Source: Lachnospiraceae bacterium
Lineage (GTDB): Bacteria > Bacillota > Clostridia > Lachnospirales > Lachnospiraceae
Reading direction: 5' to 3'
Assembly (NCBI GenBank): GCA_029062895.1
Contig: JAIDPF010000083.1
Location: 1 to 37,725 of the forward strand
DNA: 37,725 nt
Below are positions 1-37,725 of this stretch, in pieces. Each line of letters starts with the position of its first letter. Positions within the stretch are counted from its first letter, which is position 1. Made by a program: the position numbers and the translations under genes. The notes under the pieces were generated by a model that was not told the origin of the DNA, ran no database searches, and worked only from the letters and a program-made list of their open reading frames with translations.

Positions 1-1
1 A

Positions 2-322
2 TGTCTGTCCCCACAAAATGAATGGACATCTGCAGATGCGCCGTTGTCATGGGGGATATACAGAAATATTCCGTTTGTATTGCTTGGGATGCTTATCATT
101 GTTCTCTTTTACAAAAAGGCCCACGAAACAAATGATAGGGCATTCCGGTTCATGTGGCTGGCGATTGTGTTAAGCTTCGGATTTTATATTCCGGTAGTGC
201 TTTTTGCGGATGCAGTTCCTATGATTGGTATGCTTATGATACCAAAAACCTGCGCTTATGTGTGGACTGTCCTGACAGGATATTATGATATGAAAAGAAA
301 TCTACAGCACACGGAGAAATAA
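2..322 (+). CDS. C-terminal part of an integral membrane protein (cut by window edge)
   Basis: The frame is open from the first bases of the window, so the gene starts outside it; a TTG at 44 is only the first internal start-like codon. The visible part has three hydrophobic stretches, likely membrane helices: one starting near IPFVLLGMLIIVLFY, one around LAIVLSFGFYIPVVLF, and one around MIGMLMIPKTCAYVWTVL. A short charged tail ends in HTEK. I do not recognise the family. The gene lies about 50 bases upstream of the nitroreductase and could belong to the same transcription unit. No function can be assigned from this fragment. Confidence 0.55.
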   Translation, partial: CLSPQNEWTSADAPLSWGIYRNIPFVLLGMLIIVLFYKKAHETNDRAFRFMWLAIVLSFGFYIPVVLFADAVPMIGMLMIPKTCAYVWTVLTGYYDMKRNLQHTEK

Positions 323-373
323 GAGTAATAAAAGTTTTAAAAGTAATAAAAATATAATGACTGAGGGAAGATA

Positions 374-1192
374 ATGGATAATATTACAGAACTGGTCCGC
401 CGCCGGAGAAGTGTCCGGACATTTGATGGTAAAGAAGTCAATGAAGATGACATAAAAAAGTTAGCTTTGTTTATGGAAAAGATAGAAAATCCATTTGGGA
501 TACCTGTAAGTTTCAAATTCTTGGATGGAAAAAAGCAGACGCTGCCATGTCCTGTTGTCAGTGGCACGAACCTCTATGTGGGGGCAAAAGTTCCTCGTAT
601 GCCGCATATGGAGGAGGCTTTTGGATATTCCTTTGAGATGTTTGTACTGTATGCTTGGTCCATTGGGATAGGCACGGTCTGGATTGGCGGCACTATGGAC
701 CGTTCCGCTTTTGAACGTGCAATGGTATTGGAACAGAATGAACTGATGCCCTGTGTAAGCCCACTGGGATACCCGTCAGGAAAAATGTCTGTTCGTGAGA
801 CTATGATGCGGAAAGCCATCAAGGCGGATAGCAGGAATCCGTTTGAAAAGATTTTCTTTGACAGCACATTTGATGTACCTTTGACGGAGGAAGCGGCAGG
901 CAGGCTGGCGGAACCCTTGGAAATGGTTCGCTGGGCTCCATCGGCAGTCAATAAGCAGCCATGGCGGGTGGTATTAGATAAAAATGGTGCCCATTTTTAT
1001 CTAAAGAGAAACAAAGGCTTTGTCAGTGAATCAGTAGGTAATATGCAAAAGATAGACTTGGGGATCGCTCTGTGTCATTTTGCTCTTGCAGCAAAGGAAA
1101 GTGACATAAATATTTGTTTTAGTGTGAGTGACCCGGGGATTACAGCAGATGCTGATACAGAATATATTGCATCGTATCTGCTCCAGCGGTAG
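374..1192 (+). CDS. Nitroreductase-family protein (TM1586-like)
   Basis: Predicted 272-residue soluble flavoprotein of the nitroreductase fold. The N-terminus ITELVRRRRSVRTFDGK is the usual FMN-phosphate-binding start (R-x-S-x-R-x-F). A second half-domain contains EPLEMVRWAPSAVNKQPWRV, the classic APSA-NxQPW segment that packs on the flavin. The two-part layout matches the putative TM1586-type nitroreductases, whose natural substrate is uncertain. The start at 374 is supported by GAGGGAAG just upstream. It is followed after 29 bases by glutathione peroxidase and then by an aldo/keto reductase, suggesting a redox or detoxification operon. Family assignment is confident; substrate is not known. 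Confidence 0.88.
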   Translation: MDNITELVRRRRSVRTFDGKEVNEDDIKKLALFMEKIENPFGIPVSFKFLDGKKQTLPCPVVSGTNLYVGAKVPRMPHMEEAFGYSFEMFVLYAWSIGIGTVWIGGTMDRSAFERAMVLEQNELMPCVSPLGYPSGKMSVRETMMRKAIKADSRNPFEKIFFDSTFDVPLTEEAAGRLAEPLEMVRWAPSAVNKQPWRVVLDKNGAHFYLKRNKGFVSESVGNMQKIDLGIALCHFALAAKESDINICFSVSDPGITADADTEYIASYLLQR

Positions 1193-1221
1193 AAACATCA
1201 TTAAGAACAGGAGGTAACATT

Positions 1222-1764
1222 ATGAGCATTTATGATTTTACAGTGCAAACACAGGATGGAAAAGCAGTACCACTTTCCGAGTATAAAGGAAAAGTGCTTT
1301 TGATTATCAATACCGCCACAGGATGCGGATTTACACCACAGTATGATGGACTGCAGGATTTGTATGATCTCCATCAGAAAGACGGGTTTGAAATTTTGGA
1401 CTTTCCTTGCAATCAGTTTGCCGAACAGGCTCCCGGAAGCGATGAGGAGATCCATTCTTTTTGTACCGGCCGCTACGGGATCACTTTCCCGCAGTTTTCC
1501 AAAGTTGATGTGCTGGGCGAAAATGCCAGTCCATTGTTTCAATATCTTTCTTCCAATACTTCTTTTGCCGGTTTTGGTAAGGGCCCGATGGCTCTTATTC
1601 TGAAAAGCGTTGTAAAGAAGATGGATAAGGATTATAAAAACAATGGTAACATCAAGTGGAATTTTACAAAATTCCTGATCGACCGTGAAGGTAAGATCGT
1701 TGCCCGGTTTGAACCAACGGAAACGATTGACAATGTAAAAGCGAAAGTAGAGGAGATTCTTTGA
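1222..1764 (+). CDS. Glutathione peroxidase family (thiol peroxidase)
   Basis: A 180-residue protein of normal length for bacterial GPx. The peroxidatic cysteine is Cys35 in NTATGCGFTPQY, followed by the family block FPCNQFAEQAPGSDEEI (Cys63, Gln69) and by KWNF (Trp146, Asn147), which complete the catalytic tetrad. It is a Cys rather than a selenocysteine enzyme. Related bacterial enzymes reduce hydroperoxides with thioredoxin rather than glutathione, and Cys81 could serve as a resolving cysteine; that is inference. AGGAGG lies 6 bases before the ATG. It sits between the nitroreductase and an aldo/keto reductase, consistent with protection of an anaerobe against peroxides. Confidence 0.95.
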   Translation: MSIYDFTVQTQDGKAVPLSEYKGKVLLIINTATGCGFTPQYDGLQDLYDLHQKDGFEILDFPCNQFAEQAPGSDEEIHSFCTGRYGITFPQFSKVDVLGENASPLFQYLSSNTSFAGFGKGPMALILKSVVKKMDKDYKNNGNIKWNFTKFLIDREGKIVARFEPTETIDNVKAKVEEIL

Positions 1765-1825
1765 GATAATGGAGTTTTGAAGGCAATTAAGCCGTTCGAG
1801 AGGCTTATGAAGCAGGGAGGAAGGT

Positions 1826-3001
1826 ATGAAATACAGACTTGACCGATATGGTAACCAGATTTCGCAGTTGGGTTATGGCTGCATGAGATTCAGCAGAAAA
1901 GGAAATGTCATCGACTACGAAAAGGCTGAGAGGGAAGTCCTTCTTGCGATCGAAAAGGGTGTCAATTATTTTGACACCGCTTACGTTTACCCCGGCAGCG
2001 AGGATTGTCTCGGACGAATTCTGGATGAAAACAAATGCCGTGACAGGGTCTATATTGCAACCAAGCTTCCGCAGTATATCATACGTTCCTCAGCGGCCAT
2101 TGATAAAACCTTTCACGAGGAGCTTTCCCGTCTCCGCACAGACTATATTGACTATTACCTGATGCATATGTTTACGGATCATGCGGAATGGGAGCATCTG
2201 AAGGATTTGGGTATTGAGGGCTGGATCGAACGGCAGAAAGCAGAAGGGCATATTCGAAATATCGGGTTTTCCTATCACGGTGATGCGGAGATGTTCCTGA
2301 GAATTTTGGATGCTTATGACTGGGATTTCTGCCAGATTCAATATAACTACTTGGATGAACATAGTCAGGCAGGAAGAAGGGGGCTTCAGGCAGCGGCAGA
2401 GAAAGGCATTCCGGTTATCATTATGGAGCCTCTCCGTGGCGGCAAGCTGGTCAGTCTGCCGGATAAGGCGAAGGAGATACTTTCCACTGACAGCAAGGGC
2501 TATACGCCTGCGGAACTGGGTCTGCGCTGGCTGTGGAACCAGCCGGAAGTGACCTGTGTGCTTTCCGGCATGAATTCTGAGGATATGGTGAATGAGAATA
2601 TCCGCATCGCATCAGAAGCTGAGGCGGGACATTTGACAGAAGAAGATATGGAGATCGTTGAGCAGATCAAGCAGATCATTCGTGAACGGGAAAAGGTAGG
2701 CTGCACGGGGTGCAGGTATTGTATGCCTTGTCCGAAGGGAGTGGATATTCCGGGTAATTTCTATTATTATAATCTGATGTATATGGAGAAAAAGTCCTCC
2801 GCCCGCTTTGAGTTTGCTCAGAACATGGGACTGCGCAAGGAGTACGGTTTTGCATCGCAATGTGTTGGTTGTGGACAGTGTGAAAAACATTGCCCGCAGC
2901 ATATCAATATCCGTGAAAAATTAAAGGAAGCCGATCGTGACCTCAGACCGCTGCCCTATAAGATCGGCATCAATGCGGCACGCAAAATCATAATTCGATA
3001 A
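1826..3001 (+). CDS. Aldo/keto reductase with C-terminal [4Fe-4S] ferredoxin-like region
   Basis: A 391-residue protein. The N-terminal TIM-barrel has the AKR tetrad: Asp50 and Tyr55 in YFDTAYVY, Lys80 in ATK, and His114 in YLMH. The C-terminal region has two cysteine clusters: C293-x2-C296-x2-C299-x2-C302, followed by PKGVDIP, and C346-x2-C349-x2-C352-x3-C356. This is the known clostridial AKR/4Fe-4S fusion, in which the reductase may exchange electrons with ferredoxin or flavodoxin instead of relying only on NADPH; the physiological substrate is unknown. GGGAGGAAGG precedes the ATG. A related but truncated gene lies at 37319. Confidence 0.95.
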   Translation: MKYRLDRYGNQISQLGYGCMRFSRKGNVIDYEKAEREVLLAIEKGVNYFDTAYVYPGSEDCLGRILDENKCRDRVYIATKLPQYIIRSSAAIDKTFHEELSRLRTDYIDYYLMHMFTDHAEWEHLKDLGIEGWIERQKAEGHIRNIGFSYHGDAEMFLRILDAYDWDFCQIQYNYLDEHSQAGRRGLQAAAEKGIPVIIMEPLRGGKLVSLPDKAKEILSTDSKGYTPAELGLRWLWNQPEVTCVLSGMNSEDMVNENIRIASEAEAGHLTEEDMEIVEQIKQIIREREKVGCTGCRYCMPCPKGVDIPGNFYYYNLMYMEKKSSARFEFAQNMGLRKEYGFASQCVGCGQCEKHCPQHINIREKLKEADRDLRPLPYKIGINAARKIIIR

Positions 3002-3068
3002 ACAATGAAGCTGCAAATTGGCCATGATACAATCAGAGCGATAATGCAGAATGAGTGGAGGCAGTAAT

Positions 3069-3731
3069 ATGGGCTGGCAAAGCTATCCATTTTTAGTTAC
3101 ACCAGAAGAACTTAGAACAGCATTTGAACCTTTTAAGCTTGTTATAAGCAATGCGTGTGTACCAATTGATTATACAGATACTCCTGTTGGGGAATTTATC
3201 GAAAATTATTCTGCATTGTATAAACGATTGATTAGCGGTGAAGTTCTCAGCGGTAAGAACAGAGGATTATTGGGGCACATTGCGATTACATCAAATTTAT
3301 CAGAAGTGAAATTCGGCAGGGAACATGAGCTTGATGGAAAAATGGTCAAAGCTGTAATTCATGATAAATCAATTAGTCCTATGCCTTACCTCGCACCATT
3401 TACGTTTATGACATACTGTGAAAGTAATAAATTATATGTCAGCACAAGAGCTTCTTATCTGGCGTATCCCGAGTTTATATTCGGTTATGAGATAAATTTT
3501 CGTAAGTTTAGCCAGAGCGATGCAGATTATTATGGGATTTCAAGTGAAAAGGAATTTAAGACCTATCCAGATTATCAACTGTTTAAGAGAAATATTACTA
3601 AAATCACAAAACCGCTCAGCTTCAATCAGGATGGAATAGTTAAAAAAACGTCAATCAGAATCAGTGATGAAGTAAAGATTCATTTACCAAAGTTTTATTG
3701 TATTAAGAGCAAAGGAATAGAAATATTATAA
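3069..3731 (+). CDS. Protein of unknown function (orphan, AT-rich)
   Basis: A 220-residue protein that I do not recognise. I chose ATG 3069 because GGAGG (3057-3061) lies 7 bases upstream; the in-frame ATG at 3051 would place that Shine-Dalgarno site inside the gene. No signal peptide or clear transmembrane helix is visible. It is rich in aromatic residues and lysine, with a mixed alpha/beta look. Base composition is more AT-rich than the redox genes before it, and a strong terminator follows, so it may be a single acquired gene. A small accessory role, such as an immunity-type protein, is possible, but nothing in the sequence demonstrates it. Confidence 0.7.
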   Translation: MGWQSYPFLVTPEELRTAFEPFKLVISNACVPIDYTDTPVGEFIENYSALYKRLISGEVLSGKNRGLLGHIAITSNLSEVKFGREHELDGKMVKAVIHDKSISPMPYLAPFTFMTYCESNKLYVSTRASYLAYPEFIFGYEINFRKFSQSDADYYGISSEKEFKTYPDYQLFKRNITKITKPLSFNQDGIVKKTSIRISDEVKIHLPKFYCIKSKGIEIL

Positions 3732-3743
3732 CGTTCAGTTTGT

Positions 3744-3780
3744 CAGGCAGTTATCCATGATGGGTAGCTGCCTGTTCATT
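3744..3780 (+). terminator. Rho-independent terminator after the orphan gene
   Basis: CAGGCAG (3744-3750) pairs with CTGCCTG (3768-3774). The stem continues inward through TTATCC and TGGGTAG-side pairs, closing on a loop of about five bases, and is followed by a T-rich tract. It closes the left-hand transcription unit and isolates the next cluster. Confidence 0.75.
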
Positions 3781-3874
3781 TATGTGCTTGATAGAGGAGA
3801 TCACTCGGAAAACGGGGAAGTCAGAGGTAATGGTTATTTCGTGCAAAAAATAGTCATTTGGTGATGCCTGGATT

Positions 3875-3900
3875 TGAATAGCAGGCGCGTTTGCCGATAG
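3875..3900 (+). promoter_or_regulatory. Candidate sigma-28/sigma-D (flagellar) promoter
   Basis: GCCGATAG at 3893-3900 matches seven of eight bases of the sigma-D -10 element GCCGATAT. TGAA (3875-3878) sits 14 bases upstream where TAAA is expected. A TATAAT at 3919-3924 lacks any good -35, so the sigma-28 reading is the better one. The predicted start is about 48 bases before the ATG at 3956. Confidence 0.45.
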
Positions 3901-3955
3901 ATATTATGAAACGATGAGTATAATAAATAAATTTATCAATTAGGGGTACAAAGTT

Positions 3956-4825
3956 ATGGCAATGGACATAAATAATTTGCAGAGAACGCCGTCAAATTCG
4001 TATCGGGTAAATGCTGACAGGATAAAACAACGCTTGCAGCAGGCTGTTAAAAACGATGTTGCAAATCAGTGGCAGGGTGACGGCATGGATATTTCAGAGG
4101 AAGGGCGCAATGCTTTAAAAGAAAAAATGTCTGCAATGGGGAGATTGGGACGAACCGAAGATATGGGAAATCTGCCGTCCATAAATTCTGGTGTCTATGG
4201 CATTATGAATGATTTTGAAAAGATGATGTCAGAGTTGGGAGGCGGTTCTATTTCAGATGATTTTATGACAAAGGACTATTCCCATGAGGATGTAGATGCG
4301 CTGAAAGCGAAGTTTGAAAAAGAAGAGGGAACAAGGACAGACACATTTGACAGCTATGTAAATAAAATGGCTTCTGTTTATCAGTTGATGAAAGACCGCA
4401 TAGAGGAAAAATATGCGACATCTGACAGGCAGAAAGAATATTATACTGCGGCAGACGGAAGCACACAGGAGCTGACAAAAGAAAAAGAACTGGAAATGCT
4501 TGATAGTGCCTATAAAACCCACAGCAGGTTCATGGCAACAAATACACAGATTTGGAGCGAACTACAAGATTTCAAAGTACAGATTGAATATCATTCTGGA
4601 AATGCAAATACAGAAGAACCTACAACGAAAAACCAAGTCACAGACGTAAAAGCGCAAGCTTATAATGCATTGATGTCTGCAATCAATGAGGAAAACATTG
4701 TATCGTTAAAGAAAGAAAAGGGAAGTCTGAATCATTTTCAGTTGAATTTGGGAATTTCATCTTCCGCAAGAAATGTCCTTAACAGTGTTTGGGATTACCA
4801 TGCGAACTTAAACATAAAGAATTGA
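3956..4825 (+). CDS. Protein of unknown function, helical, first gene of a three-gene cluster
   Basis: A 289-residue hydrophilic protein with no signal peptide and no membrane segment. Much of it is predicted helical, for example KAKFEKEEGTRTDTFDSY and the stretch around YQLMKDRIEEKYATS. There are many Asn, Gln and Met residues and hardly any cysteine. GGGG lies about 10 bases before ATG 3956; a second ATG six bases later is an alternative start. I do not recognise the family, although similar hydrophilic proteins occur in motile Lachnospiraceae as far as I recall. The gene follows a sigma-28-like promoter and precedes two further unknown genes in the same orientation, so all three may act together. 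Confidence 0.8.
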   Translation: MAMDINNLQRTPSNSYRVNADRIKQRLQQAVKNDVANQWQGDGMDISEEGRNALKEKMSAMGRLGRTEDMGNLPSINSGVYGIMNDFEKMMSELGGGSISDDFMTKDYSHEDVDALKAKFEKEEGTRTDTFDSYVNKMASVYQLMKDRIEEKYATSDRQKEYYTAADGSTQELTKEKELEMLDSAYKTHSRFMATNTQIWSELQDFKVQIEYHSGNANTEEPTTKNQVTDVKAQAYNALMSAINEENIVSLKKEKGSLNHFQLNLGISSSARNVLNSVWDYHANLNIKN

Positions 4826-4904
4826 GTAGTGATGAAGCATCCACACATAGATGATGCATGGGAAAAGAGTTATGGATATACACAGGGAATGGAGGAATTG
4901 AAAA

Positions 4905-5747
4905 ATGAGTATTGATGGAATAGGAGTGGCTTACCCCGCATTGAGGGGAATGGGAAAAACGCAGAAAAATAATTCAGGAACAGGTTTTGCGGATAGGATA
5001 GCGAATGCGGCTTCGGTGGTACGCGATGTAAAGCCTGCTTATGAAACATACGAATCCGCAAATTATAAGATTGTACCAAATAATGAAATAGGACGTTTTG
5101 ACATTTACAATAAGCAGGGAGAAAAGTTAGGTGTTTTTAACTATTCTGATATTAAGATCAGACAGGACAGCACAACAGGAAAACAGTTTTTGATTTCAGA
5201 ACATGGAACCATGAGTTATTCTGCTATGGTGATGGACGGCGAACTAAAAGATGCCCTGCAGAATGTCATGGGTGTTGAAACACTGGAGACGGTTGAATTG
5301 CAGGGATTCACCCTAAAAACCCATTCTGGCACAGGCATACAGTATCTGGTACGGGATGGAGAAGAAGGGCGGGGAGGCAAAACCCTTTTACAGAGTCAGG
5401 CGGATATAGATAAGTATGAATTGTTGGCAGAAACCTATCTCAATAAATATCCAAATTTAATTGAAAGCAAAGAAGAAGCCTATACATGGGCTGATCTGGA
5501 GATAAGGGGGCTGGCGCAACATACGGATCATGGGATTATCTCTATGGGCTATGATGGGATGGCTTACAATGACAACTCTAATTATAAAAATAACTGGAGC
5601 ATTTCGTTTTCGGGGGACACTTATAATCTGTTTTTTGACTGGCTGCAGAGCTACAGGGAAAGCATTGAGGAATTGCAGAAATTTTTCGCATGGCAGGATA
5701 TGTTTAAGAGCATTGGCAGTTACGATAAATGGATATGGTCTAAATAG
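4905..5747 (+). CDS. Protein of unknown function, possibly DUF6033-like
   Basis: A 280-residue protein. The N-terminus MSIDGIGVAYPALRGMG, followed by a GTGFADRIANA segment, recalls proteins I remember being labelled DUF6033 in Lachnospiraceae; that label is from memory and unverified. The middle carries a beta-rich region (FDIYNKQGEKLGVFNYSDIKI) and the C-terminus is aromatic and helical (FFDWLQSYRESIEELQKFF). There is no signal peptide. GGAGG lies 9 bases before the ATG. The reading frame shifted by one base stays open for another 44 codons past the stop, which may be a frameshifted tail (see 5744-5878). Confidence 0.8.
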   Translation: MSIDGIGVAYPALRGMGKTQKNNSGTGFADRIANAASVVRDVKPAYETYESANYKIVPNNEIGRFDIYNKQGEKLGVFNYSDIKIRQDSTTGKQFLISEHGTMSYSAMVMDGELKDALQNVMGVETLETVELQGFTLKTHSGTGIQYLVRDGEEGRGGKTLLQSQADIDKYELLAETYLNKYPNLIESKEEAYTWADLEIRGLAQHTDHGIISMGYDGMAYNDNSNYKNNWSISFSGDTYNLFFDWLQSYRESIEELQKFFAWQDMFKSIGSYDKWIWSK

Positions 5748-5878
5748 GAAGAGGAGCAGGTGCGGCTTCAACAAAGGATTCTTTTGAAAAGATGTATGGC
5801 AGGATTGGAGGTCTTTTATGGTGTTCACAGCAGAAAAAGGCCGCTTCACTACATATCAGTTTAGTTTTTGAAATTTAG
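5744..5878 (+). pseudogene. Possible frameshifted C-terminal tail of the preceding gene
   Basis: Directly over the stop of the preceding gene, the next frame is open for 44 codons. It contains GAGAASTKDSFEKMYG, which reads like real coding sequence, and it ends at TAG 5876. It has no start codon or ribosome site at its beginning. A single inserted base near 5744 would fuse it to the upstream protein. It could equally be chance; the remainder of the 207-base gap shows only the ribosome site GGAAGGTG for the next gene. Confidence 0.25.
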
Positions 5879-5954
5879 CTCCGAAATAATAATTGAGAAT
5901 AGGCGGAAAAAAGAGAAGGTGTGAAATATAAATGTATAAACGGAAGGTGATATT

Positions 5955-6575
5955 ATGAATATTACAATGTTCAATACAGAATCAAATAAGGGCAGGTCAC
6001 TGTTTGCTGGAAATTTATCGTTAATGCAAAAACCGGCACTAAAAAGCGCACAGGAGAAGGCAGAGCGTCAGCAAAACGCGGCAGGGCAGATTGAATTTTG
6101 GGAAAAACAAAAGGAAAATCTGAAAAATATGGAATGCAGTACCCTTGAGGATATTGCGAAAAAACTGGATAAATTAGATTCCTATGAGAATGAGATTGCC
6201 GCTGTCAAAATGCAGTATAATCAGGAACAGATGCGGCGTGCCATGGACGAAGCAAAAGAGATCGGCGAGAAAATTGCTGAGGAAGCAGAGAAATTGGAAC
6301 CTAAGACTGCTGAGGAAAGACGTGAGGAAATGGCGGAGGAAGCGCTTGGAACCGACGAGGAAAAGGGCGTATTGTCCGAGATCATGGAAGATCTTTCTCA
6401 ATTAGCAGAAGAACTGACCGAAGAAGTAACAGAATTAGATCTGCAGGAAGAACTTTCGCAGGAAAATCTAGAAAGTGCAGACAGTTTATCGGAGGCTGTA
6501 TCAGAAAACGCTTTAGCGCAGGAACAGCTTCCATCACAACCTGTCAAATACAAGAGGATTGATCTATTGATTTGA
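5955..6575 (+). CDS. Acidic coiled-coil protein of unknown function
   Basis: A 206-residue, strongly charged protein. Residues about 30-170 form a near-continuous Glu/Lys/Gln-rich helix with coiled-coil character (for example EQMRRAMDEAKEIGEKIAEE, then LSQLAEELTEEVTELDLQEE). There is no cysteine-rich motif, signal peptide or membrane segment. GGAAGGTG lies 6 bases before the ATG. It is the last gene of the three-gene unknown cluster that starts at 3956. A scaffold, chaperone-like or structural role would fit the helix content, but that is a guess. Confidence 0.75.
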   Translation: MNITMFNTESNKGRSLFAGNLSLMQKPALKSAQEKAERQQNAAGQIEFWEKQKENLKNMECSTLEDIAKKLDKLDSYENEIAAVKMQYNQEQMRRAMDEAKEIGEKIAEEAEKLEPKTAEERREEMAEEALGTDEEKGVLSEIMEDLSQLAEELTEEVTELDLQEELSQENLESADSLSEAVSENALAQEQLPSQPVKYKRIDLLI

Positions 6576-6621
6576 TATTGTAATCATAAAGTCGCTTTTG
6601 CTTTAGATGGATGCGTGTGGA

Positions 6622-6650
6622 TTGCTTAAAAAGCCTTTTCGTGTTATATT
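6622..6650 (+). promoter_or_regulatory. Sigma-A-type promoter of the efflux leader
   Basis: TTGCTT at 6622-6627 and TATATT at 6645-6650 are separated by 17 bases. Transcription would start near 6657, giving a leader of about 180 bases before the MFS gene at 6838. That leader contains a short peptide gene and a hairpin. Confidence 0.55.
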
Positions 6651-6686
6651 ATATTGAGGATAAGATAGCTGAGGGAGGTGGGAAAG

Positions 6687-6767
6687 ATGCTTTGCCATCT
6701 GATCATTGATTTAAGCAAGGGACTCTGTACAAAGTCTGATGATAGGACGAAGCTTGTACAGAGGTAA
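6687..6767 (+). CDS. 26-codon leader peptide upstream of the MFS efflux gene
   Basis: A small ORF from ATG 6687 to TAA 6767 has the best ribosome site in the area: GGAGGTGG, about 7 bases before the ATG. It begins MLCHLIIDLSKG and ends KLVQR. A perfect 10-bp inverted repeat lies inside its second half. The arrangement (promoter, strong leader ORF, hairpin, weaker ribosome site before the structural gene) is the layout used for ribosome-stalling control of erm, mef/msr-type and tet resistance genes. That it regulates the downstream efflux gene is inference. Confidence 0.6.
   Translation: MLCHLIIDLSKGLCTKSDDRTKLVQR
6723..6763 (+). promoter_or_regulatory. Leader hairpin (candidate attenuator)
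   Basis: CTCTGTACAA (6723-6732) and TTGTACAGAG (6754-6763) are perfect 10-bp inverted arms with a 21-base loop, located within codons 13-26 of the leader peptide. A competing partner exists: GTACAAA (6727-6733) can also pair with TTTGTAC at 6789-6795, outside the leader ORF, which would allow a ribosome-dependent switch. Confidence 0.5.
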
Positions 6768-6837
6768 AAAATATCGTCCACATTGGATTTTGTACTTTTA
6801 TTCTGAGAAAAATAAAGAATAGAATGGAGAAAATTCA

Positions 6838-8115
6838 ATGGAAGAAAAATCTTTTAAAAAATATATCATTTTGTGGTTAAGTCAGAGCGTATCCGGGTTG
6901 GGAAGTTCCATGACAGGATTTGCGCTGGTATTATGGGCATATGAGCAAAGCCATTCTGCAATGTCTGTTTCGCTGATGTCCTTTTGTAACTATGTGCCGT
7001 ATGTATTTCTAAGCCTGTTTGTCGGCAGTTTTATAGACAGGCATAAGAAAAAATCAATTATGCTGGTTTCGGACAGCATTGCGGCGGCTGGTTCATTGGC
7101 AGTGTTGTTGTTCCTGCTTACGGGGAAGCTGTCGGTCTGGATGATTTATGTTATGAATGTAGTCATAGGTATGACGAATGCTTTCCAGCAGCCGGCATCC
7201 GCAGTGGCAACGGGGTGGCTTGTACCGAAGGAGAAGATTTCAAATGTGAGTGGTATGAATTCTTTTTCCAATAACCTTATTGTGGTATTCAGTCCCATGC
7301 TGGCGGCGTTCCTTTTTGCAGCTGGCGGGCTGCCGATTGTTCTGCTGATAGACCTGGCGAGCTTTGCATTTGCATTTTGTGTGTTATTGTTTTTTATTGC
7401 AATCCCGGAGCGGGCGCAGGATAAAAAACAGGGTTCTCCGTTTGCCGGGATGACGGAAGGATTCACTTTCCTGAAACAGGAAAAAGGCATTTTATATATT
7501 ATGCTGACGATGGCGCTGATCAATTTCTTTTCAAGGCTTACTTATGAGAATATTTTATCGCCGATGATTCTGGCAAGAAGCGCAGGGAACAGTATTGCGC
7601 TTGGAATGGTAAATGCCTGTATGGGAATCGGCGGAATTGTGGGTGGAATCATTGTTTCCGTGAAAAAGGAGAGCCGTCATAAGGCTGTGTCAATTTACAT
7701 TTCGGCTGCATTATCATTTCTGTTCGGCGATCTTCTGATGGCGGTGGGAAAAAATGTTTTCTGGTGGTCGGCTGCTGCGGTTGCTGCCAGCCTGCCGATT
7801 CCTTTTATCATGGCGAATCAGAATACGATCATGTACCGTAAGATTCCTGAGTTCATGCAGGGAAGAGTGTTCGCAGTCAGGAATGCCATCCAGTATAGCA
7901 CGATTCCGGTTGGTATTATCCTTGGAGGCTATCTGGCCGATTATGTGTTTGAACCTTTTATAAGTTCGGGGAATGAACTGGCGGGGACTATTGGAACAAT
8001 CGTAGGGAATAGCGCTGGAAGCGGCATGGCAGCAATGTTTTTGTGTACCGGGGTATGTGGGTTTATAGTGAGTCTGTTCTCCTGCTTCAACCGGGAAATA
8101 AAGAAACTGGATTAA
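6838..8115 (+). CDS. MFS drug efflux protein, macrolide-efflux (Mef/DHA3-like) type
   Basis: A 425-residue membrane protein with about 12 predicted helices. The N-terminal half has the MFS loop signature GSFIDRHKKKSIMLVSD between helices 2 and 3 and a QQPASAVATGWLVPKE segment similar to Mef-like exporters. It probably exports a drug or other small molecule using the proton gradient. The ribosome site is a modest GGAG 10 bases before ATG 6838. The upstream leader peptide and hairpin suggest induction by a translation inhibitor. A terminator follows immediately. Substrate cannot be read from sequence. Confidence 0.88.
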   Translation: MEEKSFKKYIILWLSQSVSGLGSSMTGFALVLWAYEQSHSAMSVSLMSFCNYVPYVFLSLFVGSFIDRHKKKSIMLVSDSIAAAGSLAVLLFLLTGKLSVWMIYVMNVVIGMTNAFQQPASAVATGWLVPKEKISNVSGMNSFSNNLIVVFSPMLAAFLFAAGGLPIVLLIDLASFAFAFCVLLFFIAIPERAQDKKQGSPFAGMTEGFTFLKQEKGILYIMLTMALINFFSRLTYENILSPMILARSAGNSIALGMVNACMGIGGIVGGIIVSVKKESRHKAVSIYISAALSFLFGDLLMAVGKNVFWWSAAAVAASLPIPFIMANQNTIMYRKIPEFMQGRVFAVRNAIQYSTIPVGIILGGYLADYVFEPFISSGNELAGTIGTIVGNSAGSGMAAMFLCTGVCGFIVSLFSCFNREIKKLD

Positions 8116-8138
8116 AAGATGTGTTTTTATGAATTTTT

Positions 8139-8166
8139 AAAGGGAGCCTGCGGGCTCCCTTTTTTC
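8139..8166. terminator. Bidirectional terminator between convergent MFS genes
   Basis: GGGAGCC (8142-8148) and GGCTCCC (8153-8159) form a strong stem with a four-base loop, flanked by AAA on the left and TTTTTT on the right. It can end the + strand efflux gene and also the leftward MFS gene whose stop is at 8185. Confidence 0.85.
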
Positions 8167-8184
8167 GTAAAGTAAGAACGGATG

Positions 8185-9339
8185 TTAGTTTACTTTCTTA
8201 TAGGTTGTTTCAATCATTAGGATCATCATAATAAAAAACAGCAATAGGAAAACAGGAAACAGCTTAATGCTGATATGGTTGGCAATCAGTCCAAACAGCG
8301 GAGGGATAAAAGTGGATCCCATATATGCGCTTGCCATCTGTATACCGATAATGGCCTGGGAATTGTTGCTGCCAAAATGCGACGGTGTGGAATGAATGAT
8401 ACAGGGATATACAGGCGCGCATCCCAGTCCGATTACCACAAGCCCGGCCAGAGCGGCGACGTCTGTTTTTACCGGGAGGGATATACAAATAATGCCCAAA
8501 ATAATAATGGTGGTGCCAAGGCGTATCATTTTCTGGTCGCCGATCTTTTCAGAAATAAAGCCTGCTGCAAACCGGCCTGCGGTAATTCCAATAAAAAACA
8601 AGGCGGCAAAGGCGGCGGCCGCTTCTTTGGAAATGGCTCTTGCCTGTGTCAGATAGCTGCTGGCCCAGAGCATTGAGGTGCTTTCTCCGGCGCAGTAGCA
8701 GAGGAATCCAATCAATATGAAGGGAACGCCCCGGATCTTCAAAGCGCCTTTCAGACCAAGCAGAGAGTGTTCGTCTTTTTCATCATCGTTCTTTTGGTTC
8801 ACTTTCCAGATCGAAAGTGTGGATAACAGAATGATGGCAATGGCAAACTGTATCAGGGAAACCATACGGTAACCGTTTTCCCAAGTGGAATGTAGCAATG
8901 CCGCACTCATAATATAGGGGCTGATTATGGTTCCAACACCCCAGAAACAATGAAGCCAGCTGATGTGGCGTGAAGTATAATGAACTGCGACATAATTATT
9001 CAGTGCGGCGTCGATTGCGCCTGCGCCAAGACCGTAAGGAACCGCCCAGATACACAGAAGCCAGAAGTTTTTGGATAAGGAAAATCCGAATAGGGCAATA
9101 GCGGTCAGAAATACACTGAAAACAGTCACATATTTTGTACCAAAACGGTGGGTCAGCCGTTCCGAAAGGAGGCTCGAGCAGATGGTTCCACCGCTGATCG
9201 TCATTGATATGATGCCCATATAAGAGATAGGGACCTGATAGGATTCCTGCATTGTAGGCCATGCTGCGCCAAGCAGGGAGTCAGGGAGCCCTAAGCTGAT
9301 AAAAGCCAGATATATTAATGACAGTAGTAAGAGATACAT
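8185..9339 (-). CDS. MFS transporter (sugar/drug type), partner of the TetR gene
   Basis: A 384-residue protein with about 12 hydrophobic helices. The segment SERLTHRFGTKYVTVFSVFLTA corresponds to the MFS loop 2-3 signature, and AAGFISEKIGDQKMIRLG to the equivalent loop in the second half. The N-terminal LGLPDSLLGAAWPTMQESYQVP resembles FucP/YfkF-like transporters. On the minus strand GGAGG lies 6 bases before the ATG. It is the second gene of a leftward operon after tetR, with a 24-base gap, so the regulator probably controls its expression. Substrate is unknown. Confidence 0.88.
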   Translation of the reverse strand: MYLLLLSLIYLAFISLGLPDSLLGAAWPTMQESYQVPISYMGIISMTISGGTICSSLLSERLTHRFGTKYVTVFSVFLTAIALFGFSLSKNFWLLCIWAVPYGLGAGAIDAALNNYVAVHYTSRHISWLHCFWGVGTIISPYIMSAALLHSTWENGYRMVSLIQFAIAIILLSTLSIWKVNQKNDDEKDEHSLLGLKGALKIRGVPFILIGFLCYCAGESTSMLWASSYLTQARAISKEAAAAFAALFFIGITAGRFAAGFISEKIGDQKMIRLGTTIIILGIICISLPVKTDVAALAGLVVIGLGCAPVYPCIIHSTPSHFGSNNSQAIIGIQMASAYMGSTFIPPLFGLIANHISIKLFPVFLLLFFIMMILMIETTYKKVN

Positions 9340-9363
9340 AAGTTTCCTCCATAAAAATACAAA

Positions 9364-9894
9364 TCAGGTAACGGGGACATCCTTCCCTACAATCTGGTGG
9401 ACTACAATGTCGGCGATCTGCTTTGGCGTCTCCGCAAAATCCCGCTTGATCCATTCGTCCAGAAGGGCAAATACGCCGTAAGCATAAAATTTACTGGTAT
9501 AATTGTGGAAAGGCTCAAAGTTAAAATAGGGTTCCATAACCTGATAAAATGCCATGTAGATAGAATGTTGCATTCCAGCGGAATAGATTTTGCAGATCAA
9601 GGGACGTATGCTTAGATTAAAAGCCAGCAGGTCTTCCGTATTGGAAAGGGAAAAATGATCCTCTGGTGAAAGGTTGTGGTCGATCACCCACTGGTTCCAA
9701 AGGCGGATCAATTTATAAGTCAGTATTTCATCTTTGGAACGGAAGTGACGGAAGAAGGTTGCCCTGCCAACGCCTGCGAGATCGGTAATTTCCTGTGCGG
9801 TAATCTTTTCAATCGGTTTTTCTTCCATAAGCTGTAGGAGAGCGTCGGCAATACAATCGTTTATAAATTCCGCGCTTTTATTTTTTCTGCTCAT
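9364..9894 (-). CDS. TetR/AcrR-family transcriptional regulator
   Basis: A 176-residue regulator when started at the ATG whose first base is 9894; GAGGG lies 8 bases before it. The longer reading from 9996 would cover the operator region and lacks a ribosome site. The N-terminal helix-turn-helix is IEKITAQEITDLAGVGRATFFRHFRSKDEIL (given in parts: ITAQEITDLAGV, then GRATFFRHFRSK), about residues 29-57. The rest is the helical ligand-binding domain. It is transcribed leftward with the MFS gene, opposite the alcohol dehydrogenase, with a palindrome in between that is probably its operator. Confidence 0.92.
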   Translation of the reverse strand: MSRKNKSAEFINDCIADALLQLMEEKPIEKITAQEITDLAGVGRATFFRHFRSKDEILTYKLIRLWNQWVIDHNLSPEDHFSLSNTEDLLAFNLSIRPLICKIYSAGMQHSIYMAFYQVMEPYFNFEPFHNYTSKFYAYGVFALLDEWIKRDFAETPKQIADIVVHQIVGKDVPVT

Positions 9895-9917
9895 TTTTGT
9901 AACCCTCAGAATTTTTT

Positions 9918-9943
9918 TGATACTATTTTGGCAAATCGTATCA
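9918..9943. promoter_or_regulatory. Palindromic operator in the divergent tetR/alcohol dehydrogenase region
   Basis: TGATAC (9918-9923) and GTATCA (9938-9943) are inverted arms; the inner ATTT and AAAT also pair, giving 10 of 13 paired positions in a 26-bp palindrome. A second inverted repeat, GGCAAAT (9930-9936) with ATTTGCC (9943-9949), overlaps it. The site lies 24 bases upstream of tetR. A possible rightward promoter, TTGACT (9959-9964) and TATACA (9981-9986), is close by. TetR-family operators typically look like this; binding is inferred. Confidence 0.65.
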
Positions 9944-10048
9944 TTTGCCTTTTTGACATTGACTTTCCATTGATTTCCATTATACATTATAATCAAATAA
10001 GATTTATTTTCAAGAGACGCTGTAAGATTTTGAATGGAGAAAATTATT

Positions 10049-11245
10049 ATGAATCCGATAAAAAAACTGTATTGCCGTATCTTTCAAACGGTATTTCGCA
10101 TTGCACTTCCCGTATTGCCTTACCGCAATCCTGATATTCTGCATCATGTGAAGGATATTTCATCAGTGCTATCTGCAAAGAGATTACATAAGCCGCTGCT
10201 GGTAACTGACGCACCGGTGCGGAATCTGGGACTGACGAAGGAACTGGAGGATATTCTGGAGGAAAGCGGGCATGGCGCGGTTGTTTATGACGGGACACAG
10301 CAGAACCCGACTTCAGCCATGGTTGCGGAGGCATTTGGACTCTACAGGAAACATTCCTGCGACTGTATTATTGCTTTTGGCGGCGGTTCGGCGATGGACT
10401 GTGCCAAAGCGGTGGGTGCCTGCGTTGCATATCCGAAGAAAAGCCTGAAGCAGCTGGAAGGCATCCTTAAGGTAGTAAAGAAAACGCCGGTCATCTTTGC
10501 GGTTCCGACGACTGCGGGAACAGGCAGCGAGACGACGCTTGCCGCCGTTATTGTTGACGAGCAGACCAGACATAAATATGTGATCAATTCCTTCCCATTG
10601 ATCCCGTCTTATGCGGTATTGGATCCGGTGGTGATCCGTTCATTGCCGGCGTCTGTCGCTGCGACGACAGGCATGGATGCTCTGACCCATGCCATTGAAG
10701 CATATATCGGAAGATCTGTGACGAAGGAAACCGGCAGGGATGCCAGAAAAGCAGTTAAACTGATATTTGCCAATATTAAAGCGGCTGCGGCGCATGAATC
10801 GGTGGAAGCGGAGAGAGCCATGCTTTCGGCTGCTCATTATGCAGGAAGAGCTTTCACGCGTTCTTACGTAGGTTATATCCATGCGGTGTCCCATTCGCTG
10901 AGCGGGAAATATAACATGCCCCATGGTCTGGTCAACGCAGTATTGCTGCCGATCGTGTTGGAAATGTACGGCCCATGCGTTTATAAAAGACTGGCGCAGC
11001 TTGCTGTATGCGCGGAACTCGGAACAAGCGCGGAATCGGAAGAAGAACTTGCAAAGAAGATGATTCGCGCAATCTACAACTTAAATGAACAGCTGGGGAT
11101 CCCCGGAAAACTGGAGGGGATCAGGGAGGAAGATATTGACAGCCTTGCTGCATATGCGGATAAGGAGGCCAATCCTTTGTATCCGGTGCCTATTCTTTGG
11201 GATAAGAAGCAGTTGAAAGAGATCTACCGTAAGGTTATAGATTGA
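10049..11245 (+). CDS. Iron-containing (group III) alcohol dehydrogenase
   Basis: A 398-residue NAD(P)-dependent alcohol dehydrogenase. The nucleotide-binding motif is AFGGGSAMDCAKAVG (residues 109-123), followed by PTTAGTGSETT. The metal ligands are Asp210 and His214 (MDALTHAIEAY), His278 and His292 (HAVSHSLSGKYNMPHG), with the usual 14-residue spacing between the two later histidines. Start 10049 is preferred because GGAG lies 9 bases before it; the ATG at 10034 overlaps that site. It is divergent from tetR and followed by an aldehyde dehydrogenase, so the pair may interconvert an alcohol, aldehyde and acid. The substrate is unknown. Confidence 0.93.
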   Translation: MNPIKKLYCRIFQTVFRIALPVLPYRNPDILHHVKDISSVLSAKRLHKPLLVTDAPVRNLGLTKELEDILEESGHGAVVYDGTQQNPTSAMVAEAFGLYRKHSCDCIIAFGGGSAMDCAKAVGACVAYPKKSLKQLEGILKVVKKTPVIFAVPTTAGTGSETTLAAVIVDEQTRHKYVINSFPLIPSYAVLDPVVIRSLPASVAATTGMDALTHAIEAYIGRSVTKETGRDARKAVKLIFANIKAAAAHESVEAERAMLSAAHYAGRAFTRSYVGYIHAVSHSLSGKYNMPHGLVNAVLLPIVLEMYGPCVYKRLAQLAVCAELGTSAESEEELAKKMIRAIYNLNEQLGIPGKLEGIREEDIDSLAAYADKEANPLYPVPILWDKKQLKEIYRKVID

Positions 11246-11265
11246 AAAATCAAAGATTTTTCAAT
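11241..11265 (+). repeat. Perfect 11-bp hairpin at the end of the alcohol dehydrogenase gene
   Basis: ATTGAAAAATC (11241-11251) and GATTTTTCAAT (11255-11265) pair perfectly around a three-base loop and include the TGA stop codon. There is no T-tract after it, so it is a weak terminator at best; it may protect the 3' end of the message or be the left part of the adjoining repeat. Confidence 0.5.
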
Positions 11266-11272
11266 CGCAAAT

Positions 11273-11322
11273 TTGTGCCTACGGCCCAAAGTTTGCGGGT
11301 TGTGGAAGGGCATGGTTATTAG
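11273..11322 (+). repeat. Dispersed intergenic repeat, copy A
   Basis: A roughly 50-base intergenic segment that begins TTGTGCCTACGG and ends GGAAGGGCATGGTTATTA. The same start and end, with a diverged middle of nearly equal length, occur at 27076-27126 before argH. A CGCAAA...TTTGCG inverted pair spans its left half. It fills most of the gap between the alcohol and aldehyde dehydrogenase genes. Confidence 0.5.
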
Positions 11323-11381
11323 TGTGATTGAAAACTTTGATGTCCGATATGCTTTATGATGGATAGCGTGGAGAGTGTGTT

Positions 11382-12752
11382 ATGGAAGCACAGGAATTAT
11401 TGGATCAACAAAAGAAATATTTTGAAAGCGGCGCGACGTTGAAGGTATCCGCGCGTAAGGAGGCGCTTTGCCGCCTGCGGGATGCAATCACGAATTATGA
11501 GGACGCTTTGTGCAATGCGCTTTTTCAGGATCTGGGAAAAAGCCGTTATGAAAGCTATATGTGTGAGATCGGTCTGGTAAAAAGCGAGATTTCATATATG
11601 CTGCGACATGTCGGCAGTTATGCCCGTGAAAAAAATGTACCTACTCCGCTTGTGAATTTTATCAGCAGAAGTTACGTAAAACCTTCACCTTACGGCTGTG
11701 TGCTGATTATGAGCCCGTGGAATTACCCGTTCCTGCTGACGATTACCCCTTTAGTAGACGCGCTGGCGGCAGGCAATACGGCGGTGCTGAAACCAAGTGC
11801 ATATTCACCTCATACGTCGCTTGCGATCAAGGAAATGATAGAAAGCTGCTTTCCGCAGGAATATGTTGCCGTGGTGACCGGAGGCAGAGCAGAGAATCAA
11901 TGTCTTCTGGAGATGCAGTTTGATTATATTCTGTTTACGGGAAGTACGTCAGTGGGGCGTGAAGTGGCGGCAAAGGCGGCTGCCCGCCTGATTCCGGTGA
12001 CACTGGAGCTGGGCGGCAAGAGCCCGTGTATTGTAGATCAGTCTGCCGACATTGCGCTTGCGGCTAAGCGGATTGTATTTGGCAAATATATCAACTGCGG
12101 ACAGACATGTGTCGCGCCGGATTATATCTACTGCGATGCCGCTGTCAAGGACAGATTGGTCGGGGAACTGAAAAAACAGATCAAAGCCCAGTACGGCGAG
12201 CATCCGTTGGAAGATGACCATTACGGAAAAATCATTAACGAAAAACATTTTGACCGACTATGCCGTCTTCTGGATAAGGATAAGACGGTGATTGGCGGGG
12301 AGTGTAGCAAGGAGAGCATGAAGATTGCGCCTACCGTTATGGATGGTGTATCGTGGGAAGATCCGGTGATGGGAGAGGAGATATTTGGTCCGATTTTGCC
12401 TATCCTTACCTATGAGAATCTGGAAGAAGTGGTCAAACGGCTTCGTTCCATGCCTGCTCCTTTGGCTTTATATCTTTTCTCATCCAAGCGGAAAAATATT
12501 TCTTATGTGACGCAGCGCATTCTTTTTGGCGGCGGCTGCATCAATGACACGCTGGTTCATCTGGCTACCAGTTCGATGGGGTTTGGCGGCGTCGGGGCAA
12601 GCGGCATGGGTGCATATCATGGAAAAAGAGGGTTCGATACCTTTACGCATTACAAGAGTATTCTGGATAAGAAGACATATCTGGATCTGCCGTTACGTTA
12701 CCGCCCATACGGTAAGTTCAAGGATTCCATTATAAGAATGTTTGTGAATTAA
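11382..12752 (+). CDS. NAD(P)-dependent aldehyde dehydrogenase
   Basis: A 456-residue enzyme of the short class-3-like ALDH type. Active-site residues are present: Asn114 in SPWNYP, Glu209 in TLELGGKSP, and the nucleophile Cys243 in GQTCVAPDY; FTGSTSVGREV is the Rossmann turn. The C-terminus FDTFTHYKSIL is typical of the class. Class-3-like bacterial enzymes oxidise medium-chain and fatty aldehydes; the actual substrate is unproven. It lies downstream of the iron alcohol dehydrogenase with a 136-base gap holding a repeat. GGAG is about 10 bases before the ATG. Probably part of the TetR-controlled aldehyde-handling locus. Confidence 0.94.
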   Translation: MEAQELLDQQKKYFESGATLKVSARKEALCRLRDAITNYEDALCNALFQDLGKSRYESYMCEIGLVKSEISYMLRHVGSYAREKNVPTPLVNFISRSYVKPSPYGCVLIMSPWNYPFLLTITPLVDALAAGNTAVLKPSAYSPHTSLAIKEMIESCFPQEYVAVVTGGRAENQCLLEMQFDYILFTGSTSVGREVAAKAAARLIPVTLELGGKSPCIVDQSADIALAAKRIVFGKYINCGQTCVAPDYIYCDAAVKDRLVGELKKQIKAQYGEHPLEDDHYGKIINEKHFDRLCRLLDKDKTVIGGECSKESMKIAPTVMDGVSWEDPVMGEEIFGPILPILTYENLEEVVKRLRSMPAPLALYLFSSKRKNISYVTQRILFGGGCINDTLVHLATSSMGFGGVGASGMGAYHGKRGFDTFTHYKSILDKKTYLDLPLRYRPYGKFKDSIIRMFVN

Positions 12753-12773
12753 GAGGAGTCTGGTGTAAGTTTT

Positions 12774-14060
12774 ATGAAAAAGAAGATTACTTTTTTATTG
12801 ATAGAAATGATCTTTGTAATAGGATTGGCTTGTGCGTGTTCTGGCGGACCGAAAGAGGAGGAATCACTGGAGAACAGGGACGATGCTTCCATAGAAACTG
12901 TTGTAGTTGAGGAGTCTGATGCTGGAACGGAGGATGCTGCAGACACGACGATTGCTCCTGATTTGAATCGCAACGGTATTGCCGAGGAAGTCCGCCTGAT
13001 AGATATGGATGATGGTCAGGGGCAGCGGTTGGAAATCTGGGAGAATGACGAACTGATTGATTTTGAAGAAGGCTATTTTGCACATGCTGGAAGAACAAGT
13101 ATATTTCTGTGTACCTTGAAAGGAGAGGACTATCTCCTGCGTTACCATCCGACAATGTATCAGGGCGTCTGTACGTACGACTATGCACTGTCCACTTTGA
13201 CAGACAACGAGGAGACTGTGGTACAGAGCAATTGGGTAAATTTTGATATTAATTTTGGATCCCCCGTTCATGATGGTTTTGATCCGGATGAAATTGCCGC
13301 GTTTATGGATGAGATCAATGACCTTCTTGCTCACAGCGTCCAGCTGCTCAATACTGACAGCGATCTGCTGGATACGTTTGAGAAGGAAGGGCGGCTTTAC
13401 GACAGCCTGTGGTGGCTGGATGCCTGGGAGCCGGTGTTTAGTAGAGATGAAAAAATATCTTTGCTGGAAAATCTTAAGGATTTTCAGATTGCCATGACGG
13501 CAGTTCAGGAGTCGGTGACCCCGGAGGCGATGGATGGACTGCCAATTACCGAACCTTTGGAGATGGCATTTTACAGTGGCGCGGGGGCGTGGGGTACTAG
13601 TCTTGTTTTGAATCCGGATGGTAGCTTTGTGGGGGACTATTCTGATGCCGACGGACTTACGGTTTATGTCTGTCAATTCCATGGACAGTTTGGGAACGTG
13701 GAAAAACTTACTGATAACTCATGGTCTTTGACGCTGGAAGAACTGGAACTTGACACCGGTCACAGCGTGGGTGAAGAATGGGATGAGATTGGCGGCGATT
13801 ATACGTTTCATTATATTTCCAGTGAGCCATATGGTTTTAATGACGCGGATGAAACTGCTTTAAAAACAGGCGCGCAGTTTATCCTCTATAGTCCGGATGC
13901 TACTGGTCATGAACCGGGAACGGAGCTTTACGGCGCGGCTGAGTTCCAGTACTGGATGCATGGGCGTAAGGAGTTTATCAGTAATGATGATATTTTGGGC
14001 TGCTGGGGTCTGCAAAATATGGAAACGGGACAAGGTTTCTTTTGTGACGTTGACTATTGA
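12774..14060 (+). CDS. Putative secreted lipoprotein of unknown function
   Basis: A 428-residue protein starting MKKK, with a hydrophobic signal segment to residue 19 and Cys20/Cys22 in GLACACSGG. The lipobox is not canonical because the position three before either cysteine is not Leu/Val/Ile, so lipidation is likely but not certain. An acidic linker follows. Around residues 61-72, PDLNRNGIAEEV matches the D-x-N-x-N-G calcium-binding-loop style seen in FG-GAP and dockerin-like repeats. The C-terminal half contains GAGAWGTSLVLNPDGSFVGDY, a beta-rich repeat common in Clostridia surface proteins. No enzyme motif was recognised. A strong terminator lies behind it. Confidence 0.8.
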   Translation: MKKKITFLLIEMIFVIGLACACSGGPKEEESLENRDDASIETVVVEESDAGTEDAADTTIAPDLNRNGIAEEVRLIDMDDGQGQRLEIWENDELIDFEEGYFAHAGRTSIFLCTLKGEDYLLRYHPTMYQGVCTYDYALSTLTDNEETVVQSNWVNFDINFGSPVHDGFDPDEIAAFMDEINDLLAHSVQLLNTDSDLLDTFEKEGRLYDSLWWLDAWEPVFSRDEKISLLENLKDFQIAMTAVQESVTPEAMDGLPITEPLEMAFYSGAGAWGTSLVLNPDGSFVGDYSDADGLTVYVCQFHGQFGNVEKLTDNSWSLTLEELELDTGHSVGEEWDEIGGDYTFHYISSEPYGFNDADETALKTGAQFILYSPDATGHEPGTELYGAAEFQYWMHGRKEFISNDDILGCWGLQNMETGQGFFCDVDY

Positions 14061-14120
14061 GCAGCTGTAGGATATTATTTGAATATAACGTTGCTCTTTG
14101 CCGCCGGGTAAAGAGATCAT

Positions 14121-14174
14121 ACGTCAGACTTTCTATCGTTAGGCCATAGAAGATAGAAAGGTCTGGCGTTTTTT
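14121..14174 (+). terminator. Strong rho-independent terminator
   Basis: ACGTCAGAC (14121-14129) pairs with GTCTGGCGT (14161-14169), and TTTCTATC (14130-14137) with GATAGAAA (14152-14159). The 17-bp stem has one bulge and one G-T pair, followed by TTTTTT. It ends the lipoprotein gene; the ribosome site of the MATE gene begins only seven bases later. Confidence 0.9.
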
Positions 14175-14195
14175 GTGCTAAAGGAGGAAGTTCGG

Positions 14196-15512
14196 ATGGA
14201 GAAAAAAGCATTGCTAAAGGTATTTATCCGATATGTTGTCTTGAATATATGTGGTATGATCGGTTTGTCCTGTTACATACTTGCAGATACTTTTTTCATT
14301 TCAAGAGGGTTAGGAGCCAATGGTCTGGCAGCGCTTAATCTTGCGATTCCGGTGTATAGTTTTGTCCACGGAAGCGGTTTAATGCTGGGAATGGGAGGGG
14401 CTACCAAATACGTTATCTATATGGGACAAAGAGAAACCGAAAAGGCAGATAGGATCTATTCAAATGTTGTGTATGCAATGGCGGTGTTGTCTGTAATTTT
14501 TGTTATCATGGGTGTTTCCTTTTCGGGAAGCTTGGCCGGGATGTTAGGAGCTGATGAGGAAGTTTTTGCTATGACAGTAACCTATATTCAGATGATTCTG
14601 CTTTTCTCCCCAGTATTTATTATGAATGATAGTTTGCTTTGTTTTGTGAGAAATGATGGTAATCCCAAATTGTCCATGGCAGCTATGCTAACGGGAAGTT
14701 TTTCAAATATTATATTGGATTATGTGTTTATTTTTCCTTTGCAAATGGGGATATTCGGTGCAGTTCTGGCAACCGGATTGGCGCCTGTTATCAGTCTTTT
14801 GGTTTTATCCGGACACTGGATTACAGGTAAAAATCAGTTTCATCTTAAGAAAGCAATGCCATCGCTGAAAATGGCAGGAAATATCATTTCATTGGGCATT
14901 CCTGCTCTGATTACAGAGGTTGCTTCCGGAATTGTCATGATCATTTTTAATGCTATCATTTTAAGGTTGCAGGGAAAAATTGGCGTTGCAGCTTATGGCG
15001 TTGTAGCTAATTTATCACTTGTTGTTGCCTCGGTTTATACAGGTATAGCACAGGGAATACAACCGATTATGAGCAGGTTTTATGGGTATGGGGATGTAAA
15101 AAGCATAAGGCAGACCCTGAAATATGCAATCAGATTAATGCTGTTGATCTCAGGGGGGATCTATCTGTTTTTTTTAGCGGCAGCGGGCGTGGTTGTCGGA
15201 TTATTCAACAGTGAGCACAATATGCAGTTACAGCGGATCGCGGAAACAGGACTAAAATTGTATTTTACGGCAATTCCTTTTGCTGGATTTAATATTGTGA
15301 TAGCTACTTATTTTACATCTATGGAGAAGGCGTTGCCAGCACAGCTTATTTCACTGTTAAGGGGTTTTATAATCATCATTCCCATGGCATTTTTTATGTC
15401 TTTTTTATACAGGATGACAGGCGTGTGGCTGTCATATCCGCTTACTGAAAGCATTGTTTCCTTGACGGGGATTATATTATACAACAAGTTATATATCAAA
15501 AAGAAGTCGTAG
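14196..15512 (+). CDS. MATE-family multidrug/cation efflux protein
   Basis: A 438-residue membrane protein with about 12 predicted helices. The DTFFISRGLGANGLAALNLAIPV region is the usual MATE helix 1-2 signature and is repeated in weaker form in the second half (YGVVANLSLVVASVYTGIAQ, then QPIMSRFYGYGD). ATG 14196 is the start because AAGGAGG (14181-14187) lies 8 bases upstream; the GTG at 14175 is inside the terminator region. MATE proteins exchange Na+ or H+ for drugs or metabolites. The adjacent terminator makes read-through or anti-termination possible, because no separate promoter is evident. Confidence 0.92.
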   Translation: MEKKALLKVFIRYVVLNICGMIGLSCYILADTFFISRGLGANGLAALNLAIPVYSFVHGSGLMLGMGGATKYVIYMGQRETEKADRIYSNVVYAMAVLSVIFVIMGVSFSGSLAGMLGADEEVFAMTVTYIQMILLFSPVFIMNDSLLCFVRNDGNPKLSMAAMLTGSFSNIILDYVFIFPLQMGIFGAVLATGLAPVISLLVLSGHWITGKNQFHLKKAMPSLKMAGNIISLGIPALITEVASGIVMIIFNAIILRLQGKIGVAAYGVVANLSLVVASVYTGIAQGIQPIMSRFYGYGDVKSIRQTLKYAIRLMLLISGGIYLFFLAAAGVVVGLFNSEHNMQLQRIAETGLKLYFTAIPFAGFNIVIATYFTSMEKALPAQLISLLRGFIIIIPMAFFMSFLYRMTGVWLSYPLTESIVSLTGIILYNKLYIKKKS

Positions 15513-15564
15513 AAATTAAAAAAGGAGAACAGTTGGTATTTTCTTGTCATCAAGCAAAAATGCA

Positions 15565-15593
15565 TTGCGTAAAATAGGGAGTACACTTATAAT
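15565..15593 (+). promoter_or_regulatory. Possible promoter before the MscS gene
   Basis: A perfect TATAAT (15588-15593) has TTGCGT (15565-15570) exactly 17 bases upstream. Transcription would start near 15600, very close to the first ATG (15605), so either the message is nearly leaderless or translation starts further in, for example at ATG 15680. Confidence 0.4.
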
Positions 15594-15604
15594 AGCTATG
15601 TGGT

Positions 15605-16480
15605 ATGCAGATGGAAGAGACGACGTTCATTTTGGGGATATTGTCAACTACCCCTGTAGGAAAAGTAAATTTTCAGATTATGAGTAATTGGCTGATTATT
15701 GCGATATTTATTGTTGGTGGATTAATCTTACATCAGATTGCGAATTTTATTTTTAAAGCTTTAGAAAAGAAAACGCGTTCCATGCATATCAGATTTTTTA
15801 AGAGCCTGATCAATGTAGTGATTGCGGTTTTGACGGTTTATGCCCTTGCTCAGCAGTTTGAAGTGACGAAGGAACTCAGTACGGCGCTGTTGCAGAGCGG
15901 TACGCTTTTGATTGCGCTGGTGACATTTGCCGCACAGCAGGCGCTGTCCAATGTGATCAGTGGATTTTCCCTGTCTTTTTCTAGACCTTACAGCGTTAAT
16001 GATAAGATTAAGGTGGTACAGGGAGGTAGCGTTGTCGCAGAGGGCATCGTAACAGATATTACATTACGCCATACCATCATCAGTCAGTATAATGGAGAAA
16101 GCTGTATCGTGCCGAATTCCGTCATGGATTCGTCGGTCATAACGAACACGAACTTTACGGATAATATCGGTAATTTCATGGAGATCGAGATAACGTATGA
16201 TTCAGATATTAGAAAAGCCATTGGGATCATGAAAACCATCTGTGCAGAGAATCCATTAACACTGAATACTATGGAAAATAATGTGTTTGTGAAAGGCTAT
16301 TCCATGAACGGCATTATCTTAAAGACGACGATCTGGACAAATACTTTAGATGAGAGCTTTCAGGCTTGCAGCGAGATCAGAATATCACTGATTGAGAGAT
16401 TCCGGGAAGCGCAGATTGACGTCCCGTATCAGACAGTAACAATATATACAGAGAACGCAGAAACATTGAAAGCGGATTAG
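15605..16480 (+). CDS. MscS-family mechanosensitive ion channel
   Basis: A 291-residue small-conductance channel. There are three membrane helices: WLIIAIFIVGGLILHQIANF, then FFKSLINVVIAVLTVYALAQ, then the pore helix region LLIALVTFAAQQALSNVISG with the following SFSRPYSVNDKIKV. The cytoplasmic beta domain contains GIVTDITLRHTIISQYNGE and VPNSV, as in MscS. It relieves hypo-osmotic pressure in the cell membrane. The N-terminal 25 residues are less certain: no good ribosome site precedes 15605 and the promoter lies right before it, so ATG 15680 (MSNWL) is an alternative start. A gap of 15 bases separates it from the ABC genes. Confidence 0.9.
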   Translation: MQMEETTFILGILSTTPVGKVNFQIMSNWLIIAIFIVGGLILHQIANFIFKALEKKTRSMHIRFFKSLINVVIAVLTVYALAQQFEVTKELSTALLQSGTLLIALVTFAAQQALSNVISGFSLSFSRPYSVNDKIKVVQGGSVVAEGIVTDITLRHTIISQYNGESCIVPNSVMDSSVITNTNFTDNIGNFMEIEITYDSDIRKAIGIMKTICAENPLTLNTMENNVFVKGYSMNGIILKTTIWTNTLDESFQACSEIRISLIERFREAQIDVPYQTVTIYTENAETLKAD

Positions 16481-16495
16481 GAAGGGTACATTTTC

Positions 16496-18253
16496 GTGGT
16501 TCAGATCAAATGGTTATGGGACAACTTAAAGGGCTATCGTAAAAAATATATTGCAGCGCTTTTTCTTTCGGTACTGTGTAATATTTTATACATAACATCG
16601 CCTTATTTTCAATCACGGATCGTTGATACATTTATCTCCAATGAACATGCCGCAGAGAATCTGTTGCAGAAAAGAAGTCTGCTGCTGTGGCTGATCGCGG
16701 GCATGATCTTTTTTACAGTGGTCAGAGTATGCTTTCAGTATACCTGTAATATGTATTATGAAACGGCATCGCAGGGCATGATTTATCGGATCCGGACAGG
16801 ATTGTTTCGCCATATTGAGGATCAGGATATGGAATTTTATGATACCTTCCGTACCGGTGACTTGATGACGCGTATGACCGGAGATCTTGATTTGTGCAGG
16901 CATATGGTTTCATGGGTGATCAAAGGCGTTGTGGAATCAGCGGCATTGTTTCTGGCTTCTATGGTCTATTTTTTTGTTATTGACTGGCGCACGGCGCTTT
17001 GTATACTTGCTGTGACGCCTTTTATTTTTATCATTACAAGACTTCTTTCAAGAGAGGCGGGACCCGCTCATGCTGCTGTTTGGGAGAAGTCATCGGCGCT
17101 TAATACTGCGGCGCAGGAGAATATTTCGGGCAACCGTGTGGTGAAAGCGTTTGCCAGAGAAGCATATGAGATCCAACGGTTTTCCGAAAAGAATACGGAA
17201 TATGCGGCGACGAATAAAAAGGCGGCGATGATATGGTTGAAATATCAACCATTTATGGATTTTGCGGCTGGAACTTTAAGCATTGTTTTGCTTTTATGCG
17301 GCGGTTTGTTTATGATTAACCGCCATCTGACGATGGGACAGTATATAGCGATCTCCGGACTCCTTTGGGCCGTCAGCAACCCCATGCGGAATATGGGAAG
17401 CTATGTAAATGATTTTAACCGTTTTCTTGCATCTGCCGGAAAGATCATGGAGATCTGCGAGGTATCGCCGAAGGTGGTAGACCGGAAAGAAGCGGTGGAG
17501 ACGGGAGAACGTCTGAAGGGAGAAGTGGAATTTCGGGATGTTACTTTTCAGATTGAAAATAAGGAGATCCTCGATCATATCAGTTTTAAGATCCCGGCAG
17601 GAAAGACATGCGCGGTTATGGGTGCGACCGGCAGCGGCAAAACCTCCCTGATTAATCTGATCCCGCGTCTTTATGACGTGGATCAAGGGGAAGTGTTGAT
17701 CGACGGTATCAATGTAAAGGATTATAAATTGAAGGATCTGAGAAAGAATATCGGTATCGCTGCGCAGGATGTTCTTTTGTATTCGGATACGATAGACGGA
17801 AATATCGCGTTTGGCGACAGTTCCCTCTCGGAGGAGGAAGTGATACAGTGCGCGGAGCTTTCTGATGCCGATGAATTTATCAGGGAACTTCCCAGACAGT
17901 ATGAGACCATTGTTGGAGAGCGTGGCGTGGGTCTGTCCGGCGGACAGAAGCAGCGGATCTCGCTGGCGCGTGCGATCGCTATCAAGCCGGCGATACTGAT
18001 TTTGGATGATACTACATCTGCAGTGGATATGGAGACAGAAGCGCTGATTCAGGACAGTCTTAAAAATGATCTGGGATTTCCGTGTACAAAGATCATCATT
18101 GCGCAGCGTATCTCCTCCGCTAAAAATGCCGATCAGATCATAATTCTGGAGGATGGCAGGATCACAGACATAGGCAGGCATGAGGAGTTGATACGGCGGG
18201 ATGGATATTATAGGCAGATTTATGAACTGCAGAGTGGAATTACAGTGGGCTAG
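16496..18253 (+). CDS. ABC exporter half-transporter with degenerate ATPase site
   Basis: A 585-residue permease-ATPase fusion (six helices, then an ATP-binding domain from about residue 340). Walker A is GATGSGKTS and the signature is LSGGQKQR. Walker B reads ILILDDTTSAVD: the catalytic Glu is Asp505. The switch histidine is Gln537 (IIAQRIS). These two changes are the hallmark of the degenerate subunit in heterodimeric exporters such as TM287/288 and BmrCD. GTG 16496 is the start, with AGGAAGGG 7 to 8 bases upstream. Its partner with normal residues is the next gene, 47 bases away. Substrate is unknown; drugs or peptides are typical. Confidence 0.95.
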   Translation: MVQIKWLWDNLKGYRKKYIAALFLSVLCNILYITSPYFQSRIVDTFISNEHAAENLLQKRSLLLWLIAGMIFFTVVRVCFQYTCNMYYETASQGMIYRIRTGLFRHIEDQDMEFYDTFRTGDLMTRMTGDLDLCRHMVSWVIKGVVESAALFLASMVYFFVIDWRTALCILAVTPFIFIITRLLSREAGPAHAAVWEKSSALNTAAQENISGNRVVKAFAREAYEIQRFSEKNTEYAATNKKAAMIWLKYQPFMDFAAGTLSIVLLLCGGLFMINRHLTMGQYIAISGLLWAVSNPMRNMGSYVNDFNRFLASAGKIMEICEVSPKVVDRKEAVETGERLKGEVEFRDVTFQIENKEILDHISFKIPAGKTCAVMGATGSGKTSLINLIPRLYDVDQGEVLIDGINVKDYKLKDLRKNIGIAAQDVLLYSDTIDGNIAFGDSSLSEEEVIQCAELSDADEFIRELPRQYETIVGERGVGLSGGQKQRISLARAIAIKPAILILDDTTSAVDMETEALIQDSLKNDLGFPCTKIIIAQRISSAKNADQIIILEDGRITDIGRHEELIRRDGYYRQIYELQSGITVG

Positions 18254-18300
18254 CTAATATTGTGCCTGTGGTATAAACGGAGTAGAGGGATAGTGGTGAT

Positions 18301-20070
18301 ATGGCAAGAAATAAATACGATATAGACGAAGAACTGGAAACCCCATTTGACTTTCGTCATTTGAAACGTTCATTTTTGTATATCAAAAAATATAAAGGTA
18401 AAATGCTGGGTGCGTTTATTCTTAGCGTAGCCGCGGCCATTGCAGGTCTGATTGCGCCATTACTGACGCAGAAAGCGTTGGATGAGACGATTCCGGATGG
18501 AGATGTCAGGGGGTTGTTTTTTCTTGCGCTGCTGCTCATTATTTTTACGCTGGTCAATGTGCTTCTTAGTAATATTTGTTCCAGGATCCTTGCGGTGGTT
18601 GGACAGGATATTATCTTTGATATCAGAAATGATCTATTCAAACATCTGCAGGAACTTCCGTTTACGTATTATGATGACCGTCCGCATGGCAAGATCCTGA
18701 TCCGTGTTATCAACTATGTGAACAGTGTTTCCAACATGCTTTCCAATGGGATCATTAGTTTCATCCTGGAAATTCTCAATATGGTTTTTATTTTGGGATT
18801 TATGCTGTTTGTAGATGTTCGGCTGACCGTTGTCGTGCTGGCTGGATTGCCTGTGTTTATTTTTGTGATGGGCTATATCAAAAATCATCAACGGAAAGCA
18901 TGGCAGGACGTCTCAAATAAGAGTTCCAATATGAATGCCTATTTGCAGGAAAATATTGTAGGTGTCAGGGTTACCCGGAGTTTTACCAGAGAAAATCAAA
19001 ATGCCGAAATATTTGACCATCTCAATGATAGATACCGTGCAAGCTGGATGCAGGCGGTGAAATATTCCAATCTTGTCTGGCCCGCTACAGATGTGATCGC
19101 CATGCTGGTGCATGTGGCACTTTTTGTGATAGGTCTGCTTGTTTTTGATCCGGCCACGGTGACGCTTGGAACGCTTGCCGCCATGACAGGTTACGCGTCG
19201 AGATTCTGGCAGCCGATTATGAATTTGTCGAATATCATGAATAATTTTATCAATAATATTGCTTATCTGGAAAGAATCTTTGAGACTTTGGATGAACCGG
19301 TCATGATCACGGACAAGGAAGGCGCGGCGGACATTGGACAGATCCGGGGAGACGTTTCTTTTCATGATGTGACTTTCGCCTATGAAAAAGATAACAATGT
19401 ACTGGAACGGGTATCCTTTGATGTTAAAGCAGGAGAGAGTATTGCGCTGGTGGGTCCTACGGGGGCCGGAAAATCCACCATCGTTTCGCTGATCTCAAGA
19501 TTTTATGATATTGATGACGGAAAGATTACCATAGATGGAAAGGATATTGCGGATGTTACCTTACATTCCCTGCGCTCGCAGATGGGTATCATGCTGCAGG
19601 ACAGCTTTATCTTTAGTGGTACGGTGATGGACAATATCCGTTATGGCAGGCTGGACGCAACGGATGAGGAAGTAAGGAAGGCGGCTGCGGCTGTCTGTGC
19701 GGATGAATTTATCTCCCAGATGAACGATGGATATCAGACACAGGTCAATGAGCGGGGAGCGAAGTTATCCGGAGGTGAAAAGCAGTTGATCAGCTTTGCA
19801 AGGACGCTGTTATCTGATCCTAAGATTTTGGTGCTGGATGAGGCGACTTCTTCCATTGATGCTAAGACAGAGGTGCTTGTGCAGAAGGGACTTGCGGAGC
19901 TATTAAAGGGCAGGACATCGTTTATTATAGCGCATCGGCTTTCCACAATCAGGAATTGTGACAGGATCATGTTTATCGACGGCAGGGGCATTACAGAATG
20001 TGGCTGCCATGAGGAGTTGATGGCGAAGAAAGGGGATTATTACCGACTGTATATGTCGCAGTCGGCATAA
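18301..20070 (+). CDS. ABC exporter half-transporter with canonical ATPase site
   Basis: A 589-residue permease-ATPase fusion. The ATPase domain is fully canonical: Walker A GPTGAGKST, signature KLSGGEKQLISFAR, Walker B ILVLDEATSSID with the catalytic Glu, and switch His in IIAHRLST. The N-terminal domain has six predicted helices. Together with the preceding gene it should form a heterodimer with one active and one degenerate site. The short gap contains TTGTGCCTGTGGTAT (18260-18274), the beginning of the dispersed repeat motif. The ribosome site (GAGGG about 13 bases before the ATG) is modest, so coupling to the upstream gene is likely. Confidence 0.95.
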   Translation: MARNKYDIDEELETPFDFRHLKRSFLYIKKYKGKMLGAFILSVAAAIAGLIAPLLTQKALDETIPDGDVRGLFFLALLLIIFTLVNVLLSNICSRILAVVGQDIIFDIRNDLFKHLQELPFTYYDDRPHGKILIRVINYVNSVSNMLSNGIISFILEILNMVFILGFMLFVDVRLTVVVLAGLPVFIFVMGYIKNHQRKAWQDVSNKSSNMNAYLQENIVGVRVTRSFTRENQNAEIFDHLNDRYRASWMQAVKYSNLVWPATDVIAMLVHVALFVIGLLVFDPATVTLGTLAAMTGYASRFWQPIMNLSNIMNNFINNIAYLERIFETLDEPVMITDKEGAADIGQIRGDVSFHDVTFAYEKDNNVLERVSFDVKAGESIALVGPTGAGKSTIVSLISRFYDIDDGKITIDGKDIADVTLHSLRSQMGIMLQDSFIFSGTVMDNIRYGRLDATDEEVRKAAAAVCADEFISQMNDGYQTQVNERGAKLSGGEKQLISFARTLLSDPKILVLDEATSSIDAKTEVLVQKGLAELLKGRTSFIIAHRLSTIRNCDRIMFIDGRGITECGCHEELMAKKGDYYRLYMSQSA

Positions 20071-20103
20071 TGAATGAAATCCGTTATATTATAAGAACTT
20101 ATA

Positions 20104-20132
20104 TTGGACTATACGCTTATTTATGTTATACT
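20104..20132 (+). promoter_or_regulatory. Promoter of glnA
   Basis: TTGGAC (20104-20109) and TATACT (20127-20132) are 17 bases apart. Transcription would begin near 20139, leaving a 25-base leader with GGGGG as ribosome site. No GlnR-type palindrome was recognised in this short region. Confidence 0.65.
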
Positions 20133-20163
20133 GGTATTTATCAAATAAAAGGGGGTTCAGAAT

Positions 20164-21594
20164 ATGGACAGAAGTACAGAAATCAGAAAGCTTTGCGAAG
20201 AAAAGCAGATCCAGATGATTGATTTTAAGATGACGGATATTGATGGCCGCTGGCATCACATTACCATACCGGTAGAGCGTTTTGACGAAAATACCTTCAT
20301 TTATGGTATTGGATTTGACGGATCAAATTATGGATATGCGCCTGTAGAGAAAAGTGATATGGTCTTTTTACCAGATCCGGATACGGCATATATTGATCCA
20401 TTTGCGGATGTGCCGACACTGACGATGTGTGGAAATGTCTGCGTGATCGGTAAGGAGGAGAATACGCCCTTTGACCAGTATCCCAAGAATGTCAGCTTAA
20501 AGGCGATGGAGTATATGAAGGGAAGCGGTATCGCTGACAGTATGGTGATCGGACCGGAATTTGAATTTTATCTTTTTGATTCTGCACGTTATGAAGTATC
20601 CCAAAGCCGGTGTGCCTATCAGATCGATACCCGGCAGGCGGAGTGGAACTGTAGGCTGGATGTGCCGGGTAATAATGGTTATGAGGTATCCTATGGGGGT
20701 GGATATCACATTGCAGCACCGCAGGATGTGGGATATGATCTCAGAAGCCGTATGTGTATGGAGATCGGCAAATGGGGCATTCCTGTAAAATATCATCATC
20801 ATGAAGTCGGCGGACCCGGACAGATGGAGATCGAAGTAGAACTGGAAGATATGCCGAAGATGGCTGACAATACGATGATTATCAAGTATATCATTAAAAA
20901 TATGGCGGCAAAAGAAGGAAAGACGGCGACTTTCCTGCCGAAGCCGATTTATCAGGAAGCCGGAAGCGGCATGCATGTTCATATGCTGCTCCGTAAGGAT
21001 GGAAAACCGATCTTCTATGATGAGAATGGATATTCCGGTTTGAGCCAGACAGCACATTATTTTATCGGCGGATTGTTGTCCCATATCGCTTCCTTGTGCG
21101 CGCTGACCAATCCATCAACGAATTCCTTTAAGCGTCTGGTTCCGGGATACGAAGCTCCGGTAACGATCGGCTATGCGACTTCCAACAGAAGCGCCGTCAT
21201 CCGTATCCCGGCTTATGCAAAGTCCCCAGATACGAAGCGATTTGAACTTAGAAATCCGGATGCGACAGCCAATCCATATTATGCGTATGCAGCGATCTTG
21301 ATGGCAGGTCTGGACGGTATCGAAAAGAAGATTGATCCGGCTGCTAATGGCTGGGGACCGTATGATTTTAATCTCTACAATCTATCCGAAGAGGAACAGA
21401 AGAAGATCAAAGGTCTTCCCAAATCGCTGGAAGAGGCGCTGGATGCTCTGGAGGCGGATCATGAATATCTGACCAAAGGCGGCGTCTTCCCGGAGAGGTT
21501 GATCGAAGTATGGATTGCGCGTAAGCGTGCAGAGGCAAGGCAGGCAGCACAGATACCGACGCCGGCAGAGTTTAAAATGTATTATGATCTGTAA
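20164..21594 (+). CDS. glnA: Glutamine synthetase, type I, beta-like
   Basis: A 476-residue enzyme making glutamine from glutamate, ammonia and ATP; it works as a dodecamer. Catalytic blocks are visible: GPEFEFYLF, GGPGQMEIEVE, GSGMHVHM, NPSTNSFKRLVPGYEAP and RFELRNPDATANPYYAYAA. It has two features of the I-beta subtype rather than the usual Gram-positive I-alpha: the extra segment at about residues 146-172 (including DTRQAEWNCR and GGGYH), and NLYNLS, where Tyr405 aligns with the adenylylated tyrosine of enterobacterial enzymes (NLYDLP). Whether an adenylyltransferase exists here is unknown. aroA follows after 26 bases. Confidence 0.95.
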   Translation: MDRSTEIRKLCEEKQIQMIDFKMTDIDGRWHHITIPVERFDENTFIYGIGFDGSNYGYAPVEKSDMVFLPDPDTAYIDPFADVPTLTMCGNVCVIGKEENTPFDQYPKNVSLKAMEYMKGSGIADSMVIGPEFEFYLFDSARYEVSQSRCAYQIDTRQAEWNCRLDVPGNNGYEVSYGGGYHIAAPQDVGYDLRSRMCMEIGKWGIPVKYHHHEVGGPGQMEIEVELEDMPKMADNTMIIKYIIKNMAAKEGKTATFLPKPIYQEAGSGMHVHMLLRKDGKPIFYDENGYSGLSQTAHYFIGGLLSHIASLCALTNPSTNSFKRLVPGYEAPVTIGYATSNRSAVIRIPAYAKSPDTKRFELRNPDATANPYYAYAAILMAGLDGIEKKIDPAANGWGPYDFNLYNLSEEEQKKIKGLPKSLEEALDALEADHEYLTKGGVFPERLIEVWIARKRAEARQAAQIPTPAEFKMYYDL

Positions 21595-21597
21595 GTG

Positions 21598-21613
21598 AAA
21601 GGCATGGTTAATA
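21598..21613 (+). repeat. Partial dispersed repeat before aroA
   Basis: AAAGGCATGGTTAATA matches the right end of the repeats at 11306-11321 and 27111-27126. The distance from AAAGG to the gene's ATG is 18 bases, the same as before argH. No better ribosome site precedes aroA. Confidence 0.4.
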
Positions 21614-21620
21614 ATATATT

Positions 21621-23027
21621 ATGAAAGAAGATATATATGAAGTACAATGTCCGGAGAAAGTTAATAGGGATTGCCTGATGGAAGCATCGGTTCCGGGATC
21701 CAAATCTATTACAAACAGGGCACTTTTGCTTGCTGCTATGGCGAAGGGAACTAGTATCATCCATAACTGTCTGGGGAGTGATGATTCCATCTATTTTATG
21801 GAGTGCCTGAAAACCTTGGGTTTTTCTGTGGAGTCAGAGCCGGAGGGTACGCTGGGCAATCGGGTGACGATTCAGGGACTTGGCGGTGAGATTCCCTGTA
21901 AGAAGGCAACGCTTAATGTGGGAAACGCCGGAACGGCGGCGCGTTTTCTGGCAGCGATGCTTGCTTTTTCTGATGGAGAATATACATTGGAATCTTCGGA
22001 ACAGATGAAGAAACGTCCGATGCAGCCATTGATAGATGCTTTGGAGCAGGCTGGTGCCAGAGTGAAATGTTTAGAAGAAAAAGGTCATTTCCCGCTGCAT
22101 ATTGTAGGAGTAAAGAAGCGGTTAACGGAGGAAAGCGGCGGAGAAAGGAACATAAATAAACTCCGTTTAGAAGACATACTTCCGGAATGTATCACGGTTA
22201 ATATTGACCAGAGTTCCCAGTTTTTGAGCGCTCTGTTGATCGCGGCAGGGACGTTGCATCAAACGATGGAGATTGACGTGAAAGGTTCCCATGGACTCAG
22301 TTACGCGGATCTTACCGTGAAGATGATGGAACAGTTCGGTATCATTGTGAATAAAAACGCAGAGAATGGAAAACTTAGTTTTCACTTGAAGGGTGATGCG
22401 GTTTATCAGGCAATGGATTATGTTGTGGAACCGGATATGTCAGCGGCGTCGTACTTCTATGCCCTTGCAGCGGTATTGGGAGTTCGGATGACCGTTCCCG
22501 GAGTATGTTTTCCTATGCTGCAGGGCGATACCGAGTTTATCAAGGTTTTGGAAAAGATGGGCTGTACGGTGGAAGAGACGGATAGCAGGGGACTGGTCGT
22601 TGCAGGACCGGCGGACGGCATGTTAGAAGGGGGATTTATCTTGGATATGTCATCTTTTTCCGATCAGGCGTTGACGCTGGCTGCGATTGCGCCTTACGCG
22701 GATGCGCCGGTTACCATAACCGGAATCGGACATATCCGTCTGCAGGAATGTGACCGGATACAGGCGATCGTGCGTAATCTGACCGCGTTGGGTATTGAAA
22801 CGGAAGAAAGGGAGGATGAGGTGACTATTTTTCCCGGTGTGCCTAAAGGGTGTGAGATCGAGACGTATGATGACCACCGGGTAGCAATGGCGTTTGCACT
22901 GACAGGACTTCGTACAAAAGGGGTAAAGATATTAAATCCTTCCTGCTGTAAAAAGACATTTGGGGAGTATTTTGAAGTGTTAGGACAGGTGTTAAGTGAC
23001 TTGCAGGCAATCAATTTTACTCAATAA
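21621..23027 (+). CDS. aroA: 3-phosphoshikimate 1-carboxyvinyltransferase (EPSP synthase)
   Basis: A 468-residue enzyme joining shikimate-3-phosphate and phosphoenolpyruvate in the chorismate pathway; it is slightly longer than the usual 430 because of an extra segment around residues 170-190. Motifs: PGSKSITNRAL (Lys28), GNAGTAARF, DMSAASY, RLQECDRI and YDDHRVAMAFAL. In the NAGTA loop, Phe109 occupies the place of Pro101 of the E. coli enzyme. The ATG overlaps the stop of a seven-codon mini-ORF (ATG 21604 to TGA) and there is no normal Shine-Dalgarno site, so translation may depend on upstream ribosomes. It appears to be co-transcribed with glnA. Confidence 0.94.
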   Translation: MKEDIYEVQCPEKVNRDCLMEASVPGSKSITNRALLLAAMAKGTSIIHNCLGSDDSIYFMECLKTLGFSVESEPEGTLGNRVTIQGLGGEIPCKKATLNVGNAGTAARFLAAMLAFSDGEYTLESSEQMKKRPMQPLIDALEQAGARVKCLEEKGHFPLHIVGVKKRLTEESGGERNINKLRLEDILPECITVNIDQSSQFLSALLIAAGTLHQTMEIDVKGSHGLSYADLTVKMMEQFGIIVNKNAENGKLSFHLKGDAVYQAMDYVVEPDMSAASYFYALAAVLGVRMTVPGVCFPMLQGDTEFIKVLEKMGCTVEETDSRGLVVAGPADGMLEGGFILDMSSFSDQALTLAAIAPYADAPVTITGIGHIRLQECDRIQAIVRNLTALGIETEEREDEVTIFPGVPKGCEIETYDDHRVAMAFALTGLRTKGVKILNPSCCKKTFGEYFEVLGQVLSDLQAINFTQ

Positions 23028-23040
23028 AACGCAAATTATG

Positions 23041-23069
23041 TTGACTTGCTTGTATAAATGTAATAAAAT
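23041..23069 (+). promoter_or_regulatory. Promoter of the hydrogenase-like sensor
   Basis: TTGACT (23041-23046) and TAAAAT (23064-23069) are 17 bases apart, giving a leader of about 114 bases. Near its end TTGAA (23159-23163) and TTCAA (23172-23176) form an 18-base inverted pair that resembles redox-regulator (Rex-like) sites only loosely. Confidence 0.6.
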
Positions 23070-23189
23070 ATTAACATCAGGGTTTTTTCGCGTTTTAACA
23101 TTTTTTGATCTGCAAACGATATTAATGCTTATATTTATTGAAACGTGGAGAAATTCTATTGAATTTTTGTTTTCAAAACGGAGGGAAAA

Positions 23190-25145
23190 ATGGCGGGATT
23201 TGAACAAAAGGGTCTGGTATTTACCAACGATAAGTGTATTGGCTGTAACAAATGTATTTCACAATGTCCTGTTCTTACGGCTAATAGAGCTGTAGTGACA
23301 GAAGAGGGACAGCATATTTATGTTGATGGAAGCAAATGTATTGGTTGTGGAGCATGTTTTGATTCCTGTGAGCATAATGCCAGAGAATTTCGAGACGATA
23401 CAGAACAGCTTATGGCTGATCTTGCAAAAGGGGAAAGGATTTCCCTGTTGTGGGCACCTGCGTTTGCAGCCAATTACCCTAATGAATATAAGAAGATCTT
23501 AGGTGGTTTAAAGCGTATGGGCGCTAACCGTATTATCAGTGTAAGCTTCGGCGCGGATATTACGACATGGGGCTATATCAAATATATTACCGAGCATAAT
23601 TTCCTGGGCGGCATTTCCCAGCCGTGCCCGGCTGTTGTAAACTATATTGAGCATTATATTCCGGAACTGATACCAAAGCTGGTGCCGATACATAGCCCGA
23701 TGATGTGTGCGGCTGTATATGCGAAGAAGTATATGCATCTGACGGACAAACTGGCGTTCATCAGTCCCTGTATTGCCAAGAAATCAGAAATCAGCGATCC
23801 CAATACATATGGTTATGTCAGCTACAATGTGACCTTTGACCATCTTGCAAAATATGCAAGACAGCATAATATTATGGCGGAACCTGCAGAGAATGAAATA
23901 GAATATGGTCTTGGTTCCATCTATCCGATGCCGGGTGGTCTGAAGGAAAATGTATATTGGTTCTGTGGCGAGGATATATTCATCCGTCAGATTGAGGGTG
24001 AAAAGCATGCTTATCATTTCATGGAGGATTATAAGGAAAGAGTTTTACATAATAAGCCGCTTCCTTTTATGGTAGATGCCCTGAACTGTGCAAAAGGATG
24101 TATCTATGGTACCGGCGTGGAGGAAGAAAAGACCAAGACAGACGATACGTTGTATGAGCTTCAGAAGATTAGAGAAGCAAGCAAGAGCCGGAATCAGAAG
24201 AGCGCATGGGGAAGAAACCTGACTCCGGAGAAACGTTTAAAGAATCTGAATAAGCAGTTTGCAAATCTTGATGTGAATGATTTTGTTCGTCATTATACGG
24301 ACAAATCAGCGGGTAATATCGTGACTCGTCCTGACGACAAGCAGCTTAGGGAAATTTTTGACAGTATGAATAAGAATACCGATCAAAAGCAGAAGATCAA
24401 CTGTAGCGCCTGCGGTTATAATACCTGCCGCGATATGGCGACGGCGATTTTCAACGGCTGCAATAATAAGACAAGCTGTATTCATTATGTAAAAGATCTG
24501 GCTGAGATAGAGAAGAAACAGTTGGAAAAAATGTCAGAAGAGATAGAAGAACAGAATAAAAAGATTCTGGAGAAGAGTGAAGATGTTTCGAGGATGGTGA
24601 AGGAAGCCAATGAACAGTTTGTTTCTTTGAATGTATCCATCAATGAAATGTCTTTGGGTAATAGTAAAAATGCTGAGGAGAGCAGTAATATCAGTCAGGC
24701 GATGGGAGAGGTGGTTGCTTTCTGTGAGGCGATGAAAAACTCCTTTGAAAAGATCAATGAACTGTTGCTTCAGCTTGGCAAAAACAATGAAAATATTACT
24801 TCCGTGGCATCCCAGACAAATCTGTTATCCCTGAACGCTTCAATCGAGGCGGCGCGTGCCGGGGAGGCAGGCAAGGGATTTGCGGTAGTTGCTTCACAGA
24901 TCAAAGAATTGAGTGAATCCAGCCGCAATACGGCCAAGGATAGTGAAAATAATAAGGACGAGATCATCGTCGCTATGGAAAAGCTGAGTGAGGAATCTCA
25001 AAAGCTGTTGCAGATCGTGGACGAAGTCAATAGTCGTATTACGACGCTGGCATCCAGTTCGGAAGAAATCGCGGCATCGGCGGTCATGATTAGCGATATT
25101 TCTAATGATTTGAAGAGAAAGTTTGATTCGATCACATCTTCCTAA
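23190..25145 (+). CDS. Soluble [FeFe]-hydrogenase-like sensor fused to a methyl-accepting signalling domain
   Basis: A 651-residue cytosolic multidomain protein. Residues 10-65 hold two [4Fe-4S] ferredoxin motifs (Cys16/19/22/26 and Cys50/53/56/60). Residues 85-310 are an H-cluster domain in which all four cluster cysteines are present: Cys146 (QPCP), Cys194 (SPCIAKKSE), and Cys300 and Cys304 (NCAKGC). The catalytic enzymes' TSCCP is QPCP here, so the proton-relay cysteine is missing, as in sensory hydrogenases. Residues 403-432 (Cys405/408/413/430) form a further Fe-S domain. A coiled coil leads to the chemoreceptor hairpin near 540-580 ([19 protein letters not shown]). There is no membrane helix. 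Probably senses H2 or redox state. Confidence 0.93.
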
Positions 25146-25170
25146 AGATGGTTTTGTAAGGAGTAGTTCC

Positions 25171-25223
25171 ATACCCTGTATGAATGTCGCTTGCAGAAAG
25201 CAAGTGGTTGTCATGCAGGGTAT
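25171..25223 (+). terminator. Branched hairpin after the sensor gene
   Basis: ATACCCTGTATGA (25171-25183) pairs with TCATGCAGGGTAT (25211-25223), and an inner CGCTTGC/GCAAGTG stem-loop sits inside. Only a weak T-rich stretch follows (TTCTTCTAT), so it may be a terminator or a structured 3' end. Confidence 0.6.
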
Positions 25224-25321
25224 TCTTCTATAGATAGCAGGGAATTCCTCAATGATATGTTGCAGATTAAGAAAATTTTTTTGGCATGTGTGATATGATC
25301 AAGAGAAAGGCAGGTTACGGG

Positions 25322-26302
25322 ATGAAACGCGTTGGATTAGATCTTGGCGGCACTTATATCAAGGGTGGTATCGTGGATGAGGAGAACAGGATCATTGTGC
25401 ACGGATCGACACCTACCATGACGGAACGCGAATCGGAAGAAATCATTAGGGATATGGCGTCTCTTGTGAAGAAGCTGACGGAGGAAGCGGGTATTACCCT
25501 GCATGATATTGCTGGAGTAGGGATCGGAAGTCCCGGCACGATTGATGACGGAAGCGGTAAGGTCTTATATTCCAATAATATCAGATGGGAAAATGTACCC
25601 CTTGCAGAACTTCTTGGAAAAATGCTGGCAGGGGATGCAGACTGTGATGTAATCAAGGTCAGGGTATCGAATGACGCAAACTGTGCGGCCCTTGGAGAAC
25701 TGGTGTGTGATACGGATTCCGGCATTCAGAGCGCAGTTTTGCTGACTCTTGGAACAGGGGTTGGCAGCGGTATCATATTAAAAGGAAAGCTGTATGAAGG
25801 AGAGCATCCGGGTGGAGCGGAACTGGGACATATGGTGATTTGTCATGGCGGAAGGCAGTGCAGCTGCGGTAGGAAGGGCTGTCTGGAGGCTTATGTGTCT
25901 GCATCCGCATTGGTGGAGGATGTAAGGCAGGCGGCGCGGGATACGAAGAACTCCCTTCTGTGTGTGCTGGCGGGAGAGGAACCTGCTTTGCGCGGCTTAA
26001 ACGGAAAGCACGTGATAGAGGCAGTACGGAAAAAAGACCCGGCTGCGGTGAAAGTATTTGAGCAGTATTTGGAATATCTGGGGTGTGGGATTGTGAATAT
26101 TATCAATATCTTTCGACCGGAGGTGATCTATCTGGGAGGAGGAATCTGCGAAGGATTTGACTTGATGGAAGAAACGCTGCAAAAATATGTGAAGAAAAAC
26201 TGCTTTGGAGGCGAGATAGCTATGGTAGCGCAGATCAAAAAAGCAGCGCATGGGAATGATGCGGGGATTATTGGTGCGGCGGCACTGATTGATATGGAAT
26301 GA
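25322..26302 (+). CDS. ROK-family sugar kinase (glucokinase-like)
   Basis: A 326-residue kinase. The ATP-binding motif DLGGTYIKGG is at residues 7-16. GAELGHM carries the catalytic/substrate region, and the zinc motif CSCGRKGCLEAY is typical of ROK proteins. There is no N-terminal helix-turn-helix, so it is a kinase, not a repressor. ATG 25322 is preferred, with AGGCAGG upstream; a GTG at 25286 in the same frame would add 12 unusual residues. The most common activity of this type is glucose to glucose-6-phosphate, but other hexoses, such as N-acetylmannosamine or allose, cannot be excluded. Confidence 0.9.
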   Translation: MKRVGLDLGGTYIKGGIVDEENRIIVHGSTPTMTERESEEIIRDMASLVKKLTEEAGITLHDIAGVGIGSPGTIDDGSGKVLYSNNIRWENVPLAELLGKMLAGDADCDVIKVRVSNDANCAALGELVCDTDSGIQSAVLLTLGTGVGSGIILKGKLYEGEHPGGAELGHMVICHGGRQCSCGRKGCLEAYVSASALVEDVRQAARDTKNSLLCVLAGEEPALRGLNGKHVIEAVRKKDPAAVKVFEQYLEYLGCGIVNIINIFRPEVIYLGGGICEGFDLMEETLQKYVKKNCFGGEIAMVAQIKKAAHGNDAGIIGAAALIDME

Positions 26303-26347
26303 GCTAGAAAGTCGTTTTGCTAATTTGAAGACATAGACCGGTTATGG

Positions 26348-26376
26348 TTGAAAATCATGGATTGATATGCTAATAT
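26348..26376 (+). promoter_or_regulatory. Promoter of the orphan gene at 26449
   Basis: TTGAAA (26348-26353) and TAATAT (26371-26376) are 17 bases apart. The leader is about 70 bases and ends in the strong ribosome site AAAAGGAGGG. Confidence 0.55.
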
Positions 26377-26448
26377 AAAGTATTGTAAAAATAATCCCTT
26401 TTTGGAATTGAGGGGTATTGAAGATGTTGAACAAAAGGAGGGACAAAG

Positions 26449-27009
26449 ATGGCACTTGATCCAAGCCAAATGGATGTATTGAAAAGTTTTTGCGCCCTTA
26501 TTCTTTGTGGACATCATGAAGATGTGTTTCAACGTTGTAAAGAATGTTTGGAAAATGCGGCTGACGAGTACGGCGGTATTCCTGAAGTCCTATATGTGCT
26601 TTCCGGGCAGGACATTGACGCAGATGATCCATTTGGAAATGTTGCTGATGAAGACAAGCAGCTTGTAAAACCGCAATACTACTTAATTTCTTCTGACGCT
26701 GGAGCGCCAGCTTTAGAGGACTTCTTTTGGTTTATTGAGAATATAAAAGCTGCACGGGGGCTGGATTTTACCGTCAATGAGGAAAATTTTTCAGATGATG
26801 ACTGCATTGTGGAATGGTTGGCAGAACTTTCCGCACAATTAAAAGATTTATCTATTGTTAACTTTGATGGAGCCAGTGAAGATTATCATTTTACGATTAT
26901 GAATCATGATGATTGTGAAAAAGTAATGAAATTGTTCGAAAGGATGACAGCTCATATAGATGGTTATCATTATTCATCTTTCGTGATAACGAGTGATTTT
27001 CAAGGATAG
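26449..27009 (+). CDS. Small acidic protein of unknown function
   Basis: A 186-residue, acidic, soluble protein that I do not recognise with certainty. It is rich in Asp and Glu and has Cys15, Cys20, Cys30 and Cys33, of which the last two form a KCKEC-like pair (QRCKECLENAADEYGG). It might belong to one of the DUF families found near immunity proteins (DUF6630-like by impression only). Codon use and base composition are more AT-rich than argH next door. It has its own promoter and a very good ribosome site, so it is a real, separately expressed gene, possibly acquired. Confidence 0.7.
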   Translation: MALDPSQMDVLKSFCALILCGHHEDVFQRCKECLENAADEYGGIPEVLYVLSGQDIDADDPFGNVADEDKQLVKPQYYLISSDAGAPALEDFFWFIENIKAARGLDFTVNEENFSDDDCIVEWLAELSAQLKDLSIVNFDGASEDYHFTIMNHDDCEKVMKLFERMTAHIDGYHYSSFVITSDFQG

Positions 27010-27075
27010 ATTTTATATATTGAGAGCATTTTTCCGAAAAAGGAAAATAATACATTGCAGGGAACAAGAAGAATA

Positions 27076-27126
27076 TTGTGCCTGCGGTAGCATGAATTCG
27101 CAGGTTACGGAAAGGCATGGTTATTA
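27076..27126 (+). repeat. Dispersed intergenic repeat, copy B
   Basis: Begins TTGTGCCTGCGG and ends GGAAAGGCATGGTTATTA, matching copy A at 11273-11322 at both ends, with a diverged centre. CCTGCG and CGCAGG inside it form a hairpin. It lies directly before the argH start codon and occupies the place where its ribosome site should be. Confidence 0.5.
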
Positions 27127-27133
27127 TAAGAAA

Positions 27134-28519
27134 ATGGCACAGTTATGGGGAGGCAGATTTACGAAGGAGACAGACCGTAACGTATATCTGTTCAATGCTT
27201 CCATAGAGTTTGATAAAAGACTTTATAAAGAGGATATCACTGGCAGCATGGCGCATGCCAGAATGCTGGAGAAGCAGAAGATCATCACGACGGAAGAGTT
27301 AGATGCCATTCTGAAGGGATTGGAAGGGATCTTGTCGGATGTGGAAAACGGCGCTTTGGAGATCACGGATCAATACGAGGACATCCACAGCTTTGTGGAA
27401 GCCAATCTGATCAGCCGGATCGGGGATGCCGGAAAGAAGCTGCATACCGGAAGGAGTCGCAATGATCAGGTGGCGCTGGATATGAAGCTGTATGTCCGGA
27501 GACAGATCGTGGCGATCGATGACTTATTGCTTAAGTTTCAGGAAATTCTATACCGCATTATGGAGGAAAATCTGGAAACTTATATGCCGGGATTTACACA
27601 TCTGCAGAAAGCGCAGCCGGTGACGCTGGCGCATCATATGAGCGCCTATTTTGAAATGTTTGTGCGTGACCGTTCAAGATTATCTGATATTCTGACACGT
27701 ATGAATACCTGTCCGTTGGGAGCGGGGGCGCTTGCGGGGACCACGTATCCGTTGGATCGGGAGTGTACAGCTTCCCTGTTAGGATTTACAGAACCGACAA
27801 GAAATAGTATGGACAGTGTTTCGGACAGAGATTATGTGATCGAACTGTTATCTGCATTATCTACGATCATGATGCATTTATCACGGTTTTCCGAGGAAGT
27901 GATCCTGTGGAATTCCAATGAATATGGATTTATAGAGATCGACGATGCCTATTCCACAGGGAGCAGTATCATGCCGCAGAAGAAGAATCCGGATATTGCG
28001 GAGCTTGTCCGTGGTAAGACCGGAAGGGTCTATGGAAGTTTGATGGCAATGCTGACAACCATGAAGGGGATTCCACTTGCATATAATAAAGATATGCAGG
28101 AGGATAAGGAAGGAACCTTTGACGCCATCGATACCGTCAAAGAATGTCTTGTGATGTTCATGCAGATGATGGATACCATGAAGTTCAGAAAAGAAGTGAT
28201 GGCGCGGAGCGCGGTCAATGGATTTACCAACGCGACGGACGCTGCGGATTATCTGGTAAAGCGGGGGATGCCTTTCAGAGACGCACATGGGGTCATTGGA
28301 AAACTGGTTCTTTCCTGTATTGAAAAGCATAAGAGTATTGATGAGATGACATTAGCGGAACTGAAAGAAATCAGTGATGTTTTTGAGGAGGATATTTATG
28401 AGGCTGTTTCGCTGGAAACTTGTGTGCAGAAACGACTGACGACGGGTGCACCGGGAGTTGAAGCGATGAAGAAGACTCTTGCAGCTTATAAGAACTATCT
28501 TAATGAGGATATTAGCTAA
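27134..28519 (+). CDS. argH: Argininosuccinate lyase
   Basis: A 461-residue enzyme that splits argininosuccinate into arginine and fumarate, the last step of arginine synthesis; it acts as a homotetramer in the cytosol. MAQLWGGRFTKETD is the standard family N-terminus, which fixes the start at 27134 although the frame is open to 26993. HTGRSRNDQVALD, THLQKAQPVTLAHH and the signature GSSIMPQKKNPD (catalytic Ser near residue 278) are intact. No argG is next to it in the window. There is no ordinary Shine-Dalgarno site; a dispersed repeat sits immediately upstream. A long gap with an inverted repeat follows it. Confidence 0.97.
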   Translation: MAQLWGGRFTKETDRNVYLFNASIEFDKRLYKEDITGSMAHARMLEKQKIITTEELDAILKGLEGILSDVENGALEITDQYEDIHSFVEANLISRIGDAGKKLHTGRSRNDQVALDMKLYVRRQIVAIDDLLLKFQEILYRIMEENLETYMPGFTHLQKAQPVTLAHHMSAYFEMFVRDRSRLSDILTRMNTCPLGAGALAGTTYPLDRECTASLLGFTEPTRNSMDSVSDRDYVIELLSALSTIMMHLSRFSEEVILWNSNEYGFIEIDDAYSTGSSIMPQKKNPDIAELVRGKTGRVYGSLMAMLTTMKGIPLAYNKDMQEDKEGTFDAIDTVKECLVMFMQMMDTMKFRKEVMARSAVNGFTNATDAADYLVKRGMPFRDAHGVIGKLVLSCIEKHKSIDEMTLAELKEISDVFEEDIYEAVSLETCVQKRLTTGAPGVEAMKKTLAAYKNYLNEDIS

Positions 28520-28598
28520 ATTTTCAACTATATTTAATCTTGAAATTATGTTATGGAAAATGATAATAGTGAAATAGGCTCTATAAAAATGTTAATGA

Positions 28599-28698
28599 GG
28601 TTTACATAACCTACTACAATTTGCATATTCATGTTCCAAAAATGATTTCATTTATTGATGTTAGAACATGAATATGCAAATAAAGAGTTATGTAAGCC
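28599..28698 (+). repeat. 100-base inverted-repeat structure between argH and asd
   Basis: The inner arms ATTTGCATATTCATGTTC (28619-28636) and its exact complement (28664-28681) pair over 18 bp around a 27-base loop. Outer arms GGTTTACATAAC (28599-28610) and GTTATGTAAGCC (28687-28698) pair over 12 bp with one G-T. An internal loop of 8 and 5 bases separates them. No T-tract follows, so it is not a normal terminator. It may be a small miniature transposable element or a structured RNA. The rest of the 226-base gap shows only the asd ribosome site. Confidence 0.7.
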
Positions 28699-28745
28699 GG
28701 AGTATTATAAGTGTTAATTATGACATAATAAAGAGGAGGAGTATT

Positions 28746-29831
28746 ATGAACGACAAATTAAAAGTAGGTATTTTAGGCGGAACGGGTATGGTAGGGCAGA
28801 GGTTTATTGCTTTGCTGGAGAATCATCCATGGTTTGAAGTGACGACGATTGCGGCAAGTCCACGTTCCGCAGGGAAGACGTATGAGGAGGCTGTAGGAGG
28901 ACGTTGGAAGATGACGACACCGATGCCGGAGGCAGTAAAGAAAATCGTTGTTATGAACGTCAATGAAGTGGATAAGGTAGCTTCTCAAGTTGATTTTGTC
29001 TTTTCAGCAGTTGATATGACCAAGGAAGAGATCAGGGCGATCGAGGAGGCTTATGCAAAGACGGAGACGCCTGTTGTCAGCAATAACAGCGCGCACAGAT
29101 GGACGCCTGACGTTCCCATGGTGATTCCTGAGATCAATCCTGAACATATGAAAGTCATTGAGTTCCAGAAGAAGAGACTGGGTACGGAAAGAGGATTTGT
29201 AGCAGTAAAGCCGAACTGTTCAATCCAGAGTTACGCGCCGGTATTAACCGCATGGATGGAATTTGAACCCTATGAAGTGGTTGCGACGACGTATCAGGCA
29301 ATTTCAGGCGCGGGTAAGACCTTTAAGGACTGGCCGGAGATGGAGGGTAATATCATTCCATATATCGGCGGTGAGGAAGAAAAGAGCGAGAAAGAGCCTC
29401 TTCGTATCTGGGGTGAGATTAAGGACGGTGTGATCGTTCCGGCAGAATCGCCTGTGATTACCTGCCAGTGTATCCGTGTACCGGTATTAAATGGTCATAC
29501 AGCGGCAGTTTTTGTAAAGTTTAGAAAGAAACCGACGAAGGATCAGCTAATCGAGAAGCTTCGTTCCTTTAAGGGCGTTCCGCAGGAGCTGGAGCTACCC
29601 AGCGCACCAAAGCAGTTTATTCAATATCTTGAGGAAGACAACAGACCGCAGGTAACGCTGGATGTGGATTATGAGAACGGTATGGGTGTCAGCGTCGGAC
29701 GGATTCGGGAAGATTCTGTTTATGACTGGAAATTTGTGGGACTCTCCCACAATACGGTCAGAGGAGCTGCAGGTGGGGCGGTTCTCTGCGCAGAACTTTT
29801 GAAAGCACAAGGTTATATTACCGCAAAATAA
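28746..29831 (+). CDS. asd: Aspartate-semialdehyde dehydrogenase
   Basis: A 361-residue NADPH-dependent enzyme that reduces aspartyl phosphate to aspartate semialdehyde, the branch point to lysine, methionine and threonine. GILGGTGMVGQRF is the Rossmann nucleotide motif; KPNCSIQSYAP contains the catalytic Cys, and the catalytic His lies in CQCIRVPVLNGHTAAV. The sequence is of the archaeal/fungal-like Asd type, slightly longer than the E. coli type. ATG 28746 is fixed by AGGAGG six bases upstream; extension to 28668 would run into the inverted repeat. No lysine riboswitch was recognised upstream. Confidence 0.96.
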   Translation: MNDKLKVGILGGTGMVGQRFIALLENHPWFEVTTIAASPRSAGKTYEEAVGGRWKMTTPMPEAVKKIVVMNVNEVDKVASQVDFVFSAVDMTKEEIRAIEEAYAKTETPVVSNNSAHRWTPDVPMVIPEINPEHMKVIEFQKKRLGTERGFVAVKPNCSIQSYAPVLTAWMEFEPYEVVATTYQAISGAGKTFKDWPEMEGNIIPYIGGEEEKSEKEPLRIWGEIKDGVIVPAESPVITCQCIRVPVLNGHTAAVFVKFRKKPTKDQLIEKLRSFKGVPQELELPSAPKQFIQYLEEDNRPQVTLDVDYENGMGVSVGRIREDSVYDWKFVGLSHNTVRGAAGGAVLCAELLKAQGYITAK

Positions 29832-29871
29832 GGTTATACAAAATACAAAGCGTTTTGGATGCGGTGCGCTG

Positions 29872-29892
29872 ATCGTAGGTGTCACCTTCGAT
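29872..29892. promoter_or_regulatory. 21-bp palindrome upstream of the ATPase gene
   Basis: ATCGTAGGTG (29872-29881) and CACCTTCGAT (29883-29892) are inverted with one mismatch around a single central base. A second, perfect small palindrome, ATGGTAACCAT (29907-29917), abuts the ATG of the following gene. Both could be operator sites; no matching regulator is next to them. Confidence 0.4.
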
Positions 29893-29917
29893 ATCATAAA
29901 AAGGACATGGTAACCAT

Positions 29918-31342
29918 ATGTTCGTTGGAAGAAAAAAAGAATTAAAGTATCTGGAAGATAACTATAAAAAACAAGGTAATCAACTGATTGTTTTATATGG
30001 GCATAAGGGTGTCGGCAAGACTGCCCTTATGTCCCGTTTTGTTCAGGGAAAGCCAGCTGCATACTATGATGCCAAACCACTTGGTGCAGAGGAACAGTTG
30101 TTTATGTGGAATCAGGAGATGGACTATGGCCTTTCGCCTGAGGAACTGTCTTATGATGCGATTTTTCAGAAGATGTATGTCGAAGGAATGACAGTTCTGG
30201 AGGAAGAAGCTGTTAGGCTGAAGACGATTAAGGAACCTTCGCAGTTGGAAGAAATGCGGCAGATGAAGCGCATCTTGATGATAGACGAATTTCAGTATAT
30301 TGTGAAATTCTCGGAAAAATTTATGATGGAGCTGCTGCGGTTTATCAAAGAGCAGGATCATCGGTGTATGGTGGTTTTATGTTCTTCCTCAATCAGTTTT
30401 GTGGAAAATGGTCTTGTTCCGCAGATTGGTACGCTGGCAATGGGCATCAGTAGCTTCTTTAAGGTACAGCCCTTGAACTTTGTTGACTGCGTACATTTCT
30501 TTGAAGAATTTACGACAGAAGAATGTATGAAGACATATAATATTCTGGGTGGCTATCCGGCTTACTGGGATCAGTTTACGACACAGATGAGCATCGAGGG
30601 TAATATTGAGCATATGATACTGTATTCTGATGTATATCTTCGGGAGGAGGGAGAACGTGTCGTTTCTGCGGAGCTGCGGGAAGTAAATGTTTACTGCACA
30701 ATCCTCTACTGCCTAAGCCATGGGATGAATAAGTTAAATGAACTGCATCTGCATACCGGTTATTCCCGCGCAAAAATCAGCGTTTACCTAAAGAATCTAA
30801 TGGAGCGTGAATTGGTGGAAAAGGTATTTTCCTTTGACAATGCCAGCAGCGCCAATGCCAAAAAGGGTATCTACCGTATTGTAGGCTCTTATCTTGACTT
30901 TTATTACCGGTTTTTGTTTGGCAGGACCAGTAAGTTAAATATCTTAGGCCCTAAGAAATTTTATGAACAGTATATCAGCAAGGATCTTCCTGCTTTTTAT
31001 GAAAGGCAGTTTCAAAAGATCTGTAGGGAATACATGGAGATACTGAATCTGCAAAAAACACTGCCGATCCGTGCAGTTCTTATCGGTGAATGGATCGGTA
31101 AGGAGGGCACGATCGATCTTGTGCTACAGGACGAGGATGGTACGAATATTCTCTGTTTTTGCAGATGGCAGGAGAATCATTTTACTATGGAAGCGTATGA
31201 AAAATGTTTAAATACTGCCGCCAGCGCAAAATTGAATGCGGATTATCTCTATCTGTTCTCCAAGGGAAAATTTGATCCGAAGCTGACTGCACTGGCGGAA
31301 ACAATGGATAATCTTGCGCTGGTGGATATTAATTCCCTCTAA
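29918..31342 (+). CDS. Archaeal-type AAA ATPase with DUF234-like C-terminus
   Basis: A 474-residue ATPase of the AAA group often annotated as archaeal ATPase (PF01637 type) with a DUF234-like tail. Walker A is GHKGVGKTAL (residues 28-37) and Walker B ILMIDEFQY (119-127). A winged-helix-like segment around LHTGYSRAKISVYLKNLMERELV follows. The C-terminal region (LPIRAVLIGEWIGKEGTIDLVL) resembles restriction-endonuclease-fold DUF234 domains; its conserved D-x-x-x residues are partly visible. Members are common in Lachnospiraceae, often in several copies, and have no established function. It is followed after 38 bases by the topoisomerase gene. Confidence 0.88.
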   Translation: MFVGRKKELKYLEDNYKKQGNQLIVLYGHKGVGKTALMSRFVQGKPAAYYDAKPLGAEEQLFMWNQEMDYGLSPEELSYDAIFQKMYVEGMTVLEEEAVRLKTIKEPSQLEEMRQMKRILMIDEFQYIVKFSEKFMMELLRFIKEQDHRCMVVLCSSSISFVENGLVPQIGTLAMGISSFFKVQPLNFVDCVHFFEEFTTEECMKTYNILGGYPAYWDQFTTQMSIEGNIEHMILYSDVYLREEGERVVSAELREVNVYCTILYCLSHGMNKLNELHLHTGYSRAKISVYLKNLMERELVEKVFSFDNASSANAKKGIYRIVGSYLDFYYRFLFGRTSKLNILGPKKFYEQYISKDLPAFYERQFQKICREYMEILNLQKTLPIRAVLIGEWIGKEGTIDLVLQDEDGTNILCFCRWQENHFTMEAYEKCLNTAASAKLNADYLYLFSKGKFDPKLTALAETMDNLALVDINSL

Positions 31343-31380
31343 AAGGTCGTCAATGGGGATGCCGGAAAGGGTTAGTTTAT

Positions 31381-33402
31381 ATGGGAAAATCCCTCTACAT
31401 AGCAGAAAAACCTTCTGTGGCGAAGGAATTTGCTAAGGCGTTAAAATTAAATACGAAGAGCCGGGACGGCTATATGGAGTCCGATGAAGCGGTGGTGACG
31501 TGGTGCGTAGGACATCTGGTGACGATGAGTTATCCGGACGCGTATGATCCGGAGATGAAACGATGGAGTCTCCAGACCATTCCGTTTATTCCCACGGAAT
31601 ATAAGTATGAAGTCATCCCTGACGTGGAGAAACAATTTAAAATCGTTGCATCTTTGCTTAACCGCGCGGATGTGACGACGATTTATGTTTGTACGGACTC
31701 CGGGCGTGAAGGAGAATATATTTACCGGCTTGTTGAGCGTCAGGCAGGTGTCACCGGAAAGGAACGGAGACGCGTCTGGATTGATTCACAGACGGAAGAG
31801 GAGATCCTTCGTGGGATCCGTGAAGCGAAAGAACTGTCAGAATATGACGACCTTTGTGCATCCGCTTATCTGCGTGCGCAGGAAGATTATCTGATGGGTA
31901 TCAATTTTTCCAGAGTGCTTACTCTTAAATATGGCAATTTTGTAAAGAATTATTTGAAAGCAGATAAGGGCGTGATATCGGTAGGGCGCGTCATGACCTG
32001 TGTGCTTGGTATGGTGGTAGATCGGGAAAGGGAAATCAGGAACTTTGTTAAGACGCCGTTTTACCGTATTCAGGGAGATTTTGAACTTGACGGCAACATG
32101 GTGGCAGGAGAGTGGAAAGCGGTGGAAGGCTCTTTGTATTTCGGGTCGCCGTTGCTTTATAAGGAAAATGGATTTGCCAAGAAGGAGGACGCAGAAAAGC
32201 TGATCAGTGAGCTTGCACCATCGTATCCCGCAGAGGCGCTTCTGGAAAAGGTCGAGAAAAAGACGGAGAAGAAAAATCCGCCTTTACTGTACAATCTTGC
32301 AGAGCTTCAGAATGACTGCTCCAAATTATTTAAGATCAGTCCCGACGATACCTTAAAGATTGCGCAGGAACTCTATGAAAAGAAGCTGACGACGTATCCC
32401 AGAACGGATGCGAGAGTATTATCGACTGCAGTCGCCAAAGAGATCGATAAAAATATCAGGGGACTGAAAAACGCGCCGGTCTGCGGGGAGCATGTCAATG
32501 AAGTACTGGAGATGGGAAGTTATAAAAAGATTGCTTCCACAAAGTACGTGAATGACAAACAGATAACGGACCATTATGCCATCATTCCCACAGGGCAGGG
32601 ATTTGGCGCATGGAATAGTCTTTCCCAGACATCCAGGAAGGTTTATGAGATCATCGTCAGGAGGTTTCTTGCTATCTTTTATCCGCCGGCTGTATATCAA
32701 AAGCTGACGCTGACGATTTCCATGATGCCTTCCGGCGATAATAGAAAAGAATACTTTTTTGCAAATTTTAAAGTGTTGGGTGATGAAGGATATCAGAAGA
32801 TCATGAAGTATTCTTTTACCGATTCCACCAATAAAACTTCTGGAGAAGAATCCGATAATGAAGTAAAGTGCGATCCAGAATTTTTAAAGAAGCTTTCCGG
32901 CTTGAAAAAAGGTGCGGCGATCCCCTGTATGTCGCTGGCATTAAAAGAAGGAGAAACGTCTCCGCCTAAGCGGTATAATTCCGGTAGCATGATTCTTGCA
33001 ATGGAAAATGCGGGACAACTGATAGAAGATGATGACCTACGGGCGCAGATCAAAGGAAGCGGTATCGGAACTTCCGCCACCAGGGCAGGAATTCTGACGA
33101 AATTATTTCATATAAAATATCTGGCGCTGAACAAAAAGACGCAGATTATCACTCCTACGCTGCAGGGAGAACTGATCTATGACGTAGTCTATCATTCGAT
33201 TGCTTCACTTCTGGACCCGAAGTTGACGGCGAGCTGGGAGAAAGGCTTGACCGGCGTGGCAGGCGGGACGATCAGCCGGGAAGAATATACGGAAAAGATG
33301 GATGGTTTTGTCATACGGCATACCAACCGTGTCAAGGAGCTGAATAACCAGTGGGCGCTTAGGGGATGCTTTGACAAGGCGGCGCAATATTATAAGAAAT
33401 AA
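31381..33402 (+). CDS. topB: DNA topoisomerase III-like (type IA)
   Basis: A 673-residue type IA topoisomerase. The TOPRIM start is YIAEKPSVAKEFA (Glu9), followed by CTDSGREGEYIY. The active-site tyrosine is Tyr339 in TTYPRTDARV. RAQEDYLMGINFSRVLTLKYG and GSGIGTSATRAGIL are further family blocks. There are no C-terminal zinc fingers, as expected for TopB rather than TopA. The enzyme relaxes and decatenates single-stranded regions of DNA. It resembles TopB-type enzymes found on clostridial chromosomes and integrative elements; no relaxase or conjugation gene is nearby, so the chromosomal kind is likelier. GGAAAGGG precedes the ATG. Confidence 0.95.
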   Translation: MGKSLYIAEKPSVAKEFAKALKLNTKSRDGYMESDEAVVTWCVGHLVTMSYPDAYDPEMKRWSLQTIPFIPTEYKYEVIPDVEKQFKIVASLLNRADVTTIYVCTDSGREGEYIYRLVERQAGVTGKERRRVWIDSQTEEEILRGIREAKELSEYDDLCASAYLRAQEDYLMGINFSRVLTLKYGNFVKNYLKADKGVISVGRVMTCVLGMVVDREREIRNFVKTPFYRIQGDFELDGNMVAGEWKAVEGSLYFGSPLLYKENGFAKKEDAEKLISELAPSYPAEALLEKVEKKTEKKNPPLLYNLAELQNDCSKLFKISPDDTLKIAQELYEKKLTTYPRTDARVLSTAVAKEIDKNIRGLKNAPVCGEHVNEVLEMGSYKKIASTKYVNDKQITDHYAIIPTGQGFGAWNSLSQTSRKVYEIIVRRFLAIFYPPAVYQKLTLTISMMPSGDNRKEYFFANFKVLGDEGYQKIMKYSFTDSTNKTSGEESDNEVKCDPEFLKKLSGLKKGAAIPCMSLALKEGETSPPKRYNSGSMILAMENAGQLIEDDDLRAQIKGSGIGTSATRAGILTKLFHIKYLALNKKTQIITPTLQGELIYDVVYHSIASLLDPKLTASWEKGLTGVAGGTISREEYTEKMDGFVIRHTNRVKELNNQWALRGCFDKAAQYYKK

Positions 33403-33420
33403 GAAAGGTATGGATATTAA

Positions 33421-34113
33421 ATGGAACAGGCTAAAATTAGGAATTTATACGATCTGAAAGAGACGATTGCAGAAGATATCTTTGAAGGAGCCGAATATCC
33501 CTGGGAGGTACTTTCGAAGATTAAGGAATTTATTATAAAGCTTGGCGGGACGCTGGATCCGGCGGTTTATGAAAAACGCGGCGAGGATATATGGGTTGCA
33601 AAAAATGCTAAGGTTGCGCCGTCGTCTTGTCTGAACGGACCGCTGATCATAGATGAGGAAGCGGAAGTAAGGCATTGTGCATTTATCCGGGGCAGCGCTA
33701 TCGTTGGGAAAAAATGTGTGGTGGGCAATTCTACTGAGCTTAAGAATGTCATATTATTTAATAATGTACAGGTTCCCCATTATAATTATGTGGGGGACAG
33801 CATCCTTGGATATAAGGCGCATATGGGCGCGGGTTCGATCACCTCTAACGTAAAAAGCGATAAAACGCTGGTTGTTGTAAAAGAAGCGGTAAATTGTGAA
33901 AACGCAATGAATGCTGAAGATGGGATTCCTACGGGTTTAAAAAAATTTGGCGCGATGCTTGGAGATTTTGTGGAAGTTGGCTGCAACTCTGTTTTGAATC
34001 CGGGGACAGTGATTGGCAGAAATACTAACATTTATCCCACTTCCAGTGTCCGCGGTGTGATTCCGGAAAACTCGATTTATAAAAAATGTGGAGATATTGT
34101 CAAAAAACGGTAA
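33421..34113 (+). CDS. Hexapeptide-repeat (left-handed beta-helix) protein, GlmU-like
   Basis: A 230-residue protein with a helical N-terminus (about 1-50) and a left-handed beta-helix of hexapeptide repeats in the middle and end (for example VAPSSCLNGPLIIDEEAEV, then CAFIRGSAIVGKKCVVGNST). GYKAHMGAGSITSN resembles the GlmU and acyltransferase active-site turn. It has no nucleotidyltransferase domain, so it may be an acyltransferase of sugar nucleotides or a partner subunit. It starts 18 bases after topB with AAGG as a modest ribosome site and may be co-transcribed with topB. The substrate is unknown. Confidence 0.88.
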   Translation: MEQAKIRNLYDLKETIAEDIFEGAEYPWEVLSKIKEFIIKLGGTLDPAVYEKRGEDIWVAKNAKVAPSSCLNGPLIIDEEAEVRHCAFIRGSAIVGKKCVVGNSTELKNVILFNNVQVPHYNYVGDSILGYKAHMGAGSITSNVKSDKTLVVVKEAVNCENAMNAEDGIPTGLKKFGAMLGDFVEVGCNSVLNPGTVIGRNTNIYPTSSVRGVIPENSIYKKCGDIVKKR

Positions 34114-34164
34114 AACATACTAGATTTTTTCTCCAGAATATGCGAAAATATATAGGATTGAAAT

Positions 34165-34267
34165 GTTATGACATCCATCTGCCCTGCATGGATATGTTTC
34201 CTGTAATCACAAAAATGTGGTATGCAGGAGGAAGATTGATTGCGGTACAGGGGAAAGTTATGACATC
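34165..34267. repeat. Direct repeat in the leader of the NifU-like/GGGtGRT operon
   Basis: GTTATGACATC occurs at 34165-34175 and again at 34257-34267, 92 bases apart. The second copy overlaps a possible promoter: TTGATT (34236-34241), 17-base spacing, TATGAC (34259-34264). CCTGCAT and ATGCAGG arms also lie between the copies. The 196-base gap shows nothing else recognisable. Confidence 0.35.
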
Positions 34268-34309
34268 AATACATAAATAAAACACATGAATTGAAAGGAG
34301 AAGTTACAC

Positions 34310-35014
34310 ATGATTATTTCTAAAGAAGTTCAAGAAATGTGTACGGTGGCGCAGGGCGTTCATCATGGCGCAGCACCCATCCCAGAAGAGGCAAAATGGG
34401 TTAAGGCAAAAGAAGTAAAGGACATTTCCGGTCTGACACACGGTGTTGGCTGGTGTGCACCTCAGCAGGGCGCATGTAAGCTGACTCTGAATGTGAAAGA
34501 GGGTATCATCCAGGAAGCATTGGTTGAAACCATCGGATGTTCCGGTATGACGCACTCCGCAGCTATGGCAGCTGAGATCCTGCCGGGTCTTACAGTTATG
34601 GAGGCATTGAATACTGACCTTGTATGTGATGCAATCAACACAGCAATGAGAGAACTCTTCCTGCAGATCGTTTATGGTAGAAGCCAGAGTGCATTTTCAG
34701 AGGATGGTCTTCCCGTAGGAGCAGGTCTTGAGGATCTTGGTAAAGGTCTTAGAAGTCAGGTTGGTACGATGTACGGTACACTTCAGAAGGGACCGAGATA
34801 TCTGGAGATGGCAGAAGGTTATGTTACAGGCATCGCTTTGGACGCTGATGACCAGATCATTGGATATAAGTTCGTAAGCCTTGGCAAGATGACAGACTTT
34901 ATTAAGAAGGGTGATGATCCTAATACAGCTTACGAGAAGGCAAGCGGACAGTATGGACGCGTTGCTGACGCCGTTAAGATCATTGATCCCAGAACTGATG
35001 CAGAAGTGAAATAA
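34310..35014 (+). CDS. NifU/IscU-like iron-sulfur scaffold partner of GGGtGRT protein
   Basis: A 234-residue protein. IGCSGMTHSAAMAAEIL resembles the metal-binding GC-x-x-x-x-A-S segment of NifU/IscU scaffolds. Cysteines are at 11, 49, 56, 77 and 106, three of which could bind a cluster. It lacks the usual C-terminal NifU domain and has its own helical tail. GAAAGGAGAAG precedes the ATG. It is followed after 14 bases by the GGGtGRT gene, and the two occur together in Clostridia as I recall. Codon choice (Gly GGT, Leu CTT, Arg CGT) is unlike most neighbours and suggests high expression. The exact role is undefined. Confidence 0.85.
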   Translation: MIISKEVQEMCTVAQGVHHGAAPIPEEAKWVKAKEVKDISGLTHGVGWCAPQQGACKLTLNVKEGIIQEALVETIGCSGMTHSAAMAAEILPGLTVMEALNTDLVCDAINTAMRELFLQIVYGRSQSAFSEDGLPVGAGLEDLGKGLRSQVGTMYGTLQKGPRYLEMAEGYVTGIALDADDQIIGYKFVSLGKMTDFIKKGDDPNTAYEKASGQYGRVADAVKIIDPRTDAEVK

Positions 35015-35028
35015 GGAGGAGAGAAAAC

Positions 35029-36039
35029 ATGGCTTTATTTGAATCATATGAAAGAAGAATTGACAAAATCAATAAAGTTCTCGGTGAGTATGGAATCTCT
35101 TCCATTGAAGAAGCTGAGAAGATTACGAAGGACGCAGGTCTTGACGTATATAATCAGATCAAAGGCATCCAGCCGATCTGTTTTGAAAACGCATGCTGGG
35201 CTTACACTGTAGGCGCTGCAATTGCAATCAAGAAGGGATGTAAGAAAGCTTCTGAAGCTGCTGCAGCAATCGGCGAGGGTCTTCAGGCATTTTGTATTCC
35301 GGGTTCCGTTGCAGACACCAGAAAGGTTGGTCTTGGTCATGGTAACCTTGGTAAGATGCTCTTAGAGGAAGAGACAGAGTGCTTCTGCTTCCTTGCAGGT
35401 CATGAGTCATTTGCTGCTGCTGAGGGCGCGATCGGTATCGCTGAAAAGGCTAACAAGGTTCGTCAGAAACCGCTTCGTGTTATCCTGAACGGTCTTGGTA
35501 AAGATGCTGCTCAGATCATTTCCCGTATTAATGGTTTTACTTATGTTGAGACGGAATATGATCCTTATACCAACACAGTAAAAGAAGTATTTAGAAAATC
35601 CTATTCAGAAGGACTTCGTTCTAAGGTTAATTGTTATGGCGCTAATGACGTTTGTGAAGGCGTTGCAATTATGCATAAGGAAGGCGTTGACGTTTCCATT
35701 ACAGGTAATTCAACCAATCCTACCAGATTCCAGCACCCCGTTGCAGGTACATATAAGAAAGAATGTATCGAGCAGGGTAAGAAGTATTTCTCCGTTGCAT
35801 CCGGCGGTGGTACAGGCCGTACCCTTCATCCGGACAATATGGCAGCTGGTCCTGCATCCTACGGTTTCACAGATACCTTAGGACGTATGCATTCCGATGC
35901 GCAGTTTGCCGGATCTTCTTCCGTTCCTGCCCATGTTGAGATGATGGGTCTGATCGGCGCAGGCAACAACCCGATGGTTGGTATGACTGTTGCAGTTGCT
36001 GTTTCGATTGAGGAAGCTGCTAAAGCAAACCGTTTCTAA
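35029..36039 (+). CDS. GGGtGRT protein (uncharacterised conserved family)
   Basis: A 336-residue protein of the family named for its motif, here SGGGTGRTLHPDN (residues 258-270). Other conserved-looking parts are GHGNLGKML, FLAGHESFAAAEGA and NSTNPTRFQHPVAGTYKKE. Cysteines at 51, 56, 71, 89, 118, 120, 202, 209 and 246 would be suited to metal or cluster binding. The pattern of Gly-rich turns and helices suggests a cytosolic enzyme. It has optimal codons and AAGGAGG right before the ATG. The family is conserved in anaerobes, but I know of no demonstrated function. The gene ends in a 20-base tandem repeat over its stop codon. Confidence 0.93.
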   Translation: MALFESYERRIDKINKVLGEYGISSIEEAEKITKDAGLDVYNQIKGIQPICFENACWAYTVGAAIAIKKGCKKASEAAAAIGEGLQAFCIPGSVADTRKVGLGHGNLGKMLLEEETECFCFLAGHESFAAAEGAIGIAEKANKVRQKPLRVILNGLGKDAAQIISRINGFTYVETEYDPYTNTVKEVFRKSYSEGLRSKVNCYGANDVCEGVAIMHKEGVDVSITGNSTNPTRFQHPVAGTYKKECIEQGKKYFSVASGGGTGRTLHPDNMAAGPASYGFTDTLGRMHSDAQFAGSSSVPAHVEMMGLIGAGNNPMVGMTVAVAVSIEEAAKANRF

Positions 36040-36073
36040 GAAACGCTGGAAAGTTCTAAGAAACGTTAGAAAG
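36034..36073 (+). repeat. 20-base tandem duplication over the stop codon
   Basis: Two adjacent 20-base units (36034-36053 and 36054-36073) differ at only two positions. The first includes the TAA stop of the GGGtGRT gene, and CGTTTC-TAA-GAAACG forms a hairpin centred exactly on the stop. It may be slippage or a short 3' structure. Confidence 0.55.
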
Positions 36074-36141
36074 CTGGTAAGTTTTAAAAAATAATGGAAC
36101 ATATGAAATATCATTAATGATTTAAAATGACATCAGGTATG

Positions 36142-36178
36142 AAAAGTACCGTGATCCCAGCGATTGCGGTACTTTTTA
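36142..36178 (+). terminator. Terminator of the GGGtGRT operon
   Basis: AAAAGTACCG (36142-36151) pairs with CGGTACTTTT (36167-36176) around a 15-base loop, followed by TATTATTG. No T-box antiterminator sequence was seen, so it looks like an ordinary terminator. Confidence 0.75.
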
Positions 36179-36224
36179 TTATTGTTTTTATATGTGATAA
36201 CAATAGATGACAGGAAGAACGGAT

Positions 36225-36719
36225 ATGGAAATAAAAATAAAGGAATTGACGGAATCAGAACTGGCGGAGGCTGTAAAGATCTGGAACAGCGTTGTGGAGG
36301 ATGGTGTTGCATTTCCGCAGATGGAATTGCTTACGCTGGAAACTGGAAGGGATTTTTTCGCGGGACAGTCTTATGTGGGGGTTGCATGTCATAAAGAATA
36401 TGAAGTTGTCGGACTGTATATTCTTCACCCGAACAATATTGGAAGATGCGGACATATCTGTAACGCCAGTTATGCTGTGAGGAAGGATTGCCGTGGACAT
36501 CACATCGGGGAAGCACTTGTGAAGGACTGTATGAAGAAGGCAAAAGAACTGGATTATAGAATCTTACAGTTTAATGCTGTGGTGAAAAGTAACCAAGCCG
36601 CGTTGGCATTATACAAGAAGCTTGGATTTACGCAGCTTGGATGCATACCAAACGGATTTTTATTAGGTGATGGAAATTATGAAGATATCATCTTGCATTA
36701 TATAGATTTGACTACGTAA
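36225..36719 (+). CDS. GNAT-family N-acetyltransferase
   Basis: A 164-residue acetyltransferase using acetyl-CoA. The pantetheine-binding motif A is VRKDCRGHHIGEALVKDCM, preceded by the strand ICNASYAV. The later LQFNAVVKSNQAALALYKKLGF is the typical motif B with Asn and Tyr. ATG 36225 is chosen because AGGAAG lies just upstream; an ATG at 36207 in frame overlaps that site. It stands alone after the GGGtGRT terminator. The acceptor (amine, peptide or antibiotic) cannot be predicted. Confidence 0.9.
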   Translation: MEIKIKELTESELAEAVKIWNSVVEDGVAFPQMELLTLETGRDFFAGQSYVGVACHKEYEVVGLYILHPNNIGRCGHICNASYAVRKDCRGHHIGEALVKDCMKKAKELDYRILQFNAVVKSNQAALALYKKLGFTQLGCIPNGFLLGDGNYEDIILHYIDLTT

Positions 36720-36782
36720 ACTGATTGCGTTGTAAATATAGCGGATCAAAGTTTGCGAAGAAATAACAGGAGGAAAATAATA

Positions 36783-37283
36783 ATGGCAAAATTAGTGATC
36801 TTTTATTCCAGGGCAGATGAAAATTATTTTAGTGGAAGCTATCGTTATATTACGGAAGGAAATACGGAAAAGCTGGCAAAGATGATCGCAAAAGCAGCGG
36901 GGGCGGAGCTGTTCAAGATTGAGCAGAAGCATCCTTATGCCGCCGACTATAATACCTGTATCGAACAGGCAAAAAAAGATCTGCAGGAAAAGGCAAGGCC
37001 GGAGCTGGTTTCCGTGCCGGACAGTCTGAAGGATTATGATGAAATTTATCTGGGATTTCCGAATTACTGGGGAGATATGCCCATGGCGGTATATACTTTT
37101 CTGGAAAAATTCGACTGGGAAGGCAAGACGATCCATCCTTTCTGCACCCATGAGGGCAGCGGACTTAGCGGGACGGAAGGAAAAATACAAAGCGTCTGCA
37201 AAGGCGCGTCAGTAACAAAAGGTCTTGCAGTCCAGGGAGGCGCTGTCAGCCGTGCAGATGCCGCCGTTGAAAAATGGGTTTAG
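36783..37283 (+). CDS. Flavodoxin
   Basis: A 166-residue flavodoxin of the Flavodoxin_4 type. The FMN-phosphate loop is FYSRADENYF...EGNTEKLA at the N-terminus (residues 5-30), longer than in standard T/S-x-T-G-x-T flavodoxins. FPNYWGDMPMAVYTFLEKFD is the second flavin-binding loop, and PFCTHEGSGLSGTE the third. It carries low-potential electrons in the cytosol. ATG 36783 follows AGGAGG by 9 bases; the frame extends to 36753 without support. It precedes an aldo/keto reductase, possibly its redox partner, but that gene is broken. Confidence 0.93.
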   Translation: MAKLVIFYSRADENYFSGSYRYITEGNTEKLAKMIAKAAGAELFKIEQKHPYAADYNTCIEQAKKDLQEKARPELVSVPDSLKDYDEIYLGFPNYWGDMPMAVYTFLEKFDWEGKTIHPFCTHEGSGLSGTEGKIQSVCKGASVTKGLAVQGGAVSRADAAVEKWV

Positions 37284-37318
37284 ATATAACATCCATGTTG
37301 TAAGGAGGAAGGGAACGG

Positions 37319-37663
37319 ATGAAAGAACAGAAATTAGGATTTGGCTGTATGAGGCTGCCGGTGCTGGATGCGTCGGATCCCACATCTTTTGACTACGAAA
37401 AGATTGAGAGGCTTTTTGATTGCTTTTTGGAACAGGGATTTACATATTTTGATACTGCCTATACCTATCATGGATATCAGGCTGAAAAAGCGGTGAAAAA
37501 AGCGCTGGTGGATCGTTATCCCAGGGAGCGTTTTATACTTGCCACCAAGATGCCGTTACGGGACTTTAAAGACGGGGAGGATTTGGAAAAAATTTTTGCT
37601 GAGCAGCTTGAAAATTGCGGGGTGGATTACTTTGATGCCTGTGTTATATTAGGGACAAGTTAG
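37319..37663 (+). pseudogene. Aldo/keto reductase, truncated by a foreign sequence
   Basis: 114 codons of an aldo/keto reductase of the same type as 1826-3001: LGFGCMRLP, YFDTAYTYHGYQAE (tetrad Asp and Tyr) and ATKMPLRDF (Lys) are intact. Family similarity stops after GVDYFD; the expected Y-x-L-H block with the catalytic His is replaced by ACVILGTS and a stop. The TAG lies inside the left arm of a hairpin at 37652. A normal member would be about 380 residues. Hence the gene is interrupted or disrupted near 37640. AAGGAGGAAGGG shows it was once well translated. Confidence 0.7.
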
Positions 37664-37703
37664 GAAAACCCAGCAAAATCAAGGGGTTGCGCTAACTTGT
37701 CCC
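37652..37703. mobile_element. Hairpin sequence at the break of the aldo/keto reductase (possible element end)
   Basis: GGGACAAGTTAG (37652-37663) and CTAACTTGTCCC (37692-37703) are perfect 12-bp inverted arms; AACCC (37667-37671) and GGGTT (37684-37688) pair inside. It starts just where aldo/keto reductase similarity ends, so it is probably the end of an insertion element, perhaps of the hairpin-ended IS200/IS605 sort. No transposase is visible before the window ends at 37725, and I cannot name the element. Confidence 0.45.
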
Positions 37704-37725
37704 CTTATTTTTGAACGGAATCACC

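Follow-up and report, generated by a model that had tools for sequence, protein, structure and literature searches.

The window analyzed here, i.e., the whole 37,725-nt stretch of DNA from a Lachnospiraceae bacterium, was found to carry the following features at the locus of interest:

34310..35014, plus strand: NifU/IscU-like gene, an ORF of 234 aa with the motif CAPQQGxC
35029..36039, plus strand: GGGtGRT gene (PF14057), an ORF of 336 aa
34121..34149, plus strand: predicted promoter, TNGAY-N15-TGNGARAAT, 189 nt upstream of the pair
35929..36036, plus strand: homologue of a recombination core at the 3' end of the GGGtGRT gene (residues 301-336), with duplicated cores in relatives
36139..36179, plus strand: intrinsic terminator at the end of the two-gene operon, an 18-pair stem followed by a T-rich tail

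As the initial annotation had described, the two genes are adjacent and only 14 bp apart (35015-35028); they are preceded by a gene for a hexapeptide-repeat protein and followed by one for a GNAT acetyltransferase (Pfam/NCBIfam). The GGGtGRT protein matched Pfam PF14057 over the full length of the model (positions 1-327 of 327; 630.8 bits against a cut-off of 27), carries the eponymous motif as SGGGTGRT at residues 258-265, and is the single PF14057 match in the window's own genome. No other Pfam family was credible among 10 members of the family, the best other match having an E-value of 0.0049 in one member. The product of the upstream gene was only weakly NifU-like, scoring 20.4 bits against Pfam NifU_N (cut-off 22) and 23.3 bits against NCBIfam NifU_clost (TIGR03419), far below the cut-off of 187.9, and to judge from its sequence it is a distant NifU/IscU relative. 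RNA elements were not detected in the window at Rfam gathering thresholds.

To what extent the two families accompany each other was the point that the initial annotation had set beforehand as its refutation test, and the pair passed it. Among 293 genomes of the window's class, its own included, PF14057 was present in 149 and a strong match to the partner (E below 1e-60) in 148; both occurred in 147, GGGtGRT only in 2, the partner only in 1, and neither in 143 (Fisher p=2e-81, with phylogeny left out of account). None of the three exceptions is evidence that the two genes can part: the GGGtGRT gene of G481 is at a contig end that cuts off its upstream side, the partner match of G413 starts at base 5 of a contig that lacks the downstream side, and all that G474 has is 3' remnants. 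Of 136 GGGtGRT loci, 133 had the partner immediately upstream and in the same orientation, and the other 3 had no room for it. In a wider draw from the phylum, GGGtGRT was found in 9 of 199 genomes including that of the window, and the 9 loci of the other 8 genomes were all paired; among 14 control genomes it was present in Bacteroides ihuae only. It also appeared in 10 records of a plasmid collection (Parabacteroides, Bacteroides, Phocaeicola, Collinsella, Subdoligranulum, Persicobacter, and Vibrio) and in 6 of a phage collection, and all 9 collection records examined for the pair (7 and 2, respectively) contained it. In one genome (G190), a second pair was detected in which both genes had diverged alike from the first (63% and 60% identity), and across 120 paired loci the distances of the two genes were correlated (r=0.875), although this value is confounded by the species phylogeny. 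Beyond the pair itself, no neighbor family occurred in more than 31 of the 74 loci compared; the contig scan covered the best 80 relatives of the window, and neighborhoods outside them are represented by few records. The only candidates for further operon partners, the hexapeptide-repeat protein (31 loci) and topoisomerase III (30 loci), were both dismissed as local synteny, and no pathway neighbor pointing to a reaction was conserved among the 74 loci. The pair is one unit, that is, a self-contained and obligately paired operon.

The codon choice of the two genes, noted at the outset as unlike that of the surrounding genes, was indeed exceptional. The reference set consisted of 17 ribosomal-protein genes that were recognized by eye among the ORFs of a single 20-kb stretch of this genome. 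Against it, the codon adaptation index (CAI) was 0.740 for GGGtGRT and 0.739 for the NifU-like gene, ranking first and second among the 31 genes of the window that were scored (two short terminal ORFs being excluded), while the remaining 29 showed a mean of 0.583 (sd 0.033) and a maximum of 0.658. These values are at the level of the ribosomal-protein genes themselves, which gave a mean of 0.689 (range 0.632-0.745) when each was scored with itself left out. Strong expression of the pair is, as a prediction from codon bias, well founded. The accompanying remark that both proteins are rich in cysteine did not hold up: the contents of 2.1% (5/234, NifU-like) and 2.7% (9/336, GGGtGRT) compare with a mean of 1.78% (sd 0.97) for the other 29 window proteins, seven of which exceed both. 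What appears notable about the cysteines is their conservation, not their number, as described below.

Published expression data on both families, available to us as parts of the respective papers, link the pair to iron. In Bacteroides thetaiotaomicron, the GGGtGRT and NifU genes BT0173-74 were 11 to 12.8-fold lower in low iron, and pyruvate:ferredoxin oxidoreductase (PFOR), fumarate reductase, and rubrerythrin were likewise lowered in Bacteroidetes (PMC10434189). In Clostridium pasteurianum, GGGtGRT was 7.1-fold (early phase) and 2.2-fold (late phase) higher with iron (PMC5395762, Table 2), and for the NifU-related protein of the next locus tag the increase with iron in the two phases was 3.7- and 2.9-fold according to spot 520 and 2.4- and 1.6-fold according to spot 519 (PMC5395762). 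A NifU-family protein of C. difficile that appears in a table next to iscR and iscS2 behaves in the opposite way: it rose in low versus high iron by log2 +0.83 (transcript) and +3.83 (protein) (PMC6311696, Table 1), the values in a fur mutant being -2.97 and +0.31, respectively (PMC6311696), and judging from these neighbors it is presumably a canonical NifU. Expression that tracks iron would also fit a protein of storage or maturation, which weighs against taking it as the mark of an enzyme. As for abundance, GGGtGRT was reported to be highly expressed in vivo by chicken cecal anaerobes (PMC11204068), and further metaproteomes from rumen and human sources also include it (PMC7035244, PMC12643325, PMC13041051, PMC12101220). 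A "Nitrogen-fixing protein NifU" ranked among the top 25 families of three cows at 0.28, 1.72, and 1.47 percentage abundance, although the entry does not identify the NifU concerned (PMC6043501, Table 1). GGGtGRT is also among the PathoFact hits in C. innocuum (PMC9942572), and nothing in the present analysis supports a virulence role. Within the accessible parts of the literature on "GGGtGRT", no activity assigned to the protein was named. The initial view of a conserved and probably abundant system without known function is thus borne out by the nearly perfect co-occurrence, the adjacency, the ribosomal-level codon bias, and the cecal expression.

These expression data raise the possibility that the pair serves as an iron or Fe-S buffer, which would store or sequester when iron is plentiful and release later, with GGGtGRT as the bulk partner rather than an enzyme. 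The strong response of both proteins to iron (PMC10434189, PMC5395762) and the high expression of GGGtGRT in vivo (PMC11204068) are consistent with such a role, as is the distribution of ferritin, a clear copy of which was found in 48 of 149 genomes with GGGtGRT versus 75 of 144 without (odds ratio 0.44, Fisher p=6e-4, at a PF00210 threshold of E<=1e-28 that was chosen after seeing the table, and with no correction for phylogeny). However, those 48 genomes hold both proteins, poly-acidic or Cys-rich stretches were not seen by eye, and the strict glycine-rich loop and the His/Asp/Glu conservation over 131 sequences are enzyme-like and not typical of bulk storage. On balance, we regard a buffer as rather unlikely.

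A second possibility is that the pair acts as a dedicated maturation factor inserting clusters into an Fe-S enzyme encoded elsewhere, such as PFOR. In favor of this reading, the partner is IscU-like, the same published studies, as far as available, show the levels of further iron enzymes to depend on iron as well, and in the Collinsella record the pair lies near sufB, sufD, sufS, and sufU, with a transposase in between; this was the only link to suf genes among the annotated records examined. The codon bias of the pair, on the other hand, exceeds that of the same genome's canonical nifU (CAI 0.648) and iscS (0.539), and the pair is missing from about half of the genomes sampled in the class, so that a maturation factor seems to us distinctly improbable. 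[FeFe]-hydrogenase was also considered as the sole client and judged unlikely: it is nearly universal in the class (277 of 293 genomes), and no PF02906 match was found in 9 of the 149 GGGtGRT genomes, which are drafts in which some absences may be gaps.

Residue conservation was then counted over distinct sequences, with partial ones excluded. In the NifU-like protein, Cys49, Cys77, and Cys106 were invariant in all 122 near-full-length sequences, and Cys56 was kept in 121, the single loss being in Vibrio. In GGGtGRT, no Cys was invariant over 131 sequences (C118 in 129, C89 in 127, and C202 in 124), and a conserved Cys-ligated cluster inside this protein is therefore unlikely; GGGtGRT itself as a Cys-ligated cluster protein was accordingly disfavored as a candidate. 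The residues invariant over the 131 sequences were His104, His125, His236, and His302 together with many Gly, Asp, and Glu, and within the motif G259-G261 and G263-T265 were invariant and T262 was kept in 130.

The predicted structures gave a partial view of the two proteins. The model of GGGtGRT, for which 58 sequences with 80-96% identity to that of the window were aligned, had a mean pLDDT of 77.4 and a pTM of 0.80, and showed a helical N-terminal portion together with an alpha/beta portion. The pLDDT dropped below 50 over residues 259-309, a stretch covering most of the GGGTGRT motif, and no pocket was seen around this loop in the model. A Foldseek search of the PDB with this model returned no match at E<=1e-3 and 994 at E<=10; the top of the list, eIF2B-alpha and phosphofructokinase, reached a TM-score of about 0.24 and was not believed to reflect the fold, and a guanylyl-cyclase that emerged as a sequence relative in the PDB (E=0.0037 with the single sequence, 0.43 with the profile) was taken as spurious. 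The NifU-like protein was modeled poorly (mean pLDDT 63.6, pTM 0.45). The best PDB structure matches of this model were nevertheless IscU structures, with human ISCU at E=2.1e-4, a TM-score by target of 0.52, and an rmsd of 14.8, in line with the match of the sequence profile to a PDB NifU (E=8.2e-5). Since the PDB offered no match, the loop lies below a pLDDT of 50, and the partner model is poor, the active site outlined later is one that we infer.

Upstream of the pair, a 29-nt signature comprising a -35-like element, a 17-nt spacer, an extended TG, and an unusual -10 element, GAAAAT, was recognized. In the 300 nt preceding the pair, it was present at 36 of 70 loci (the window and 35 of 69 relatives), at distances of 87-205 nt, a count for which the pattern was read off the same loci while the underlying 8-mers came from an earlier unguided count, and from which 11 of the best 80 relatives were omitted because the start of the partner was cut or misaligned or because little sequence preceded it. 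The 2.29 million nt of strands searched contained only two further occurrences, one being 325 nt upstream of the pair (L091), against a shuffled expectation of 0.8 for the whole set; in the 3.07-Mb genome it gave 4 matches and the reversed-pattern control 0. The signature presumably functions as a promoter, and its absence from 55 further loci, including one in the window's own family (L006), points to a lineage-specific rather than a universal element. A regulon sharing it was sought and rejected, as the 3 other genome matches lay inside ORFs (L200 and L201) or between ORFs facing the other way (L202). A generic sigma-70 scan was of no help (7 promoter-like sites versus 4.6 in shuffles). A dyad, TGGGW-N9-DCCCA, preceded the pair in 5 of 7 genomes and was also discarded: the pattern had been read off six of those seven genomes, the reversed-pattern control matched in each genome too, and 9 other sites that were examined lay inside ORFs (3) or between ORFs without a common function (6). 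Downstream, the terminator closing the operon had a folding z-score of -5.94 against 200 shuffles, although the terminator scan overall showed no excess (2 found versus 1.9 in shuffles).

The 3' end of the GGGtGRT gene also appears to be, in relatives, a recurrent attachment site for tyrosine-recombinase elements. On viral contigs, GGGtGRT was found at 19 loci on 18 contigs, many with the 3' end of the gene alone, and in 16 of them a tyrosine recombinase (PF00589) starts 111-381 nt beyond the 3' end; in the other three, 676, 133, and 2 nt remain past the gene. The recombinases carried the accessory domains PF17293 and PF13102 in seven cases, PF13102 alone in one (L012), and PF14659 in two (L015 and L027), with none listed for the other six. 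These contigs had been chosen for phage content and recombinases are expected on them, so that the independent support comes from five genomes. GGGtGRT was matched more than once in 15 genomes (14 from the class and G190 from the phylum draw), and the five emerged among the 12 of these that were re-searched (G258, G320, and G443 being left out): G339, G213, G380, G212, and G292 have an intact gene, its reading frame kept in all five, plus a downstream second copy of roughly the last 30 codons, the duplicated cores sharing identical runs of 44-95 bp at a gene-to-copy distance of 1.7 to 49 kb. A PF00589 protein directly follows the intact gene in the first four and the second copy in G292. The remaining genomes contained further GGGtGRT remnants in which no such element was shown (G306, G286, G458, and G474, no recombinase being seen in G306), real second GGGtGRT genes (G232 and G190), or a broken gene (G399). 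In the window, neither a second core copy nor a recombinase was seen before its end 1.7 kb further on. No report of an attachment site at this position was found in the accessible parts of the literature on GGGtGRT, by which we do not claim its absence from print. Such a landing site for integrative elements with several recombinase kinds would be of interest for prophage biology.

Taken together, we tentatively favor, at somewhat short of an even chance, the reading that the pair forms one two-subunit, iron-dependent enzyme of anaerobic metabolism, in which the IscU-like protein is the resident cluster or iron carrier and GGGtGRT the catalytic subunit; the cluster, the complex, and the catalysis are what we infer. 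In this proposal, the IscU-like subunit would be a built-in carrier rather than a general scaffold, holding an Fe-S cluster or iron on Cys49, Cys77, and Cys106 and docking on the alpha/beta GGGtGRT subunit, whose invariant His, Asp, and Glu residues together with the glycine-rich GGGTGRT loop would provide the substrate or active site. The cluster would be loaded by the separate canonical NifS-NifU system of the genome, and upon iron shortage the cell would stop making the pair, as it does with other iron enzymes. The co-occurrence and adjacency of the genes, their CAI, the separate NifS-NifU locus, the invariant Cys trio of the partner, and the invariant His set of GGGtGRT all argue for this reading, as does the rise of the pair with iron in the published data, as far as seen, in contrast to the C. 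difficile NifU-family protein (PMC10434189, PMC5395762, PMC6311696). A bolder version is possible but more doubtful: the pair could represent an undescribed class of two-subunit iron-sulfur enzyme, serving neither storage nor assembly, with the CAPQQGxC protein as the permanent cluster-bearing subunit of an alpha/beta His/Asp/Glu enzyme that catalyzes a major unrecognized reaction of gut and rumen anaerobes. In either case, the pair is carried by roughly every second genome sampled from the class and occurs also in the Bacteroides group, Collinsella, Persicobacter, and Vibrio, and it combines ribosomal-level codon usage with an iron link in print, yet no assigned activity was found in the accessible literature. 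The invariant Cys and His residues, the paired travel of the genes, and the separate NifS-NifU locus narrow the question to a few direct tests.

The relation of the partner to known scaffolds could be assessed within the same genome, which encodes a canonical NifS-NifU locus on another contig (nifU at G000:C80:36296-36664), with a cysteine desulfurase recognized by eye beside it. NifU/IscU scaffolds share three cysteines, of which the first sits in a C-G-D motif, and an LPPVK motif followed by His-Cys. The likeness of the canonical NifU to the NifU-like protein extends over about 70 residues (profile E=1.7e-6, 32% identity), the latter being about 90 residues longer. Its C-G-D aligns with Q52-Q53-G54 of the NifU-like protein, whose own Cys lies three residues earlier; the next canonical Cys aligns with C77, while C106 is outside the aligned part. 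Where the canonical protein reads LPPVKVHCS, the NifU-like protein reads NTDLVCDAIN and lacks LPPVK. The NifU-like protein therefore falls outside the curated cut-offs and lacks C-G-D, LPPVK-HC, and a recognizable neighboring desulfurase; because both motifs are absent, "scaffold" describes a resemblance rather than a shown role, and the protein would be at most an IscU-type carrier. As a standard scaffold, to which the initial description likened the product of the first gene, it would accordingly not qualify. The suggestion of a cluster-carrying enzyme with a dedicated scaffold gained from the iron dependence published for both genes, as far as those papers were available (PMC10434189, PMC5395762), but is weakened in both of its parts by the lack of an invariant Cys in GGGtGRT and of C-G-D and LPPVK-HC in the partner.

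SufU of the SUF system is a further point of comparison, being IscU-like yet not a general scaffold. It was among the weaker profile matches of the NifU-like protein (E=0.029) and bears the PDB name "Zinc-dependent sulfurtransferase SufU". An IscU-like protein thus need not be a scaffold, and the partner could carry a persulfide or Zn, with GGGtGRT as the sulfur acceptor or a thiolating enzyme. No cysteine desulfurase was recognized by eye beside the pair, either in the window or in the neighbor families found in at least 8 loci, and the strong iron dependence in the available published data (PMC10434189, PMC5395762) is not expected of a zinc protein; we therefore hold sulfur or zinc transfer to be very improbable. 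A last comparison is with the described members of PF14057, BT0173 of B. thetaiotaomicron and F502_05012 of C. pasteurianum. The window protein is likewise a full-length match and an ordinary member of the family with no essential difference, and in both published cases, as far as the sources were available, a NifU-named gene stands at the neighboring locus tag and the expression is linked to iron.

Elements with tyrosine recombinases repeatedly use the 3' end of the GGGtGRT gene as their attachment site. The homologous segment in the window and the predicted promoter signature of the pair lie as follows.

34121-34149: predicted promoter signature (TNGAY-N15-TGNGARAAT); its -10 element is unusual
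35929-36036: segment homologous to the attachment core (GGGtGRT residues 301-336; related loci L011-L029 and L190-L195)

A tyrosine recombinase (PF00589) was encoded less than 400 nt from the GGGtGRT 3' end in 16 of the 19 viral-contig loci, the remaining three having no room for one, and duplicated 3' cores with identical runs of 44-95 bp were found in five genomes. The GGGtGRT reading frame was preserved at the attachment sites.

Among the loci searched, the promoter signature was almost restricted to the operon of the pair, and it is lineage-specific. In Clostridium-like genomes (loci L122, L125, L129, L134, L141 and L147, the L125 copy deviating by one base), a TGGGW-N9-DCCCA dyad lay between the likely promoter and the start of the pair, and in genome G483 a similar dyad preceded a gene for phosphofructokinase by 24 nt (L224:2593). 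The dyad possibly points to a regulator or RNA element, but may also be due to chance.

Other arrangements of the pair were also observed. One genome, G190 (L007, L010), carried a second, diverged GGGtGRT/NifU-like pair with the motif GGGIGRT in addition to the ordinary one, and in G399 (L174, L177, L188), listed as 7% contaminated, GGGtGRT was split over separate frames while the NifU-like gene was retained. In a Parabacteroides locus, a 63-aa ORF (L158:7800-7991) separated the two genes; genes for TlpA and OsmC preceded the pair, and one for a nitroreductase followed it.
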